Positions 1 through 64,000 of a DNA stretch of 64,000 nt are shown piece after piece. The position numbers were made by a program, and so were the translations under genes. The first letter of the stretch is position 1. Each line of letters opens with the position of its first letter. Under the pieces are notes generated by a model. It was not told where the DNA came from. It did not search any database and saw only the letters and a list, made by a program, of their open reading frames with translations. Source of the DNA: Planctomycetota bacterium (GTDB lineage Bacteria; Planctomycetota; UBA1135; GCA-002686595). The DNA is taken from NCBI GenBank assembly GCA_002862085.1, contig PKCK01000061.1, positions 62,001-126,000 on the forward strand, written 5' to 3'.

Positions 1-1617
1 AGCATCCGCAACGGCAACAACACCCGCCAGTTCTGCGGCGACTCGAGCCCCGGCTGCTACGGCCAGGTCCACACGGACGGCCAGGTCTGGATGGGCGCCG
101 CCTGGAAGGTCCGCGTGCGACTCAACAACGCCCTGGGCAACGACCTCGGCGACCTCACGTCGGACCTGCTCTTCCTGGGCTGGATGAACAGCTACAACCA
201 GACGGGGATCCGCTCGATCATCGAGACGCAGTGGCTCACGCTCGACGACGACAACGGCAACATCAACGACGGCACGCCCAACTTCTCCCCGATCGACGCC
301 GGCTTCCGCGAGCAGGGTTTCCCCGGCTTCGACCTGCCCTTCATGACGATCGACCAGGTCACCGAGGTGACCGATACGCTCGACGAGCAGGGCCCCTACG
401 CCGTGAACGCTCGCGTGACGGCGAACCTCGGCACGACCGTGACCGCGGTCGACGTCCGCTATCGCGTCAACGGCGGTCCGATCCAGACCGCGCCCATGAC
501 CCCGGGCGCCGGCTCCGTCTTCTCCAGCGGCATTCCCGGCCAGGTCTCTCCCGCGGTCGTCGAGTACACGATCCGCGCGACGGACAGCGGCGGGAACCAG
601 GAGAACTTCCCCGAGGCTGGCTTCGCGGGCGCGCTCACCTTCGTGGTGGGCAACTCCGTGCCTGTCCTCGTCACCGACTTCGAGGCCGCGTCCGGCTGGC
701 AGGGTAGCGCGCCGGGCGACGACGCCACGACCGGGATCTGGACGCGGGCCAACCCGCGCGGCACGGACGCCCAGCCCGAGGACGACTTCACGGCCGGCGG
801 CGTCAACTGCTGGTTCACCGGCCAGGGCTCCGTCGGCGGCAGCCTCGGCGAGAACGACGTGGACGGAGGATCCACGACGCTCCTGAGCCCGGTCTTCGAC
901 GGCTCCGGCGCGGCGATCCTCAACCTGAGCTACGCGCGCTGGTACTCGAACGACACGGGCGCGTCCCCGAACGCCGACGTCTTCGTCGTCGGGGTCTCGA
1001 CCGACGGCGGGAGCAGCTGGACCGACATCGAGCAGGTCGGCCCCGGCGGCAACGAGTCGAACGGCGGCTGGTTCCGCCCCAGCTTCGACCTGGCCCAGAT
1101 CGTGACGCCGACCGCGAACATGCGTCTGCGCTTCGTCGCCTCGGACCTCAACGACGGGTCCATCGTCGAAGCCGCCGTCGACGACATCGAGCTCATCTCG
1201 CTCGAGCCTTCCCTGTCGCCGCCGTCCAACTACTGCACGGCGAACCCCAACTCGACGGGCCAGCCGGCGTCCATCGGCGTCTTCGGCAGCCAGAGGATCT
1301 CCGACAACAGCCTCACCCTGACCGCCACCAGCGTTCCGGCTGGCCAGTTCGGTCTCTTCTTCTTCGGTGAGCAGCAGGACAACGCTCCCCTGGCTGGCTC
1401 CAGCGGCATCCTCTGCGTCGGCAGCCCGCAAACCCGGCTCCCCGTCGTCCAGTCCGATCCCTTCTTCGGGTTCGTCAACCACCCCCTCGACTTCACGGAC
1501 AGCGGCAGCACCGCCTCGACGATCTCCGCCGGCACCACCCAGAACTTCCAGTTCTGGTTCCGCGACCTCGGCACGTCGAACACGACCGACGGCATCACCG
1601 TCGAGTTCGGTCTCTGA
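1..1617 (+). CDS. C-terminal part of a secreted peptidase-like multidomain protein (5' truncated by window)
   Basis: The frame is open from base 1 and runs 538 codons to the stop, so the start lies upstream. Residues about 20-40 (GQVHTDGQVWMGAAW) and 82-95 (DDDNGNINDGTPN) resemble the region after the zinc site of M36/fungalysin-like secreted metallopeptidases; any HExxH would be outside the window. Residues about 224-400 look like a beta-sandwich (MAM/cleaved-adhesin type), ending in AAVDDIEL. The last ~130 residues start with NYCTANPNSTG, contain a second cysteine in ILCVGSP, and end in a WFRDLGTSN-like strand. I believe this tail recurs on secreted planctomycete proteins, but that is from memory. 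Family assignment is inference. A GC-rich hairpin follows the stop. Confidence 0.7.
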   Translation, partial: SIRNGNNTRQFCGDSSPGCYGQVHTDGQVWMGAAWKVRVRLNNALGNDLGDLTSDLLFLGWMNSYNQTGIRSIIETQWLTLDDDNGNINDGTPNFSPIDAGFREQGFPGFDLPFMTIDQVTEVTDTLDEQGPYAVNARVTANLGTTVTAVDVRYRVNGGPIQTAPMTPGAGSVFSSGIPGQVSPAVVEYTIRATDSGGNQENFPEAGFAGALTFVVGNSVPVLVTDFEAASGWQGSAPGDDATTGIWTRANPRGTDAQPEDDFTAGGVNCWFTGQGSVGGSLGENDVDGGSTTLLSPVFDGSGAAILNLSYARWYSNDTGASPNADVFVVGVSTDGGSSWTDIEQVGPGGNESNGGWFRPSFDLAQIVTPTANMRLRFVASDLNDGSIVEAAVDDIELISLEPSLSPPSNYCTANPNSTGQPASIGVFGSQRISDNSLTLTATSVPAGQFGLFFFGEQQDNAPLAGSSGILCVGSPQTRLPVVQSDPFFGFVNHPLDFTDSGSTASTISAGTTQNFQFWFRDLGTSNTTDGITVEFGL

Positions 1618-1960
1618 GACGAGCCCTCGCGCCCCGGTCACGACCTCAGGTCGCGGCCCGGGCACCCGTTCGACGCGGCCCGCTCGGGAGTCTCTCCCGG
1701 GCGGGCCGCTGTGCGTCGAGGCGCTCCGAGCGCTCTCCCGGCCCGCTGAGGCGGCCCCGGGGCCCCGTGTGCGGCCACGCGCGGGTGAATCAGTGCCTTT
1801 CGTGAGGCGTCCACCCGCTCCGCTTCGCACCCTCACAGGGCGCTGGCCCGCCGGCGCCACCCCGCGGCCGCCCTCGACGGCGCGCCCCGATCGCCCCGAC
1901 CGCAGTGCCTCCCGCTCTTCCACGGGACCGACCGCCGCGGTCCACACCGACCTGCAGACC
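1618..1960. other. Intergenic region, 343 bp
   Basis: No convincing gene here. It holds a strong GC hairpin just after the upstream stop codon (annotated separately), then GC-rich sequence leading to the start at 1961. I see no TANNNT hexamer near that start, and no Shine-Dalgarno. An open frame continues upstream of 1961 but has no signal-like or conserved content; I treat it as chance. Confidence 0.6.
1675..1709 (+). terminator. GC-rich hairpin, likely terminator of the preceding gene
   Basis: Arms 1675-1690 and 1694-1709 pair over 16 bp with a single G-T wobble, around a 3-nt loop. It lies about 60 nt after the stop of the peptidase-like gene. There is no U-tract, so intrinsic termination is inferred from the position and stem strength. 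Confidence 0.55.
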
Positions 1961-3016
1961 ATGCGCACCAGCACCTACGCGGCCGCCTTCGCGGTCCCCG
2001 CCCTCCTCGCCTTCACCTCGATCGCCCCGGAGAAGATCAGCTTCGCTCCGAAGGCCGGCACGACCGTCACCAAGACGTTCACCACGGTCACTCAGATGGA
2101 GCTCGAGGACGCCGAGGTCCTCATGGGCGGCCAGCCCGCCCCCATCGGCGAGGCGGAGATGGCCATGGAGACCACCCAGAGCGTCACCGTCTCGGACACC
2201 TACGGCCCCATGGCCGACGGCCAGCTCACGAAGCTCAGCCGCACCTACGACTCCATCGGCATGGAGACGCAGATGGACATGACCATGGGCATGGCCCAGG
2301 AGATGGCGGGCGAGGGCTCTTCGCCCCTCGAGGGCAAGACCGTCGAGTTCGACTGGAACGAGAAGGACGGCGAGTACGAGATCGCCTTCGCCAAGGGTGA
2401 GGAGGGCGAGCCCGAGGAGCTCGAGGGCCTCGACATCGAGATGGACCTGACGGGCCTCGTGCCGGGTGAGGACATCTCCGTCGGTGACAGCTACGACATC
2501 GACACGATGGCCCTCGCCCAGATCCTCGCACCGGGCGGCGACCTCGCGCTCGAGATGGAGATGGACGGCGCCGCGGGCGGCGGGCCGGTTCCCGGGACCG
2601 ACCCTGGTCAGATGGGCGACCTCAGCGCGTTCTTCGATGACGTTCTCGACGGGGATGCCAGCGGAAAGCTGACGGAGATCCGAGAGGCCGACGGCGTCCG
2701 CGTCGCCGTCATCGAGATCGAGTTCGACGTGGCCGCGACGACGGACCTCACGGAGATGGTCGCCGAGAACGTCCAGAACGACGAAGAGCTCCCGCCGGGC
2801 GTCTCCATGGAGGTCGACCGCATGGAGATGGCGATGACCTACGAGGGCAAGGGCGAGCTCCTCTGGAACCTCGACGCCGGCCACGTCCACAGCCTCGAGA
2901 TCGAGGCCGACATGACGAACGAGATGGACATGGGCATGACCATCAACGGCGAGATGGAGATCTCCATGGACATGGCGATGGCCGGCAAGATCGTCACCAC
3001 CGTCACCGCGGAGTGA
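1961..3016 (+). CDS. Secreted acidic Met-rich protein, unknown function
   Basis: I place the start at the ATG giving MRTSTYAAAFAVPALLAFTS, a classic Sec signal peptide; the same frame is open upstream without signal-like content. The mature protein (351 aa precursor) is acidic, with many Glu/Asp and unusually many Met in short EMEM/DMTMGM stretches, most densely in the last 60 residues. The rest alternates in a beta-like pattern. No family is recognised. Met-rich acidic stretches can bind metal, but nothing shows that here. It stands alone and ends at a strong hairpin that separates it from the convergent pcp gene. Confidence 0.75.
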   Translation: MRTSTYAAAFAVPALLAFTSIAPEKISFAPKAGTTVTKTFTTVTQMELEDAEVLMGGQPAPIGEAEMAMETTQSVTVSDTYGPMADGQLTKLSRTYDSIGMETQMDMTMGMAQEMAGEGSSPLEGKTVEFDWNEKDGEYEIAFAKGEEGEPEELEGLDIEMDLTGLVPGEDISVGDSYDIDTMALAQILAPGGDLALEMEMDGAAGGGPVPGTDPGQMGDLSAFFDDVLDGDASGKLTEIREADGVRVAVIEIEFDVAATTDLTEMVAENVQNDEELPPGVSMEVDRMEMAMTYEGKGELLWNLDAGHVHSLEIEADMTNEMDMGMTINGEMEISMDMAMAGKIVTTVTAE

Positions 3017-3034
3017 GACCGGCCTTCGTCCGGA

Positions 3035-3076
3035 CGCGCGCGGCGCGGGGAGCTCGTCCTCCCCGCGCCGCGCGCG
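3035..3076. terminator. Perfect 17-bp hairpin, bidirectional terminator
   Basis: Arms 3035-3051 and 3060-3076 are perfect reverse complements around an 8-nt loop. The hairpin sits between two convergent genes ending at 3016 and 3111, so it can serve both. It is nearly pure G+C with no long U-run. Confidence 0.7.
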
Positions 3077-3110
3077 CGTTTCGGAGCCTCACCCGCTCGA
3101 GAGCCGAGGC

Positions 3111-3692
3111 CTAGCGGGCCCAGCCCGCGAGCCAGTCGTGCACGATCTGCGCCTGATGCGTCGCGGGCACGTACTCGAGGGGCGGGACGTGCAGGAAGAG
3201 CGCCGTGACGCCCTTCTCCACGCCGACCTCGAGACCCTCACGGAAGATGCGCTCGCACAGGTAGCCGCCGGCGTCGTTCGAGAGGCTCGTGTGGCCGGCA
3301 CCGGCGGCGGAGAGCAGCGCGCGCAGCGCCACGAGGTCGGCGGCGGGCCTGCGCTCGGCGAGCCCCTCCAGGGTCACCGATCCGCCGAGGACACCGTCGT
3401 TGTCGGGCTGCGCGCTCTCGAAGCGCACTCCGGCTCGCTGTTCGAGGCGGAACTCGGGTCCACGGTGCACGCCGAGCGACACGATGCCGGCGAGGCCGTC
3501 TCCCAGCGCCGCGGCGGCCTCCCGGAGCGCCCCGGGTGCCCTGTTGAAGCTGACCGGCAGCTCGACGCCGCGGAGCCTGGGTCCGCGCGGCCCGAGGCGC
3601 TCACCGTCCAGGGCCCGGACGACCAGCCCGCTGGGATTCACGGCCACGTCCAGAAAGGACTCGAAGCCCGTGAGTAAGAGGGTGCGTTCCAT
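3111..3692 (-). CDS. pcp: Pyroglutamyl-peptidase I (C15 family)
   Basis: The 193-aa product has the size of C15 peptidases, which remove N-terminal pyroglutamate from peptides in the cytosol. It opens with LLLTGFESFLDVAVNPS (family GFxPFxxxxxNPS). The candidate nucleophile is Cys146 in SNDAGGYLCERIF and the candidate catalytic histidine is His168 in FLHVPP. The acidic residue is Glu80 or more likely Glu84 (GPEFRLEQR); this segment is more diverged than usual. The start ATG has a TACCCT hexamer 16 nt upstream. The gene is monocistronic and divergent from the AtuA-like operon. Confidence 0.85.
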   Translation of the reverse strand: MERTLLLTGFESFLDVAVNPSGLVVRALDGERLGPRGPRLRGVELPVSFNRAPGALREAAAALGDGLAGIVSLGVHRGPEFRLEQRAGVRFESAQPDNDGVLGGSVTLEGLAERRPAADLVALRALLSAAGAGHTSLSNDAGGYLCERIFREGLEVGVEKGVTALFLHVPPLEYVPATHQAQIVHDWLAGWAR

Positions 3693-3791
3693 GGCGGGGG
3701 GTCTTGAAGGGTAGACTCTTTCCCCGAAAAGCGACGCCTGACTGCGAGGAACGCAGAATCCGGCGCCACCGCCAGAAGACCGCGCCCGACG

Positions 3792-5174
3792 ATGTCAGAA
3801 ATCACTTCAAGGAAGGACAAGGTCCTCATCGCCAACGGCCAGGGATTCTGGGGCGACTCGATCCTCGGCCCGGTCCGCCTCGTCGAGGAGGGCCCCCTCG
3901 ACTACCTGACGCTCGACTACCTCGCCGAGGTGACCATGAGCATCATGCAGAAGCTCAAGGGACGGGACCCGTCGAAGGGCTACGCGACCGACTTCGTCGC
4001 GCTGCTGGATCGGATCCTCCCGAAGGCGGTCGAAAAGGGCGTCAAGATCGTCGCCAACGCCGGCGGCGTGAACCCGCACGCCTGCAAGGACGCGGTCCTC
4101 GAGGTCATCCGGAAGCACGGACTCGAGGGCGTGAAGGTCGCGGTGGTCGAGGGCGACGACATCCTCGCCGGCCTCGACGACCTGATGGCGAGCGGCGAGC
4201 GCTTCGAGAACATGGACACGGGAGAGGCTCTCGCGACGGTCCGCGACCGCGTCTCGAGCGCCAACGTCTACCTCGGCGCCTTCCCCATCGCCGAAGCCCT
4301 CGACCAGGGCGCGCAGATCGTCATCACCGGCCGCGGCACCGACCCCGGGCTCGTCATCGGCCCGCTCATCCACGAGTTCGGCTGGGGCCCCGACGACCTC
4401 GACCAGCTCGCAGCGGGCACCGTCGCCGGCCACATCGTCGAGTGCGGCGCACAGTGCACGGGCGGTAACTACACCGACTGGGAGACCATCCCGGACATGG
4501 CGATGATCGGCTACCCGGTCATCGAGGCTCAGCCCGACGGCACGTTCACGGTGACCAAGCACGAGGGCACCGGCGGCCGCGTGACCCGCGACACCGTCGT
4601 CCACCAGCTCTCCTACGAGATGGGCGACCCCGCGAACTACATCACCCCCGACGTCGTGGCGGACTTCACCTCCTTCTCGATCACCGACGAGGGCGACGAC
4701 CGCGTGCGCATCGAGGGCGTCAAGGGCCACCCCGCGACGCCGACCTACAAGGTCTCCATGAGCTACCAGGACGGTTGGAAATCCGTGGGCCAGCTCACGA
4801 TCTCCGGCCCCGACGCCCTCGCCAAGGCGAGGCTCGCCAGCGACATCGTCTGGGCACGCCTCGCCTACGACGGCTTCGAGTACTCCGACGATGAGAAGCT
4901 CATCGAGTTCGTGGGCGCCAACGTGTGCCACGAAGGCGTCTCCGTGCCCGGCGCCGACGACCCCTCGGAGGTCGTCCTGCGCCTCGGCGTGAAGGGCCCG
5001 GACCGCGCACGAGTCGCGCGCTTCGGCTCCGAGCTCGTCCCCCTCGTGACCAGCGGCCCTCCGGGCGTCACCGGCTTCGCTGGCGGCCGGCCCAAGGCCA
5101 CAGAGATCATCGGCTACTGGCCGGCGCTCCTCTCGAAGGACAAGGTGAAGACCTCCGTCCAGACCTACTCCTGA
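3792..5174 (+). CDS. DUF1446 / AtuA-like protein
   Basis: A 460-aa protein starting MSEITSRKDKVLIANGQGFWGD, with GVKIVANAGGVNP near residue 90 and ITGRGTDPGLVIGPL near 185. These are features of DUF1446, the family of AtuA, a protein of acyclic terpene utilization. The biochemical role of the family is poorly defined; an acyl-CoA or carboxylic-acid catabolic role is plausible. In many relatives a small C-terminal ferredoxin-fold domain is fused; here it is the separate gene 16 nt downstream. It is first in an operon with that gene and a phosphate acetyltransferase. Start chosen for agreement with the family N-terminus. Confidence 0.85.
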   Translation: MSEITSRKDKVLIANGQGFWGDSILGPVRLVEEGPLDYLTLDYLAEVTMSIMQKLKGRDPSKGYATDFVALLDRILPKAVEKGVKIVANAGGVNPHACKDAVLEVIRKHGLEGVKVAVVEGDDILAGLDDLMASGERFENMDTGEALATVRDRVSSANVYLGAFPIAEALDQGAQIVITGRGTDPGLVIGPLIHEFGWGPDDLDQLAAGTVAGHIVECGAQCTGGNYTDWETIPDMAMIGYPVIEAQPDGTFTVTKHEGTGGRVTRDTVVHQLSYEMGDPANYITPDVVADFTSFSITDEGDDRVRIEGVKGHPATPTYKVSMSYQDGWKSVGQLTISGPDALAKARLASDIVWARLAYDGFEYSDDEKLIEFVGANVCHEGVSVPGADDPSEVVLRLGVKGPDRARVARFGSELVPLVTSGPPGVTGFAGGRPKATEIIGYWPALLSKDKVKTSVQTYS

Positions 5175-5189
5175 CCCCCCACCGAAGTC

Positions 5190-5540
5190 ATGCCCCAGGT
5201 CCAGCTCAGCGCGATCGCGTCCGCCCGCTCCGGTGACAAGGGAGAGGGCTCGAACGTCGGCCTCATCGCGCACTCCGAGGCGGCCTACGCGTTCCTGCGC
5301 GAGGCCCTGACCGAGGACGTCGTGCGCGCCCACTTCGCCGGCATCAACCACGGCGGCGTGAAGCGCTACGCCGCGGACAACATGCGCGTGCTCAACTTCC
5401 TCCTCGAGGACAGCCTCGGCGGCGGTGGCTCCGCGTCGCTCAAGACCGACGCTCAGGGCAAGACACACGGGCTCGCGCTCCTGCGCATGACCCTCGACGT
5501 TCCGGACGACGTCCTCGCGAGCGTCGAGGCCGGTCGCTGA
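5190..5540 (+). CDS. AtuA-like small ferredoxin-fold domain protein
   Basis: The 116-aa protein begins [18 protein letters not shown] and contains [16 protein letters not shown] and a C-terminal [10 protein letters not shown] strand. This matches the small domain usually found fused to, or encoded next to, DUF1446 proteins, where the ARSGDKG motif is typical. It probably forms a complex with the upstream AtuA-like protein. The spacing to that gene is 15 bp, and its stop overlaps the next start as TGATG, so all three genes are translationally linked. Confidence 0.8.
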
Positions 5541-6490
5541 TGGACGTCCTCCTCGAGCTCCACGAGCGCGCTCGACGAAAGAACGCGCGCATCGTCCTCC
5601 CCGAGGCCGGCGACGAACGCGTCGTGCGCGCCGCCGCCCGCCTCGCCGACGAGGGGCTGGTCCAGCCCGTCCTCGTCCGCGCCCGCGGCATGGGCAGCGT
5701 GCCGAGCTCCGTGGAGGTCGTGGACCCCGGCCGCGATCCGCGCGCCGACTCCTTCGCCGAGGCCCTGCACGAGCGCCGCAAGGCCAAGGGTATGACGCCC
5801 GCCGAGGCGCGCGAGCGCATGCTCGATCCGCTGATGTTCGGCGCCGCGCTCGTGGCCAGCGGAGACGTCGCCGGCGGCGTGGCGGGCTCGGAGGCCGCCA
5901 CCCCGGACGTTCTGCGCGCTGGCCTCCAGGTCATCGGCCTGCAGAGAGGCATGAAGACGCTGTCCTCGTGCTTCCTCATGGTGCTCGAGGACCGCGCCCT
6001 GACCTACGGCGACTGCGGCGTGGTCCCCAACCCGACCTCCGAGCAGCTCGTGGACATCGCCATCGCCACGGCCGAGAACCACCGAAGGCTCGTGGGCGAG
6101 ACCCCGAAGGTCGCGCTGCTGTCCTTCTCGACCAAGGGCAGCGCCGCGCACGACGACGTCACCAAGGTGCAGCGCGCGACCGAGATGCTGAGGGAGCGTG
6201 TCCCCGGCCTGACCGCCGACGGCGAGCTCCAGGTGGACGCGGCCATCGTCCCGTCGGTCGCCGAGAGGAAGGCGCCCCGCTCCCCCCTCGCGGGTCAGGC
6301 CAACGTCCTGATCTTCCCGGACCTGGACGCGGGCAACATCGCCTACAAGCTCACCGAGCGCCTCGCCGGCGCCACGGCCCTCGGGCCCCTCGTCCAGGGC
6401 CTGGCGCAGCCCTTCATGGACCTCTCTCGCGGCTGCACGGCGGACGACATCGTCGACGTCGCCTGCATCGCAGCGGTCAGCGCCGACTGA
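5540..6490 (+). CDS. pta: Phosphate acetyl/butyryltransferase family (probable Pta)
   Basis: A 316-aa protein, the length of the catalytic domain of Pta, which interconverts acetyl-CoA and acetyl phosphate. Diagnostic segments are [16 protein letters not shown] at the N-terminus, LSFSTKGSA mid-protein, then [37 protein letters not shown] and a DLSRGC motif near the C-terminus. The long N-terminal regulatory domain of E. coli Pta is absent. The start ATG shares a base with the previous stop. No acetate kinase gene is adjacent. Its place behind the AtuA-like pair suggests it handles an acyl-CoA made by that pathway (inference). Confidence 0.88.
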
Positions 6491-6514
6491 CCCCGAAGCC
6501 GCGCGCGCGCCGAC

Positions 6515-6757
6515 TCAGTGCGAGCCGTCGTCGCGGTCGCCGGTCGCGTGATACCCGTCGTCGCCGGGCTCCAGGCGCTGCATCGCGCCAGTGACCGGGC
6601 ACACGAGCACGTTGGGGTCGTTCGGGTCGAGCTCCTCCTGGACCTCGTCGGTCGCCGCCGAGGCGTCGGAGTCGAGCCGCTCGGTCCCCTTCTCCGGACC
6701 GTTGCAGGCGACGAGCGGGAGCACGGCAGCGCCGAGGATCAGGATGGACTTCTTCAT
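6515..6757 (-). CDS. Small lipoprotein, unknown function
   Basis: The chosen ATG gives MKKSILILGAAVLPLVACNG, a lipoprotein signal peptide with lipobox LVAC. An upstream in-frame ATG would spoil the signal sequence. The mature part is about 60 aa, acidic (DPNDPNVLVCPVTGAM, DGYHATGDRDDGSH), with one further cysteine. No family is recognised. The final HATGDRDDGSH stretch is rich in His and Asp, which might bind metal, but this is speculation. It converges with pta (24 bp gap) and is divergent from the Smr gene. Confidence 0.7.
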   Translation of the reverse strand: MKKSILILGAAVLPLVACNGPEKGTERLDSDASAATDEVQEELDPNDPNVLVCPVTGAMQRLEPGDDGYHATGDRDDGSH

Positions 6758-6860
6758 GGTCGGGTGGGGAATCGGCCACCGGTGACCGATATTCAAGGAC
6801 GGAGCGCCAGGGACGTGGCTGCAGTGACTTCCAGCTCATTCTAGCGCCCCGGCCCCCACC

Positions 6861-7202
6861 ATGGCCTCCAAGCGCAACAGGAGGAGCATCCGCCACATGG
6901 CGGAGGAGCTCGACGAGGACCGTCCCGGCCGCCGCGGCGGGTCGCTCCCCACGGTCGATCTCCACGGCTGCACGCTCGACCAGGCCCGGCGCCGGCTGGC
7001 CCAGGAGCTCACCCGCTGGCGCGCCGGCGGCGTGACCCGCGGCCGCGTCGTCACCGGCAGCGGCTTCGGCAGCCCCGGTGGAAAGGCCCGACTCGCGCCG
7101 GAGATCGACTCCTGGCTCCGCGGTGAGGGCCGGGCCTACGGTGTCACCGAGGTCCGCTCCGTCCCCGGGCAGGGCGCCTTCGACGTCACCGTCGAGCGCT
7201 GA
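6861..7202 (+). CDS. Smr-domain protein
   Basis: The 113-aa protein is essentially one Smr domain after a ~28-residue basic/acidic N-terminal tail. The family hallmarks are visible: TVDLHGCTLDQARRRL (DLHG with following helix) and RGRVVTGSGFGSPGG (the TGxG loop). Stand-alone Smr proteins have been linked to nucleic-acid nicking and ribosome-associated RNA cleavage; which applies here cannot be told. It converges with the DUF3187 gene with only 20 bp between the stops. Confidence 0.85.
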   Translation: MASKRNRRSIRHMAEELDEDRPGRRGGSLPTVDLHGCTLDQARRRLAQELTRWRAGGVTRGRVVTGSGFGSPGGKARLAPEIDSWLRGEGRAYGVTEVRSVPGQGAFDVTVER

Positions 7203-7222
7203 GCTCACCCGCCGCTGCGGCT

Positions 7223-8251
7223 TCAGAAGCGCCAGCTGATCCCCGTGTAGAACGTGAGGTCGGGACCCGATGCTGCGACCGCGTCCTCGTGGAAGGAGAA
7301 TCTCAGGGTCGAGGCGCCGGAGAGCTCGTAGGCGAATCCGAAGCCGAGGTCGAGGATCTCGCGATCGATCTCCTCGAAGGGGAGGCTGCGCGTCAGGGGC
7401 ATCTGCAGCACCGCCTGCGCGAGCAGCGAGAGCCGGTCCGACCAGCGGTACTCGGCCCCTCCGCTGACGGAGAAGAGCGAACGCACGTCGATGCCGGCGC
7501 GCTGGAAGGACGCCGGCTGGTCCACGTGGACCCCGTCGACGCCGCCGAAGAAGGTGAATCGCCCGACGCTCCGCTCGAGGATCACACCGGCCGCTGCGTC
7601 GATCCCGCCGCTTCCGGTGCCGCGTCCCTCGTCGCCCGTGGGCAGTTCGATCGTGAAGCGCGCCGCCACCGCAGGGCCGTCGCCGTCCTCCTCGCGGATC
7701 CGTGACACCAACGTGATCGGCAGATCGCCGAAGCGCACATGGTCCTCCGCCAGCTCCCACGCGACCTCGCCGTTCCGCTGGAGGTACATCGAGTACTGGT
7801 CGCTTTGGAACTCGTCGCGTCCACCGCCCACGAAGCCCGTGATCGCATGGAAACCGTCGACGAAACTGTCGAGGAAGCCGCTCGACGCGAACAGCACCGT
7901 CGGTTCGAGGACGACCTCCACGCCGTCGGTGGGGGCGTACTGCAGCGTCAGCGATCCCCGCGCGATCTCCCCGTCGAAGGCCGCCGCTTCGGCGGGTCGA
8001 ACGACGCGCTCGAAGATCGAGGCGTAGAAGATCTCGGCGGTGGCGCGGCCCTCCCCCGCCTCCAGCAGCGCCGCGCGGCGCGGCCTGTTGGCGGGGAAGA
8101 TCAGGCCCGCCGGCTGCATGATCCGCGTGGGGATCGGACCCCGGACGCGCTCCGCGCCCGCCGCGGAGAGCCCCTCCGGCGAGACGCACGACGCGGACAG
8201 CGCGAGACCGGCCCCGACAGCGATCCGGAGCACGAACTCAGCGATCCTCAT
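7223..8251 (-). CDS. DUF3187-like outer-membrane beta-barrel protein
   Basis: The 342-aa precursor has an N-terminal signal ending LALSASC, compatible with lipoprotein or Sec processing. The rest consists of alternating amphipathic strands (SLTLQYAPTDGVEVVLEP, TLRFSFHEDAV) and ends in a C-terminal aromatic (GISWRF), as in outer-membrane barrels. A phrase early in the mature protein (PTRIMQPAGLIFPANRPR) resembles the opening of DUF3187 proteins. The assignment is from memory of that family. Its start overlaps the end of the upstream selenoprotein gene by 14 bp, so the two are probably co-transcribed. Confidence 0.7.
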   Translation of the reverse strand: MRIAEFVLRIAVGAGLALSASCVSPEGLSAAGAERVRGPIPTRIMQPAGLIFPANRPRRAALLEAGEGRATAEIFYASIFERVVRPAEAAAFDGEIARGSLTLQYAPTDGVEVVLEPTVLFASSGFLDSFVDGFHAITGFVGGGRDEFQSDQYSMYLQRNGEVAWELAEDHVRFGDLPITLVSRIREEDGDGPAVAARFTIELPTGDEGRGTGSGGIDAAAGVILERSVGRFTFFGGVDGVHVDQPASFQRAGIDVRSLFSVSGGAEYRWSDRLSLLAQAVLQMPLTRSLPFEEIDREILDLGFGFAYELSGASTLRFSFHEDAVAASGPDLTFYTGISWRF

Positions 8252-9761
8252 CGTTTCCTCCGCGGCCCTGCCCGCCCTCCCCGGCGGCTCCGGGCGTCGG
8301 GAGCTGGATCACGATCTCCACGTCCTGTCGCCTGAACACGCAGCTCCCGTCGGCCTCGCACACCGAGTAGAGGACGTACCCCTGGAGCCGCGCGCTCGCT
8401 GGCGGCGCTCCCGCGCCGACCGGCGGGACCAGGGGAACGGGTGGGGTGGAGACCTCCAGGTCCACGGAGAGGGGCGCCCTCTTCGCGCGATCGCCGTCCC
8501 CGTCGGGCGCCGGGAAACGCGCGCGACGAGCCTCGGAGGTCCAGCCCTCCGGGACCTCGAGCCAGAGCTCGGCGGGATCGGCGTCCGGTGTCCATCCCGC
8601 GTCCTCTCGCGGCCGGAGCGCCACGTGGATCCGCGACGCTCCGCGCGGCGCCCGGACGTTCGGACCCGCAGCGCCGGTGTGCAGGACGACGGCGGTCTCC
8701 ACCCGGACCAGAGCGCCCGCGTCCCGGGCCACCAGCCCGTCCGGATCGGGCTCGACCTCACCGGCCGTACCCCTCGGAACCGCCCGCGACCTCCCGGCGA
8801 CCTCGGCGCCGGAGAGCGGAACTCGCAGCGCCAGCGGCTCCTCGCCCCGCGCCGCGATCTCCCGCGCCGCGCCGTGCACCCAGTCGTAGAAGGGGTAGGG
8901 CTTGTCGAGGCGTGGTCCCCACTGCTGGATGCGCCGGCGCCAGACGTACTGGTCGGGACGCGCCGCCAGAGCCCGCTGCCAGAGGTCCGCAGCGCGCTGG
9001 AAGTCCCCCGGCCGGGGAGCAGGGCCGTCGTGGTCCATGCGCGCGGCCACACCCGCCCGGAAGAGTTCCTCGGGCGAGGACGCGCGATCCGTCGACGCAG
9101 CGGCGGCGTCGTCCGGACGGGGGCCGTAGGGCAGACCGAGCCGGCCTCGGAGTCGCTCGAGCTCCGCTGCGCCGGCGACGCCACCGCGCGACATGCGGAA
9201 CGCTCGCGGCGCGGCCCGGCCCGGGTCGTCCTCGAAGCGGCCGCCCAGGAACTCCTCGACGATCTGCTCCTGGAAGCGCCGCGGGTCGGGGCGCGTGAGC
9301 CGCACGATCCCGTGCTCGTCGACGGCGGTCAGGGCGGGGACCGCGTCGATGCCCGTGAGGTTGAACGGGTCCCAGAGGATCGGGAAGCCGAGCCCCTTCC
9401 AGCGGGCGAAGAGCGCACAACGGTCGGGATGCTGCTCCTGGGTGATACCGACGACCACCAGCTCGCCGCGCTCGACGAGCTCCTTCGTCAGGCCGTGCCA
9501 GACCGGCACGTGCGAACGGCAGCCTGCTCACCACGATGCGAACTGGATCAGGAGGACCCGCTCGCCCCGCAGCGCGGCGAGATCGAAGGACCCGCTGCCA
9601 TCGATGAGGGGGAGCTCGAGGTCGGGGATGCGCTCCCCCACCGTCGTCCAGGCCCCGGCCGCTGGAACGGGAACAGCCTGCGCCGGGCGGCCGTCGACCT
9701 GAGCAGGAGGCCCTTGGCCGAGCGCGACGAGCGCGACGGAGGAGAGGAGAGCGAGGCACAT
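8238..9761 (-). CDS. Thioredoxin-fold (TlpA-like) selenoprotein with UxxC motif
   Basis: Reading from the ATG at 9761 gives a Sec signal (MCLALLSSVALVALG), then a redoxin-like segment IPDLELPLIDGSGSFDLAALRGERVLLIQFASW. The next codon is UGA (9530-9528), and the same frame continues AGCRSHVPVWHGL for another 429 codons. The UGA occupies exactly the first Cys position of the thioredoxin WCxxC motif, giving W-U-A-G-C (Sec78, Cys81). VVGITQE and a WDPFNLTGIDAVPALTAVDEHG strand continue the thioredoxin fold. The downstream ~300 residues are of unknown fold and end with a GYVLYSVCEADGSCVFRRQDVEI segment. A SECIS-like hairpin follows the UGA. ATG 9761 is preferred over GTG 9806 because a TACGCT hexamer ends 7 nt before it. 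The product is 507 aa with Sec. A stop-truncated pseudogene is the alternative. Confidence 0.85.
9489..9526 (-). promoter_or_regulatory. Candidate bacterial SECIS element
   Basis: In the mRNA, immediately after the UGA, CAGGC (9526-9522) can pair with GCCUG (9493-9489), and inside it CGUGCC (9510-9505) pairs with GGCACG (9499-9494). The apical loop is GGUCU (9504-9500), and an 11-nt bulge lies on the 5' side. The loop starts 24 nt after the UGA, within the usual range for SelB-dependent insertion. GGUCU is the same apical sequence as in the E. coli fdhF element, as I recall it. Confidence 0.75.
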
Positions 9762-9768
9762 GGCGGGG

Positions 9769-9774
9769 AGCGTA
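9769..9774 (-). promoter_or_regulatory. TANNNT -10-like element (TACGCT), leaderless-type
   Basis: The hexamer TACGCT ends exactly 7 nt before the ATG of the selenoprotein at 9761. No Shine-Dalgarno lies between. This spacing is that of a leaderless transcript and decides the start over the upstream GTG at 9806. Confidence 0.55.
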
Positions 9775-9846
9775 AACACGGACCGGGCCGGACCGAACGC
9801 CTTCACGGGATCCCGAAGCGTCGGCCGCTCGTCGGCTCGAACGCGC

Positions 9847-9862
9847 GGGCGCCCGGGCGCCC
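9847..9862. repeat. 16-bp perfect GC palindrome
   Basis: A self-complementary 16-mer made of two gggcgccc units. It lies between the acylphosphatase stop and the selenoprotein start and may form a small hairpin or attenuate transcription between the two. It could also be chance in a GC-rich gap. Confidence 0.4.
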
Positions 9863-9901
9863 AGGCCAGCTCCCATCCGGAACCGTGGTGGGGACTCCGT
9901 C

Positions 9902-10189
9902 CTATCGGATTTCGAAGGACCGAACGCCTTCGGGCACCGCATCGAAGCGCTGGACGTCCTCCACGACCGCTCCCGACGGCCCTCGCCCCAGCCAGCCTTC
10001 GAGCTCCTCGAGCGCTCGCGCGCCGCCCTCCGCGTGGGCCTCGACCCGACCGTCATCCAGGTTGCGCACCCAGCCGACGAGGCCCAGCGCGCGGGCCTCG
10101 AGACGCATGTGCCAGCGGAATCCGACGCCCTGGACCCGCCCGTCGATCAGCCAGCGCCGCGCAGCCCGGACCCCGGGGATCTCACCCAC
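9902..10189 (-). CDS. acyP: Acylphosphatase
   Basis: The 95-aa protein has the size of acylphosphatases, which hydrolyse acyl phosphates in the cytosol. The anion-binding loop is visible as GRVQGVGFRWHM, with the catalytic arginine in GFR. The catalytic asparagine is in GWVRNLDDGRVEAHAEG. The C-terminal FEIR strand is typical. The gene overlaps the end of miaE by 8 bp and is third in the adenosyltransferase-miaE-acyP unit. Confidence 0.92.
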   Translation of the reverse strand: MGEIPGVRAARRWLIDGRVQGVGFRWHMRLEARALGLVGWVRNLDDGRVEAHAEGGARALEELEGWLGRGPSGAVVEDVQRFDAVPEGVRSFEIR

Positions 10190-10799
10190 GGGTCGGACTC
10201 GGCGCGGCGGCGCGGGGGAAGCCCGAGTGAACCGTCGGGCCCGGAGGGAGCTCGCGCATCACCTCGGCCTCGACGGCTCGGAGGGTGGCGATGCGCTCGT
10301 CAGCGCGCTCGCGACCGAAGATCCGCCGCGCGAACTTCGCGTACATCCCCTGGTGCGCCGCCTCGCTCGGGAGGAGCTCTGCGAAGAGCGCGCGCAGCCG
10401 CTCGTCCACCGCGTGGTTCGCGAGGAGGTGGAAGCGCTCGAGGCTGCGGGCCTCGATCAGGTGCGCGATGACGAGGCGGTCGAGCACGAGGCTCTTTCGC
10501 GTGACGGCGGAGCGGCGGTGGAGCTGTGACGCGTAGGGGTTCTCGGCCTGATCGCTGAGCGCGCCGCCCCGGGCCTCGAGCTCCGCGAGGACGATCTCGA
10601 AGTGCTCCATCTCCTCGATCACGACGCGCGAAAGCGCCCGCGCGAGCTCGCCGTGGCCCGGGTTCTTCGCGATCAGGGCGTGGGCCGAGGACGCAGCCTT
10701 CAGCTCGCAGTGCGCGTGGTCGTCGAGGAGCCGGCGAACGTCCGACTCGGCGACCGCGACCCAGTCCTCCGGCGTCTCGACGTCGAGGGGGAAGCTCAT
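10182..10799 (-). CDS. miaE: tRNA-(ms2io6A)-hydroxylase MiaE-like di-iron protein
   Basis: Starting at the ATG that overlaps the adenosyltransferase stop (TGATG), the product is 205 aa. It looks like a ferritin-like helical bundle with candidate iron-ligand motifs HAHCELKAASSA, VIEEMEHFEIVLAELE, IEARSLERFHLLA and SEAAHQGMYAKFA. The VLAELEARG segment and overall pattern match MiaE, which hydroxylates the isopentenyl side chain of ms2i6A37 in tRNA. MiaA/MiaB partners are not in the window. Translational coupling to the upstream gene is likely. Confidence 0.85.
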   Translation of the reverse strand: MSFPLDVETPEDWVAVAESDVRRLLDDHAHCELKAASSAHALIAKNPGHGELARALSRVVIEEMEHFEIVLAELEARGGALSDQAENPYASQLHRRSAVTRKSLVLDRLVIAHLIEARSLERFHLLANHAVDERLRALFAELLPSEAAHQGMYAKFARRIFGRERADERIATLRAVEAEVMRELPPGPTVHSGFPRAAAPSPTRG

Positions 10800-11380
10800 C
10801 AGCCGTTCTGGCCGGGAACCCAGAGCACGTCGCTCTTGCCACCCTCGTTGGCAGCGCGCGAGAGGACGAAGAGCAGATCGGACAGGCGGTTGAGATAACG
10901 CAGGACCTCGGGGTTCACGGCGCCCTCGTCCTCGAACTCCGCGAGCGCGGCCACCTCGCGCTCGGCGCGACGGCAGACCGTACGCGCCACGTGGAGATAG
11001 GACGCAGCCCTGGTTCCGCCGGGGAGCACGAAGGAGGAGAGTGGCTCGAGGTCGGCGTTGACCTCGTCGATCCAGCTCTCGATGCGCTCGGTGTAGGACT
11101 TGGAGATCCGCAGCTTCTCCCCGGCTTCGCCCGGCACGCAGAGGTCCGAACCGACGTCGAAGAGGTCGTTCTGGACCGCGCGCAGCCGGCGATACGTCTC
11201 GCTCTCCTCTTGCGACGGCTCGAATCCGTCCACGAGCGCGAGGCCGATGAAGCTGGAGAGCTCGTCGACGGTCCCGTAGGAGGTCACCCGCAGGTGATGC
11301 TTCGGGAGCGTCGATCCATCGCCGAGCTGCGTCGTGCCGTTGTCCCCGGTCTTCGTGTAGATCTTGCTGAGGTAGACCAT
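10799..11380 (-). CDS. PduO-type cob(I)alamin adenosyltransferase
   Basis: The 193-aa protein starts MVYLSKIYTKTGDNGTTQLGDG, the ATP-binding N-terminus of PduO/MMAB-type corrinoid adenosyltransferases, followed by SYGTVDELSSFIGLA. The second half has the conserved FVLPGGTRAASYLHVARTVCRRAER helix and RYLNRLSDLLFVLSR. It makes adenosylcobalamin from cob(I)alamin and ATP. Nothing else for cobalamin use is nearby, so its client enzyme is elsewhere. A TAGGAT hexamer ends 9 nt before the ATG. Confidence 0.92.
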   Translation of the reverse strand: MVYLSKIYTKTGDNGTTQLGDGSTLPKHHLRVTSYGTVDELSSFIGLALVDGFEPSQEESETYRRLRAVQNDLFDVGSDLCVPGEAGEKLRISKSYTERIESWIDEVNADLEPLSSFVLPGGTRAASYLHVARTVCRRAEREVAALAEFEDEGAVNPEVLRYLNRLSDLLFVLSRAANEGGKSDVLWVPGQNG

Positions 11381-11389
11381 CCGGCCGGA

Positions 11390-11395
11390 ATCCTA
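11390..11395 (-). promoter_or_regulatory. TANNNT -10-like element (TAGGAT)
   Basis: TAGGAT ends 9 nt before the adenosyltransferase ATG at 11380, consistent with a leaderless or very short leader transcript for the adenosyltransferase-miaE-acyP unit. Confidence 0.5.
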
Positions 11396-11463
11396 GTCCG
11401 CGCCACCGCGTGTGGCAGTGTCCAGCTCCGAGCTTCCGAGCGCAGGAGCGAAGACCGGGTCCC

Positions 11464-12291
11464 TCAGGGCTCTTCGCTCCCGGGAGCGTCATGGTCCGCG
11501 TCCACCTCCTGGGCGAGACGGCGCTGCAGCGCGTCCCTCCGCCGCGCCCCCTTCTCCTGGCCGCCCAGGCCGAAGTCCGCTGGCTCGCTGCTCGACCCCA
11601 GAGCGTTGAGGATCAGGTGCCAGGCCCGCGCGTCCCGGGGCTCCAGGGGCGTGCGCGTCATCATCCGGTCGATCATCGAGGTGACGTCCGCCGCCGCGGA
11701 CTCGGTGCGCGCCACCCCTCCCGCGAGCACCTCCTTCATCCGCGCCCTCAGGAAGGCGCGGCCCCGACCATCGACGCGCTTCGGCTCCGGCTCGTGCTCG
11801 TGGACCTTCGTCCCGGTGAACAGGCTGTAGAGAGCGACGACGACGGCCTGGGCGAGGTTGAGCGAGGTGTGCTCCGCGGCCGTCCGGAAGTGGACGAGCT
11901 CCTGAGCGAGGTCGCACTCCTCCTTGGTCAGCCCGGTCTCCTCGTTGCCGAAGATCAGCGCGAGGGTCTGTTCGTCGGAGTCGCCGATCGCCCGCAGGTC
12001 CGGCGCTCGCTCCCTCCAGTCGACGCGCCTCGTCTTCTTGCGCGTACGCCCGGTGAACGCGACCGCGTGGTGCGTTCCCTCGAGGGCCTCCTCGAGAGTG
12101 TCCACCACCCGGATCATGTCACGCGCCTCCTCGCCCCCGTGACTCATGAGCGCGAAGTCGGGGTGGATGAGCAGCGAGGGACGCGCCGGGCTCGTGATGA
12201 CGATCTCCGTCGCGCCGAAGTTGAGCGCGGCGCGGAGGACCGATCCCACGTTCCGCGGACCGCCGGGACGGCAGAGGACGACGCGCTTCAT
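11464..12291 (-). CDS. TrmH/SpoU-family RNA 2'-O-methyltransferase, TrmJ-like
   Basis: The 275-aa product has SPOUT-fold motifs: RPGGPRNVGSVLRAALNFGA at the N-terminus, LALIFGNEETGLTKEE mid-protein and HTSLNLAQAVVVALYSLF, the knot motif. The order, and a C-terminal helical extension containing the arginine-rich LEPRDARAW, point to TrmJ (2'-O-methylation of tRNA nucleotide 32) rather than the shorter TrmL. The SAM-binding knot is complete, so it should be active. It is third in a unit with the dehydratase and the sulfatase-like gene, 13 bp after the latter. Confidence 0.85.
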   Translation of the reverse strand: MKRVVLCRPGGPRNVGSVLRAALNFGATEIVITSPARPSLLIHPDFALMSHGGEEARDMIRVVDTLEEALEGTHHAVAFTGRTRKKTRRVDWRERAPDLRAIGDSDEQTLALIFGNEETGLTKEECDLAQELVHFRTAAEHTSLNLAQAVVVALYSLFTGTKVHEHEPEPKRVDGRGRAFLRARMKEVLAGGVARTESAAADVTSMIDRMMTRTPLEPRDARAWHLILNALGSSSEPADFGLGGQEKGARRRDALQRRLAQEVDADHDAPGSEEP

Positions 12292-12304
12292 GACCCGGTG
12301 CGGC

Positions 12305-14503
12305 TCACTCGTGAGGGGGAAGGGTGCGGACGAACTCGAGCGCGTCGAACTCCAGCGCGCTCGAGGCGCCGGGAACGGGCCCGAACCCGATCCGGCGGAC
12401 GCCGAGCACCCCCTCGGGGGCGCGGCCGTCCCGGTCGAAGAGGGCCTCGGTCAGATCCGTCATCACCCCGGACACCGCCGGCTGCCACGACGGGAGGAAG
12501 ACGTCGAAGGCGCCGGGGCCCGCGTAGCACACGCCGGCCGCGACGAACTCGGAGGGAGCGAGGAGGGCCCCGTCGATCGCGCAGGACACCGCGAAGCGCT
12601 CTCGCCCCGTCTTCTTGAGGAGCACGTCGAAGGGCAGCGCGCCGGCGAGGTGGACGAGGTCGCGGCGGCCTGCGACGTGGGTCACCTGCACGTTGCTGGC
12701 CGGGACCTCGAGGAGCTCCGAGGGATCTCGTGGCGGCCAGACGGTCACGAGGACCTCGCCTCGTGCCCCGTCGGGCAGACCTTCGCCGGTGAGCGTCAGG
12801 CTCCAGTCGAGCCCGGACGCACGCGTGATCCCGAGCCGGGGCGCTGCGCCACCCTCGGTCTCCACGAAAGCAGGCGCGTCCTCGGAGGGCAGGTAGAGCA
12901 CGGGCAGCTCCGAGGCGCGGCGCGCGCCGAGAGCGAGCGAGTGAGGCGTCAGATCACCTCCGCGAAGCGCGAGCCGCACGCCGGTGGTCCGTCTCGCGAG
13001 CGGGAGCCTGAGCCCTCCTCTCCCGGTCTCGTCCATGTCCGCGAGTCCTCCGCGGGTCGCCGGGGCCCTCCGGGCTCCGGGCCGGGGAACGCGCGCGCCG
13101 TCCGCGAGCTGCCAGCTCAGCTCGATCCCCTCGGGCACTCCGGTGACCTCGATGGCCGCAGGCGCGGAGAAGCCGGCGAGGAGCGGGGCGATCGCCTCCC
13201 GCTGCGCCTCGTCGAGCTCGACGACCACGCCGTCACGGAACGCCACGAGCTCGCCGTCGGCGTAGCGCTCGACGTGCAGGTCCAGCCCGCGCGCCGCGTG
13301 CAGGCTCCCGTCCAGCGCCGCCGTCAGGGCCGTCGCCCTCGCCCCGGGGAACCGCGCAGACGCCGCTTCGAAGGGCTCCTGCGCGGGCCAGCCCTCGACG
13401 AGGTGCTCGGTGCAGGCCATGGCGTAGTCCACGACCGAGGGCGCGTGCCGGTCCGGGTGGTCGGAGCCGGGCTCGAAGAGGACGCTGCTCCCTCCTTCGG
13501 GCATGCGCACCCACAGCGGCACCTCGACCGACGCGGGCGCGAGACCGGGCCCGGCGGTGGCGTCTCGATCGGCCCTCCCGCGGAGCCCGCCGAGGAGCAC
13601 GGCCGTACGACCGGCGCGCCCGCTGCGGTCGAGCGCGCCGAGCACCTCCGCGACCGCGGAGTCGATCGATGCGATGCGCAGCTCGGCCAGCGCGCTCTCC
13701 CAGGCGGACGCCAGACGGCCGCCGCGCGCCCTCGCGAAGAGCTTCGCGAACTCGCTCAGGCCGCCGCCCTCGTCGCTTCGCAGCTCCTCGAGCGCGGCCG
13801 CGACGCGCGAGTTCTCGGCCGCGAGGGGCGCCATCCAGCGCTCGACGATCTCGCGCGCCGCCGGATGGTCCAGGGGAGCGCGCCGGGCGAGGCCGTCGGA
13901 GAACGCGAGCAGCACGAAGAGGCGCTCCGTTCCCGCGAAGGCTGTCTCCAGCGCGGGGAGGATCGAGGCGACGACGTCGGACGCGGCTCGCTCGGGCGCC
14001 CCCACCTGGGGCGCCTCGTAGGAGTCGAAACCCCTCGAGAAACCGCCGAGCCCGCGGGCGTGACGGGGCGACGGGAGGGCCGCGATGGTCCGCCAGCCCG
14101 CCCGCTGGAGGACGTCGGGCAACGCGCGGACACGGGGATCGAGCCGCGCGCGGCCGAGGTGGCGGAGGGACAGGACCCCGTGATCGCGGGGATGCAGACC
14201 GGTCAGCGCCGACGCCAGGGAGGCGTTCCCCCCGGTGCTGACTGCGATCGCAGGGCCGTGGTCGATCGACGCCGCGCGAAGCGACGCGAGCGCCGGGTAG
14301 CGGGCGGCGAGATCGACGCCGGCGAGCTCGGCGGCGCGGACGCCGTCGAGCAGGATCATGAGGCAGGTGTCGACCTCCCCGGCGGGCTCGGTGAGCGCGC
14401 CGCCGCCGAAGGGCTCGGTGCTCGGAGCGGGCGGGCTGTCCCCCTCCTCCCCGCTGCAGGCCACGGAGAGCGCGAGGACGAGCGCGGCGGGGACGCTCCT
14501 CAT
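12305..14503 (-). CDS. Alkaline-phosphatase/sulfatase-fold lipoprotein without a formylglycine motif
   Basis: The 732-aa precursor has a lipoprotein signal (MRSVPAALVLALSVACSG). The N-terminal half follows the sulfatase/phosphodiesterase pattern: TCLMILLDGVRA with the metal-binding Asp, then STGGNASLASALTGLHPRDHGV, which matches the sulfatase activation region and its HG end. The expected C/S-x-P-x-R is absent; residues there read STGGN. It is therefore either a related phosphotransferase using a Ser/Thr nucleophile or an inactive homologue. The C-terminal ~350 residues are beta-rich and unrecognised. Its ATG overlaps the dehydratase stop by 4 bp (ATGA). Confidence 0.7.
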   Translation of the reverse strand: MRSVPAALVLALSVACSGEEGDSPPAPSTEPFGGGALTEPAGEVDTCLMILLDGVRAAELAGVDLAARYPALASLRAASIDHGPAIAVSTGGNASLASALTGLHPRDHGVLSLRHLGRARLDPRVRALPDVLQRAGWRTIAALPSPRHARGLGGFSRGFDSYEAPQVGAPERAASDVVASILPALETAFAGTERLFVLLAFSDGLARRAPLDHPAAREIVERWMAPLAAENSRVAAALEELRSDEGGGLSEFAKLFARARGGRLASAWESALAELRIASIDSAVAEVLGALDRSGRAGRTAVLLGGLRGRADRDATAGPGLAPASVEVPLWVRMPEGGSSVLFEPGSDHPDRHAPSVVDYAMACTEHLVEGWPAQEPFEAASARFPGARATALTAALDGSLHAARGLDLHVERYADGELVAFRDGVVVELDEAQREAIAPLLAGFSAPAAIEVTGVPEGIELSWQLADGARVPRPGARRAPATRGGLADMDETGRGGLRLPLARRTTGVRLALRGGDLTPHSLALGARRASELPVLYLPSEDAPAFVETEGGAAPRLGITRASGLDWSLTLTGEGLPDGARGEVLVTVWPPRDPSELLEVPASNVQVTHVAGRRDLVHLAGALPFDVLLKKTGRERFAVSCAIDGALLAPSEFVAAGVCYAGPGAFDVFLPSWQPAVSGVMTDLTEALFDRDGRAPEGVLGVRRIGFGPVPGASSALEFDALEFVRTLPPHE

Positions 14504-15564
14504 GCGCGCTGCGCCTCCAGCTGCGCGGGGTCGGGGTTCCCGCCGGAGACGGTCACGACGACGCGGAGCGGTCGGTCCGGCGGTACGCCGTGGCCGCGCT
14601 TCGCGAGGATGCTGCGCACGAGCGGCGCGAACCCGATGTCCCGCGCGAGGGCGTAGGCCGCCGCGCCCGCCGGCTCGACGACCTGCCCTGCCCAGCCGCT
14701 CTCCTCGTCGTCGCGAACGAGCACGCGCTGGGCATCGAGGATGACCTCGTCCTCCAGAGGGACGACCGCGTCGAGGGCGGCGGCGTTGACGGTGATGTTG
14801 TGCTGGCCAGCGAAGAGGGTGTTGATGCCCTGGATCCCGCTGGTGACCTCGTCGAGGTGCACCGGTTCACCGGCGCCGAGCCCGCGGGTCATCTTGTCGG
14901 CGCCGACGGGCTCGGCGCCGAGGATCGCGACGCGGCCACCGAGGACCCGGCGCAGCGCCAGCGCCGAACCTGCGCTCAGCCCACCGCCGCCGACGCAGAG
15001 CACGACCGCGTCGAGCGCCGGAGCCTGCTCGGCGATCTCGACGCCCACCGTGCCTGCCCCCTCGATCGTGCTCGGCCGGTCGTAGGGGTGGACCCAGGTC
15101 TTTCCGCCGCCCTCGGGGGAGGCGAGCTCACCGGCGACGCGGTCCGCGTCCGCGCGTGTCGGCGTCAGGACGACCTCGGCCCCCTCCGCCCGGCAGGCCT
15201 CGATCTTGTTCGGGTAGGAGAACTCGGGCATGACGATGGTCGCGGCCACGCCGGCGCGCCCCGCGGCCCAGGCGAGGGCGCGGCCGTGGTTGCCCGAGCT
15301 CGAGGCGACGACGCCCCGCGCGCGCTCGTCCGCGGTCAGGAGAGCGACGTTGTTCAGGGCGCCCCGCGCCTTGAAGGAACCCGTCACCTGCGCGTTCTCC
15401 ATCTTGCCGAGGATCTCCAGACCCTCCGGAGAGGGCAGGGACTCGAGGGGAGTGACCCGGACGTGCTCGGCGATGCGCGCCCGCGCCGCGGCGCTGTCGA
15501 TCCCGAAGAAGGACGCCTCCCAGGGAGCTGCGGAAGGGTCGGCGAGGGTCTCGTTGAGCCACAT
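14500..15564 (-). CDS. PLP-dependent serine/threonine dehydratase-like protein (fold type II)
   Basis: The 354-aa protein carries LGKMENAQVTGSFKARGALNNV, where the lysine of SFKARGA is the PLP-binding residue. ASSSGNHGRALAWAA is the substrate loop and VVLCVGGGGLSAG the phosphate-binding glycine-rich loop. These are hallmarks of threonine/serine dehydratases and serine racemases; substrate cannot be told apart here. No C-terminal ACT domain is present, so it resembles the catabolic class. The start at 15564 is fixed by family fit and by a TAGACT hexamer ending 7 nt upstream. First gene of the unit running to trmJ. Confidence 0.88.
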   Translation of the reverse strand: MWLNETLADPSAAPWEASFFGIDSAAARARIAEHVRVTPLESLPSPEGLEILGKMENAQVTGSFKARGALNNVALLTADERARGVVASSSGNHGRALAWAAGRAGVAATIVMPEFSYPNKIEACRAEGAEVVLTPTRADADRVAGELASPEGGGKTWVHPYDRPSTIEGAGTVGVEIAEQAPALDAVVLCVGGGGLSAGSALALRRVLGGRVAILGAEPVGADKMTRGLGAGEPVHLDEVTSGIQGINTLFAGQHNITVNAAALDAVVPLEDEVILDAQRVLVRDDEESGWAGQVVEPAGAAAYALARDIGFAPLVRSILAKRGHGVPPDRPLRVVVTVSGGNPDPAQLEAQRA

Positions 15565-15571
15565 GCGTCGG

Positions 15572-15577
15572 AGTCTA
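15572..15577 (-). promoter_or_regulatory. TANNNT -10-like element (TAGACT), divergent promoter, left arm
   Basis: TAGACT reads on the minus strand and ends exactly 7 nt before the dehydratase ATG at 15564. It overlaps the opposed element of the dus gene by two bases. Confidence 0.55.
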
Positions 15578-15581
15578 ATGT
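15576..15581 (+). promoter_or_regulatory. TANNNT -10-like element (TAATGT), divergent promoter, right arm
   Basis: TAATGT ends exactly 7 nt before the ATG at 15589. A possible -35, TTGAGC at 15554-15559, lies 16 bp upstream, inside the first codons of the divergent gene. The whole divergent intergenic region is 24 bp. Confidence 0.55.
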
Positions 15582-15588
15582 CTGCGCG

Positions 15589-16611
15589 ATGAACGCCCCC
15601 GTCCAGGCCCCCGCTCCCGTCGCGGCCACCGACGCGCCCCCTGCGCCGGTGCTCCCGGGGCTGCCGTTCACGGCTCGCTGGCTGCTGGCGCCCATGGAGG
15701 GCGTCACCGCTCCGTCCTTCCGCGACCTCGTCCTCGCGCGCCACGCCCCCACCGACCTCGGCGGCGCCTTCACCGAGTTCGTGCGCGTCATCCAGGGCCC
15801 CGTCGCCCACAAGGAGCTCCACAAGCACCTCGGGACCGCGCGCTTCCCCATCCCCGTGGGGGTCCAGCTCATGGGCCGCGACCTCGAGGGCGTCGAGGGC
15901 TCCGTGCGCAACGCCGTCGACATCGGCGTCCCCGTGGTCGACCTCAACTTCGGCTGCCCTGCGCGCGGCGCCCTCAAGGGCTGCGCGGGCGCCGCTGCCC
16001 TCAAGGACCCGACGGGCATGGTCGAGACGGTCGAGGCCGCGGTGCGCGGCGCGGAGGGCCGCGTGCCGGTGACCGCGAAGATCCGCGCCGGCTTCGATCA
16101 CGCGCACGACGTCGAGGCCCTGGCCCGCGCCGCCGAGGACGGCGGCGCGGCACTGCTGACGATCCACTGCCGCACCCGCCGCGAGGGCTACTGCGACGAG
16201 GTGGACTGGACGCGCATCGAGCGCGCCGTGAACGCCGTGTCGATCCCCGTCGCGGGCAACGGCAGCGCCATCGTCCACGCCGACCTCGAGCGCATGCGCC
16301 GCGAGACCGGCTGCGCCTTCGTCATGGTCGGCCGCGGCGCGCTCGCCGACCCCTGGATGTTCAGCGGCCGCGAGGTCGACGCGCAGGAGGCCGCCGGCTT
16401 CCTCGTGGAGTACGCCGACGTCCTCGCCAGCCTCGGCGCCAACGTGAAGGGCGCCGCTGGCCGGGTGAAGCAGCTGCTCAACTACTGGACCGCGGGCGGG
16501 ATGATCGCCGACGAGGAGCAGCGCGGGACCTGGCTGCGTGAGAAGGACCCGGCGGCCCTGCTCGCGCGCCTGCGAGGTCTGCTCGACGAGTCAGGAGCCG
16601 GCGGCCGATGA
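15589..16611 (+). CDS. tRNA-dihydrouridine synthase family protein
   Basis: The 340-aa product begins with a proline/alanine-rich tail, then [17 protein letters not shown], the FMN-binding opening of Dus enzymes. [23 protein letters not shown] carries the catalytic cysteine in [25 protein letters not shown] and VPVAGNGSA-type segments complete the TIM barrel, followed by [15 protein letters not shown]. Dus enzymes reduce uridines in tRNA using FMN and NADPH; the subtype is not resolved. The ATG at 15589 is preferred because a TAATGT hexamer ends 7 nt before it. Its stop overlaps the macrodomain start by 4 bp. Confidence 0.88.
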
Positions 16612-17114
16612 GCTCGCCGGTCCTCGAGGTCGTCCGCGGCGACATCACGGAGGAGACGGTCGACGCGATCGTCAACGCGGCCAACTCATCGCTCCTGGGC
16701 GGTGGCGGCGTCGACGGCGCGATCCACAGGGCCGCCGGCCCCGAGCTGGTCCACGCCTGTCGATTGCACGGCGGCTGCAAGACGGGCCAGGCGAAGACCA
16801 CGCCAGGCTTCGACCTCGCCGCCCGCTGGATCATCCACACCGTCGGACCCGTCTGGCAGGGCGGAGGCGAGGGCGAGCCCGAGCTCCTGGCGTCGTGCTA
16901 CCGCGAGGCCCTGCGTGAGGCCGACGAGAAGAGCGCGCGCAGCGTGGCCTTCCCCGCGATCTCGACCGGCATCTACGGCTATCCCGGCGACCTGGCGGCG
17001 CGCGTCGCCGTCGAGACCGTGCGCGAGGCCACCACGTCGGTGGAGCGCGTGCGCTTCGTCTGCTTCGACGAGACGACCGTGGGGTTCCTGCAAGCCGCCA
17101 TCACGGCGGACTGA
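16608..17114 (+). CDS. Macrodomain protein (ADP-ribose/O-acetyl-ADP-ribose hydrolase type)
   Basis: The 168-aa protein is a single macrodomain of the MacroD/YmdB type. Visible motifs: [24 protein letters not shown], then [15 protein letters not shown] (the catalytic loop with Asp/Asn), [17 protein letters not shown] and [14 protein letters not shown]. Such enzymes bind ADP-ribose and remove it from O-acetyl-ADP-ribose or acidic protein side chains. The start overlaps the dus stop by ATGA, so the pair is translationally coupled. Confidence 0.93.
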
Positions 17115-17136
17115 GCTCCGCAGGACGGACGCCTCC

Positions 17137-18672
17137 TCAGGGCAGGAGCGGCCCGACCGCGGCCTCGACCGCGGCGACGAGGCGCCCGGATGCGATGCAC
17201 TCCTTCGCGGCGCGCAGATCGGGCTCCAGGTAGCGGTCGCCCTCGAGGGGCGCGACCACCTTGCGGAGCTCGGCGTGGGCCGCCTCGGCGCCGCGGCCGG
17301 CGCGGAGGTCCTTGGTGAACTCGCGTGCCTGGGCGCCGCAGACGAGCTCGATGCCGAGGCCCGCCTCGACGTTGTCGAGGATCGTGCGCGCCTTGCGAGC
17401 GGCGGTCACGCCCATGGACACGTGATCCTCCTGGTTCGCGCTCGTGGGGATCGTGTCCACCGACGCGGGGTGGGCGTGGATCTTGTTCTCGCTGGCGATG
17501 GCCGCCGCCGCGTACTGGGCGATCATCAGGCCCGAGTGCAGGCCGGGCCTGGGCGTGAGGAACGCGGGCAAACGCGAGAGGTCCGGATTCACGAGCTGCT
17601 CGACCCGGCGCTCGGAGACGTTCGCGAGAGTGCAGAGCGACAGGCCCAGGTAGTCGAGGATCATCGACAGCGGCTGGCCGTGGAAGAGACCTGCGCTGAA
17701 GACCTCTCCGGTCTTCGGCACGACCAGCGGGTTGTCCGTGACCGCGTTGAGCTCTGCGGAGAGCACGTCGGTGACGTGGGCGAGGGCCGTCTTGACCGCC
17801 CCGTGGATCTGCGGAACGCAGCGCAGGGAGTAGGGGTCCTGGACACGGTCGCAGTCCTCGTGGGAGAGGAGCACCTCGGAGTGCGCGAGACAGGCGCGCA
17901 CGTTGGCGGCGGTCCGGCGCTGGCCCTCGTTGTTCTTCAGCTGGGCGAGCAGGTCCTGGAAGGGGCGCACGCTGCCCTTGAGGGCCTCGACGGAGAGGGC
18001 GGCGATGGCGTCCGCGGCTTTCGAGGCGTTGGAGGCCCGGAGCACGCTGACCACGCCTGACGCCTTCATGATCTCGGTGCCGTTGATGAGCGCGAGGCCC
18101 TCCTTCGCCTCGAGCTGGAGGGGCGCGAATCCGGCCTCCTCGAGAGCCTCCGACGCGTCCTTCACCGCGCCCTTCACCGAGGCCCGACCGTGGCCCATCA
18201 TCGCCGCGACCATGTGCGAGAGCGGCGCGAGGTCGCCGCTCGCCCCCACCGAGCCCTGCTGGGGAACGACCGGGACGAAGCCGGCGTTGAACACGTCGCG
18301 CAGGTGATGCACGAGCTCCAGCCGCACGCCGGAGACGCCACGCAGCAGGCTGTTCAGGCGCAGGATCTGAGCGATGCGCACCTCGCGCTCCGGCATCGGA
18401 TCCCCCACGCCGACGCAGTGGGAGAGCACGAGGTTCCTCTGGAGCTCGGCGAGGTCCTCCCGCGGGACCGCGACGTTCTTGAGCTTCCCGAAGCCGGTGG
18501 TCAGGCCGTAGACCACGTCGCCCGCCGCCACGTGGGCGTCGACCATCGCGCGGGAGGCGCGGATCCCCTCCTCCACCGCGGGGTGAATCGCGAGATGCAG
18601 GTCCTCACCCGCCACGAGGGGCGCGAGGTCTGCGAGGGAGAGGGACGAGCCGTCGAGGGTCAGGGTCTTCAC
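17137..18672 (-). CDS. hutH: Histidine ammonia-lyase
   Basis: The 511-aa protein is full length for HutH, which converts histidine to urocanate and ammonia. The Ala144-Ser145-Gly146 triplet that cyclises to the MIO cofactor is in QQGSVGASGDLAPL. Tyr55 in VYGLTTGFG and the QDPYSLRC segment near residue 280 match the active site. A tyrosine lyase or aminomutase has similar motifs but usually differs around the substrate pocket. No other hut gene is adjacent. The start is GTG, with TAGGAT ending 7 nt upstream. Confidence 0.93.
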   Translation of the reverse strand: MKTLTLDGSSLSLADLAPLVAGEDLHLAIHPAVEEGIRASRAMVDAHVAAGDVVYGLTTGFGKLKNVAVPREDLAELQRNLVLSHCVGVGDPMPEREVRIAQILRLNSLLRGVSGVRLELVHHLRDVFNAGFVPVVPQQGSVGASGDLAPLSHMVAAMMGHGRASVKGAVKDASEALEEAGFAPLQLEAKEGLALINGTEIMKASGVVSVLRASNASKAADAIAALSVEALKGSVRPFQDLLAQLKNNEGQRRTAANVRACLAHSEVLLSHEDCDRVQDPYSLRCVPQIHGAVKTALAHVTDVLSAELNAVTDNPLVVPKTGEVFSAGLFHGQPLSMILDYLGLSLCTLANVSERRVEQLVNPDLSRLPAFLTPRPGLHSGLMIAQYAAAAIASENKIHAHPASVDTIPTSANQEDHVSMGVTAARKARTILDNVEAGLGIELVCGAQAREFTKDLRAGRGAEAAHAELRKVVAPLEGDRYLEPDLRAAKECIASGRLVAAVEAAVGPLLP

Positions 18673-18679
18673 GTGCCGG

Positions 18680-18685
18680 ATCCTA
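18680..18685 (-). promoter_or_regulatory. TANNNT -10-like element (TAGGAT) of hutH
   Basis: TAGGAT ends exactly 7 nt before the GTG start of hutH at 18672, with no Shine-Dalgarno. It supports both GTG initiation and a leaderless transcript. Confidence 0.55.
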
Positions 18686-18703
18686 TCCCGACCGCGCGCG
18701 GGT

Positions 18704-20449
18704 TCAGCCCCCGCCGGTCCGCATCTCGCGGATCCGGCGCTCTTCGGGGCTCTGGCCCTCGATCGCGCCCCGGGGGAGCTCGCCCTCGACCTTGACGCGA
18801 CCTCCTGCAGGGACCTCGACCACCTGACGCGTGACGACGTCCAGCCCGCGCCAGCGAGCGCGCACGACCCAGGCTCCCGGGCCGAGGCCGTCGACCTCGA
18901 GAGGCTCCCCTCCCTGCAGCACGCGGAGATCCCGGGGCGAGCCCTGGACGCGCACCTCGACCGGCAGGCCCTGGAAGCGGCCGGGCAGGTCGACCTCGAC
19001 GATCCCGGTGTCGCTCTCGAGCGCCTGCAGCTCGAGCACGAAGACGTCGCCGCTGTTCGGAACGACCGCCGTCGCGACGCGGCGCCCTCCGTTCGCCCGG
19101 GCCGTCACGTAGTAGGTCGTGACGAGGCCAGGGTCGCGCGTGAAGTTGAAGCGCCCCTTCGCGTCCGTGACCGTCTCGTCGAAGGCCGTCGCGACGCGCG
19201 GGCTGACGAGATCGATCGCGAAGCGCGGGCTCTTCTTCCCGAGGCCGTGAGCGTTGGCCACGGACTGGTTCGCGGCCTCGATCGAGACGCGCGCGCCGCG
19301 AACGGGGGCTCCCCCGTCCAGCACGACGCCGCGAACGAGCGGCGCGAGGTCGAAGTCGATCTTCGCCACCTCCTTCCGGCCGCGCTGCAGCCGCGCCTGG
19401 ACGGAGCGGGAGGACTGGACGGCGCCGCGCCGGAACGCCCGGACGATGACCGCTTCGGGCGGCAGCCCCTGGACCTCGACGCGGCCCGAGCTGGGGATCT
19501 CGACGGGGTTCACCTCGTACCAGGGGAAGGCCTCGCCGCTCATGGCCCCCGAGGTGGCGGGCATCAGCACGGCGAGGGTGGGCCCGTCCTCGCCCGCGCG
19601 CCGGCCGACGACGAGCTCGAGGCTGGACGCCGGCTGCATGCGGATCACGTAGTCCTCGGGCACGAGGGTCCGGCCGAAGGGAAGCGAGACCTTGCGTCGC
19701 GTGATCGCGAATCCATCCTTGCGAGCCGTGGCGAACACCGGGCCCGGCGCGACCTTCCCGAAGGAGAAGAGCCCTTCCTCGTCCGTGTAGGCGACCCTCC
19801 CGTCGAGGGTGACCTCGGCTCCCTCCAGGGGGGCGCCGCGGTCGTCGGTGACCGTGCCGGACACGAAGGACGCCTTCGCGAAGGAGACGTGGAGGAGCGT
19901 CGTGCGCCGCTGAGCGAGGCGAACCTCGCGGACGGCCGTGAGGCCCGAAGGGGCTTCCAGGCGGACGATCGAGAGCCCCTCCCAGAGATCGCCGGCGCCG
20001 AAGCGACCCTCCGCGTCGCACTGCAGAACGCGGCCCTGATTGGGGCCGTGCGTGAACGTGACGGTGGCGGGAAGGGGCTTGCCGCCGCTCCCGCGCATGC
20101 TGCCCTCGATGTAGGCGTTCGCTCCGCTCTTGATCGGCTCGGCGCCCTCCGGCACCTCGATGGCGCGGTCGAGGACGAGGCTGAATTCCAACTCCAGCGG
20201 GTGGATGACCGTGGTCTCGGCCTCGCTCTCCGCTCTCGCGCCGGCCGGGGCCGCGAGATCCACCAGGGTCACCTCCTCGACAGGCGCGGCGGGCTCGGAG
20301 CCGACAGCCGTGGTCCGGCGCACCGGGCTCGACTCGCCAGCCTCCATCGGGGGGGTGGAGTTGCCGGGGAGGACCTCGAGGACCAGGTACGCCCCCGCGC
20401 CGATGCCGGCGGTCAGGGCGAGGAGGACGACGTTTCGGGGGGAAGCCAT
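18704..20449 (-). CDS. Membrane-anchored protein with carboxypeptidase-regulatory-like domains
   Basis: The 581-aa protein has an uncleaved-looking N-terminal segment (VVLLALTAGIGAGAYLVLEVLP), then a Pro/Glu/Ser-rich linker. Several beta-sandwich units of the carboxypeptidase-regulatory type follow, each with a G(T/V)VxDxxGAPLxGAxVxLxG phrase; two are clear, around residues 200 and 355 (GTVTDDRGAPLEGAEV, GVVLDGGAPVRGARV). No catalytic residues. Such proteins are common in planctomycetes and are probably extracytoplasmic structural or binding proteins. The 986-aa gene at 54626 has the same architecture. A TAAGAT hexamer lies 12 nt upstream of the ATG. Confidence 0.75.
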   Translation of the reverse strand: MASPRNVVLLALTAGIGAGAYLVLEVLPGNSTPPMEAGESSPVRRTTAVGSEPAAPVEEVTLVDLAAPAGARAESEAETTVIHPLELEFSLVLDRAIEVPEGAEPIKSGANAYIEGSMRGSGGKPLPATVTFTHGPNQGRVLQCDAEGRFGAGDLWEGLSIVRLEAPSGLTAVREVRLAQRRTTLLHVSFAKASFVSGTVTDDRGAPLEGAEVTLDGRVAYTDEEGLFSFGKVAPGPVFATARKDGFAITRRKVSLPFGRTLVPEDYVIRMQPASSLELVVGRRAGEDGPTLAVLMPATSGAMSGEAFPWYEVNPVEIPSSGRVEVQGLPPEAVIVRAFRRGAVQSSRSVQARLQRGRKEVAKIDFDLAPLVRGVVLDGGAPVRGARVSIEAANQSVANAHGLGKKSPRFAIDLVSPRVATAFDETVTDAKGRFNFTRDPGLVTTYYVTARANGGRRVATAVVPNSGDVFVLELQALESDTGIVEVDLPGRFQGLPVEVRVQGSPRDLRVLQGGEPLEVDGLGPGAWVVRARWRGLDVVTRQVVEVPAGGRVKVEGELPRGAIEGQSPEERRIREMRTGGG

Positions 20450-20510
20450 GGGGAACGAGGGATCTTAGCCCACGCGCGGGCGGGGCTCTCCCGAGCGGGC
20501 GCCGCATCCG

Positions 20511-21149
20511 TCAAGGGGCGGACGCTTCGCCGTGCTGGGCGCGCGTCCACGATCGACGCGTCAGCGAGGCGATCCATGCAATCGGCGGTCCAGCCCCCTC
20601 GTGGACCGCCACGCCGTCAGGACCGTCCCCGTCGACGATCGAGACGGCACCCGGCGCGCGGTCGCGCACGAAGCCTGCGCGTTCGAGCACCGCAAGGGAC
20701 GCGTCGTTGCCCTCCTTGACGCTGGCTGTGACGCTCCGCGCGGCGCACGACTCGAAGGCGAGACGCAGCGCGAGACCGATGGCCCGGCCGCCGTGGCCCT
20801 TTCCGTGATGTTCCGCTCCGAGCCAGTAGCCGAGATCCCCGACTCCCGGATGGCCGTCGAAGCGCAGGGTCAACTCCCCGAGGACCGCGCCGCCGGGGAC
20901 CTCCTCGATCGCGAGGACCAGGACGGGCTCTCCTGGCTCGCCCCGGCGCCACGAGGCGTACCTGCGCTCCAACTCCTCGAGATCCGCTGGCCCGTCCCAG
21001 CAGAGCCAGCGGGTGATCTCCGGCGCGCGATGGACGAAGGGGAAGAGGGCCTCGGCGTCACCAGGTCGCACGCCTCGCAGGCGCGTGGCGCCGTCGACGA
21101 GATCGGGCGGGTCGGCGAGACCCTCGGCGGGGCCCCCGGGATCGCTCAC
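20511..21149 (-). CDS. GNAT-family N-acetyltransferase
   Basis: Starting at the GTG that overlaps the upstream stop (GTGA), the product is 212 aa. It opens with LRGVRPGDAEALFPF and contains GELTLRFDGHPGVGDLGYWLGAEHHGKGHGGRAIGLAL. The HHGKGHG stretch is the Q/RxxGxG acetyl-CoA loop, followed by ARSVTASVKEGNDASLAVLERAGF. This is the RimJ/RimL type; the substrate is not predictable. The C-terminus extends ~45 residues beyond the fold. Translationally coupled to the degenerate zincin gene. Confidence 0.85.
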   Translation of the reverse strand: MSDPGGPAEGLADPPDLVDGATRLRGVRPGDAEALFPFVHRAPEITRWLCWDGPADLEELERRYASWRRGEPGEPVLVLAIEEVPGGAVLGELTLRFDGHPGVGDLGYWLGAEHHGKGHGGRAIGLALRLAFESCAARSVTASVKEGNDASLAVLERAGFVRDRAPGAVSIVDGDGPDGVAVHEGAGPPIAWIASLTRRSWTRAQHGEASAP

Positions 21150-22405
21150 CGGGTCTTCTCCTTCTTGGGATAGGTGTCCGAGACCCACTCGCGCCAGGCC
21201 TCCTCGGCCTTGAGGAGCCCCATCCCGAGGTGCTCCTTGAGGAGCTCCCGCGCGTCCGTCTTCTGCTTCAGCCCCATCAGGATCGGCCGGAGCGCGGAGG
21301 GATGTTCGGCGACGAGCCAGTCGTAGAAGGACCAGCAGATCGCCTGCTCGGGGGCCGTCATCGACGTGGTGGTCTTGTTGAACAGCGACGGCAGGAGCGT
21401 TCGGCCCTTCGATGCGGCCCGCTCGCACATCTTCCGGATGGCCGCGCGCCACACGCCGTTCGAGAAGTTGTCGAGGGCGCTCGCCTCCTCGATGCAGTAC
21501 TGGACGCTCCGGTCGAAGCGCGCGTACTCGTGCCAGTGCCCGAGCCCGGCGTCGAGCCAGCCCCCGCCATGAGGACTGATGTCCAGCTCGCGGAGCAGGT
21601 TCGAGACCAGCATGTGGCTCGCGTTGTGAGTGAAGACCGTACGGATCCCCTGGGCGGTGGCGAAGAGCCCTGGCTCTTGCCAGACGGAGAACACCGGGTC
21701 CCGGCCGAGCAGCTTGAAGTCACCCCGCGCGCTCGTGTTCATGAAGGCGCGTACGGCCTCGACGTGGTCCTTGGAGGTCGGCCACATCCACATGCGCATC
21801 TTGGCGAAGTAGTCCTCCTCCGGCTTGACCTCGAAGTGCTCCGCCACGCCGGCCGCGACGAAGGACGTGTCGTCGGCCACGAGATGCATCAGGCGATGAC
21901 CGTCGATCTTCTTGCGGCCGACCTTGAACTTGCCTGCGACGTCGAGGACGAGCTCGAAGTGATCGGTCTCACAGCGAGGGACGTTGCGCTCGAAGTGCTT
22001 CGCCACCTCGCTGCGCTCCATCCACGCGGTGATCGCCGCCCGCCGCTCCTCCGCCGCCGCGGACTCCGGCCCGCCGTCGCAGCGGTCGCAGTCGATGACC
22101 AGGGTCCCGCCGCAGTCCTCGCAGCCGGCAGCGACCGAGCAGAAGAGCACCCGGCCCTCGAAGTCCCGGTCGATGTCGTCGTGCTTCGGACAGTCCTTCA
22201 CGCCGCGTCCCTTGCAGCGGCGGCAGCCGTCCTGCAGCGCCCCCGCCGACGTGACGCCGCTGGCCTCACCGCCCGCGGCCGGCGCCAGGGCTGCCAGGAA
22301 CGTCAGACTGGCGAGCCCAGCTGCGAGGGCCACGAGGCGCAGGAGCGGGGAGCGGCGGCGGGCGGCGAGGAGCCCGCGGGGACGTGAGGTGGTCGAACCC
22401 GGCAT
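21146..22405 (-). CDS. Secreted degenerate zincin-like protein with CxxCxGxG zinc ribbon
   Basis: The 419-aa precursor has an N-terminal hydrophobic signal (residues ~21-45). Residues ~60-110 carry CRRCKGRG and repeated CxxC pairs (CEDCGG, CDRCDGG), like DnaJ zinc ribbons. Later, THNASHMLVSNLLREL followed ~20 residues on by GGWLDAGLGHWHEY mirrors the HExxH...WLxEGLAxY pattern of gluzincin peptidases. But the catalytic Glu is replaced by Asn (HNASH) and the third-ligand Glu by Ala or Asp. It is probably a non-catalytic relative. TACAGT ends 6 nt before the ATG. Confidence 0.7.
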   Translation of the reverse strand: MPGSTTSRPRGLLAARRRSPLLRLVALAAGLASLTFLAALAPAAGGEASGVTSAGALQDGCRRCKGRGVKDCPKHDDIDRDFEGRVLFCSVAAGCEDCGGTLVIDCDRCDGGPESAAAEERRAAITAWMERSEVAKHFERNVPRCETDHFELVLDVAGKFKVGRKKIDGHRLMHLVADDTSFVAAGVAEHFEVKPEEDYFAKMRMWMWPTSKDHVEAVRAFMNTSARGDFKLLGRDPVFSVWQEPGLFATAQGIRTVFTHNASHMLVSNLLRELDISPHGGGWLDAGLGHWHEYARFDRSVQYCIEEASALDNFSNGVWRAAIRKMCERAASKGRTLLPSLFNKTTTSMTAPEQAICWSFYDWLVAEHPSALRPILMGLKQKTDARELLKEHLGMGLLKAEEAWREWVSDTYPKKEKTR

Positions 22406-22411
22406 GGCCCG

Positions 22412-22417
22412 ACTGTA
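22412..22417 (-). promoter_or_regulatory. TANNNT -10-like element (TACAGT)
   Basis: TACAGT ends 6 nt before the ATG at 22405 on the minus strand; no Shine-Dalgarno is visible. Confidence 0.45.
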
Positions 22418-22500
22418 GCGCGACGGGACGGATCCAAGGCCCCATGCCGGCCCACGGCGGACTTACCGCGGCCCGCGGGAGGATCCGGCGCTGCTTGGCG

Positions 22501-22506
22501 TAGTGT
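22501..22506 (+). promoter_or_regulatory. TANNNT -10-like element (TAGTGT)
   Basis: TAGTGT ends 6 nt before the ATG of the flippase-like gene at 22513. It is a weak match to TATAAT but fits the recurrent TA-nnn-T pattern and spacing. Confidence 0.4.
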
Positions 22507-22512
22507 CCGGGA

Positions 22513-23862
22513 ATGGCGGCCGCCGCGACTCACGAGACCACGGGGATCCCCCGACGGATCTGGTCGTCGGCGGGCTGGCTGATCGCGGGCCGGCTGTTCG
22601 GATCGGCGTGCACGGTGGTCACCTTGCTCGTCCTGAGCGCCCACCTCGACGGCGGGGACTTCGGCGTCCTCACCTTCTGGCTCGCGGCCTTCCTCGTCCT
22701 CGACGGGATCGTCGACTTCGGCGCGGGCCAGGTGGCCGTCCAGCGCTCCTCGCGCCGTCCGGAGTCCCTCGCGAGTGTCCTGGTGACCGCGCGGCGAGCT
22801 CGTCTCGCCGTGGCCACGGCCGTGGTGGTCGTCGTCGCCGTGGGCGGACTCGCCCTCGAGGAATCGGGGGGCTGGTTCCTCGCCGTCGCAGCTCTCTATC
22901 AGCTGAGCCACGTGCTCGAGCTCTCCACCATCGGCTGGCGCAACGCGATCGCGTGGCGCTCACCGGTCCTCGTCCGCGCTGGGGCGTCGGCGGCGAGCCT
23001 CGTCTTCGTACTGCTGCTCCTCGGGACCGGTGAGAGGAGGCCTCTCGCCTACCTGCTGGCCATCGCCTGCGGCAGCACCTTGGGCAACGTCATGCTGCAC
23101 GCCGTCGGCCGGCGCGCGCTCCCGCCGACCGCGAGCGTGCGTCCCGCGCCCATGGGACCGTTCCTCGCTGCCTCCATCCCGATCGGAGCCGCAGCCGTGT
23201 GCCAGCAGCTCTACTTCCACGTCGACAACGTCTTCGTTCGTTTCCTCCACGGCGACGAGGCAGTGGGCCACTACGGAGTCGCCGTGCGCGTGATGAGCCT
23301 GTCGATCATGGCGGGTGTGTTCGCCGCGGGAGCCGCGCTGCCCTGGCTCTCGCGCTGCCACGGCCGCGGAGAACTGCTGTCCGCCACGCTGCGGCTGACC
23401 CTGGCCACCGGTGCCCTCGGTGCCCTCGTGGTCGTCGTGATCACCCCGCTCCGGAGCCGGGTGCTCGGCGCCTTCGGCGCGGGGTTCCTGGAGGCGAGCT
23501 CCGCCCTGGGCTGGCTGATGGCAGCGGCCTTCCTCGTTCACGTCGGGGCGCCGCTCCTCACGGCGGTCATCGCGCGCGGAGACGGACCGAAGGTCCTCGG
23601 CATCGCAGGCGCGGGCCTCGCGATCAACCTCGTCGGCAACGCGCTCCTCGCGCCCACCTGGGGTATGGACGGGGCGGCCGTCGCCACGGTCGCCACCGAG
23701 GGGTGGGTCGTGCTCGCCTCGCTCCTCGTGCTGCTCGAGGCGCGCGGCGCGGCCCTCAGCGCTCCGCCGGCGCCCGGCGCGGAGACGCGCCCCGCTGCAG
23801 TCGATCGAGGCTCGCGAGCACCTTCGACGCCAGGAGCCTCACGTCGTCGGACGGGTGCGTGA
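22513..23862 (+). CDS. Polysaccharide/lipid flippase (MOP superfamily)
   Basis: The 449-aa protein is hydrophobic with about 12 predicted membrane segments. It contains IWSSAGWLIAGRLFGSA at the N-terminus, LYFHVDNVFVRFLHGDEAVGHYGVAVRV in the middle (typical of Wzx-like flippases) and NLVGNALLAPTWGMDGAAVATV near the end. It likely flips an undecaprenyl-linked saccharide or similar lipid across the inner membrane. The last ~50 residues are polar and Pro/Ser/Arg-rich and correspond to the part overlapping the convergent HEAT gene by 107 bp, so the true end could be earlier in function but the stop is unambiguous. Confidence 0.82.
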   Translation: MAAAATHETTGIPRRIWSSAGWLIAGRLFGSACTVVTLLVLSAHLDGGDFGVLTFWLAAFLVLDGIVDFGAGQVAVQRSSRRPESLASVLVTARRARLAVATAVVVVVAVGGLALEESGGWFLAVAALYQLSHVLELSTIGWRNAIAWRSPVLVRAGASAASLVFVLLLLGTGERRPLAYLLAIACGSTLGNVMLHAVGRRALPPTASVRPAPMGPFLAASIPIGAAAVCQQLYFHVDNVFVRFLHGDEAVGHYGVAVRVMSLSIMAGVFAAGAALPWLSRCHGRGELLSATLRLTLATGALGALVVVVITPLRSRVLGAFGAGFLEASSALGWLMAAAFLVHVGAPLLTAVIARGDGPKVLGIAGAGLAINLVGNALLAPTWGMDGAAVATVATEGWVVLASLLVLLEARGAALSAPPAPGAETRPAAVDRGSRAPSTPGASRRRTGA

Positions 23863-25021
23863 GGAGCGGCTCGATGCGCGGAACCGAGGTCTTCGCGCGA
23901 GCGGACTCGAGCACGCTCAGGGCCATCATCACCGTCCGCGAGTCCGCGTCCTCCAGGTAGGGCTCCACGGCTGGCGCGATGTGGCGGCGCTGGAGCGGGT
24001 GGGACGCGAGCTCGTTGAGAGCGACGATGCGATGCGCTCGGCTCAGTCCCGGGAGCGAGTCCACCAGGAGCTCTCCGCGGTCCTTCCACCAGTCCATCTC
24101 CCGCTGATACCACAGCCGCCAGCGCTGCGCCGACGGGCCGAACCGCAGGTCGGTGATGTCCTGCAGCGCCTGGTGGGCGGCGCTCGCGACGATCGCCGCA
24201 TCGTCCCCGAGCAGTTCGAGGAGCGGTTCCGCTGCCTCGAAGTCGACGGCTCGACCAGCGACGCGCGCAGCGCCTGCTCGGCACCCGGGCTCATCGTGGT
24301 TCAGGTAGGCCCGGACGCGCCCCAGGTCGAAGTCGTCCAGCGCCTCGCCGTCCTCGCGGAGCACGAGCATGAGTCTGGTCAGAAGATACGCGTCGGCCCG
24401 GGGCTGTTCACCGAGGAGCTGCGCCGCGATCGCGGCGTCGCCGGGCACCCCGCGTTCCACGAGCCCATCGATCAGCCCGCGCGCGACGGCTGGTTCGGCG
24501 GCGCGGTAGGCCGTTCGAAGGCCCGCGACCGCGCGCGGATCCCCGTCCATCGTCTCGGCGACCATCCTGACGACGAGGGCGCGCGGCTCCCGGCGCGCGC
24601 GCTGGAGCGAGAAGAGATTCGCCGCGTGCCGCGCGCCGTGAACCATGTCTCCGGCGTCGCCGAGCTCGGTGACGAGGTACACGGCGGCGTCCGCGACATC
24701 GAGCGCAGTCTTGATCACCTCGGCGCTGCCGTCGGGCCGGACCCTGGGCGGGGAGACGCGCGCGGCGAAGCCGAGCAGGTCCCCGCGCAGCCGCGCGGCC
24801 GCCGCGCGAGCGACCGGATCGTCACCCGTGAGCAAGGCGTGGACTCCGTCGAGGAGCTCGTCGAGCTCCGCCCGGGACCACTCGGGGACGCTGTCGTCGA
24901 GGCGCACGGCGTCCACGGGCCTGCCATCACGGACGAGCTCGAGGAGGCGAGCGGCCGGTTCCTCTGCGGAGGCCGGCGCGACGGCGGCGAGCAACAGGAG
25001 GTTGGGGAGCAGGGCCTTCAT
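23756..25021 (-). CDS. Secreted HEAT-repeat protein
   Basis: From the ATG giving MKALLPNLLLLAAVAPASA (signal peptide), the product is 421 aa. It is made of alpha-helical pairs typical of HEAT repeats, clearest at the C-terminus (VLESARAKTSVPRIEPLLTHPSDDVRLLASKVLASL). A middle segment LRFGPSAQRWRLWYQREMDWW interrupts the repeats. Probably a periplasmic scaffold. It sits 32 bp behind the PilX-like gene in the pilin operon. Its 3' end overlaps the convergent flippase by 107 bp, unusually long for this window. Confidence 0.75.
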   Translation of the reverse strand: MKALLPNLLLLAAVAPASAEEPAARLLELVRDGRPVDAVRLDDSVPEWSRAELDELLDGVHALLTGDDPVARAAAARLRGDLLGFAARVSPPRVRPDGSAEVIKTALDVADAAVYLVTELGDAGDMVHGARHAANLFSLQRARREPRALVVRMVAETMDGDPRAVAGLRTAYRAAEPAVARGLIDGLVERGVPGDAAIAAQLLGEQPRADAYLLTRLMLVLREDGEALDDFDLGRVRAYLNHDEPGCRAGAARVAGRAVDFEAAEPLLELLGDDAAIVASAAHQALQDITDLRFGPSAQRWRLWYQREMDWWKDRGELLVDSLPGLSRAHRIVALNELASHPLQRRHIAPAVEPYLEDADSRTVMMALSVLESARAKTSVPRIEPLLTHPSDDVRLLASKVLASLDRLQRGASPRRAPAER

Positions 25022-25053
25022 GGGTCTGGACGTCCTGGAGCGGGCAGTGCGGA

Positions 25054-26853
25054 TCATTCGCCGGACCGTCGCCGTCGACCCGACGAATCACGCGCGGAGT
25101 CCCTCTTCGAATCGCGCCCCTTGCGTTTACCACGCTTTCCGCGCTTCTGACGCGAGCCGCGCTTTCCGCGCTTCTCACGCTCTTCTTCGACCTCGTCCGC
25201 CGCGCACTTCTTGCGCAGTTTCGAGCGCCAGCGAGAGATGACCTTCTCCGGGCTCGCGCCCGCGGGCTTGATCCAGTCGGAGAACTTGCGCGTGGCCGGG
25301 TCACGCCACCGGACGGCGATGATGCGCTCCGCGAGAGATGCGTCGAAGCGGCCCACGTTGCCCGAGTAGGTGGCGCGGGTGTCGTTCGCGTCCATGTAGA
25401 TCACCTCGAGGAACTTCTCCGCCGCCATCTCGGTCGGCGGCTTCGCCCGGCTCCTCGCCGCGACGGCGACGTCCTCTTCGGAGGGGGTCACCACCTGCCA
25501 GCGGCGGCTCTTCGAGAGCGCCGGGAAACCTGTACCGCCGATCTCGAGCGCCTTGTCGACGCTGACCCAGGCGTCGTCGTCGAGGGTCACGTGCTTGGCC
25601 ACGACGCTGCCGTAGATCTTCATCCCTGCGCGAATCGTCAGCCGGTCACCGGGCGCGTAGATCACGCCACGGAGATCCCCGAGAGCGTCGAGCGTGACGC
25701 GCTCGTCGTCCTCCACGTCGGCCGGACGCGGCACCAGGAGAGTGAAGCCGTGCTGCTGCTCGCTCTCCCGGGCCATGCTCACGAGGGAGCTCTCCTGCGC
25801 GTCGAAGGACCCGGTGCAATAGACGGTCACGGGGCCGCCGGAGTCGTCGATGAAGAGGCGCGCGCCGGGCTCGAGGACGACGCTCTCCGCCTCGAGCACG
25901 AGGGGGCCGACGAGGCGCAGGGTCCCGCCTGGACGGACGACGAAACCGTCCACCCGCAGGGCAGCGTCCCCCCACTCGGAGCGGCCCGAGATCTCGTGGA
26001 TGCCGGAGCCCTCGACGGCCAGGTCACCGGGCAGGACGACCTCCGGCAGGACGGCCTCGCTCTCACGCTCCTCGATGCCGTCGATCCGCGTGCTCGGTCC
26101 GGGGAGCACGACGCCCCCCGGGCCCGCGCTCACGGTCCCGAGGATCATGGTCGACTCGGGGTGGACCCCCTCACGCCCGCGGTCGTAGCGCTTCTCGAGG
26201 ATCGGATCCGTCGACTCGAAGAGCCAGGGAAGCGATCGGCCCTCGAAGGGGCCCCGCAGCGCCGACCGGACCCGCGCCACGAGCTGGTCCGCCCCCCCGA
26301 GGCCGTCGTCGATCACGACGTCTCCGTTGCTCCCCACGACCGCCCCGCTCCCCGTGGTGGTGAACCCGCGACCGGACGCGCACGACGACGCGTAGTCCCC
26401 CTTCCTCGCGTCGTAGCCGTCGACGAGCACCCGGTCGCCGATGAGGACCCCTTCGTCTCCGAACACGCCGAGGACGGCGACGGGGTTCTGGTTCGGCAGC
26501 ATCGCCAGGTTGACGCTGAAGCGGCCCTTGCCGGCGAGCGCTGTCGCCGTCAGGGAGATCTCGTTCCCGCCGAAGCCCTCGGACTCGACCCAGTACTTGT
26601 GGCCGTTGAACTCGGCCGGCGACTCCTTCGAGCCGATGGCTCCGCTGCGACCCTGACTGACCTGATAGGCGGCCTCGGCGAGGCCCGCCTCCGCCGTGTA
26701 GAGGGCGGTCCGCGTGTCGATGCTCATGGCCTGGCGGCGCGCCATCGCAGCCTGCATCTGGATCAGGTACGCGCCGAGGCTCGCGACGGTCACGACGACG
26801 ACGAGCGCCGCGGTGAGCGCGGTCCCGCGCCTTCTGGGGTCAGGTCGTTTCAT
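25054..26853 (-). CDS. PilX-like type IV pilus assembly protein with basic tail
   Basis: The 599-aa product starts MKRPDPRRRGTALTAALVVVV. The arginine-rich N-terminus, one hydrophobic helix and the ALYTAEAGLAEAAYQVSQG segment near residue 60 match the PilX N-terminal pattern (AEAG motif). A beta-rich middle follows, with GVIYAPGDRLTIRAGMKIYGSVVAKHVTL, and the last ~40 residues are extremely basic (KRGKRGSRQKRGKRGKRKG), encoded by an imperfect direct repeat. It is third in the operon. A role in a pseudopilus or secretion system tip is inferred. Confidence 0.75.
   Translation of the reverse strand: MKRPDPRRRGTALTAALVVVVTVASLGAYLIQMQAAMARRQAMSIDTRTALYTAEAGLAEAAYQVSQGRSGAIGSKESPAEFNGHKYWVESEGFGGNEISLTATALAGKGRFSVNLAMLPNQNPVAVLGVFGDEGVLIGDRVLVDGYDARKGDYASSCASGRGFTTTGSGAVVGSNGDVVIDDGLGGADQLVARVRSALRGPFEGRSLPWLFESTDPILEKRYDRGREGVHPESTMILGTVSAGPGGVVLPGPSTRIDGIEERESEAVLPEVVLPGDLAVEGSGIHEISGRSEWGDAALRVDGFVVRPGGTLRLVGPLVLEAESVVLEPGARLFIDDSGGPVTVYCTGSFDAQESSLVSMARESEQQHGFTLLVPRPADVEDDERVTLDALGDLRGVIYAPGDRLTIRAGMKIYGSVVAKHVTLDDDAWVSVDKALEIGGTGFPALSKSRRWQVVTPSEEDVAVAARSRAKPPTEMAAEKFLEVIYMDANDTRATYSGNVGRFDASLAERIIAVRWRDPATRKFSDWIKPAGASPEKVISRWRSKLRKKCAADEVEEEREKRGKRGSRQKRGKRGKRKGRDSKRDSARDSSGRRRRSGE
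25133..25175 (-). repeat. Direct repeat encoding basic Lys/Arg tail
   Basis: The 16-bp unit cgctttccgcgcttct (plus strand) occurs at 25133-25148 and 25160-25175, a 27-bp period. It encodes successive KRGKR blocks in the PilX-like protein and is a likely slippage site. Confidence 0.7.
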
Positions 26854-26858
26854 GTCGA

Positions 26859-27473
26859 TCAGTTGCGGCACGTGACGGTGAAGGTCTCGGCTTCCTGAGC
26901 CAGCTCACCGTTCTCGTCGAGCTTCTCGACGGTGAGGTAGATGTCCACACGGTCGCCCTCCTTGGTGAAAGCCAGCCCGTGCTCGTCGAGGAGTCCGTTG
27001 CCGTTGTCGTCCTCCCCGTTGCTGCCGATCTCGGCGAGGAACGCGGCGGGTACGGCGCGGGACCAGGTGACCTCGCGCTCCGTCTCCTCGCCGCCGTTGA
27101 CGGCCCAGACCACGTGACCGCTGACGCCCACCGCTGGCTCCCAGACGATGGACTCCGGGTCGCTCGTCACGGGCACGCCGCCCTCGTAGCCGAGGGTCCG
27201 GGTGTAGTGCACGTAGTCCGAGCACGCCGGGGCCATGGGCGGGCCCGCGATCTCGTCCTCGCTGGTGCCCATGAGCGCGAGCGTGATCCGGTCGAGGGTC
27301 AGGTCGAGCTCGTCGTTGAGGCTCGCCTGGAGCACGCCCGAGCGCGCGGCGCTGGAGCCGGTCCTGGTCACGATGGCCATGTTCGCGAGCACGAGGCCGA
27401 CGATCGCGAGGGCCGCGATCACCTCGACCAGGGTGAAGCCCGCGCGCGGCCCCTTCGTCGATCCGCGCCTCAC
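26859..27473 (-). CDS. Prepilin-like protein (PilW/PulJ type)
   Basis: Start set at the GTG overlapping the preceding stop (GTGA), giving VRRGSTKGPRAGFTLVEVIAALAIVG. This is a class III signal: short basic leader, cleavage after Gly before F-T-L-V-E, Glu at +5, then a hydrophobic helix. The rest (204 aa total) is a polar minor-pilin domain with few cysteines. Followed after 5 bp by the PilX-like gene. An ATG further upstream would give a ~60-residue leader, which does not suit a prepilin. Confidence 0.82.
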   Translation of the reverse strand: MRRGSTKGPRAGFTLVEVIAALAIVGLVLANMAIVTRTGSSAARSGVLQASLNDELDLTLDRITLALMGTSEDEIAGPPMAPACSDYVHYTRTLGYEGGVPVTSDPESIVWEPAVGVSGHVVWAVNGGEETEREVTWSRAVPAAFLAEIGSNGEDDNGNGLLDEHGLAFTKEGDRVDIYLTVEKLDENGELAQEAETFTVTCRN

Positions 27474-28048
27474 TGCTGTCCCTCCTTCTCGAGGTCGACG
27501 AGCATGGTCGCGATCTCGAAGCGTCGCTCGCCGAGCTGGCTCATCCACTCCACCGTCACGACCACCGGCAGGACCAGGTAATCGTCGGAGCGATCCTCGC
27601 CGTCGATCAGCAGGTCGCCGTTGAGGTCCCGCGGCGTGCCGAAGCGCCGGTCCGGGACGGTCTCCGCGAGGCGCGTACCCTCGGTCGGGAACTCGATCCG
27701 TCCGACGAACTCCTCGCCCGAGAGAGGCGTCAGACCGTCGACCGCGAAGCGCGCGCCAGGGGCCGTGTCCGGCCCGCCCGGATCGTCGTCCGGGCTCCCG
27801 TTGTAGGTCGCGAAGAGGTCGTAGAACGGGAGCGAGTGCATGGTCTCGATCACGTTCGTCGCCGCGACCACCGCCGCCGCACGCTCGCGCTTCACGCGCG
27901 TGTAGGAGATCGACGCCGTGACCGTGCTCGAGAGGATCTGCACCGCGACCGTCAGGACGAGCAGCGCGACCATCACCTCCACCATCGTGAAGCCCGATCG
28001 CTTCAGGCCGCGGAGAGCGGCCTTCGGAGGTGCGTGAGGAGAAGACAT
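27470..28048 (-). CDS. Prepilin-like protein (PilV type)
   Basis: The ATG at 28048 gives MSSPHAPPKAALRGLKRSGFTMVEVMVALL, a prepilin leader cleaved after Gly with Phe at +1 and Glu at +5, followed by a hydrophobic helix. The 192-aa product has a TNVIETMHSLPFYDLF segment typical of PilV. First of three pilin-like genes (PilV, PilW, PilX order), with overlapping stop and start. No major pilin, secretin or assembly ATPase is present here, so the machinery must be elsewhere in the genome. Confidence 0.82.
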   Translation of the reverse strand: MSSPHAPPKAALRGLKRSGFTMVEVMVALLVLTVAVQILSSTVTASISYTRVKRERAAAVVAATNVIETMHSLPFYDLFATYNGSPDDDPGGPDTAPGARFAVDGLTPLSGEEFVGRIEFPTEGTRLAETVPDRRFGTPRDLNGDLLIDGEDRSDDYLVLPVVVTVEWMSQLGERRFEIATMLVDLEKEGQQ

Positions 28049-28303
28049 GCGCAAGAAGCGCCTCCGACGGATCGAAGGCGCCTTGGGGCTATCGGGCCCC
28101 TCAGCGCCCCTCCTTTGGCCGAATGCGCCTGGCCGGCCGAGGATGTCCCGCAGCGGGATCGTCGCGCCGCTTCCGGCCGCCGAGGCCTCTCGTCGTCGCA
28201 CCCTGAGCCGCTGCCTCCCGGGCACGCCGCACCTCCCGGGCGACCCGGATCCAGGTGACTCTCCGCTCCATCACCTCCCGCGCGCGGCCCGGCCGGGTGG
28301 AGC

Positions 28304-28327
28304 GAGGGCGATGAAGGCGCCGCCCTC
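28304..28327 (-). terminator. Possible weak terminator after the TonB receptor
   Basis: A 7-bp stem (28304-28310 with 28321-28327) around a 10-nt loop lies 8 nt beyond the receptor stop codon. No U-tract, and the stem is short; the call rests on position. The 28049-28335 region otherwise shows no gene. Confidence 0.3.
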
Positions 28328-28335
28328 CGCGCTGA

Positions 28336-30501
28336 TCAGAAGGACCAGGAGGCTCCGATCACCAGATTGCGTCCAGGGCGATTCAAGCCGGAGCCGTGGA
28401 CGCGGTAGTTCTCGTCCGTGACGTTCTCGACGCCGAAGAGCAGGCGCGCGTCCGGCGCGAGCGGGAAGCTCCCCATGATGTCGAAGACGTCGTAGCCGGG
28501 TGTGCCGCCGGGGGGGATGCGGGTGGTGTCCCGCTCGTCGCTGGGCGCGAGCCGGTCCGCGTCGTCGGCGTGGATCCAGCGCGCCTCGATCATCCAGCCC
28601 GGGCCCGGAGCCTCGAAACGCAGGCCCGCCTGGTACGTCAGGGGCATGAGCCGCGAGGGGACCGACTCGATGACCGGGCCCCCGATGATCTCCCGCGACT
28701 CCTGGTTCCCGTCGAGCCAGGTCAGGTTGCCGAAGAGCGTCACGTTGCGAGCGAGGCGATAGGCCGCGCCGAACTCCACGCCCCCGATGAGCTGTTCGCC
28801 GATGTTCTCCTTCGTGACCTCGTTCTCGCCCTCGGCGTTCTGCGCGCCGGTCAGGACGCGCTCGATGACGTCCTCGCCCCGGGTCACGAATCCCGCGACC
28901 TGCATCGAGAGGTCCTCGGTGCGGTGCTTGAGACCGAGCTCGTAGCTGATGAAGTCCTCGGGATCCAGGCCCGGAGAGGGCGCCTCGAACTGGTTGCTGC
29001 GCGCGCCATCGAGGCGCGTCAGGTCCGACAGGCTCGGAGCCCGGAAGCCCTGGGAGATCCCGCCGAAGACGGACACCGCCGTCTCGCGCTCGTCGACGAT
29101 TCGGGTCTCGAAGCGAATCGAACCCGTGACGGCGGAGAAGTCCTCCTCGATGCCGAACCGCTCGTTCGTGTCGGTGTTCCGCACCTCGTTCGCGTCCGCG
29201 GACGCATAGGTCGCGCGCACGCCGGTCGTCAGCGTCGTGTTCCCCGTGACGTCGAACTCCAGCTCCCCGTAGAGGCCGCCGAGGTCGTAGGACGCGTCGT
29301 CCGCGAGGGGGCCCTGGATCTCGTCGGCGGCCGTCTGGTCGTCGAACCGGTTCGTGAAGGAGTCGACGCTGTCGCGGTAGTACTCCAAGCCGAAGCGCAG
29401 GCGACCGAACCCGACGTCCTTGGCTGCCCGAGAAGTCAGACCGAGGGTCTGCACGTCGAACCCGCGGAGCTCGACGCGGTCCCCGGTGCGCTTTCGAAAG
29501 CGCGTCTCCTTCTGGCGCTGGTAGCTCGCGGTGGTCTCGGTCGTCAGCCCGTCCCGCTCCACCGCGTCGCTGTTCACGCGGACGTACGCCAGCTCACGCG
29601 TCTGGTCGAGATCCCGCACGAGGTCGCTGCCGACGCTGCTTCCTGCGAAGGGCACCGCGAAGATGGTGCGATGCGTGCGCGGCGCGTCGTCGATGTCGAC
29701 ACGCTGGTAGGCGAACGTGAGAGTCGTGCGGTCGTCGAGGAGGTGCTGCACCTTCGCGTCCGCGTCCCACTCGTCGTACCCGGTGTTCTCGAGGGTCGCC
29801 CCGCCGCCCTGCGCGATGTCGCCGAAGTCCTTGCGGCTGCCGCCCGCGCGCCACGCGGTGCTGTCGCCGAGCGCGCCGCCGAGCTCGACGCGCTGGATGT
29901 TGTAGTTCTCGGCCGTGGCGAAGCGGGTGAAGATCTCTCCGCCGAGGGGCCGGTCCCAGATCGTCGGGTCCTTCGTGAACACCTGCACCGTGCCACCGAT
30001 GGCGTCGGAACCGTAGAGGACCGAGCTGGGACCCTTGACCACCTCGATGCGCTCGATCCCCAGCGGGTCGATCGTGCCCATGTACTGGTTCGGCCCGCTG
30101 CGGAAGGTCGAGTTGTTCAACCGGACGCCGTCGATCAGCGTCAGCGTCCGGAAGCCGGTGAAGCCGCGGATGAAGGGGGAGCCCTGGGCGGCGGAGGTCT
30201 CCTGGACCATGACGCCCGGAACGTCCCGAAGCGCCTGGGGGAAGGTTCGAAGCTGGTCGATGCGGGCCTCCGGGATGATGTGCACCGCGTAGGGCACGTC
30301 GAAGGCCGCGTCGGCCTCGGTCGTGGCGGTGACCACGGTCGTCTCGAGGTCGAAGCTCGGACCCCGAGGGGCCGCCTCCGAAGCCGGCTGGCCAGCCGCG
30401 TCCGAGTCCTGACTCCTCTGGCTCGCGGACGTCTGCGAAGGGACAGGCGCCAGGGGAGGGATCGCGGTGACGAGGAGGGGGATCAGCGGTCCAAGGATCA
30501 T
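28336..30501 (-). CDS. TonB-dependent outer-membrane receptor
   Basis: The chosen ATG gives MILGPLIPLLVTAIPPLAP, a signal peptide. In the mature protein LETTVVTAT resembles a TonB box. The plug follows with DVPYAVHIIPEARIDQL, VMVQETSAAQGSPFIRGFTG, LIDGVRLNNSTF and IERIEVVKGPSSVLYGSDAIGG. A ~22-strand barrel follows and ends in an aromatic (ASWSF). With 721 aa it is a standard-length receptor. The ligand (iron chelate, cobalamin, saccharide) cannot be told from sequence. Divergent from tonB; I see no TANNNT element, Fur box or cobalamin riboswitch in the 167-bp intergenic region. Confidence 0.93.
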   Translation of the reverse strand: MILGPLIPLLVTAIPPLAPVPSQTSASQRSQDSDAAGQPASEAAPRGPSFDLETTVVTATTEADAAFDVPYAVHIIPEARIDQLRTFPQALRDVPGVMVQETSAAQGSPFIRGFTGFRTLTLIDGVRLNNSTFRSGPNQYMGTIDPLGIERIEVVKGPSSVLYGSDAIGGTVQVFTKDPTIWDRPLGGEIFTRFATAENYNIQRVELGGALGDSTAWRAGGSRKDFGDIAQGGGATLENTGYDEWDADAKVQHLLDDRTTLTFAYQRVDIDDAPRTHRTIFAVPFAGSSVGSDLVRDLDQTRELAYVRVNSDAVERDGLTTETTASYQRQKETRFRKRTGDRVELRGFDVQTLGLTSRAAKDVGFGRLRFGLEYYRDSVDSFTNRFDDQTAADEIQGPLADDASYDLGGLYGELEFDVTGNTTLTTGVRATYASADANEVRNTDTNERFGIEEDFSAVTGSIRFETRIVDERETAVSVFGGISQGFRAPSLSDLTRLDGARSNQFEAPSPGLDPEDFISYELGLKHRTEDLSMQVAGFVTRGEDVIERVLTGAQNAEGENEVTKENIGEQLIGGVEFGAAYRLARNVTLFGNLTWLDGNQESREIIGGPVIESVPSRLMPLTYQAGLRFEAPGPGWMIEARWIHADDADRLAPSDERDTTRIPPGGTPGYDVFDIMGSFPLAPDARLLFGVENVTDENYRVHGSGLNRPGRNLVIGASWSF

Positions 30502-30668
30502 GTTCGTGGATCGGGGGCCGGAGAGAGCCGCAGGCGCCGCGGAGCGGTTGCAGAAGCCCTGTGCGAGGCATTCCAACGGCGAGACTCGCCGGCCGTTCAC
30601 GAATCGAGCAGAATCTCGACGGCCGACCGAACCGAACGGCTCGTGTTCCGTTGGCCCGCTGACGAGTC

Positions 30669-31487
30669 ATGCCGCGCCCGATCCTCCGCCCCGCCTCCCC
30701 CACGGACGCCGCCAGTGGCGCCGCCGGCGGCGGTCAGGGCGGCTCCAGCCTCGCGGTCTCCCTGGCCATCCACGGCGCGGCGCTCGCGACCCTGGTCCTG
30801 GCCCTGGACGTCCCGATCGGCTTCCGCGGCTCCCCGGAGCAGGTGGTCGAGGCGCGGATCGAGCCCCGGCCCGCCCGCGCCCTCGCCGCCGACCCCTTGC
30901 CGGTGCTCGACGAGATCGTGGCCCCCCCGCTCGACGAGCCGGTCCTCGAGCCCCTCGAGGTCCCCGAGGCCGCCGCTCCGCGCGCCTCCACCGTCGACGG
31001 CACCTCCCTCGACGAGGTGCTCCTGACGGCGGCCCGCGGAACGGGCCCGGTGCGCCTCGACCCGCTGGGACGACCCACGCTCCCCGCGCCCGCGAGGAAG
31101 ACACCGCGCCCGCGACTCGTTCGCCCGCGCGCCCTCCCCGCGGATGCGGCCGCGATCCGCGATGCCGCGCCGGAGCCGGCGCCGCTCGGCCCCCCGATCC
31201 CCGACACCTCGCCGCTGCCGCTGCCCGGGCACTGCCCGCCGCCGGCCTATCCGCCGATCGCGGAGCGGCGCGGCCTGACCGGCACGGTCCTCCTCGCCAT
31301 CGAGGTCGCGGTGAGCGGGGTCGTCACCGCGGTCCGCGTCGAGAGGTCCAGCGGCCACGACGTCCTCGACGAGGCGGCCCGGCGCGCGGTGCGCTCGTGG
31401 CGATTCAAGCCGGCGTCCTACCGGGGCCTGCCGACGGCCGCGATCGTCAACAAGCCGATCGAGTTCACGCTGCCCGGCGGGCGCTGA
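30669..31487 (+). CDS. tonB: Energy transducer TonB
   Basis: The 272-aa protein has one N-terminal membrane segment (LAVSLAIHGAALATLVLALDV), then a Pro/Ala/Arg-rich linker typical of TonB. The C-terminal domain has PPPAYPPIAERRGLTGTVLLAIEVAVSGVV, the YPxxA...G motif of TonB C-terminal domains, and ends in a FKPASYRGLP and PIEFTL strand. It couples inner-membrane energy to the divergent receptor. ExbB and ExbD are not adjacent. The 3' end overlaps the convergent symporter gene by 23 bp. Confidence 0.9.
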   Translation: MPRPILRPASPTDAASGAAGGGQGGSSLAVSLAIHGAALATLVLALDVPIGFRGSPEQVVEARIEPRPARALAADPLPVLDEIVAPPLDEPVLEPLEVPEAAAPRASTVDGTSLDEVLLTAARGTGPVRLDPLGRPTLPAPARKTPRPRLVRPRALPADAAAIRDAAPEPAPLGPPIPDTSPLPLPGHCPPPAYPPIAERRGLTGTVLLAIEVAVSGVVTAVRVERSSGHDVLDEAARRAVRSWRFKPASYRGLPTAAIVNKPIEFTLPGGR

Positions 31488-32889
31488 GCAGGGACACCCC
31501 CACGATCGCCGCCGCGTTGACGGCGAGACCCGGCAGCCCGGGATGGACGACCAGCCCGTCCACGAGCTTCGGCAACGCGATCGTGACGGCCGAGCCGAGG
31601 AGGAGCCCCGTCAGGGCTGCGGGTCCGGTCGCGCGGCGCCAGAAGAGGGCCGCGGTCACCGGCGGCGCGAGCTGCCCCACCGGACCGTAGGCGTAGGAGA
31701 GCAGGCCCACGAGGTCCGCGTGGAAGGTCGTCGCCGTCACGTAGGAGAGGACGAGGATCGGGAGCAGCGCCATGCGAACCGCGCGACGCTCCCCCGCGGG
31801 CGACAGCTCCCGCCCGGCACCCCGCACCCATCCGTCGCGCACCGCCGACGAGGCTGCGCCATGGAGCAGCGCGTCGCCGCTCGACATGGAGGCGGCGAGC
31901 GCGCCGGCGCAGAACAGCCCCACCACGGCCGCGGGCAGGTCGAGCGTCAGGAGGATGTGCGGCAGGACCTGATCCGGCTGGGAGGGCGGCGGATCCATCC
32001 CGACGCCGGCGAAGCCGATCAGCAGGATCGGCAGCATGAAGAGCTGGAAGGTGGGATAGAGGACGACCGTCCGGCGCAGGACCGCCTCGGAGCGCGCAGC
32101 GAAGGCCTTCTGGAAGAGATGCGGCCAGAAGGAGAAGCCGATGGTCATCACGAGGATCGTGCTCCCGTACCCCGCCCACGACCACGCTCCTCCCGACGCG
32201 GTCCGACCGGGCAGGGTCAGCTGCTCGGGCTCCATCGACTCGAACATCGCCCGCACGCCGCCGTGCATCGCGCCAGGCAGGTAGAGACCCAGCACCCACG
32301 CGAGCACCATCATGAACGCGCCCTGGAGCGTGTTGGTCCAGCCGACGCCCATGACGCCGCTGCGCCACACGTAGACGAGGACGACGCCGTACACGAGCGC
32401 CGCTCCGGCCTCCACGCTCACCGCGCCCCTGGTGAGCACCTCGAGCACGTGGCCAGCGCCGCGCATCTGGAGCGCGAGGTAGGGCACGATCGCGACGATC
32501 CCGACGAGCGCCACGATCGGCGCCAGGGGCCGGAAGCCGAGCTCGCCCGCCACGAGCTCACCCTGGGTGATGTAGCCCTTCCGTCTCCCGAGCCGGGCCG
32601 CGCGCGGACCGGTGAAGTAGAAGGGCACGAGGCCGAGCACGCCGAAGGCGATGATGTGGAACGCTCCGGCGCCTGTGGAGTAGGCGCGGCCCGGAGCGCC
32701 GAGGAACGCGAAGGCGCTGAAGATCGTCGCGCCCGTCACGAAGTACATGAGCAGCGCGCCCATCGCCCGGTCGCCCGCGACGTAGCCCGTCGCGCTGTCG
32801 CTCGTCCCGCCGCCGGCGCGCCAGCCCACGAACAGGTTGATCGCGAGGTAGGCGCCGACGACGGTGAGGATCTGCGCCTCGGCGCTCAC
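31465..32889 (-). CDS. Sodium:solute symporter (SSS family)
   Basis: The 474-aa protein shows about 13 membrane segments and the SSS signatures YVAGDRAMGALLMYFVTGATIFSAF near the N-terminus (with GR/GDR and S/T residues of the sodium site) and GLFCAGALAASMSSGDALLHGAAS. It probably imports a small organic solute with Na+ in the inner membrane. The start is GTG, overlapping the stop of the small membrane protein gene as GTGA. Third in the OPT operon. Confidence 0.88.
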   Translation of the reverse strand: MSAEAQILTVVGAYLAINLFVGWRAGGGTSDSATGYVAGDRAMGALLMYFVTGATIFSAFAFLGAPGRAYSTGAGAFHIIAFGVLGLVPFYFTGPRAARLGRRKGYITQGELVAGELGFRPLAPIVALVGIVAIVPYLALQMRGAGHVLEVLTRGAVSVEAGAALVYGVVLVYVWRSGVMGVGWTNTLQGAFMMVLAWVLGLYLPGAMHGGVRAMFESMEPEQLTLPGRTASGGAWSWAGYGSTILVMTIGFSFWPHLFQKAFAARSEAVLRRTVVLYPTFQLFMLPILLIGFAGVGMDPPPSQPDQVLPHILLTLDLPAAVVGLFCAGALAASMSSGDALLHGAASSAVRDGWVRGAGRELSPAGERRAVRMALLPILVLSYVTATTFHADLVGLLSYAYGPVGQLAPPVTAALFWRRATGPAALTGLLLGSAVTIALPKLVDGLVVHPGLPGLAVNAAAIVGVSLLSARRAA

Positions 32890-33107
32890 GCCGCGCCCTC
32901 CTCGCGGTCGTCGTCAGCGGGACGCGTGCCGTCGAAGATCACGAGGGCGACGAAGGTCAGCGCCGCCCATCCGACCACCCAAGCCAGCCCCCAGGGGAGC
33001 CCGAGCACCAGACCCGGCCGCGTCTGGACACCCCGGAAGAGCACCCCCGTCACGGAGAGGGCGCAGACCAGCACGTAGGCCGCGAAGAGAACCTGGCGCA
33101 GGCTCAC
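32886..33107 (-). CDS. Small two-helix membrane protein, probable symporter partner
   Basis: Starting at GTG (33107), overlapping the OPT stop (GTGA) and itself overlapping the symporter start (GTGA), the gene encodes 73 aa. It has two hydrophobic stretches (VLFAAYVLVCALSVTGVLF and GLPWGLAWVVGWAALTFVALVIF) and a short acidic tail (DGTRPADDDREEGAA). Small proteins of the DUF3311/DUF485 type accompany SSS symporters; the LPWGLAWV-like segment resembles them. The gene is missed if only ATG starts are used. Confidence 0.75.
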   Translation of the reverse strand: MSLRQVLFAAYVLVCALSVTGVLFRGVQTRPGLVLGLPWGLAWVVGWAALTFVALVIFDGTRPADDDREEGAA

Positions 33108-35008
33108 AGGGAGCGCGGCCTCGTACGGGAGATGAAGAGCCCGAGGCCGCCGGCGACGGCGGCCCAGGTGATGAGCGAGATCGCCTCGGCGCCGAGGCCG
33201 TGGTCGATCTCCTTGAGCCCTGCCACGGCGAGCCCCGCGAGGGCCACGCCGACGAGGGCCTCGCCGGCGATGACGCCGGACGAGAACAGCACCCCGCGCT
33301 GGGACCGCTGCTCGGCTTCCTCCTCGGACCTCGATCCACGCAGGACGAGGGCGCTGATCAGACCGCCGACGAGGATCGGCGGCGCGATCGAGAAGGGCAG
33401 GTAGATCCCCACCGCGATCGGCATCACGTAAGCCCGGAAGGGCGCGTTGGTCGCCTTCAGGACCCCGTCGACGACCAAGAGCGCGACGCCGATCCCCGCG
33501 CCGATGCCGATCATGTCCCACGGCAGCGCGAACTCACCCGAGAAGCCCTGGGCGAGCTTGCTGAAGAGAACCGCCTGGGGCGCGTTCAGGTTCGGCCCGC
33601 CGATCCCTCCCTCGGTACCCGCGTGCAGGAGGGCCATCACGGGCGCCATCACGAGCGACGCGACGGCGACTCCAGCGATCTGCATCGTCTGCTGGCGAAT
33701 GGGCGAGGCCCCGACGATGGCGCCGGTCTTGAGATCGTTGCAGACGTCGCCGCTGGTGCACGCCACGCAGCACACGATGGCCGCGACGCCGATCGTGGCG
33801 ACCGCAGCGTCCGGGCCCTTGAAGCCGATCAGGTAGAGGATCCCGCCCGCGAAGAGCACGGCGGTGATCGTCATGCCCGACACGGGGCTGTTCGAGTTCC
33901 CGACGAGGCCGACGATGTAGCTGGCGACCGCGGTGAAGAAGAACGCGGCGACCACCATGACGACCGTCAGCGCCGCGGTGGCGCCGACGCTCCCGCCGGT
34001 GAAGCCGTGGTAGAGGACCGCGATCAGGCCGACCGCCAGGAGCGAGAAGCCGATGATCACGCCCGTGGGCAGGTCGCGCTCGTGCTCGGAGGCCGCGCCG
34101 CCGCCCGCGCTGCCGGTGAGGTGACGGATCGCCTCGACCAGTCCGCGGCGCACGGCGACGATGGAGGCGAGGCCGCCCACGACCATCGCGCCGACGCCGA
34201 CGTAGCGAATCTTGCTGTCCCACAGATCCCAGGCGAGGGCGTCCGCCGTTCCATCCCACCCGGTCGCGCCGCCGAAGGCCGGGATGAGCACGAGCCACCC
34301 TATGGCGCCGCCGGCGAAGAGCAGGATCGCCACGTTGAGGCGCACGATGTACCCGACGCCCACGAGCATCGGCGAGATGTCGGAGCCGAAGTAGAGGACG
34401 CGATCCCCGAGTGCGATCGCGGCCTCCTTGGTCCCCTGGATGATCCCGAAGAGGCCCGCCAGCACCTTCGCGCCAGCGCCCAGCAGGCCGCCGAGGATGA
34501 GGCCCTTGGCCGCGTCCGCCGCGCCGGCGTCCCCCTCGCTGTCTCCGGTCTCGAGCACCGCGGCGCAGGCGATGCCCTCGGGGTACGGAAGCTCGCTCGA
34601 CTCCGCGATGAACACCTTCCTCATCGGGATCATCAGCAGGATCCCGAGCAGGCCGCCGGTGAAGGCGACGCCGGTCACCGTCCAGAAGTCGAACTCCGTC
34701 CAGGTGCCCATCACGATGAGCGCCGGCATCGTGAAGATGATGCCCGCGGCCAGGCTCTCCCCCGCCGACGCGCAGGTCTGGACCTGGTTCGCTTCGAGGA
34801 TGGAGCGGTCCCGGAACACGTACCGGAAGACCAGCATCGCCATGACCGCCGCCGGGATCGACGCCGACACGGTCATCCCGACCTTGAGGCCCACGTACAC
34901 GTTCGCGGCCCCCATGACGACCGCGAGCAGGAGGCCCATGAGCAGGGCCCGGAGAGTCAGCTCCCGCCTGGGCGCGGCGGCGGACTGTGCGGCAGCGGGA
35001 TCGGTCAT
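33104..35008 (-). CDS. OPT-family oligopeptide transporter
   Basis: The 634-aa protein has many membrane helices and the OPT signature MGAANVYVGLKVGMTVSASIPAAVM near residue 35. QVQTCASAGESLAAGIIFTMPAL (residues ~75-95) and ELPYPEGIACAAVLE match the bacterial OPT/YSL branch. Such transporters import peptides or metal-peptide complexes. It is first in a tightly overlapping operon with a small membrane protein and a symporter. A TACCAT hexamer ends 6 nt before the ATG. Confidence 0.9.
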   Translation of the reverse strand: MTDPAAAQSAAAPRRELTLRALLMGLLLAVVMGAANVYVGLKVGMTVSASIPAAVMAMLVFRYVFRDRSILEANQVQTCASAGESLAAGIIFTMPALIVMGTWTEFDFWTVTGVAFTGGLLGILLMIPMRKVFIAESSELPYPEGIACAAVLETGDSEGDAGAADAAKGLILGGLLGAGAKVLAGLFGIIQGTKEAAIALGDRVLYFGSDISPMLVGVGYIVRLNVAILLFAGGAIGWLVLIPAFGGATGWDGTADALAWDLWDSKIRYVGVGAMVVGGLASIVAVRRGLVEAIRHLTGSAGGGAASEHERDLPTGVIIGFSLLAVGLIAVLYHGFTGGSVGATAALTVVMVVAAFFFTAVASYIVGLVGNSNSPVSGMTITAVLFAGGILYLIGFKGPDAAVATIGVAAIVCCVACTSGDVCNDLKTGAIVGASPIRQQTMQIAGVAVASLVMAPVMALLHAGTEGGIGGPNLNAPQAVLFSKLAQGFSGEFALPWDMIGIGAGIGVALLVVDGVLKATNAPFRAYVMPIAVGIYLPFSIAPPILVGGLISALVLRGSRSEEEAEQRSQRGVLFSSGVIAGEALVGVALAGLAVAGLKEIDHGLGAEAISLITWAAVAGGLGLFISRTRPRSL

Positions 35009-35014
35009 CCGCGG

Positions 35015-35020
35015 ATGGTA
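35015..35020 (-). promoter_or_regulatory. TANNNT -10-like element (TACCAT), OPT operon
   Basis: TACCAT ends 6 nt before the ATG at 35008. The gap to the divergent gene at 35067 is 58 bp and contains a second, opposed element. Confidence 0.45.
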
Positions 35021-35051
35021 GCGGAGAGGGGTCGAATCCCGCGCACGGGGC

Positions 35052-35057
35052 TATCCT
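35052..35057 (+). promoter_or_regulatory. TANNNT -10-like element (TATCCT)
   Basis: TATCCT ends 9 nt before the ATG at 35067. The same hexamer TATCCT precedes the gene at 43787 and lies upstream of that at 58586. Confidence 0.5.
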
Positions 35058-35066
35058 CAGTGGGCA

Positions 35067-38036
35067 ATGGCCCTGCTCCTCGCCGCCGCCCTCGTCCTCC
35101 CCGCCGGGGACGCGCCCGACTTCGCCACCGAGGTGCTCCCGGTCCTCTCGGACCACTGCTTCCACTGCCACGGGCCCGACGCGGCGACGCGCAAGGCCGG
35201 GCTGCGCCTCGACACGCGCGAGGGCGCGCTCTCCGTCATCGAACCCGGTGACCTCGAGCTCAGCGACCTGCACGGCCGCGTCATCGACGACGACCCGGAC
35301 TGGCTCATGCCTCCGCCCGAGTTCGAGCGTCCCCTCGAGCAGCGGGAGGTCGAGCTCCTCGCCGCGTGGATCGAGGCCGGCGCTCCGTGGGAGGAGCACT
35401 GGGCCTTCGCGCCGGTCATCGACCCCGCCAGCAGCGAGGTGCCGCCGGCGCTTCACGGTGATCCCATCGACGCCCTCGTGGAAGCCGTCCTCGCGGAGGA
35501 GGGCCTCGCCCCCGCGCCGGAGGCCGACGCGGCGACCTGGCTGCGCCGCGTCACCCTCGACCTGACCGGGCTCCCCCCCACCGTCGAGGAGCAGGACCGG
35601 TTCGAGGCCGCCCTCGCCGCGGGGCCGGCGGCGGCGGCACGCGCCGCCGTCGTCGACGCGCTGCTCGCGAGCCGCGCGCACGCCGAGCACCGCACGCGCG
35701 AGTGGTTGGACGTGGCGCGCTACGCGGACACGAACGGCTACCAGAACGACTTCCGCCGCGACCAGTGGCCCTGGCGCGACTGGGTCCTGCGGGCGTTCCA
35801 GGGCAACCTCCCCTACGACCGCTTCGTGCTCGAGCAAGTGGCAGGAGATCTGGTCGAACCGCGCAGCACCTCCGCCGTCCTCGCCACCGGGTTCCAGCGC
35901 AACCACCGCATGGTCACCGAGGCCGGCTCCATCGACGAGGAGTGGCGCGTGGAGAACGTCGCGGACCGCGCCGAGACGACGGCGACCGCGTTCCTCGGTC
36001 TCACGCTCGCCTGCGCGCGCTGCCACGACCACAAGTACGACGCGCTGACCCAGGAGGACTACTACCGCTTCTACGCCTTCTTCGACTCCATCGACGAGAA
36101 GGGCGTCTACCAGGAGACGCGCGGGAACGTGCCGCCGCTCGTGCGCGTGCCGAGCGAGGCGCAGACCGCGCGGCTCCAGGAGCTGGAGGCGCGCATCGTG
36201 GAGCTCGAGCGCGCCGCGTCGAGCGCCGCAGCGGGCGTGGCCGCGCGGCACGAGTCCTGGCGAGCCGCGAGAGATCAGCAGGCCGCAGCCCTCGAGGCTC
36301 CCGCGCTGGCCCTCGGCGCCGCGACGCTGAACGGCACGCGCGAGGCCGCTCCGGACCTCGGGACCGCGATCTCCTTCGAGCGCGACCGCCCCTTCACCGT
36401 GTCCCTCTGGCTGAAGCCGGAGAGCCACGGCGCCGTGTACGCGCGCATGGCCGACGACGACACCTATCAGGGGACCGACCTCGTCCTCCTCGGTGACATG
36501 CGACCCGCCGTCCACCTGATCCACTCGTGGACGGAGGACGCGATCAAGGTCGTCGGCGCGCGACCGCTGGTGCGAGGTGTGTGGCAGCACGTGGCCGTCA
36601 CCTACGACGGATCCTCGAAAGCCGCTGGGGTGACCCTGCACATCGACGGCGAGCCGGTGGAACTCCGCGCCGAGGTGGACCGCCTGAAGGGGAGCATCCA
36701 GACGGATGCCCCCCTGCGCGTCGGCACCCGGCGCTACGCCGGCGATCTGACCGGCGAGGTGCTCGACCTGCGGATCGACGGCGTGGCCCTCGGCCGCGAA
36801 GAGGTTCTCGCCCTGGCGAGCGAGCGCGCGCTGAGCCCGGACGGCACGGCCTTCTTCGCCGCGTGCTTCGACGAGGAGTCCGGCGCGCTCCGCGAATCAC
36901 TGACAGCGGCCACCGAGGAGCGGGACCGCGTCCGTGACGACGAGATCCCGACCGCGATGGTCCTCGCCGAGCGCGCCGAGCCGCGCGTCACGCGCCTGCT
37001 CGACCGCGGCCGCTACGACCAGCCCACCGGAGAGCCCCTCGAGCCCGGGATCCCCGCGCTCTTCGGCGAGCTCGGGGGCGAAGGGAGGAAGGGCCGGCTC
37101 GAGCTGGGACGCTGGCTCGTCGATCCGGCGAACCCGCTCACCGCGCGCGTCGCCGTGAACCGCGTCTGGGCGAGCTTCTTCGGGGTCGGCCTCAGCGCGA
37201 CCCAGGAGGACTTCGGCGTGCGCGGCGAGCGCCCCCGGCACATGGCCCTGCTCGACCACCTCGCGGCCAGCCTCGTGGCGTCGGGCTGGGACCTGCGCGC
37301 CCTCGAGCGCCGCATCGCGCTCTCCGCCGTCTACGGACGCTCCAGCGCCGCGAGCCCCGAGGCGCTGGAGCGGGATCCCGCCAATCGGCTGCTCGCGCGC
37401 GGCCCGCGCCATCGGCTCGACGCGGAGGCGTTGCGCGATCAAGCCCTCGCGGCGGCGGGCCTCCTGCGCCCGCGCTTCGGCGGCCCGCCGGTCAAGCCCT
37501 ACCAGCCGGCGGGGCTCTGGACCGAGCTCGCGGGCGGCGCCGGACAGGGCGCCTACGTCCCGTCGGAGGGAGACGACCTCTTCCGACGCAGCGTCTACAC
37601 CTACCGCAAGCGCACGGTGCCCCACCCGACGCTGACAACCTTCGACGCGCCGGGCTTCGAGTTCTGCGCGGTGCGGCGCCCGCGCACGAACACGCCGCTC
37701 CAGGCCCTCGCCACGCTCAACGACGTGACCTACGTCGAGGCCGCGCGGCACCTCGCGAAGCGGATGATGGAGTCGTCGCCCGACGCGCGGGCGCGGCTCG
37801 CGCACGGGTTCCGCGCGGTCCTCGCTCGCCGGCCCTCGCCCGCCGAGGCCGAGGTCCTCGCGGGAGCGCTCGCGGGACACCTGGCGGACGTGGAGGGCGC
37901 GAGCGACGCGGTGAACGAGCTGCTCGGCGTGGGCGCGACCGCGCCCCCCGAGGACGAACGCACGCCGGAGTGGGCGGCCTACACGCTGCTCGCCTCCACT
38001 CTGCTCAACCTCGACGAGGCCCTCACCAAGCGATGA
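35067..38036 (+). CDS. DUF1549/DUF1553 planctomycete protein with CxxCH and LamG domains
   Basis: The 989-aa secreted protein (signal 1-13) has the planctomycete cytochrome-like motif C31-F-H-C34-H35 in HCFHCHGPD, then DUF1549 with a second C316-A-R-C319-H320 in [10 protein letters not shown]. Residues ~435-580 form a LamG-type sandwich ([17 protein letters not shown]). DUF1553 occupies ~680-960 ([30 protein letters not shown]). CxxCH sites suggest heme or thiol chemistry, but function of the family is unknown; polysaccharide degradation has been proposed. It overlaps the DUF1501 start by ATGA and has a paralogous module at 46175. Confidence 0.92.
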
Positions 38037-39421
38037 TCGACCGAAGACAGCTCCTGCGAAGCGGCGCGGTCGGGCTCGGCTCGATCGCTCTCAGGTCCCT
38101 CGAGCGCGCCGCCGCGGGCGAGGCCCACGGCGGGCTTCATCACGCGCCGAAGGCGAAGCGCGTCATCTACCTCTTCCAGTCCGGCGCGCCCTCGCAGTTC
38201 GAGACCCTCGACCCCAAGCCGGGCCTCGTCGACCACTTCGGCGAGGAGCTCCCCCCCTCGATCCGCAAGGGACAGCGACTGACGACGATGACGTCGGGCC
38301 AGGCGGAGTTCCCCGTGACGCCCTCGATGTTCGGCGCCTCGCCCGCGCCGGCCACCGGCGCGCTGATGGGAGATCTGATCCCCCACACGCGCGCCATCGC
38401 CGACCGGCTCTGCGTCGTGCGCTCGATGGTCACCGAGGCCATCAACCACGACCCCGCGATCACCTTCGCCCAGACCGGCTCCCAGCTGGCGGGCCGGCCG
38501 AGCATGGGCGCGTGGCTCTCCTACGGGCTCGGGTCCATGAACGAGGACCTGCCGACCTTCACGGTCATGATCTCCAGGAGCGGCACCAGGCAGCCGCTCT
38601 ACGAGCGCCTGTGGGGCAGCGGCTTCCTCCCCACCCACCACCAGGGGGTCAAGCTCCGGAGCGGCGCGGACCCCGTGCTCTACCTCGCCGACGCCCCCGG
38701 CATCGACCGTGCCCGGCGCCGGCGCATGCTCGACGACCTCGCGCGGCTCAACGGCGCGCGCGCGGACGCCGACGCCGAGACCGAGGCGCGCACCCGCCAG
38801 TACGAGCTGGCCTTCCGCATGCAGGCCGCGGTCCCCGACCTCGTCGACATCTCGAACGAGCCCGCGTCGGTGCTCGAGCGCTACGGCCCGAAGGTGCACG
38901 AGCCCGGGAGCTTCGCGCGCAACTGCCTCCTGGCCCGCCGGATGATCGAGCGCGACGTGCGCTTCGTGCAGCTCTACCACATGGGGTGGGACCATCACGG
39001 CAACCTGCCGAAGGAGATCACCACCTGCGTGGAGGACACCGATCAGGCCTCGGCGGCCCTCGTCCTCGACCTCGAGGCCCGCGGCCTGCTCGAGGACACG
39101 CTCGTGATCTGGGGCGGCGAGTTCGGCCGCACCGTCTACAGCCAGGGCCAGCTCACGAACGAGAACTACGGCCGCGACCACCACCCGCGCTGCTTCTCGA
39201 TCTGGATGGCGGGCGGCGGCGTCAGGGCGGGCAGCGTGTACGGGGAGACCGACGACTTCTCCTACAACATCGCGCGCGACCCGGTGCACACCCACGACCT
39301 GCACGCGACGATCCTGCACCTGCTCGGGATCGATCACGAACGGCTCACCCATCGCTTCCAGGGCCGCGACTTCCGCCTCACCGACGTGCACGGCGAGGTC
39401 ATCCGCGGCCTGATCGCGTGA
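38033..39421 (+). CDS. DUF1501 protein with Tat signal
   Basis: The ATG overlapping the preceding stop gives [24 protein letters not shown], a twin-arginine signal, so the protein is exported folded. The 462-aa product has the DUF1501 landmarks: [47 protein letters not shown] and [14 protein letters not shown]1501 is an alkaline-phosphatase/sulfatase-fold family; the conserved His/Asp residues in those motifs may bind metal. Its partner is the DUF1549/DUF1553 protein just upstream. Confidence 0.93.
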
Positions 39422-39442
39422 AGGCCGCGCGGCGCCCGGTCC

Positions 39443-40291
39443 CTAGACGAGGCCGAGGCGCCGCTTGACGCCGTCCGGATCGACCTCGGACTCCTCGTGG
39501 AGGACGCGGCCCTCCATCCCGCCGGCGACGGTGATCGTCTCGCCGCTCACGTGGCGGGCCATCCGCGGCGAGAGCAGCCAGAGGACCGCCGCGGCGATGT
39601 CCTCGGGGGCTGCGAGCTGCTGCAGCGGCATCGTGCGCACGACCTTCTCGACGACGCCGGGCGCGTCGAGGTTCTTCGCGGTCATCTCCGTGACCGTCCA
39701 CCCTGGCTCCACGATGTTCACGCGGCCGTAGGGGTCGAGCGCGGTGATCTCGTTCTTCACCGAACGCATGAGGCCGTGGAGCGCCGACTTCGACGCGGCG
39801 TAATCGCTGTGGCCGCGCTCGCCGAACGTCGCGGCCGTCGAACCCGTGTACACGATCGACGCGCCGTCCCCGTCGGGATCCGCCCCGCGCTCGCGCACCA
39901 GGCGCAGGAACGCGCGCGTCGTCCAGAACGCACCCAGCACGTTGACGTCCATCACCGCGCGGATCCGCTCGGGGTCGAGGTCCACCAGCGGCGTGTCCTC
40001 GGGCGGCCAGATCCCGGCGTTCACGACGCAGCCGTGGAGGCGGCCGAGGGGCTCGGTCGCTGACCGGAGCCCCGCCTCGAGGGCGTCCGCGTCGCGCACG
40101 TCCGCCGCCAGGACCGCGCCCCGCTCCCTCCAGGGCTGCTCGTCGAGCCAGGCGCGCAGGCCGTCCACGCCGCGGTGTCCATGGAGCACGACGCGGGCTC
40201 CTTCCTCCGCGAGGGCCGCCGCGACGGAGCGCCCGATCCCGCCCGAGGCGCCGGTCACGAGCACCACCCGTTCGTTCAGTCCCAGATCCAT
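39443..40291 (-). CDS. SDR-family oxidoreductase
   Basis: The 282-aa protein is a classical short-chain dehydrogenase. TGASGGIG (residues 13-20) is the cofactor loop. VNAGIWPPED follows as NAG, then the catalytic serine in IVYTGSTAA and YAASK (Tyr/Lys). The C-terminus has GGMEGRVL. The cofactor is probably NAD(P)H, with small substrates; substrate is unknown. It converges with the DUF1501 gene. TATCAC at 40299-40304 ends 7 nt before the ATG. Confidence 0.9.
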   Translation of the reverse strand: MDLGLNERVVLVTGASGGIGRSVAAALAEEGARVVLHGHRGVDGLRAWLDEQPWRERGAVLAADVRDADALEAGLRSATEPLGRLHGCVVNAGIWPPEDTPLVDLDPERIRAVMDVNVLGAFWTTRAFLRLVRERGADPDGDGASIVYTGSTAATFGERGHSDYAASKSALHGLMRSVKNEITALDPYGRVNIVEPGWTVTEMTAKNLDAPGVVEKVVRTMPLQQLAAPEDIAAAVLWLLSPRMARHVSGETITVAGGMEGRVLHEESEVDPDGVKRRLGLV

Positions 40292-40298
40292 GGAGGCG

Positions 40299-40304
40299 GT
40301 GATA
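40299..40304 (-). promoter_or_regulatory. -10-like element (TATCAC) of the SDR gene
   Basis: TATCAC ends 7 nt before the ATG at 40291. It lacks the final T of the usual pattern, but its spacing is the preferred one. Confidence 0.35.
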
Positions 40305-40434
40305 CGCGCGCGCGATCCGCGAAGCCAGCGCCGACTCCCGGGCGCGGCCTCGCCATCGCCCGACGCGGCCCCGCGGACGGATTGCGCACGAGATGCCTCC
40401 GACCCGGGCGCGCGCCGCGCAGAATCCCCGCCCG

Positions 40435-41676
40435 ATGGCTGCCCCCGCCAGCACCAGCCCCACGTCCGCGCGCCCCGTCGCGGCGGTGACGGGCGCGCTC
40501 CTGGCGATGTACGCGACCTCGCCGGGCCAGACCTACGTCGTCTCGAGCTTCAACGACTCCCTCACCAGCCCCGAGGGACTCGGCCTCGCCGCCACGGAGC
40601 TCTCGGGCTCCTACCTGGTGGGCACGCTCCTGTCCGCTGCGTGCCTGACACAGGCCGGCAAGGTCGCGGACCGGATCGGCCCGCGTCGGATGATCGCCGT
40701 GGCCGGCGTCGGCCTCGCCGCCGCAGGCGCGCTCTTCTCGAGCGTCTCGAGCATCGTGACGCTCACGATCGCCTTCTTCGGCCTGCGCTTCTTCGGACAG
40801 GGGGTCATGTCCCTGGCGTCGAGCCACGCGCTCGCGCTCCGCTTCGAGGCGCGCCTCGGATCGGTCGAGGGACTGCGCGGCGCGATCGTGTCCGTCGCCA
40901 TCGCCACGGCGCCGATCATCGCGGTCTGGACCATCGGCGCCGCCGGGTGGCGGAGCGCGGCGTGGATGCTGACCCTCGGCGCCGGCGCGCTGGCCACCTT
41001 CGCGGCCCTCGTGATCATGGACGCCGACCCGCCGCCGGAGCCGCCGCGGAGCGCCCCCCCTGACGGACAGCGGCCCGCGCACGCCCCGGGGTCGTACACC
41101 CTGGCAGAGGCGCGCAGGACCGCGGCGTTCTGGATCCTCCTGGGGAGCACCGCCTTCACCGCGGGGCTCATCACCGCCGTCCACTTCCACCTCCAGCCGC
41201 TGCTCCGCGAGAGCGGGCTCGACCCCGAGCAGGCCGCGCGCACCTTCGTCCCCTTCGCCGCGTGCGGGCTCGCCGCGACGCTGGTGGGCGGCGTCATGGT
41301 CGACCGCTTCCCCGCGCCCCCGCTCCTGGCCGCCGCCATGGCCGCCATCGGCGCGGGCGCCGCGGTCATGGGGGCGGTCGACGCCGCCTGGGCCGGGATG
41401 GCCGGTATGGCGGTGATCGGGCTGGGGCACGGGCTCGGCGGGGCCGTCGGCGCGCCGACCCTGGCGCGCTACTTCGGCCGCGCCCACCACGGCGCCATCC
41501 GCGGGCTCGCCGGGACCGCGGCGGTCGCCGGATCCGCCGCGGGCCCCTACGCCCTCTCGGCCGCGGCCGCTGCGACCGGCGGCTTCGGGCCCGGTGTCCT
41601 CGCGCTCTCGGCGCTGGCCGTCCCCACGGTGATCGCCGCGCTCGCGCTCCGGCGGCCGACCCGCGGCGCTCGCTGA
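40435..41676 (+). CDS. Major facilitator superfamily transporter
   Basis: I place the start at the second in-frame ATG (MAAPASTSPTSARPVAAVTG), nearest the first membrane segment. The 413-aa product has about 12 membrane helices. GKVADRIGPRRMIAVAGV (residues ~68-85) is the conserved G-x-x-x-D-R-x-G-R/x-R loop of the MFS, and the equivalent second-half loop is GGVMVDRFPAPPLL. A short hydrophilic loop (PPPEPPRSAPPDGQRP) separates the halves. Probably a proton-coupled carboxylate or sugar-acid transporter; substrate is unknown. Confidence 0.82.
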   Translation: MAAPASTSPTSARPVAAVTGALLAMYATSPGQTYVVSSFNDSLTSPEGLGLAATELSGSYLVGTLLSAACLTQAGKVADRIGPRRMIAVAGVGLAAAGALFSSVSSIVTLTIAFFGLRFFGQGVMSLASSHALALRFEARLGSVEGLRGAIVSVAIATAPIIAVWTIGAAGWRSAAWMLTLGAGALATFAALVIMDADPPPEPPRSAPPDGQRPAHAPGSYTLAEARRTAAFWILLGSTAFTAGLITAVHFHLQPLLRESGLDPEQAARTFVPFAACGLAATLVGGVMVDRFPAPPLLAAAMAAIGAGAAVMGAVDAAWAGMAGMAVIGLGHGLGGAVGAPTLARYFGRAHHGAIRGLAGTAAVAGSAAGPYALSAAAAATGGFGPGVLALSALAVPTVIAALALRRPTRGAR

Positions 41677-41697
41677 GCCGCGGCGCGCTGGAGCGCG

Positions 41698-43728
41698 TCA
41701 GCCGCCCGGCTCCAGCTCGACCCGGTTGCTGTAGAGCACGTTCCCGCCGCCGAGGTCCGAGACCGCCGGGCTCGTGAGGACGTTGACGCCGGTGCGCTCG
41801 GGGACCTGTTCCTCGTCCACGAAGCCGTCGATCCGCACCGACTTCCGCGGCGCGTCCTCGTCGAGGAGGACGGGGAGCGTGAGCGCGCCGTACTCGCTCC
41901 TCAGCCGCACGGGCTCGCCCTCCTCCACCCCGACGCTGGCCGCGTCCTTCGGATGCACCACGGCGCAGGCTTCGCCCAGTCGCCGGCGATGCCGCGCGAC
42001 CTGCGAGAAGGTGGAGTTGTGCGTCGCCGTCGAGGGCGCCGGGATGAGCTGGAACGTCCCGGCCATGCCAGCACCGTCGTCGGGTGTGAAGGTCGCCACC
42101 CGGCCGCCACCCTCGGCCTCCGCGGTCTCGCTCACCAGCTCGACCTTGCCCGAGGGCGTCCCGCGATCATCGAAGACTCGGGGCGCGAGCTTGACGGCCT
42201 CACCGGCCACGACGCGGCGGTACTCGTCGTCCGTGAAGCGCGCGCGATTCTGCGCGAGGAGCGCACCCACGAGGACGTCCTCGTCCGCCTCGAACATCGG
42301 CCCGGTCACCCCGTCCCCGAACCCGCTCTCGCCGATGAAGCCGAGCGCGCGCCCGATCGCGGAGAAGCACGCGACGTTGCTCCGGGCTTCCCCGCGGGGC
42401 GCCGCCGCGCGCCAGCCCACCTGGAGCGTGCGGTGCCCGTAGCTCTTGAAGACGTCGGAGTGCTCGACGACGGCCGTGGCCGGGAGCACCACGTCAGCGC
42501 GCTGCGCGGTCTCGGTCATGAAGAGCTCGTGCACCACGACGAACAGGTCGTCGCGCTCGAGGCCCCGGCGGACGCGGCCCGCGTCCGGCAGCGTCGCCGC
42601 CGGGTTGTGCCCCCACACGAACGCCGCGCGGAAGGCCCCCTCGTCCAGCGTCCTGCCGAGACCGACCTGGCTGACCCTCGCGCGACCTGGCTCGGGGTGG
42701 ACGTCGGGCCTGCGGATGACGGCCTCGTCGAGATCGAAGTGCCCGCCCGTCTGGAAGAAGATCCGGTCCTCCGCCCCGAGAACCGCGGCCAGGGAGGCGA
42801 TCGCGCGCATGTTCTCTCCGCCGTTGCGGCGGCGCGCGAAGCCGATCCCCACCTTGATGAGCGGCGCCTTCGCGCCGAGGAGGAGCCGCGCGAGGGAGCG
42901 CACCGCGGCCTCGTCGAGCCCGGTCGCTCGCTCGATACGGCCCGGAGGCCAGGCGCCGGCGACCTCGGCGCGGAACTCCGCCGCTCCGTGGCAGCGAGCC
43001 TTCAGGGAGGCGAGGTCGACGGCGCGCTCCTCGAAGGCGAGACCGCAGAGCCCGAGGGCCAGGGCGCCGTCGCTCCCTGGCGCGAGGAGCAGGCCCTTCC
43101 CGCCCCACTCCTCGACCCTCGCGATCGTCTCCGACCGGTAGATGTCGATCACGACGACGGGCACACCTGCGTCGCAGAGTCGCCGCAGCCGCTGCATCAG
43201 GTGCGGGGAGGTGCGCTTCGCATCGCTCCCCCACAGGACGAACGCATCGCAGCGGTCCGGGTCCATCGCCACGTCGAGGTCGGGCCCGACGGAGCGGCCC
43301 ATCACGAGCTGGAAGCCGCGCTCGGCGCTCGCGTCGCAGACGCCGCTGTCGTGGAACGTCGCGCCGAGGGCGTTCATGAGTCGCACCGGGAATCCCTTCT
43401 GGACGAGGCCCATGTTCCCGGCGTACTGGAGGGAGAGGACGTCCGCTCCGTCGAGCCCCTCCAGGCGCCGCGCGATGACGGCCAGCGCCTCGTCCCAGGT
43501 CGCCGCTTCGAAGCCGGCGGCTCCGCGCACGAGCGGCGTCAGGAGGCGGTTCGGCGCGTTGACGAGATCCGCGTAGATCGCGGTCTTCCCGCAGAGCGAC
43601 CCCTTCGACCAGGCGTGGTCTCGGTTCCCGGCGACGCGCGTCACGCATCCCTCCTCGACGTGCGCCACCATCCCGCAGGCGTCCGGGCAGTCCAGGGGGC
43701 AGGCGGTGAGGGAGGGACGCTGGATCAC
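41698..43728 (-). CDS. Molybdopterin-dependent oxidoreductase, Fe4S4 type
   Basis: Chosen start is GTG 43728, giving VIQRPSLTACPLDCPDACGM at the N-terminus; C10, C14, C18 and C46 form the expected [4Fe-4S] site. The 676-aa protein continues with the DMSO reductase family signature and ends with the molybdopterin dinucleotide-binding domain (GVEEGEPVRLRSEYGAL). C131 in DSGVCDASAERG aligns by eye with the Mo-ligating Cys/Sec of NapA/FdhF. It lacks a Tat signal, so it is probably cytoplasmic. No partner subunits are adjacent. TACGCT ends 7 nt before the GTG. Confidence 0.88.
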   Translation of the reverse strand: MIQRPSLTACPLDCPDACGMVAHVEEGCVTRVAGNRDHAWSKGSLCGKTAIYADLVNAPNRLLTPLVRGAAGFEAATWDEALAVIARRLEGLDGADVLSLQYAGNMGLVQKGFPVRLMNALGATFHDSGVCDASAERGFQLVMGRSVGPDLDVAMDPDRCDAFVLWGSDAKRTSPHLMQRLRRLCDAGVPVVVIDIYRSETIARVEEWGGKGLLLAPGSDGALALGLCGLAFEERAVDLASLKARCHGAAEFRAEVAGAWPPGRIERATGLDEAAVRSLARLLLGAKAPLIKVGIGFARRRNGGENMRAIASLAAVLGAEDRIFFQTGGHFDLDEAVIRRPDVHPEPGRARVSQVGLGRTLDEGAFRAAFVWGHNPAATLPDAGRVRRGLERDDLFVVVHELFMTETAQRADVVLPATAVVEHSDVFKSYGHRTLQVGWRAAAPRGEARSNVACFSAIGRALGFIGESGFGDGVTGPMFEADEDVLVGALLAQNRARFTDDEYRRVVAGEAVKLAPRVFDDRGTPSGKVELVSETAEAEGGGRVATFTPDDGAGMAGTFQLIPAPSTATHNSTFSQVARHRRRLGEACAVVHPKDAASVGVEEGEPVRLRSEYGALTLPVLLDEDAPRKSVRIDGFVDEEQVPERTGVNVLTSPAVSDLGGGNVLYSNRVELEPGG

Positions 43729-43735
43729 GAGGGGA

Positions 43736-43741
43736 AGCGTA
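43736..43741 (-). promoter_or_regulatory. TANNNT -10-like element (TACGCT)
   Basis: TACGCT ends exactly 7 nt before the GTG at 43728 and supports that start over the upstream in-frame alternatives. Confidence 0.55.
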
Positions 43742-43773
43742 CCGCCGCGGCGCCACCGCCGGGCCTCGCTGGC

Positions 43774-43779
43774 TATCCT
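43774..43779 (+). promoter_or_regulatory. TANNNT -10-like element (TATCCT)
   Basis: TATCCT ends exactly 7 nt before the ATG at 43787 and lies in the 58-bp divergent region shared with the molybdopterin oxidoreductase gene. Confidence 0.55.
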
Positions 43780-43786
43780 TCGCGGT

Positions 43787-45004
43787 ATGACCGACGAGAC
43801 GACGCCCGCGGGCCCCTGGGCCGCGCCGATGCCCGAAGAGACCTTCACCTTCATGCGCGACCTGCTGGCCGCGCCGAGCCCCGTGGGCTACGAGGGCGCC
43901 ATGACCTTCGGGGTGCTCGAGCCCCGCCTGCGCTCCTTCATGCCCGACGGGTGGGCGATCCACCGCTACGCCGGTAACGCGTCGCTCGTGGCGGACTCCG
44001 CGCCGGGTGACGAGGAGAAGCTCTCGGTGATGGTGGTCGGTCACGCGGACAAGATCCGCTGCCAGGTCCGCCGGATCGGCGACGACGGGAAGGTGTGGAT
44101 CGACTCGGACTCGTTCCTGCCGATGACCCTGCTCGGCAACGAGGTCCTCGTGTTCTCGCGGGACCCGGTCGACCCGGCGCGCAGCAAGGTCCTCCGCGGC
44201 GCGACGGTCGAGGCCCTCGGCGCGATCCATTTCGCCGACGCCGAGACGCGCTCCGGAAAGAAGGGCGTCACCAAGGAGCAGCTCTACCTGGAGCTGCACC
44301 TGACCGGAGAGGACCGCAAGGCCGAGGTCGAGGCCCTCGGCATCCGGGACGGCGATCCGATCCTGCTCGACCGCCCCATCCGGCGCGGCATCGGCCCGGA
44401 TTCCTTCACCGGCGCCTACCTGGACAACGGGCTCGGAGTCTTCGTGGCGGCGGAGGTCGCGCGCCTGATCGCGGAGGGCGACGCGCTGAAGAGCGTGCGA
44501 CTGCTCTCCGCGGCGGCGAGCCACGAGGAGATCGGCCGGATGGGCAGCCGCGTGCTGGCCGGTCACCTGCGCCCCGACGTCGTGATCGCGGTCGACGTGA
44601 GCCACGACTACGTCGCGGCCCCGGGGATCGAGAGCCGTCGGATGACCAAGACGACCATGGGCGAGGGCTTCACCCTCGCCACCGGCGCCATCGTGAGCGA
44701 GCAGCTCAACTCCCTGATCGAGGCCGCCTCCCGCGAGGCGGGTATCCCTTATCAGATGTCCGTCGTCGGCCGCGACACGGGGACCGACGCCATGGCGGCG
44801 TTCTTCGCAGGACACGACGCCGCGACGACGTCCGTGGGCTTCCCCATCCGCAACATGCACACCGTCTCGGAGACGGGCCACACCGGGGACGTCCTCGCGG
44901 CGGTGCACGGCATCGTCGCGGCGATCCGCGCCATGGACGCGAAAGGCATGACGCGGGCGGACTTCGAGCAGGGCCACGTGCGCCTCGACCTCGCCGAAGG
45001 CTGA
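43787..45004 (+). CDS. M42-family metallo-aminopeptidase
   Basis: The 405-aa protein (start ATG 43787, favoured by the upstream TATCCT) has the metal-site motifs of M42 peptidases. VVGHADKI carries the first His and Asp, TGAYLDNGLG the bridging Asp, ASHEEIG the catalytic Glu and metal Glu, VIAVDVSHD a further Asp, and FPIRNMHT the last His. Related enzymes are dodecameric cytosolic aminopeptidases; other M42 members are endoglucanase-like in name only. The first motif is HADK rather than HxDE. It ends at a strong terminator hairpin. Confidence 0.88.
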   Translation: MTDETTPAGPWAAPMPEETFTFMRDLLAAPSPVGYEGAMTFGVLEPRLRSFMPDGWAIHRYAGNASLVADSAPGDEEKLSVMVVGHADKIRCQVRRIGDDGKVWIDSDSFLPMTLLGNEVLVFSRDPVDPARSKVLRGATVEALGAIHFADAETRSGKKGVTKEQLYLELHLTGEDRKAEVEALGIRDGDPILLDRPIRRGIGPDSFTGAYLDNGLGVFVAAEVARLIAEGDALKSVRLLSAAASHEEIGRMGSRVLAGHLRPDVVIAVDVSHDYVAAPGIESRRMTKTTMGEGFTLATGAIVSEQLNSLIEAASREAGIPYQMSVVGRDTGTDAMAAFFAGHDAATTSVGFPIRNMHTVSETGHTGDVLAAVHGIVAAIRAMDAKGMTRADFEQGHVRLDLAEG

Positions 45005-45028
45005 GCGCGCGCTCGCGCGGAGCGGAGA

Positions 45029-45068
45029 GAGGCCCCCGGCCCGGCGCGCGCGCCAGGCCGGGGGCCTC
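45029..45068. terminator. 13-bp perfect hairpin between convergent genes
   Basis: Arms 45029-45041 and 45056-45068 are perfect complements around a 14-nt GC-rich loop. It lies between convergent stops at 45004 and 45099 and can terminate both transcripts. Confidence 0.7.
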
Positions 45069-45098
45069 CTCGAATCTCCAGCGGGACCCGCGGCCGGA

Positions 45099-46019
45099 TC
45101 AGAAGTCGTCGACGGAGCGGTAGGCGTTGATCAGGGCGCGCTCGCCCTCCTTACCCGGAAGGCTGTTCCCGTGCTCCATCCCGACGATCCCGCCGAACCC
45201 CTTGCGCGCGATGTGGCGGAAGACGTTCCTGTAGTTGATCTCGCCGGTCGTCGGCTCCTTGCGGCCGGGATTGTCGCCCACCTGGAAGTAGGCGATCTCG
45301 TCCCAGGCCTTGTCGATGTTCGGGATGAGGTTCCCCTCGGTGATCTGCTGGTGATACAGGTCGTCGAGGATCTTGATCGAGGGCCGGTTCACCGCCCGGC
45401 AGATCATGTAGGCCTGCGGGATCCCCGTGAGGAAGCAGCCGGGATGGTCGGTGAACGGATTGAGCGGCTCGAGCACGGCGATCAGCCCACCGGGCTCGAG
45501 GATGTCAGCGGCGCGGCGAAGGTTGTCGACGACGCGCGCCGTCTGATACTCCATCGGCGCCCTGCGGGCGAGCGAGCCCGGGACGAGCGTGCACCACTTC
45601 GCGTTGACTCGCTCGGCGACCTCCACCGAGTTGCGCAGCTGCTGCTCCACGCCCTTCCAGAGCTCGGCGTCGTCCGATGCGAAGGTGGGCTTTCCGAGGT
45701 TGGCATGAGCGACGAAGACGCCCATCGTCATGCCGAGGTCCTCGAGGGCCTGACCGATGCGCTCCTGATCGGCGGGAGAGCGTCCTGCCATCCCGTTGTC
45801 CTCGAGCGCAGTGAAGCCCTCGTCGGCCATGAACTTCAGCTGATCCACCGGGTCGTTCCCCGCGTGGTTCTTGAACATGCCGAAGTGGGGCGCGTACTTG
45901 AGCTTGAAGGGCGAGCTCGAGGACTTCGCGGAGCCCTCCTGAGCGGCGAATGCGCTGGCGGATCCCGCGGCGGCGGCCGTGGCCGCCAGTCCCGCCCGGA
46001 GCAGGTCTCGTCTTTTCAT
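45099..46019 (-). CDS. Secreted TIM-barrel protein, hydroxypyruvate isomerase/sugar epimerase-like
   Basis: The 306-aa precursor has a Tat-type signal (MKRRDLLRAGLAATAAAAGS). The remainder is a TIM barrel of the xylose isomerase-like/hydroxypyruvate isomerase group. Candidate metal/substrate residues are E in ALEDNGMAGRS, E in AVLEPLNPFTDHPG, D in KILDDLYHQQ, and E in GIVGMEHGNS. Hydroxypyruvate isomerases are usually cytosolic; export by Tat suggests a different role, such as a periplasmic sugar-processing step. TACACT ends 6 nt before the ATG. Confidence 0.85.
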   Translation of the reverse strand: MKRRDLLRAGLAATAAAAGSASAFAAQEGSAKSSSSPFKLKYAPHFGMFKNHAGNDPVDQLKFMADEGFTALEDNGMAGRSPADQERIGQALEDLGMTMGVFVAHANLGKPTFASDDAELWKGVEQQLRNSVEVAERVNAKWCTLVPGSLARRAPMEYQTARVVDNLRRAADILEPGGLIAVLEPLNPFTDHPGCFLTGIPQAYMICRAVNRPSIKILDDLYHQQITEGNLIPNIDKAWDEIAYFQVGDNPGRKEPTTGEINYRNVFRHIARKGFGGIVGMEHGNSLPGKEGERALINAYRSVDDF

Positions 46020-46025
46020 GTTCGC

Positions 46026-46031
46026 AGTGTA
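46026..46031 (-). promoter_or_regulatory. TANNNT -10-like element (TACACT)
   Basis: TACACT ends 6 nt before the ATG of the TIM-barrel gene at 46019. Confidence 0.45.
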
Positions 46032-46162
46032 GACACGCCGCGAGAACCCGTCGGCGCTCCTGCGGAGACGCGCGGAGACGAGGAGCGCGCCCGACCAGGC
46101 ACATCAGGCATGCGAACGAGCCGCTCCCCGGACAACCAGAGGCCCGCTCCGGCCCCGTTCCC

Positions 46163-46168
46163 TACGCT
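46163..46168 (+). promoter_or_regulatory. TANNNT -10-like element (TACGCT)
   Basis: TACGCT ends 6 nt before the ATG at 46175. The same hexamer precedes the starts at 9761 and 43728. It favours ATG 46175 over upstream in-frame ATGs. Confidence 0.5.
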
Positions 46169-46174
46169 GGTGCC

Positions 46175-49174
46175 ATGCTCGCTGCGATGATCCTCGCCCA
46201 GACCGCGGCGGCGCCCGACTTCGCGCGTGAGGTCCGGCCCCTCCTGGCGGAGCGATGCTTCCCCTGCCACGGCCCGGACGAGGCCACGCGCGAGGCGGAG
46301 CTGCGCCTCGACACGATTGAGGGGGCGCATGCGGCCTTCGTCCCGGGCGACCTCGACGCGAGCGAGGCGTGGGCGCGGATCCGGAGCGAGTTCGAGTTCG
46401 AGCAGATGCCGCCGCCGGACTCCCACGTCGCCCCGCTCGACGAGGAGGAGCAGGCCCTCCTCCGCAGCTGGATCGAGGCGGGCGCGCCCTGGCGGACGCA
46501 TTGGTCCTTCACGCCGCCCCGCAAGGCGGCGCTCCCGGACCGCGCGAGCCACCCCATCGACGCGCTCGTCGCGCGCGTACTGGAGGCCGAGGGGGTCGCC
46601 GCGGCGGAGCCGGCCGCGCGCCCGACGCTCGCCCGCCGCCTGAGCTTCGACCTGCGCGGCCTGCCCCCGACGCCCGAGGAGGTCGCGGCCGCCGAGGACG
46701 ACGCCGCCCTCGAGCGGTGGATCGAGGACATGCTGGCCTCCACGGCCCACGCCGAACGCCTCGCCCACTGGTGGCTCGACGCGGCGCGCTACGCCGACAC
46801 GGACGGCTTCCAGCAGGACGCGACCCGGCAGAACTGGCCCTGGCGCGACTGGGTCGTGCGCGCCTTCCGCGAGAACATGCCCCTCGACCGCTTCACCGAG
46901 CTGCAGTTCGCGGGCGATCTCATCGCCCCGGACGACGCGGACGCGGTGCTCGCGACGTGCTTCCACCGCAACCACATGCACAACGGCGAGGGCGGCCGCG
47001 ACCCCGAGGAGTCGCGGGTGGACTACGTCCGGGATCGCGTCAACACCGTGGGCGCGGTCTGGCTCGGGCTGACCCTCGACTGTGCCCAGTGCCACGACCA
47101 CAAGTACGACCCGCTCTCCCAGACGGAGTACTACGCGCTCTCCGCCTTCTTCGACTCCATCGACGAGTCCGGGCAGGCGGGCGGGAGCGCGGGACCGTTC
47201 CTCGACTACCTGCCCGACCTCCCCGCGGCCCCGCTGGAGACCGCGCGGACGGAGCTCGAAGCGTCGCGGAGCTGGCGCATCCGCGTGGAGGAAGCGGCAC
47301 GCGGGCCTTACCTCGAGCAGCGCGAGAACGCCGCGGACGGTCCCCGCGGCTTCCTCCGTCCCCGTCTCCTCGGCGCGCACAGCATCGAGGGGCACGAGCT
47401 CGAGGTGGCGGAGGATGGCGTGGTCGAACGTCGTGCACCGCGCTCCGCGCAGGACGAGTACGTCGTCCGCTTCGACCCGGGTGACCTGACGCGCGTCACG
47501 GGGATCGAGGTGACGCTTCTCCCGGACGAGGGAGGTGCCTTCTCCGACGCGGCCGACGGCCACTTCGTTCTCACCGGAGTGAAGCTGGCGCGCAGCGGGC
47601 AGGAAGCGCCTCCAGCGGGCTGGGCGGGCGCGGTGGCGGATGCCGCGGGCCGCGGCGAAGACAGGGAGATCGGGCCCGCGGCCGGCGCCCTCGACGACGA
47701 TCCCCGCAAGGGCTGGACGCTGCGGGAGTCGGGCTGGGAGGGCCCCGCGCGCATACGCCTCGCCCTCGAGGAACCCATGGGGGTGAGCGCCGGCGAGGCC
47801 CTGGAGGTGACGCTGCTCTTCCGATCGAACGTCGTCGGGAGCTACGCGAAGCGCGCCCGGATCGCCCTCACCGCGGAGAAGGGCGACGCCCCGCGAACCC
47901 TGGGCCCGACGCCCCGGGAAGCCCTCGCCGAGCATCTGGAAGAAGCGGGTGACGCCCCGCTGCCGGACGAGCTCGACGCGCGGCTGTTCCGTCAGTTCCT
48001 CGATGACGACCCGGCCTGGACGGACGCCGACCGCCGCGTGCGCGGTCTCGAACAGCACGTCCGCGACCAGGAGCAGGGCCGCGGCGCGCGGCGGGTCACC
48101 GTGCTGCGCGAACGGACGGAGCCCCGGACGACGGCCGTGCTCGAACGGGGCGTCTGGAACGCACGCGGCGCGCCGGTCGGCCGCGCGGTGCCCGCGTCGA
48201 TCGGCGCGCCAGCGCTCGCGACCGATGCGCCCACGCGGCTCGACCTCGCCAGGTGGCTGACGGCGCCGGACCACCCGCTCACGGCGCGGGTCCTCGTCAA
48301 CCAGGTCTGGCAGATGCTCCTCGGGCGCGGCCTCGTCGACACGCCCGCCGATCTCGGGACGCAGTGCGCTCCGCCAGTGCACGAGGAGCTTCTCGACTGG
48401 CTCGCCGCGGACCTCGTCGAGAACGGCTGGGACCTCCGCCGCCTCGTCCGGCTCATCGTCACCAGCGACACCTACCGCCGCACGAGTCGCTCCACCGAGG
48501 CCGAGCGCGCCCGCGATCCAGAGGGCCGACTGCTCGCGCGCGCGCCGCGCTTCCGTCTCCCGAGCTGGATGATCCGCGACGCCGCGCTCTCCGCCAGCGG
48601 GCTGCTCGACCCCACGACCGGCGGGCCCCCGGTCTTCCCCCACCAGCCGCCCGGCGTGTGGGAGGAGATGTTCATGGGGCGCATGCGCTACCGCCCGACC
48701 GTGGGCAGCGCACGCCATCGCCGCTCGCTCTACGCCTTCTGGCGCCGCAACGTCACCCCGACCTTCTTCTTCGACAGCGCCGACCGCCGCACGTGCTCCG
48801 TGGCGCGGCGCATGACCAACACTCCCCTGCAGGCGCTCACGCTCCTCAACGATCGGACCTTCGCCGAGGCCGCGCAGGCGCTCGGCGAAGGGGCCGCCGG
48901 CACGCCCGGGAGCGACAGCGAGCGGATCCAGGGGCTCGCGCGGCGCGTGCTGAGCCGGGAGCTCGCAGACGCCGAGCTCGCGGCGGTCGAGTCCGCGCTG
49001 GAGCGACTCCGCAGCATCTACGAGCGTGACCCCGCGGCCGCCCGGGCAGCGACCGCGCCCTCCCCCCTCGAACCGGTCCCGGCGAGGTCCGAGCTGGATC
49101 ACGTCGAGGTCGCGAGCCTGACCGCGGTCGCAGCGATGCTCCTGAACACCGACGAGGCCATCACCCGTGAGTGA
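46175..49174 (+). CDS. DUF1549/DUF1553 planctomycete protein with CxxCH domain (second copy)
   Basis: The 999-aa secreted protein (start ATG 46175) has C28-F-P-C31-H32 in RCFPCHGPD, then DUF1549 with C303-A-Q-C306-H307 (CAQCHDHKYD) and a C-terminal DUF1553 with NPLTARV-like DHPLTARVLVNQVWQ and [15 protein letters not shown]. Between them is a beta-rich insert (residues ~400-600) unlike the LamG of the first copy. Same module as 35067-39421, but too diverged to be a recent duplicate. Its last 8 bp overlap the GTG start of the following DUF1501 gene. Confidence 0.92.
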   Translation: MLAAMILAQTAAAPDFAREVRPLLAERCFPCHGPDEATREAELRLDTIEGAHAAFVPGDLDASEAWARIRSEFEFEQMPPPDSHVAPLDEEEQALLRSWIEAGAPWRTHWSFTPPRKAALPDRASHPIDALVARVLEAEGVAAAEPAARPTLARRLSFDLRGLPPTPEEVAAAEDDAALERWIEDMLASTAHAERLAHWWLDAARYADTDGFQQDATRQNWPWRDWVVRAFRENMPLDRFTELQFAGDLIAPDDADAVLATCFHRNHMHNGEGGRDPEESRVDYVRDRVNTVGAVWLGLTLDCAQCHDHKYDPLSQTEYYALSAFFDSIDESGQAGGSAGPFLDYLPDLPAAPLETARTELEASRSWRIRVEEAARGPYLEQRENAADGPRGFLRPRLLGAHSIEGHELEVAEDGVVERRAPRSAQDEYVVRFDPGDLTRVTGIEVTLLPDEGGAFSDAADGHFVLTGVKLARSGQEAPPAGWAGAVADAAGRGEDREIGPAAGALDDDPRKGWTLRESGWEGPARIRLALEEPMGVSAGEALEVTLLFRSNVVGSYAKRARIALTAEKGDAPRTLGPTPREALAEHLEEAGDAPLPDELDARLFRQFLDDDPAWTDADRRVRGLEQHVRDQEQGRGARRVTVLRERTEPRTTAVLERGVWNARGAPVGRAVPASIGAPALATDAPTRLDLARWLTAPDHPLTARVLVNQVWQMLLGRGLVDTPADLGTQCAPPVHEELLDWLAADLVENGWDLRRLVRLIVTSDTYRRTSRSTEAERARDPEGRLLARAPRFRLPSWMIRDAALSASGLLDPTTGGPPVFPHQPPGVWEEMFMGRMRYRPTVGSARHRRSLYAFWRRNVTPTFFFDSADRRTCSVARRMTNTPLQALTLLNDRTFAEAAQALGEGAAGTPGSDSERIQGLARRVLSRELADAELAAVESALERLRSIYERDPAAARAATAPSPLEPVPARSELDHVEVASLTAVAAMLLNTDEAITRE

Positions 49175-50600
49175 CGCTCCCCGCATCGACCCGAACCTCC
49201 TCGGCCGGCGCGCGTTCCTCCGCGGCGTCGGAGCCGCGGGTCTCGCGCCGCTCGGCCTCGCATCGCTGCTCGCCCGGGAGGACGGGGGCGCCGCAGGCCT
49301 GCCCCACTTCCCGGGCAAGGTGCGCCGCGTGGTGATGCTGACCCAGTCGGGCGGGCCCTCGCAGCTCGAGCTGTTCGACCCCAAGCCCGGGATGGTCGAG
49401 CGCGCCGGCGAGGTGATCCCCGAGAGCGTGCGCCGCGGCCAGCGCCTCACGGGGATGACGAAGGGCAAGCCCCAGCTCGTGCTCCCCTCGCGCGCGCGGT
49501 TTCGCCGGCGCGGGGAGAGCGGCATCGAGCTCTCCGACTGGATCCCCCACATCGGCGGCGTCGCGGACCGCATCGCCCTCGTGCGCTCCATGGTCACCGA
49601 TCAGATCAACCACGCGCCGGCCATGACGCAGTTCCTCACCGGGAACCAGCTGCCCGGACGGCCGAGCCTCGGGGCGTGGACCAGCTACGGGCTCGGACGC
49701 ATCAGCGACGACCTCCCGAGCTTCGTCGTGCTGATCACGCGTATGCAGCGCGGTTCGGACCAGCCTCTCTACGACCACTACTGGGGCGCGGGCGCTCTCC
49801 CCTCCGAGCACCAGGGCGTACGCCTCCGCGCGGCGCGCTCGCCCGTGCTCTACCTCGACAATCCCGGCGGCGTCGGCCGCGAGGTGCGACGCGCCCAGCT
49901 CGACGGCATCGGCGCACTCAACGACGAGCGACGCGAGCTCACGGGCGACCCCGAGATCGAGGCGCGCACCGCCCAGTACGAGCTCGCCTACCGCATGCAG
50001 GCGAGCGTACCCGAGCTCACGGACATGTCGGACGAGTCCGACGAGACCTACGAGCTGTACGGCCCCGATTCGCGGCGCGCCGGCAGCTACGCATACCACT
50101 GCGTGCTCGCCCGCCGGATGCTCGAGCGGGGCGTGCGCTTCGTCCAGCTGATCCACCCCGACTGGGACCACCACAGCCGCCTGACGAGCTGGTGCCGCAT
50201 GCGCTGCCGTGACACCGACCAGCCGAGCGCGGCGCTGATCCGCGACCTCGAGCGACGGGGCCTCCTCGAGGACACCCTCGTCGTCTGGGGCGGCGAGTTC
50301 GGCCGGAGCCCCGCGGGTCAGGGTGACTGGCAGAGCCTCGAGGCGGGCCGTGATCACCACCCCTGCAGCTTCAGCCTGTTCCTCGCAGGCGCGGGCGTGA
50401 AGCGCGGCGTCGTCCACGGCCGCACCGACGACTACGGCTTCCACGCCGCGGAGGATCCGGTCCACGTGCGCGACCTGCACGCGACGATCCTGCACCTGCT
50501 CGGCATCGACCACGAACGATTCGCGATCCGCCAGAGCGGCCTGGACGTCCGCTTGACCGGCGTCGAGCCGGCGCGGGTCGTGGAGGAGCTGCTCGCCTGA
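49167..50600 (+). CDS. DUF1501 protein with Tat signal (second copy)
   Basis: The GTG at 49167 (overlapping the previous stop by 8 bp) gives a short N-terminus before GRRAFLRGVGAAGLAPLGLASL, a twin-arginine signal. The 477-aa product has the same landmarks as the first copy: MLTQSGGPSQLELFDPKPGM, IALVRSMVTDQINHAP, WDHHSRLTSW and LVVWGGEFGRSPAG. It is paired with the DUF1549/DUF1553 protein upstream. Confidence 0.93.
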   Translation: MSDAPRIDPNLLGRRAFLRGVGAAGLAPLGLASLLAREDGGAAGLPHFPGKVRRVVMLTQSGGPSQLELFDPKPGMVERAGEVIPESVRRGQRLTGMTKGKPQLVLPSRARFRRRGESGIELSDWIPHIGGVADRIALVRSMVTDQINHAPAMTQFLTGNQLPGRPSLGAWTSYGLGRISDDLPSFVVLITRMQRGSDQPLYDHYWGAGALPSEHQGVRLRAARSPVLYLDNPGGVGREVRRAQLDGIGALNDERRELTGDPEIEARTAQYELAYRMQASVPELTDMSDESDETYELYGPDSRRAGSYAYHCVLARRMLERGVRFVQLIHPDWDHHSRLTSWCRMRCRDTDQPSAALIRDLERRGLLEDTLVVWGGEFGRSPAGQGDWQSLEAGRDHHPCSFSLFLAGAGVKRGVVHGRTDDYGFHAAEDPVHVRDLHATILHLLGIDHERFAIRQSGLDVRLTGVEPARVVEELLA

Positions 50601-50613
50601 GGGCGCGCGGCGC

Positions 50614-51048
50614 TCAGTCCACCAGCTCGTCCTCGACGTCTCGCGGGAGCTGGCGGCGCGGCAGCAGATCGCCGAGGTAGCCGCGCCTGAGCGCCGTCAG
50701 CCGCCAGTCGGGCCCGAAGAAGAGCACGAGCCCCTCGGTCGTCGTGTCCGTGCTCGTGAAGCGGAAGTTGCCCTGGGCGTCGCCGATGGGTGCCGAGACC
50801 TCGATGTTCCAGTCGGTCACGTCCGCCCAGCCCCACGCGAGCGCGAGGCCGAGCCCCACCTCGATCACGTGGACCGGAGCGCCGAGATGTTCGAGCGCGT
50901 CGCTCACGTCGCTCGTGCCGACCGCGAGCGCGTCCACGCGCTCGGGAAGCGGCTCCTGGAACACCCGGGAGCGGTTGTAGTCCCCGTCGACGCAGGCGGC
51001 GCCGAGGAGCGCCGCGGCCAGGGCGGCTGCCGTGCGAGCGCAGGTCAC
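50614..51048 (-). CDS. BamE-like small lipoprotein (copy A)
   Basis: The 144-aa precursor starts at GTG and has a lipoprotein signal (ALAAALLGAACVDGD). The mature part begins LPERVDALAVGTSDVSDALEHLGAPVHVIEVG, which matches the pattern of SmpA/OmlA/BamE-type domains (small alpha-beta with a conserved lGxP turn), and is alignable by eye to the neighbour 51053-51442. Similar proteins hold the outer-membrane assembly complex together, but many in this class are unknown. It lies 4 bp behind its paralogue in the same orientation. Confidence 0.72.
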   Translation of the reverse strand: MTCARTAAALAAALLGAACVDGDYNRSRVFQEPLPERVDALAVGTSDVSDALEHLGAPVHVIEVGLGLALAWGWADVTDWNIEVSAPIGDAQGNFRFTSTDTTTEGLVLFFGPDWRLTALRRGYLGDLLPRRQLPRDVEDELVD

Positions 51049-51052
51049 GGGG

Positions 51053-51442
51053 TCAGAAGACAGGCACGTCGTAGTCGGCCTCGGACGCCTGGAAGAGCGT
51101 CCCCACGTGGAGGACGTTGTCGGCCTCGTCGAAGAAGACCCAGACGCGGTCCGACTGGGTGTCGACGCCGCGGAGCCCCAGCAGGATCAGGAAGGCCGCG
51201 GCCTGCTTCTCGACCGTGTGCTCGTAGCGCCATGCGCTGCGGCGGCCCAGCTGGACGACCTCGTTCGGGGCGCCCAGGAGGCGCGTCACGTCGTCGGCGG
51301 TGGACTGCCCCGGGACGATCTGCGCGACGGCCTCCGGCGGCAGGACGGGGTTGGCCGTGGAGCGGCTCAGGAAGCAGCCCGCGAGCGGGAGAGCGAGGGC
51401 GAGCGCCAGGCCGGCGCGGAGGAGAGGGTTCGTGTCGATCAT
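51053..51442 (-). CDS. BamE-like small lipoprotein (copy B)
   Basis: The chosen ATG gives MIDTNPLLRAGLALALALPLAGC, a lipoprotein signal; the upstream frame has none. The mature region LPPEAVAQIVPGQSTADDVTRLLGAPNEVVQLG parallels that of copy A, then WRYEHTVEKQAA and a VWVFFDEADNVLHVG strand fit a BamE/SmpA-like fold. 129-aa product. The two genes look like an ancient tandem duplication. TACACT is 13 nt upstream of the ATG, an intermediate spacing. Confidence 0.75.
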   Translation of the reverse strand: MIDTNPLLRAGLALALALPLAGCFLSRSTANPVLPPEAVAQIVPGQSTADDVTRLLGAPNEVVQLGRRSAWRYEHTVEKQAAAFLILLGLRGVDTQSDRVWVFFDEADNVLHVGTLFQASEADYDVPVF

Positions 51443-51489
51443 GGTGTCGCTGGGAAGTGTAGGGTCGTTCGCACGTCCCCCACCTCCCG

Positions 51490-52467
51490 TTGCGCGTCGC
51501 CGTAGATCTATCCCCACTCGTCCGCTCGTTCCCCGCGAGCATCCGCCGGATCACCCGGTCGATCCTCGATCGGATCGAGGCGCGGGGGGACGTCGAGATC
51601 GTGGGCGTCGCCCCCCCTGACCGGGGCCTGCTGGGCGCCTGGCGCCAGGTCGGACTCCCCCGGGCCGCGAGGAAGCACGGAGCCCGGGTGCTCCACTGCT
51701 TCGGCTCGTCCTTCCCCCTGGCCGCCGGGATCCCCACCGTCCAGACCGTGCACGAGTGCCCCTGGCTCCACGGCTCGTGCGAGAACAGCGGCGCTCGCCA
51801 TCGACTCTGGGCCCACCTCGGCCGCACGCGGGCCGCTCGCACCTGCACGCCCTCCGAGGGCGTCGCGCGCGATCTCCGCGGGCTCGGCCACGGCGAGCGC
51901 CTGCGCGTCGTGCCCTGGGGCGTGGGCGGGGAGTTCTCGCCCGGACGGGACGACGCCGACCGGCGTCTCGGGGAGGCCCTCGCCGAGCTCCCGCAGACCC
52001 CCTTCGTCCTGTGCCCCGCCGCGGCGGGGCGGCCCAAGAAGCGCGTCGACCGCGTCGTCGCCGGCGCAGCCGCCGTGGGCCTCGCGGTCGCGGTGACCGG
52101 ACGAGGCGAGGTCCCTGCCGGCGCGCGAGCGCTCGGTGAGGTCCCGGAGGAGCTCCTGCCCGCGCTCTACCGTCGCGCGGCCGCCGTGGCGATCCTGTCC
52201 CGCTCGGAGGGATTCGCGCTGCCCGTCCTGGAGGCCGCTGCGAGCGGGACCCCCGTGGTGGTCTCGCGGGGCAGCGTCCAGGCGGAGACCGCCGGAACGG
52301 CGGGGGTCGAGGTCGATCCGGACGACCCTGACGATGTCGCGCGCGGTCTGCGCCTCGCCCAGGACCGCGACCCCGTACGCGCCGCGGCGGGACGCGCGAG
52401 AGCGCGGGAGCTCGACTGGGAACGCTCCGCCGCGCGCCTCGTCGAGGTGTGGGAGGAGATCGCATGA
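51490..52467 (+). CDS. Glycosyltransferase (GT4-like, copy 1)
   Basis: Start is TTG, giving MRVAVDLSPLVRSFPASIRRITRSIL. The 325-aa product has a GT-B fold: VLHCFGSSFP and TVHECPWLHGSC in the first Rossmann domain and FVLCPAAAGRPKKRVDRVV in the second. The donor-binding E-x7-E is in SRSEGFALPVLEAAASGTPVVV. Substrate is not predictable. Its stop overlaps the next start by ATGA, so the two genes are translationally coupled. The only TA-nnn-T element (TAGGGT 51460-51465) is 24 nt upstream. Confidence 0.87.
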   Translation: MRVAVDLSPLVRSFPASIRRITRSILDRIEARGDVEIVGVAPPDRGLLGAWRQVGLPRAARKHGARVLHCFGSSFPLAAGIPTVQTVHECPWLHGSCENSGARHRLWAHLGRTRAARTCTPSEGVARDLRGLGHGERLRVVPWGVGGEFSPGRDDADRRLGEALAELPQTPFVLCPAAAGRPKKRVDRVVAGAAAVGLAVAVTGRGEVPAGARALGEVPEELLPALYRRAAAVAILSRSEGFALPVLEAAASGTPVVVSRGSVQAETAGTAGVEVDPDDPDDVARGLRLAQDRDPVRAAAGRARARELDWERSAARLVEVWEEIA

Positions 52468-53552
52468 GCGTCGCTCCGCGCGTCCTCGTCAGCGGCGTCG
52501 TCCTCGGCCAGCCCATGGGCGGTGTTCGTCGGCACAACGCGGAGCTCCTACCGCGGCTCGCGGAGCGCCTCCGGGCGGCGGGCGGCGGGCTCGGTGTCCT
52601 CGAGGGCGCGGTCCCGATCCCGTTCGAACTCCCTGACGTCGTCGAACGAATCCCCTCCGACGTCCCTTACCAGCCGCCGCACATGCGCGCCCTGGCGGAA
52701 TCGCGCGCGCTCCGCGAGGCCCTCGCCGCGGCGGCGGCCGCTGGCCGGGCCTTCGATCTCGTGCACACGGCCCATCTGCCCGCGCCGCGCGACCTCGGCG
52801 TCCCGGTCACGCGGACGGTTCACGATCTGCGCAGCATCGACCTCGAGCGCGCACCCTTCGTCCGGCGGCTCATCGGCGGACGCGTGCTGCGCCGCGCGCT
52901 CGAAGGAGCCCGCGCCGTGGGCGTCGTGAGCGACTGGATGGCCTCGCGCGTCCTCGAGGAGTGGCCCGCACTCGAGGGGCGCGTGCACGTCATCGGGAAC
53001 GGCGCCGATCATCTGCCGATCCTGCCCCGCGAGCCCGCGGACCCGGGCTTCGCGCTGCACGTCGGACACGTCGAGCCACGCAAGGGGCTGGAGGCCCTCG
53101 TGCGGAGCCTCGGCCACGCACGCGGCCCGGAGCGGGTCGTCCTCGCGGGCCGCGCGGTCGCGCGTGAGCTCGACCGGCTCCGCGGGATCGCGTTCGAGCT
53201 CGGCGTCGCGGACAGGCTCGAGCACGTCACTCCCGGGGACGACGAGGCCCTCGCGAGGCTCCTCGCCACCGCGCGCGTCGCCGTCTTCCCGTCGCGCCTC
53301 GAAGGCTGCGGGATCGGACCGCTCGAGGCTCTGCGCGCAGGCTGTCCGACGGCCGTCTCCGACATCCCCGCTCACCGCGAGGTGGCCGGGCCGGGCGCGG
53401 AGCGCTTCCAGGTCGGCGACGTGGACGAGCTCGTCGACGCGATGGACCGGGCGCTCGCCGCTCCCTCGCCCGCCCTGGAGCCGCGAACGTGGGACAGCGC
53501 TGCCGACGCCTGGTTCGAGATGCTCGCGGCGGCCGCCCGCGGCTCCTCCTGA
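52464..53552 (+). CDS. Glycosyltransferase (GT4-like, copy 2)
   Basis: The ATG overlapping the previous stop gives MSVAPRVLVSGVVLGQPMGG. The 362-aa product is GT-B: FDLVHTAHLP, then VHVIGNGADHLPI and ALHVGHVEPRKGLEALVRSL (nucleotide-sugar domain), and SRLEGCGIGPLEALRAGCPTAV with E-x7-E. It likely acts with the upstream enzyme on the same glycan. Its stop abuts the stop of the convergent gene; the six bases TGATCA serve both. Confidence 0.87.
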   Translation: MSVAPRVLVSGVVLGQPMGGVRRHNAELLPRLAERLRAAGGGLGVLEGAVPIPFELPDVVERIPSDVPYQPPHMRALAESRALREALAAAAAAGRAFDLVHTAHLPAPRDLGVPVTRTVHDLRSIDLERAPFVRRLIGGRVLRRALEGARAVGVVSDWMASRVLEEWPALEGRVHVIGNGADHLPILPREPADPGFALHVGHVEPRKGLEALVRSLGHARGPERVVLAGRAVARELDRLRGIAFELGVADRLEHVTPGDDEALARLLATARVAVFPSRLEGCGIGPLEALRAGCPTAVSDIPAHREVAGPGAERFQVGDVDELVDAMDRALAAPSPALEPRTWDSAADAWFEMLAAAARGSS

Positions 53553-54614
53553 TCAGCGCGTCAGCAGCCGTTCGTAGAGCTCGAGGTGAGCGGCGATCTC
53601 GTCCGCGAGCGTCGGGCGCGGCAGCGCCGTCACCCCTGGCCCGGGACAGCCACCCCTGCGCGTCGGCTCTCCGGCCCGGTCCATCTCCTGGAGGATCGCG
53701 GCGAGCTCCTCGGCGCTCCTGAAGAGCCGGCCCTCCTCGGCTCCCGCCAGGAGCTGCTGATTGCCCGCGTTGTCCCGCGCGACGACGGGCACGCCGAGCG
53801 CGAGAGCCTCGAGGATCGTGCGCGACTCTCCCTCCGTGACGCTCGTGTTCAGCGCCGCGTCCGCCTGCGACAGGGTCCGGAGCGCCGCGTCGTGCGAGAG
53901 CGCGTCCTGGAGCACGACGTTCCTCATCCCGTCGACGCGGCGCGCGACTCCTTCCGCGTACTCCGCGTCCACGACGTCGCCCGCGATCAGCAGACGCCAC
54001 GCCGCAGCCGCGTCGGACGAGGACGCGAGGCGCGCGAAGGCGTCGAGGGCCATGTGCACGTCCTTCACCGGCCTGAGCCCCGCGAGGAGCACCGCCACGC
54101 GGGTTCGCGCTGGAAGGGCTCCGAGGACATCGAACTCCCCACCGCTCGCCCCCGCGACGAGCCGCTCGAGGCGATCAGGATCGAGGCCCTGGGCGATCCG
54201 CGCGACGCGGTCTCCGTGGCCTCCGCGGACGAGGGCCGCCTCCTGGTGAGCGGAGAGGGCGATGATCGCGTCGGCCCGGCCGAGGTTCGCGTCGACCTCG
54301 TCGGTCCAGTCCTCCAGATCGGTCCCCGTCACCGTGATGACCAGCGGCGCTCCGCTGGCCTCGGCGCACGCCCTGGCCGCCGTGGCGCTCGGCCCCGCGT
54401 GGAGCGCGTGGCAGAGGTCGGGAGCATCGACCTCGTCGCGCCAGTCGCCTGAAGGGCCGACGAACAGGGCCGAGAGTCCGCGCTCCCCGAGCCCCTCGAT
54501 CAGCGCGCGCGCGGCCACGGCGTTCCCCGCCGCGGCGCCGAGTTCGTAGCGCGCGAAGAGCGCCACGCGTCTGCCGCGCGGCGCTCTCCTCGGATCCTGC
54601 TCGCCGCCCTCCAT
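53553..54614 (-). CDS. Glycosyltransferase (GT4-like, copy 3)
   Basis: The 353-aa protein is GT-B: FARYELGAAAGNAVAARALIEGL with the N-terminal nucleotide fold, PLVITVTGTDLEDW in the middle, then VAVLLAGLRPVKDVHMALDAFARL and TEGESRTILEALALGVPVVARDNAGN with E-x7-E. VAVLLAGLRPVKDV is typical of group-1 glycosyltransferases. It follows the 986-aa surface protein by 11 bp in the same orientation, so may modify it or share its promoter. Confidence 0.85.
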   Translation of the reverse strand: MEGGEQDPRRAPRGRRVALFARYELGAAAGNAVAARALIEGLGERGLSALFVGPSGDWRDEVDAPDLCHALHAGPSATAARACAEASGAPLVITVTGTDLEDWTDEVDANLGRADAIIALSAHQEAALVRGGHGDRVARIAQGLDPDRLERLVAGASGGEFDVLGALPARTRVAVLLAGLRPVKDVHMALDAFARLASSSDAAAAWRLLIAGDVVDAEYAEGVARRVDGMRNVVLQDALSHDAALRTLSQADAALNTSVTEGESRTILEALALGVPVVARDNAGNQQLLAGAEEGRLFRSAEELAAILQEMDRAGEPTRRGGCPGPGVTALPRPTLADEIAAHLELYERLLTR

Positions 54615-54625
54615 GGGCGGTCACC

Positions 54626-57586
54626 TCACTTGATCGGGCGGGTGAAGTCGAGCACGAGGTTCTCGTCGCCGTTCGGCCCGAGGTTGAACTCCACCTGGAT
54701 CATGCCCTGGGACCCGGTCCAGGTCTCCGCCCGGTACGTGCCCGGCATCAGGCCCTCGACGCTGAAGGTCAGCTCGTCCGGGTCCACCGGGGTCCAGCCC
54801 TCCCCGCGTCCGCCGCCGGTGTCGACGCGGAAGAACAGACGGTCGCGGTTCGCGCCGTCGGGCGGGACGACGGTGCCCCTGCAAGGGACCGCGGGCTGGA
54901 GCTCCGCGACCAGGGTCTCGCCGGCGTCCCGCTCGCTGACCTCGAGGCGGACCGTTCCGTAGCCCTCCTTCGTCACCTGGACCGTGCGCTCGTCGCCGTC
55001 GGGCACGACGAAGCTCGCCAGGCCCTTCGCGTCCGTGGTCTTCTCGGTCCCGCCGCGCCAGCTGCGGCGCCCCTTGCCGCGCATCTTGACCTCCGCGCCG
55101 GGCACGGGCGCACCGGTCTCCTTGTCCACGACCGCGATCTGCACGCGCTGGTAGTTGAGATCGAGGTCGATCCGCGTGGTCTGCTCCGCCTGGGGACGCT
55201 TCCACTCGTCGTACACCTTCTGGTTCACGAGCTCACCGTCGTCCACCGGGACCGGACCCGTGATACGGATCCCGACGCGCTTCATCGTGGAGATCTGCGG
55301 CGTCTCGAACTCGCCGACCGAGTTGGTCTCGAGCACGAGCTCCTCCTCGAGCCCCCGGACCTCCACCTTCAGCCCCGGGACCCCTGCTCCGTTGGCCGTG
55401 ATCCGTCCGGCGAAGCTGCCGGTCGGCCCCTCGCCCTCCGGCGAGAGCTGCACGTCCAGGAAGTTGTCCTTCGCGACCTCCACCTCGACGGCGCGATCGT
55501 CGAGGACCTTCGGCTCCTTCTGATCGATGACGATCGAGATCGGGTCGCCCTGGAGCCAGCGCTCCATGATCGTCGCGCGGTACTTGCCCGGAGCGACTCC
55601 CGTGAAGCGGAAGCGTCCCTCCAGGTTGGTGAGCGCCGTGCGCGGCGGCGAGGTCATCTGCAGCTTCGGCCTCTCCTCCACGTGCCGCAGCGCGATCATG
55701 TAGAGCCCCGGCGGGTTCTCGCCGGCCCAGCTCACGCGCCCGGTCAGGGTGCACCGCGCAGGCAGCGCGACGGCCACGTCGATGGACCCGTCCACGAAGG
55801 CGAGGTCGTCGGCCACGTCCTCGTAGGAGCTGCCGTGCTCGGGGTGTTCGACCACGACCGAGACGCCGCCGAAGAAGGAGCGGCCCGACTTCACGTCCTG
55901 GAGGAAGGTGCTCGACACCGGCCCGAGCTCGGCGACGCCCTCCTCGTCGGTGAAGCCCCCGGCGTACGAGCCCATGAAGGCGCCCTTCGGCCCCATGAGC
56001 ATCGCGTGCGCCTGGGGGAGCAGCTCGCCGGTGGCCTCATCGGTGACCGTCACGCGGATCACGTTGCCGCGCGTCATGGTGAGGGTCAGGCTGGTGCCGT
56101 CGCCGGTGTGCGTCACCTCGCCGAAGGCCGGGGCGTAGCCCGGAGCGCGGGCCTCGACGCTCCAGTCGCCGTAGGTGACGTTGCCGACCTCGTAGTCGCC
56201 CGGCTCCACCTCCCGCGACTTGGCGGGCTCGGGGTCGAAGCCGTCGAACATGTTCATGACGAGCATGGCCTCGACCATCTCGTTCTCACCGCCGGTCTCG
56301 GTGAAGCGCACGTCGCCGCCCCCGATGGGCTCGCCCTCCTCGTCGCGTAGCTTGACGAGCACCGGGGTCGCCGTGGCGAGCACGATGTCGACGACGTCGC
56401 CGACGCCGGCCGCCTCGGCCACGGTCCAGGTCTCGCTGCTCGTGCGCCTCGCGATGCCGAGCAGCCGCCCCTCCTCGGGGATGCCCTCGACGCTGTAGCG
56501 ACCGGCCTCGTCGGTGACGCCAGCGGGCTGCATGAGACCCACCGGAACGAGGGGGTTGAGCGCGCCGGCCGAGACCTCGACGCCGGCGACGGGACGGCCG
56601 GCGCCGTCGGTGACCTTGCCGGTCACCTCGCGGCCGAAGAGCAACTCGAGCTCGCCGACGTCCTTCTCCTCGCCCGCGGCGAGGTCGATGGGACCGAAGG
56701 GCGCGGCGACGTGCTTGGGGTAGTCCGCGCCACCGGAGACCGCGCCGGGCGTGACCCCCTCGAGGCGGAAGGTCCCGTCCGCGGCGGAGTAGGTCGTCGG
56801 GACGGGGAAGCGCTCGAGCACCTGGAAGGCGCGGCGCGGTATGTCGAAGGCCAGCTTGCGATCGTCTTCCTCACCGCCGGCCAGGACCGTGCCCTCACGC
56901 AGGTCGAGGACGCCGCTCTGGACGATCACCTCGGGGATCGGCAGCGCGCGGATCCGCGCGCCCGCGACGGGCTCGCCGTCCTCGTCGATGACCGTGCCGA
57001 CCAGGGTCCCGAAGGCCGGGAGGACGATGTCGCCGACGTCGGTGAGCTCGCCGTGTTCGAGGGCGTGCTCGATGAAGCGAACCGTGGCGCGCCCGGTTCC
57101 CCGGCCGATGTTGAGCGCGTGATAAGCGGTCTGGCGCGCGTCGTCGAGGAGGAAGCGGCCCTCCTCGTCGGTGAAGGCCTCCCCGATCTCCGGGCTCTCG
57201 AGCCCCATGGCCGAGTGCTCCACCTTCATGATGCTCGAGAGGTCCACCTCGAGGAGCTCGACGCGCATCGCGACGACGGGGGTCCCGTCCTCCTCGACGA
57301 TACGGCCGGTGACGCCGGCGAGCTTGCCCGCCCAGGGGTGCGCACCGTCGTCCAGGGCCCCGTCGCCCACGACGGCAGCGTCCACCGCCGCGCGATCGTC
57401 GTCGCCGTCGCCGTCGCCCACGCTGACGAGCTCCGCCGGTGCCGCCGGCTCCTCCGGCGCGTCCTGAGCATCCGTTCGGCCGAGGTCCTGGCCAGGAGGC
57501 GTCGAGGGCCCTCCGCCGATGATGAAGAAACCTGCGGCCGCGACGACGATCGCGGCCAGGACGAGGAGGGAGGCTTTGCTACGCAT
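54626..57586 (-). CDS. Large secreted carboxypeptidase-regulatory-like repeat protein
   Basis: The 986-aa protein starts MRSKASLLVLAAIVVAAAGFFIIGG, an N-terminal membrane anchor or signal. A low-complexity acidic linker follows (GDGDGDDDRAA). The rest is a string of carboxypeptidase-regulatory-like sandwiches; examples are GTVIDEDGEPVAGARIRALP, GKVTDGAGRPVAGVEVSAGAL and VDKETGAPVPGAEVKMRGKG. No catalytic motif. Probably a surface or periplasmic protein. The paralogous gene is at 18704. A TACACT element lies 43 nt upstream of the ATG, so this transcript would have a short leader containing a hairpin. Confidence 0.78.
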   Translation of the reverse strand: MRSKASLLVLAAIVVAAAGFFIIGGGPSTPPGQDLGRTDAQDAPEEPAAPAELVSVGDGDGDDDRAAVDAAVVGDGALDDGAHPWAGKLAGVTGRIVEEDGTPVVAMRVELLEVDLSSIMKVEHSAMGLESPEIGEAFTDEEGRFLLDDARQTAYHALNIGRGTGRATVRFIEHALEHGELTDVGDIVLPAFGTLVGTVIDEDGEPVAGARIRALPIPEVIVQSGVLDLREGTVLAGGEEDDRKLAFDIPRRAFQVLERFPVPTTYSAADGTFRLEGVTPGAVSGGADYPKHVAAPFGPIDLAAGEEKDVGELELLFGREVTGKVTDGAGRPVAGVEVSAGALNPLVPVGLMQPAGVTDEAGRYSVEGIPEEGRLLGIARRTSSETWTVAEAAGVGDVVDIVLATATPVLVKLRDEEGEPIGGGDVRFTETGGENEMVEAMLVMNMFDGFDPEPAKSREVEPGDYEVGNVTYGDWSVEARAPGYAPAFGEVTHTGDGTSLTLTMTRGNVIRVTVTDEATGELLPQAHAMLMGPKGAFMGSYAGGFTDEEGVAELGPVSSTFLQDVKSGRSFFGGVSVVVEHPEHGSSYEDVADDLAFVDGSIDVAVALPARCTLTGRVSWAGENPPGLYMIALRHVEERPKLQMTSPPRTALTNLEGRFRFTGVAPGKYRATIMERWLQGDPISIVIDQKEPKVLDDRAVEVEVAKDNFLDVQLSPEGEGPTGSFAGRITANGAGVPGLKVEVRGLEEELVLETNSVGEFETPQISTMKRVGIRITGPVPVDDGELVNQKVYDEWKRPQAEQTTRIDLDLNYQRVQIAVVDKETGAPVPGAEVKMRGKGRRSWRGGTEKTTDAKGLASFVVPDGDERTVQVTKEGYGTVRLEVSERDAGETLVAELQPAVPCRGTVVPPDGANRDRLFFRVDTGGGRGEGWTPVDPDELTFSVEGLMPGTYRAETWTGSQGMIQVEFNLGPNGDENLVLDFTRPIK

Positions 57587-57605
57587 GGGATCCGGGCAGG
57601 GGACG

Positions 57606-57627
57606 GGCGCGCTCTACGAGGCGCGCC
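57606..57627 (-). promoter_or_regulatory. Leader hairpin upstream of the large surface protein
   Basis: In the transcript, 57627-57621 and 57612-57606 form a 7-bp GC stem with an 8-nt loop, between the possible -10 (57635-57630) and the ATG at 57586. It may affect translation; it may also be chance. Confidence 0.3.
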
Positions 57628-57629
57628 AC

Positions 57630-57635
57630 AGTGTA
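57630..57635 (-). promoter_or_regulatory. TANNNT -10-like element (TACACT), leadered transcript
   Basis: TACACT reads on the minus strand 43 nt before the ATG at 57586. Unlike most elements here it implies a ~35-nt leader. Confidence 0.35.
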
Positions 57636-57737
57636 TTTCGCGCCGGATCGCTCTCGAGATCCGGGGTCGGTGAAGCACCGTGCAGATCGGGCAGCCGATC
57701 GCAGACCGAGACGGTCGGCTGGCCGGCCCGGGCCCGC

Positions 57738-58487
57738 TCAGCTCGCCAGGAGGAAGGCTCCGTAAGCGGCGCTCGCGACGACCAGGAGCGCCCCGAGGCC
57801 GACCACGAGCTTCGAGGCTCCCCCGAGCTGCGCGATGTCGGTGCCCCCGCTGCGGGTCTTCGCGTACTGGAGGACCGGCCGCCCCGTCTCGTCGGAGACG
57901 CCTCCGCCGGTGGCGGGGCGCGTACTGGCGCCCACGGCCGCCTGGCGCCGCGCGGCGCGGTCCGCGCTCGCCCGCGCTCCCGCGCGATCGGGCGAGACCG
58001 CCTCGGCGGGCGACGGAGGCCGCGCCGGTGTCACCGGCGCCGCGATCGCTTCGTCCAGGTCGGCTCCGAACTCCAGTTCGAGTCCGTCGTCGTCGCTCGA
58101 GGACTCCGGCACGGGCGTCCCCGCGGACTCCTCCTCGAAGTCATCCGCGAACTCGAGGTCCTCCCCCGCCCCATCCGTCCCTGAGGCCTCCTCGGTGATC
58201 TCGTCCCTGAGACGGAGCTCGACGTCGCCCAGGACGAAGGTGTCGCCGTCGCGGACCTCTGCCTTACGGACCCGTTCGCCGCCGACGAACACGCCGTTGC
58301 TGGAGTCGAGGTCGACGACGCCCCAGACACCAGGTTCGGCCCGGGGCACGAGCCGCGCGTGACGCCGACTGATGGACGCCTCCGCGATGGTGACGTCGGC
58401 CTCCGAAGAGCGCCCGATCACCGACGTGCCCTCGAGATGGAACGACTCGCCGATGGAGGCGCCGGAGAGCACGAAGAGGCGAGCCAT
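57738..58487 (-). CDS. FHA-domain protein with C-terminal membrane anchor
   Basis: The ATG at 58487 (TATCAT ends 8 nt upstream) gives MARLFVLSGASIGESFHLEG. The forkhead-associated domain spans ~1-95, with the phosphothreonine-binding set R26 (IGRS), S40/R41/H43 (SISRRH) and N64 (SSNG). An acidic linker follows (EDLEFADDFEEE), then a variable part, and one hydrophobic C-terminal helix (LVVGLGALLVVASAAYGAFL) for tail anchoring. It probably reads phosphothreonine marks at the membrane; no Ser/Thr kinase is adjacent. 249 aa. Confidence 0.88.
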   Translation of the reverse strand: MARLFVLSGASIGESFHLEGTSVIGRSSEADVTIAEASISRRHARLVPRAEPGVWGVVDLDSSNGVFVGGERVRKAEVRDGDTFVLGDVELRLRDEITEEASGTDGAGEDLEFADDFEEESAGTPVPESSSDDDGLELEFGADLDEAIAAPVTPARPPSPAEAVSPDRAGARASADRAARRQAAVGASTRPATGGGVSDETGRPVLQYAKTRSGGTDIAQLGGASKLVVGLGALLVVASAAYGAFLLAS

Positions 58488-58495
58488 GGGGCCGG

Positions 58496-58501
58496 ATGAT
58501 A
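58496..58501 (-). promoter_or_regulatory. TANNNT -10-like element (TATCAT), FHA gene
   Basis: TATCAT matches TATAAT at five of six positions and ends 8 nt before the ATG at 58487. Confidence 0.5.
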
Positions 58502-58547
58502 GCGATTTCCGCGCCACGGCCGTCCGGGAGGCCGAGTGGACACCTGC

Positions 58548-58553
58548 TATCCT
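58548..58553 (+). promoter_or_regulatory. TANNNT -10-like element (TATCCT)
   Basis: TATCCT ends 32 nt before the ATG at 58586 but only 5 nt before an in-frame TTG at 58559. Either the gene has a short leader or it starts at TTG; cannot be decided. Confidence 0.4.
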
Positions 58554-58585
58554 GGGCGTTGCAGAGCCTCTGCCACGAACACCCC

Positions 58586-59479
58586 ATGGTCCCCGCGCCC
58601 TCCCACGACGCGCCCGACATCGCCACCGGCCCGCGCGCGCTCGCTCTCCAGGTCCAAGGGCTCGTCCGCGTCTACCGCGTCGGACTGCGGCGTCGACCCC
58701 ATGTCGCGCTGCGCGGCATCGACCTCGAGTTGGCTCCGGGCCGCACCATCGGCTTCGTGGGGCCGAACGGGTCCGGTAAGTCGACGCTGCTCCGCATCCT
58801 GGCGGGGGTGGATCGGCCCACCGCGGGCGCGGCTCGCGTCTTCGGGGCGCCGCCTTCCTCGAGGGCGGCGAGGGAGCGACTCTCCTACCTTCCCGACGGC
58901 GACCCCTTCCCTGGAGAATTGCAGGCGCTCGCCGCCCTCACCCTCGTGGCGCGGCTCCGGGGCTTCAGGGGCTTCAAGGCGAGGGCTCTGGCCGAGGAAG
59001 GGCTCGCCGCGGTCGAGCTGAGCGATCGCGCGGGCACCCGCCTGGGCGCCTTTTCCAGGGGCATGCATCGCCGCTTCGGCCTGGCCCAGGCATTCCTCGG
59101 CGCGCCTGACCTCGTGCTGCTCGACGAACCGACCGCGGGACTCGACGCCCCGGGCTTCGACGCCCTCGCCCGTCTGCTGGAGGCGGCCCGCATGCGGGGA
59201 GCGACCGTCGCACTGGCGAGCCACGTCCCCGCGGACCTCGTGGATCACTGCGACGAGGCCGTGCTCCTCGTCGACGGCGCGATCCAGGCCCGCGCGGACG
59301 CCCGCGAACTGCTCGGGGACCGCGATCTTTCGGAGCTCGTCATCAGGGGCGGCGCCGAATCCGCCGCGCGCGCGGGGGAGATCCTAAAGGCGGCCGGCAT
59401 CGAGGTCACCAGCGCAGCGCCCGCGCGCCGCTCCCTCGCGGACCTCTATCGAGGCTCGGGCTGGGAGCGCGACCGTTGA
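58586..59479 (+). CDS. ABC transporter ATP-binding protein
   Basis: Product of 297 aa from ATG 58586. Walker A GPNGSGKST is at residues 59-67, Walker B is in DLVLLDEPTAGLD, and the switch His is in ASHVP. The signature motif is diverged: FSRGMHRRFGLAQA instead of LSGGQ, as in CcmA/Nod-type and lantibiotic exporters (LSxGM). So this is an ABC-2 type exporter ATPase. Its stop overlaps the next start (TTGA), and that gene encodes a membrane protein, probably its permease. An in-frame TTG at 58559 could add 9 residues. Confidence 0.88.
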   Translation: MVPAPSHDAPDIATGPRALALQVQGLVRVYRVGLRRRPHVALRGIDLELAPGRTIGFVGPNGSGKSTLLRILAGVDRPTAGAARVFGAPPSSRAARERLSYLPDGDPFPGELQALAALTLVARLRGFRGFKARALAEEGLAAVELSDRAGTRLGAFSRGMHRRFGLAQAFLGAPDLVLLDEPTAGLDAPGFDALARLLEAARMRGATVALASHVPADLVDHCDEAVLLVDGAIQARADARELLGDRDLSELVIRGGAESAARAGEILKAAGIEVTSAAPARRSLADLYRGSGWERDR

Positions 59480-60552
59480 GCATCGGACTCACCCTGCTGT
59501 CGGCAAGACGGGTGACTCGGCCCGTCGTGGCGGCCGTCGTCTTGGTGGCTGCAGCTCTACCCCTGCTGGACCCAGCGGAGACGCGCCTCGAGGGGCTACC
59601 GGCGGCGCTCCAAGTCACCGAGACCGGCGCGGCCTCGACCGGCTGGATCGCCGCCCTGCTGGTCGCGACCGCCTGGGCCGCGACGAGCGGCGCACGGCTG
59701 GTCCAGCGCTGGTACGACGGAGAATCGGCGTGGCTCGCGCCGACCCGGCCCACGCGCCTCGCCCTGGCAGCGGCAGGCGTCCTCGGGATCTCCCTGGGCA
59801 GCGCCGCGCTGGCCCTTCCCCCCATGGTCCCCTTCGCGATCCTGCCAGCGGAAGGTGCTGACCCCCTGCTCGAGCGGGAGCTCGCAGCGGGCCCCCAGCG
59901 CTCTGTGGTGCTGGCACCGGGCGACACTTCGGGGATCGCGCTCCCGCCCGTGTCCGTCGTCGCGGCGCATCGGCTGCGCGTGCGCCTGATGCCGACCGTC
60001 GGCGGCCTCGGCGCAACGACGGACGCGAGGCTGACGGTCCGGGACGCCGAAGGTGATGCAGCCTCGACCGATACGGTTTTCGTAGGCGGCCGTCGGTGGG
60101 CGGAGTTCCCCCTGCCTCCAGGCGGAGAGCTGCTCGTCGTGACGAACGTCGGCGAGGGGGCCCTCGCCGTGCTCGGGCCGCAGCCGGTCGAGATCTGGCG
60201 CCCCTCGGACGCCTTCGCAGGGGGGCACCTGCGCGCCGCGGCGCTCGCGGCCCTCTGGGTGGCAGCGATCGGCGCTTTGGCTGCGGCCGCGGGCGCATGG
60301 GTGACGCCTCCCATCGCGGGGCTGCTGACGATCGCTGCGGCCCTCCTCGCCGCGACCGGTGCCACGGGCGGCGTACCGGCCCTCTCGCTCCTCGCAGCCG
60401 AGCTCGGGCGCGGGCTCGACGCACTCGGAGAGGGCCGCGCGCCGTCTCGCCCTGGAGCCGGGGCACTGGGGACCGCCGTCGCGACGATCGCCCTCGCCTC
60501 CCTGACCGTTGCCCCTGCCCTGTCGCGCTGGCACCGGGAGGGTCGTCGATGA
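59476..60552 (+). CDS. Membrane protein, probable partner of the ABC ATPase
   Basis: TTG start overlapping the ATPase stop. The 358-aa product has membrane segments near residues 17-32, 57-72, 92-118 and a C-terminal cluster (~255-310, ~335-350). Between them is a periplasmic beta-rich domain with VVLAPGDTSGIALPPVSVVAAHRLRVRL. I do not recognise a family. Its position between an ATPase and another unknown protein suggests it forms the transport or export complex with them. Confidence 0.65.
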   Translation: MSIGLTLLSARRVTRPVVAAVVLVAAALPLLDPAETRLEGLPAALQVTETGAASTGWIAALLVATAWAATSGARLVQRWYDGESAWLAPTRPTRLALAAAGVLGISLGSAALALPPMVPFAILPAEGADPLLERELAAGPQRSVVLAPGDTSGIALPPVSVVAAHRLRVRLMPTVGGLGATTDARLTVRDAEGDAASTDTVFVGGRRWAEFPLPPGGELLVVTNVGEGALAVLGPQPVEIWRPSDAFAGGHLRAAALAALWVAAIGALAAAAGAWVTPPIAGLLTIAAALLAATGATGGVPALSLLAAELGRGLDALGEGRAPSRPGAGALGTAVATIALASLTVAPALSRWHREGRR

Positions 60553-61175
60553 GGCTTCTGCTCCTCGCCGCAGGCCTCCTTTCCCTCGCTGCCGCCGCGG
60601 CGCTCGGCGCGGACGCGGGATTCGGGCTGCCGTCCGAGGACCGCAGCTCCATGTCGCGGCTCCAGCGACTCGCTGGCCCCCTGGGGTCGGCCGCGGCGAG
60701 TGTCCAGTGGATGCGCTTCACCCTGACCGTCCACTCCGGCGATGGGACCCGGGCGCTGGCGACGGGCCAGTCGGCCCTGGCCATGGATCCCTTGGCTCCC
60801 GACGGCTGGCAGCTCCTCGCCCATCACCTCGCCTTCGAGCGCGGATCGTCGGTCGAGGCCGCGAAAGAGGGGGACCGACGGGCTTGGATCGAGGCCGGGT
60901 TGGACTTGCTCGAAGAGGGAGCAGAGGTGTCCCGGTTCCCCGGAGTTCTGCTCTATGACATGGCCCTCGTGGCCCTCTTCTTCGGGACGCTGGCCGAAGA
61001 GGACCGGCCATGGCCTGGGTGTCAGGAGGAGCTCGTGATGCGCGCGATCGCGGGCTTCCGCGGTGCGGCGGCCGCCGGTCACTCGGCGGGACCGCGGGCT
61101 CTCGCTGACGCGCTCGAGATGGCGCAGCAGCTGGGGATCGCGACGGAGAACCGCGGAGAGAATCCGGGACGCTGA
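60549..61175 (+). CDS. Secreted TPR-like protein of the ABC operon
   Basis: The ATG overlaps the previous stop (ATGA). The 208-aa product has a Sec signal (MRLLLLAAGLLSLAAAAAL) and then helical pairs resembling TPR repeats, such as ALATGQSALAMDPLAPDGWQLLAHHLAFE. It probably sits in the periplasm next to the ABC proteins. No family is recognised. The three genes are translationally coupled by 4-bp overlaps. Confidence 0.6.
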   Translation: MRLLLLAAGLLSLAAAAALGADAGFGLPSEDRSSMSRLQRLAGPLGSAAASVQWMRFTLTVHSGDGTRALATGQSALAMDPLAPDGWQLLAHHLAFERGSSVEAAKEGDRRAWIEAGLDLLEEGAEVSRFPGVLLYDMALVALFFGTLAEEDRPWPGCQEELVMRAIAGFRGAAAAGHSAGPRALADALEMAQQLGIATENRGENPGR

Positions 61176-61207
61176 CCCCGAAGCGGACGCGGAAGGCCCC
61201 GCGCTGC

Positions 61208-61213
61208 TAGTCT
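61208..61213 (+). promoter_or_regulatory. TANNNT -10-like element (TAGTCT)
   Basis: TAGTCT ends exactly 7 nt before the GTG of the DedA gene at 61221, supporting GTG initiation and a leaderless transcript. Confidence 0.55.
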
Positions 61214-61220
61214 CGCCGCC

Positions 61221-61898
61221 GTGGATCTGTCGCCCGAACTCCCGATGCTGCTGATCGAGGCGCAGAGCACGCTCTCGCGCTTCTTCTCCGAGTTCGGCTA
61301 TCTCGCGCCCTTCACGGTCCTCGTTCTCTGCGGCTTCGGCTTCCCGCTCCCCGAGGAGGTCACGATGCTGGGCTCGGGGTTCCTTCTCTACCAGGGAAGG
61401 GTCGAGGGTCTCGCGATCCTGGGTGTGTGCTTCACCGCGACGCTCATCGGCGATTCCGTCCCCTACTGGCTCGGGCGGATCTACGGGCGGAAGGCCCTGC
61501 AGATCAAGGCGGTCCGGCGGGTCCTGCATCCCGAGCGGCTCAACAACATCGAGCGGCGATTCCGGCGCAACGACACGCGCGCCGTCTTCGTGTGCCGTTT
61601 CCTCCCCGGGCTCCGACTGCCCGCCTGGTTCACCGCGGGGACTCTCGGGATGAGCTACACGCGCTTCCTCGCCGTGGACGCCGCCGGCGCCGCGATCATG
61701 ACGCCGCTCTTCATCTGGCTCGGCTTCGCCTCGGGGGAGAAGATCGCAGAGCTGGAGGCGACCGTGGAGAACCTCCACCAGATCCTCGGCTTCGTCGTCC
61801 TGGGCCTGGCGGTGGTCCTCCTGGTCCGCATGACGATCTCGAGCCGCGTGGCGCGGAGCGAGCGAGGCCCCGAGCCACCGGACGGCGACCGGCCCTGA
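61221..61898 (+). CDS. DedA/VTT-family membrane protein
   Basis: GTG start. The 225-aa product has about 5 membrane helices and the DedA hallmarks FGYLAPFTVLVLCGFGFPLPEEV near residue 25 (including the re-entrant segment and Glu), GDSVPYWLGRIYG and VCRFLPGLRLPAWFTAGTLGM near residue 135 (family FRFxPGxR). Members of this family move lipids (undecaprenyl phosphate, phosphatidylethanolamine) across the membrane. The last ~35 residues are hydrophilic. Confidence 0.9.
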   Translation: MDLSPELPMLLIEAQSTLSRFFSEFGYLAPFTVLVLCGFGFPLPEEVTMLGSGFLLYQGRVEGLAILGVCFTATLIGDSVPYWLGRIYGRKALQIKAVRRVLHPERLNNIERRFRRNDTRAVFVCRFLPGLRLPAWFTAGTLGMSYTRFLAVDAAGAAIMTPLFIWLGFASGEKIAELEATVENLHQILGFVVLGLAVVLLVRMTISSRVARSERGPEPPDGDRP

Positions 61899-62211
61899 GG
61901 GCAGCGGAGCGGTCCCCGACCGCCCCCGCCAGGACGATCCGCGGACAGCGTCAACCCACCGCGGACGAACCCCGGAAACGCCCTTCCGAGGGAAGGAATC
62001 GGGGCCTCGCGGCGACGAGGAGCCAGCGGTCGTTGACCCCGGGCGGACCCTCACTAATCTATTGGCCCCGAAACACGGCGGAAGGGCCGCGCCCGCGATC
62101 CCCGCCGAACAGCGTCGCCGAGGGGCCCTTGAGGCTGCTCCGGCGACCCGACCTATTCCCTCCCCAAGCCCGCGCGCGACCCTCTGGACCGGGCCGCGCC
62201 CCAAGCAGCCC
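61899..62211. other. Intergenic region, 313 bp, with leadered promoter of hppA
   Basis: No gene recognised. It contains a sigma70-like promoter (annotated separately) and about 150 nt of transcribed leader with several small GC hairpins before the hppA ATG. No Shine-Dalgarno is seen at 62212. No known riboswitch pattern was recognised. Confidence 0.55.
62033..62060 (+). promoter_or_regulatory. Sigma70-like promoter of hppA
   Basis: TTGACC (62033-62038) and TAATCT (62055-62060) with a 16-bp spacer; the -10 conforms to TANNNT. Unlike most promoters in this window it has a clear -35 and predicts a long leader of about 145 nt. Confidence 0.6.

Positions 62212-64000
<1,789 letters not shown>

Follow-up and report, generated by a model that had tools for sequence, protein, structure and literature searches.

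Bacterial thioredoxin-like selenoproteins with a UxxC motif are already well known. The inventory of the prokaryotic selenoproteome holds 119 families or subfamilies (PMC13188914), and a 'Redoxin family protein' with UxxC is listed by PF08534, its motif and an accession (MBA3499694.1 or HEU0032618.1), without architecture (PMC9312934, PMC13188914). According to the deep-Sep study, every known selenoprotein seems to have Cys homologues, and families that lack them may be filtered out (PMC12013277). Here we analyzed a 64,000-nucleotide stretch of a planctomycete genome (the window), which carries on its minus strand a gene with an in-frame UGA in a thioredoxin motif. The encoded protein shares with the inventory entry the Redoxin/AhpC-TSA-type thioredoxin fold and UxxC; compared by the inventory description alone, that entry could be the family described here. 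The thioredoxin domain is followed by a TPR-like and an Ig-like part, and the whole is most probably an exported thiol-disulfide oxidoreductase with Sec78 inserted via the standard pathway, and with a putative intramolecular relay and a presumed partner-binding role of the TPR part.

The gene and its in-frame UGA

The gene and its immediate surroundings comprise the following features.
8238–9761, minus strand: selenoprotein gene of 507 residues, with one internal UGA in frame (Sec78) and the terminator UGA at 8240–8238
9528–9530, minus strand: selenocysteine codon UGA (Sec78), with which the UxxC redox motif begins; UGA in 38/38, 80/80 and 30/30 loci (overlapping samples)
9519–9521, minus strand: Cys81, second residue of the U-A-G-C motif, an invariant column of alignment A1 and the putative resolving residue
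7223–8251, minus strand: downstream gene, DUF3187 (PF11383, 104.9 bits), overlapping the end of the selenoprotein gene by 14 nt

From 9761 to 8238 the frame reads M...FASW-UGA-AGCRSHVPVW... and is open apart from the UGA at 9530–9528. A reading of this DNA made from the sequence alone (the sequence-only reading) had placed this UGA on the first Cys of a thioredoxin motif, W-U-A-G-C, in a frame conserved on both sides. Both statements hold: PF00578 (AhpC/TSA) spans residues 41–132 across the UGA at residue 78, with 40.2 bits against a cut-off of 26, and both flanks are conserved in 36 aligned homologues (alignment A1). The separate GTG-started gene that it expected from standard annotation was indeed called mechanically, as a 423-aa ORF at 8238–9509 after the UGA. 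The DUF3187 gene and the selenoprotein gene likely belong to the same transcript, and their overlap suggests co-translation past the UGA. Within the genus, and in part of the family, DUF3187 relatives lie directly downstream of the selenoprotein gene; as a clue to the substrate, the gene neighbourhood gave no conserved partner beyond DUF3187, and none over a wider taxonomic range.

The full-length family was found in about 40 of 121 related genomes (the window's own genome and 120 others), with UGA in every match covering the site; among same-order relatives these are 38 of the 38 whose match spans it. A one-genome-per-species scan over GTDB yielded 221 relatives, and UGA is present in all of the best 80 of these, which come from Planctomycetota, Acidobacteriota, Verrucomicrobia, Gemmatimonadetes, Armatimonadaceae and Actinomycetota according to their record titles, a few of which may be misbinned. 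In addition, 43 of 392 planctomycete genomes carry the family, again with UGA in every match spanning the site (30/30 phylum loci). The three samples partly overlap. The presence of UGA in every covering homologue is far beyond chance. A sequencing error, a possibility raised at the outset, is excluded because homologues in all genomes seen have UGA at exactly the same site.

The sequence-only reading had also proposed a search for homologues with Cys at the UGA position. All homologues covering the site carry the Sec codon UGA, and the sample contained no full-protein homologue with Cys. Specifically, Cys was absent from the Sec78 site in the spanning matches of the same-order genomes, of the best 80 of 221 relatives, which make up the test for a Cys form outside Planctomycetota, and of the 392 planctomycete genomes; the search of the latter would have favoured Cys forms, because Cys stood at the Sec site in its profile. 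Single-domain thioredoxins with Cys do exist, but no Cys form of the whole three-domain protein was seen. No homologue was found in a plasmid collection.

Second UGAs in the frames of some homologues were considered as a second Sec and rejected, as their coordinates show normal terminators. One short family remnant (L062, G024:C1:819805-820008) reads IASG-UGA-AGC with a further UGA 27 codons on, and is possibly a decaying copy.

Selenocysteine machinery and the SECIS hairpin

The genome of the window (132 contigs totalling 4.39 Mb, with a completeness of 90%) was searched for selA, selB, selC and selD, as the sequence-only reading had suggested, and all four are present. The tRNA-Sec scores 70.8 bits and has the anticodon UCA, selA scores 471 bits, selB 306 bits (334 bits with a C-terminal piece) and selD 321 bits, the last with an in-frame UGA of its own. 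This UGA stands at the usual Sec/Cys site, AACAG-UGA-AAK (L050:2400-2430, G000:C12), and selD is likely a selenoprotein itself. The tRNA-Sec score exceeds the cut-off in 113 of the 121 genomes, and almost all members of this planctomycete order therefore have Sec decoding. tRNA-Sec was also found in 20 of 22 carriers of the family from named genomes, picked mostly from other phyla. Across the 392 planctomycete genomes, with selB counted as present at E <= 1e-80, selB occurs in 42 of 43 carriers vs 187 of 349 non-carriers (one-sided Fisher p = 6e-10, an optimistic value, as genomes kin by descent are counted as independent).

The same machinery bears on a reassigned code, in which the UGA would be read as Trp or Cys. 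The open frame would fit this, and nothing else does; many genes here end at UGA as their ordinary stop, among them the selenoprotein gene itself at 8240–8238, and the genome has the tRNA-Sec with anticodon UCA together with selA, selB and selD. We consider such a reassignment extremely improbable.

Other UGA-containing thioredoxin genes were also observed. A genome scan for TGG-TGA-N6-TGY gave 91 places, and the first 30 of these, read in context, include the window's gene and two more W-UGA-x-x-C thioredoxin-fold genes (C7:64065 and C8:57654). The former reads EHW-UGA-GAC and matches Redoxin with 62.5 bits when read through (L019:1417-2385; match at G000:C7:63951-64370), and it is likely a selenoprotein too. 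The latter, a thioredoxin-like frame open on both sides, reads DFWGDW-UGA-GPCRAMYPHE (L207, G000:C8:57654). TlpA-like genes with W-UGA-GPC occur in the same genus and order (L064 and L065 at G007:C49 and G002:C26, L063 at G075:C365); these match the window's family in the thioredoxin part only.

Behind the UGA of the selenoprotein gene, the mRNA can form a SECIS hairpin.
9494–9510, minus strand: SECIS upper hairpin CGUGCC-GGUCU-GGCACG with a 6-bp stem; 96% of cells paired vs 84% in shuffles, both-side changes 28 vs 10.4
9500–9504, minus strand: SECIS apical loop GGUCU, with a covarying G-C pair 9504/9501 and an invariant G9503

The stem begins 17 nt behind the UGA, within the coding sequence. 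A two-part hairpin with a GGUCU loop had been proposed. Its upper part at 9510–9494, with the loop at 9504–9500, proved to be strongly conserved, but the lower part did not: pairs beyond the six stem pairs form in just 4–31 of 90 sequences. The stem CGUGCC/GGCACG is kept in 90 distinct sequences, in which the two loop-adjoining pairs are invariant and the outer pair varies as C-G, G-C, U-A or U-G. The loop pair 9504/9501 is G-C in 44, C-G in 40, A-U in 5 and A-C in 1 of the 90, so that 89 are Watson-Crick. Position 9504 is the third position of a Pro codon and 9501 the third of a Val/Gly/Ala codon. This covariation is not forced by the protein, because both sites are synonymous; the same Pro-Val is encoded as CCG-GUC or CCC-GUG. 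The mutual information of the two positions is 1.21 bits, vs at most 0.12 for other third positions. On the protein tree, at least 16 changes of pair type are counted. Every independent comparison shows the two bases changing in concert, although the sign test alone, with just 5 comparisons on well-supported branches, gives p = 0.06. For 36 diverse sequences, all of 500 shuffles fell short of the observed values, both in paired fraction and in covariation score, and slid versions scored far lower. In addition, the Val codon in the stem is GUG in 89 of 91 sequences, vs 39–67% for the top codon at other nearby Val-majority sites.

Folding of the mRNA, also suggested by the sequence-only reading, gave an energy not significantly better than that of shuffled sequences (z -1.1 to -0.1). 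Therefore, support for the SECIS element rests on conservation and covariation, which do favour the hairpin. A search of the window with Rfam at gathering thresholds gave no matches, and hence none to a known SECIS family. The E. coli SECIS element has the fixed positions U17, G23 and U24 (PMC8659212). In the present family the second loop position is an invariant G and the third varies (U, G or C). In contrast to U17 of E. coli fdhF, there is no conserved bulged U on the 5' side of the stem. The unpaired U at 9500 after the loop pair is invariant, yet it doubles as the first base of the invariant Trp codon. Taken together, synonymous covariation and stem constraint give coding-independent support for the SECIS hairpin. 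The concerted loop changes (GGUCU, CGGGU, CGUGU, AGGUU) amount to a natural test of how a planctomycete-type SelB reads the SECIS.

These data bear directly on whether the UGA is a real stop, with the gene a pseudogene or two separate genes and the UGA conserved by coincidence or sequencing error. Such a stop would agree with the two pieces produced by ORF callers and with the unremarkable minimum free energy; it is opposed by the UGA in every site-covering homologue over several phyla, the intact frame after it, the full Sec machinery, the synonymous covariation and the co-occurrence with selB. The probability left to it is negligible, and we regard it as already refuted in practice. The locus combines several marks of a SelB-dependent selenoprotein, namely a conserved UGA at a redox site, selA, selB, selC and selD, and a SECIS with G in a small loop. 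On the evidence of sequence, UGA-78 is convincingly assigned as Sec, decoded by SelA, SelB, SelC and SelD with the SECIS hairpin.

Protein architecture and proposed mechanism

The protein can be divided into the following parts.
9702–9761, minus strand: probable signal peptide, residues 1–20, judged by eye from a low-confidence N-terminal helix in the model and hydrophobic N-termini in homologues
9228–9662, minus strand: ResA/TlpA/CcmG-like thioredoxin-fold domain, residues 34–178; PF00578 above cut-off and VIA-align to 3gl3
8850–9170, minus strand: helical TPR-like middle part, residues 198–304; TPR_2 in 12/36 members (best E 2e-6), invariant columns and helices in the model
8301–8714, minus strand: Ig-like beta-sandwich domain with a conserved Cys pair, residues 350–487; AlphaFold2 of the part alone (pLDDT 85.5) and Foldseek
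8340–8360, minus strand: CX5C pair C468...C474 (CX5-6C in the family), at least 90% conserved in alignment A1 and invariant in A2

The AlphaFold2 model, built on 36 sequences, has a pLDDT of 84.6 and a pTM of 0.85. Superposition of the thioredoxin domain against 3gl3 by VIA-align yields a Z of 12.8 and an rmsd of 1.9 over 132 aligned residues. Residues W77, U78 and C81 are invariant, and P142, at the cis-Pro-type loop position, is at least 90% conserved. The fold, the W-[CU]-x-x-C motif and the cis-Pro-type loop of a ResA/TlpA/CcmG-like thioredoxin are thus all found. A peroxiredoxin (AhpC/TSA) was considered and rejected despite PF00578, as the site L-L-I-Q-F-A-S-W-U-A-G-C has no PxxxT/SxxC, with neither Pro at -7 nor Thr/Ser at -3 of Sec78.

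The sequence-only reading held that the whole is not a simple thioredoxin, which is borne out by the TPR-like and Ig-like parts behind the thioredoxin domain. It had described about 300 downstream residues of unknown function ending in a CX5C motif; the motif is present as C468/C474, and these residues proved to be a TPR-like helical part followed by the Ig-like beta domain that carries it. Few stretches of the family are as conserved as the near-invariant block YxWRRRIQQxGPxLDKPYPFYxW in the TPR-like part. When the whole model was compared with known structures, only the thioredoxin part gave matches, and the C-terminal part was then folded and searched separately. Foldseek placed the N-terminal domain of Neisseria DsbD at ranks 2 and 6 (E 0.004 and 0.006, TM 0.24–0.35), with TM 0.24/0.32 for the match at E 0.004. 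VIA-align returned many unrelated Ig-like folds with Z of 6.6–8.7, and no DsbD row among its top 50. Pfam DsbD_N (PF11412) reached E 0.022 at best, in 3 of 35 members, and gave no match for the window's own domain; a PDB sequence search with the C-terminal profile found nothing at E 10. In the predicted model Cys468 and Cys474 end two adjoining strands of the Ig-like domain, with the pattern C-x(3-4)-G-x-C.

Based on these features, we propose the following mechanism. The protein would be exported by its hydrophobic N-terminus, as judged by eye, and the thioredoxin part would reduce or exchange disulfides outside the cytoplasm. Sec78 may act as the attacking nucleophile, with Cys81 resolving the selenosulfide, and the TPR part may bind a partner. 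The pair C468/C474 could pass electrons to or from the thioredoxin part within the same chain, as the N-terminal domain of DsbD serves CcmG and DsbC. Such an intramolecular relay between Sec78/Cys81 and C468/C474 is suggested by the conservation of the C-terminal Cys pair with G-x-C and by the DsbD N-terminal domain among the top Foldseek matches; against it, the likeness to DsbD-alpha is weak, and the scores of other Ig-like folds equal or exceed it. Alternatively, the protein could be an ordinary thioredoxin-like selenoprotein without an internal relay, in which the TPR and beta parts merely bind partners or the envelope and CX5C is a structural disulfide. The equally good matches of many Ig-like proteins and the position of the pair at a beta-hairpin, where structural disulfides are common, would agree with this; the pair is, however, at least 90% conserved over divergent sequences while the surrounding domain is poorly conserved. 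We give the structural disulfide a real chance, though less than an even one, and favour the exported oxidoreductase with its putative relay.

Comparison with known systems

The best NCBIfam match, hit by all 36 members, is NF041054 (WAxxUGC_long, ResA-like WAxxUGC motif-containing protein). It aligns residues 42–276 to model positions 81–314 of 354, i.e. the thioredoxin domain and part of the helical region, and its 354 positions leave no room for the C-terminal domain. The window's protein scores 59.4 bits against a cut-off of 300, and its motif is W-U-A-G-C rather than the WAxxUGC of the model's name. The three-domain family reaches no curated NCBIfam cut-off. A conserved redox enzyme of several phyla is hidden in annotations, as a short fragment and a 'hypothetical' gene, because gene callers split the gene.

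It is nearly an even question, leaning slightly to no, whether this family of exported Sec-thioredoxin with TPR and Ig-like CX5C parts exists only with Sec and has its own electron-relay domain, being lost, not converted to Cys, where Sec decoding is absent. If true, it would run counter to the statement that Cys homologues exist for every known bacterial selenoprotein (PMC12013277), and prediction methods that depend on such homologues may filter out a family like this. A truly Sec-only family would point to a reaction for which cysteine does not suffice.

The C-terminal domain faintly resembles the N-terminal domain of DsbD (DsbD-alpha, PF11412) in its predicted Ig-like beta sandwich and its CX5C pair, which in E. 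coli DsbD is C103/C109. Its sequence match is below any cut-off, and unlike DsbD-alpha it lies behind a thioredoxin domain and is not joined to a membrane domain. The likeness is a weak lead backed by the shared CX5C, and not membership, because the TM-scores are low, unrelated Ig folds score similarly and DsbD_N matches at E 0.022 in 3 of 35 members. TsoB, a rhodanese/DsbD fusion-like selenoprotein (NF045694), is also a selenoprotein with a DsbD-like part and gives a weak match, with a best E of 0.05, in 2 of 36 members; it has a rhodanese instead of a thioredoxin, and the motif UxxxxU (PMC13188914). The thioredoxin-like oxidoreductases ResA/TlpA/CcmG (DsbE) have the same fold as residues 34–178 (best structural matches, Z 11–13), the W-[CU]-x-x-C motif and probable export in common with the window's protein. 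Unlike them, this protein would carry Sec in place of the first Cys, and its thioredoxin domain is fused to TPR-like and Ig-like parts.
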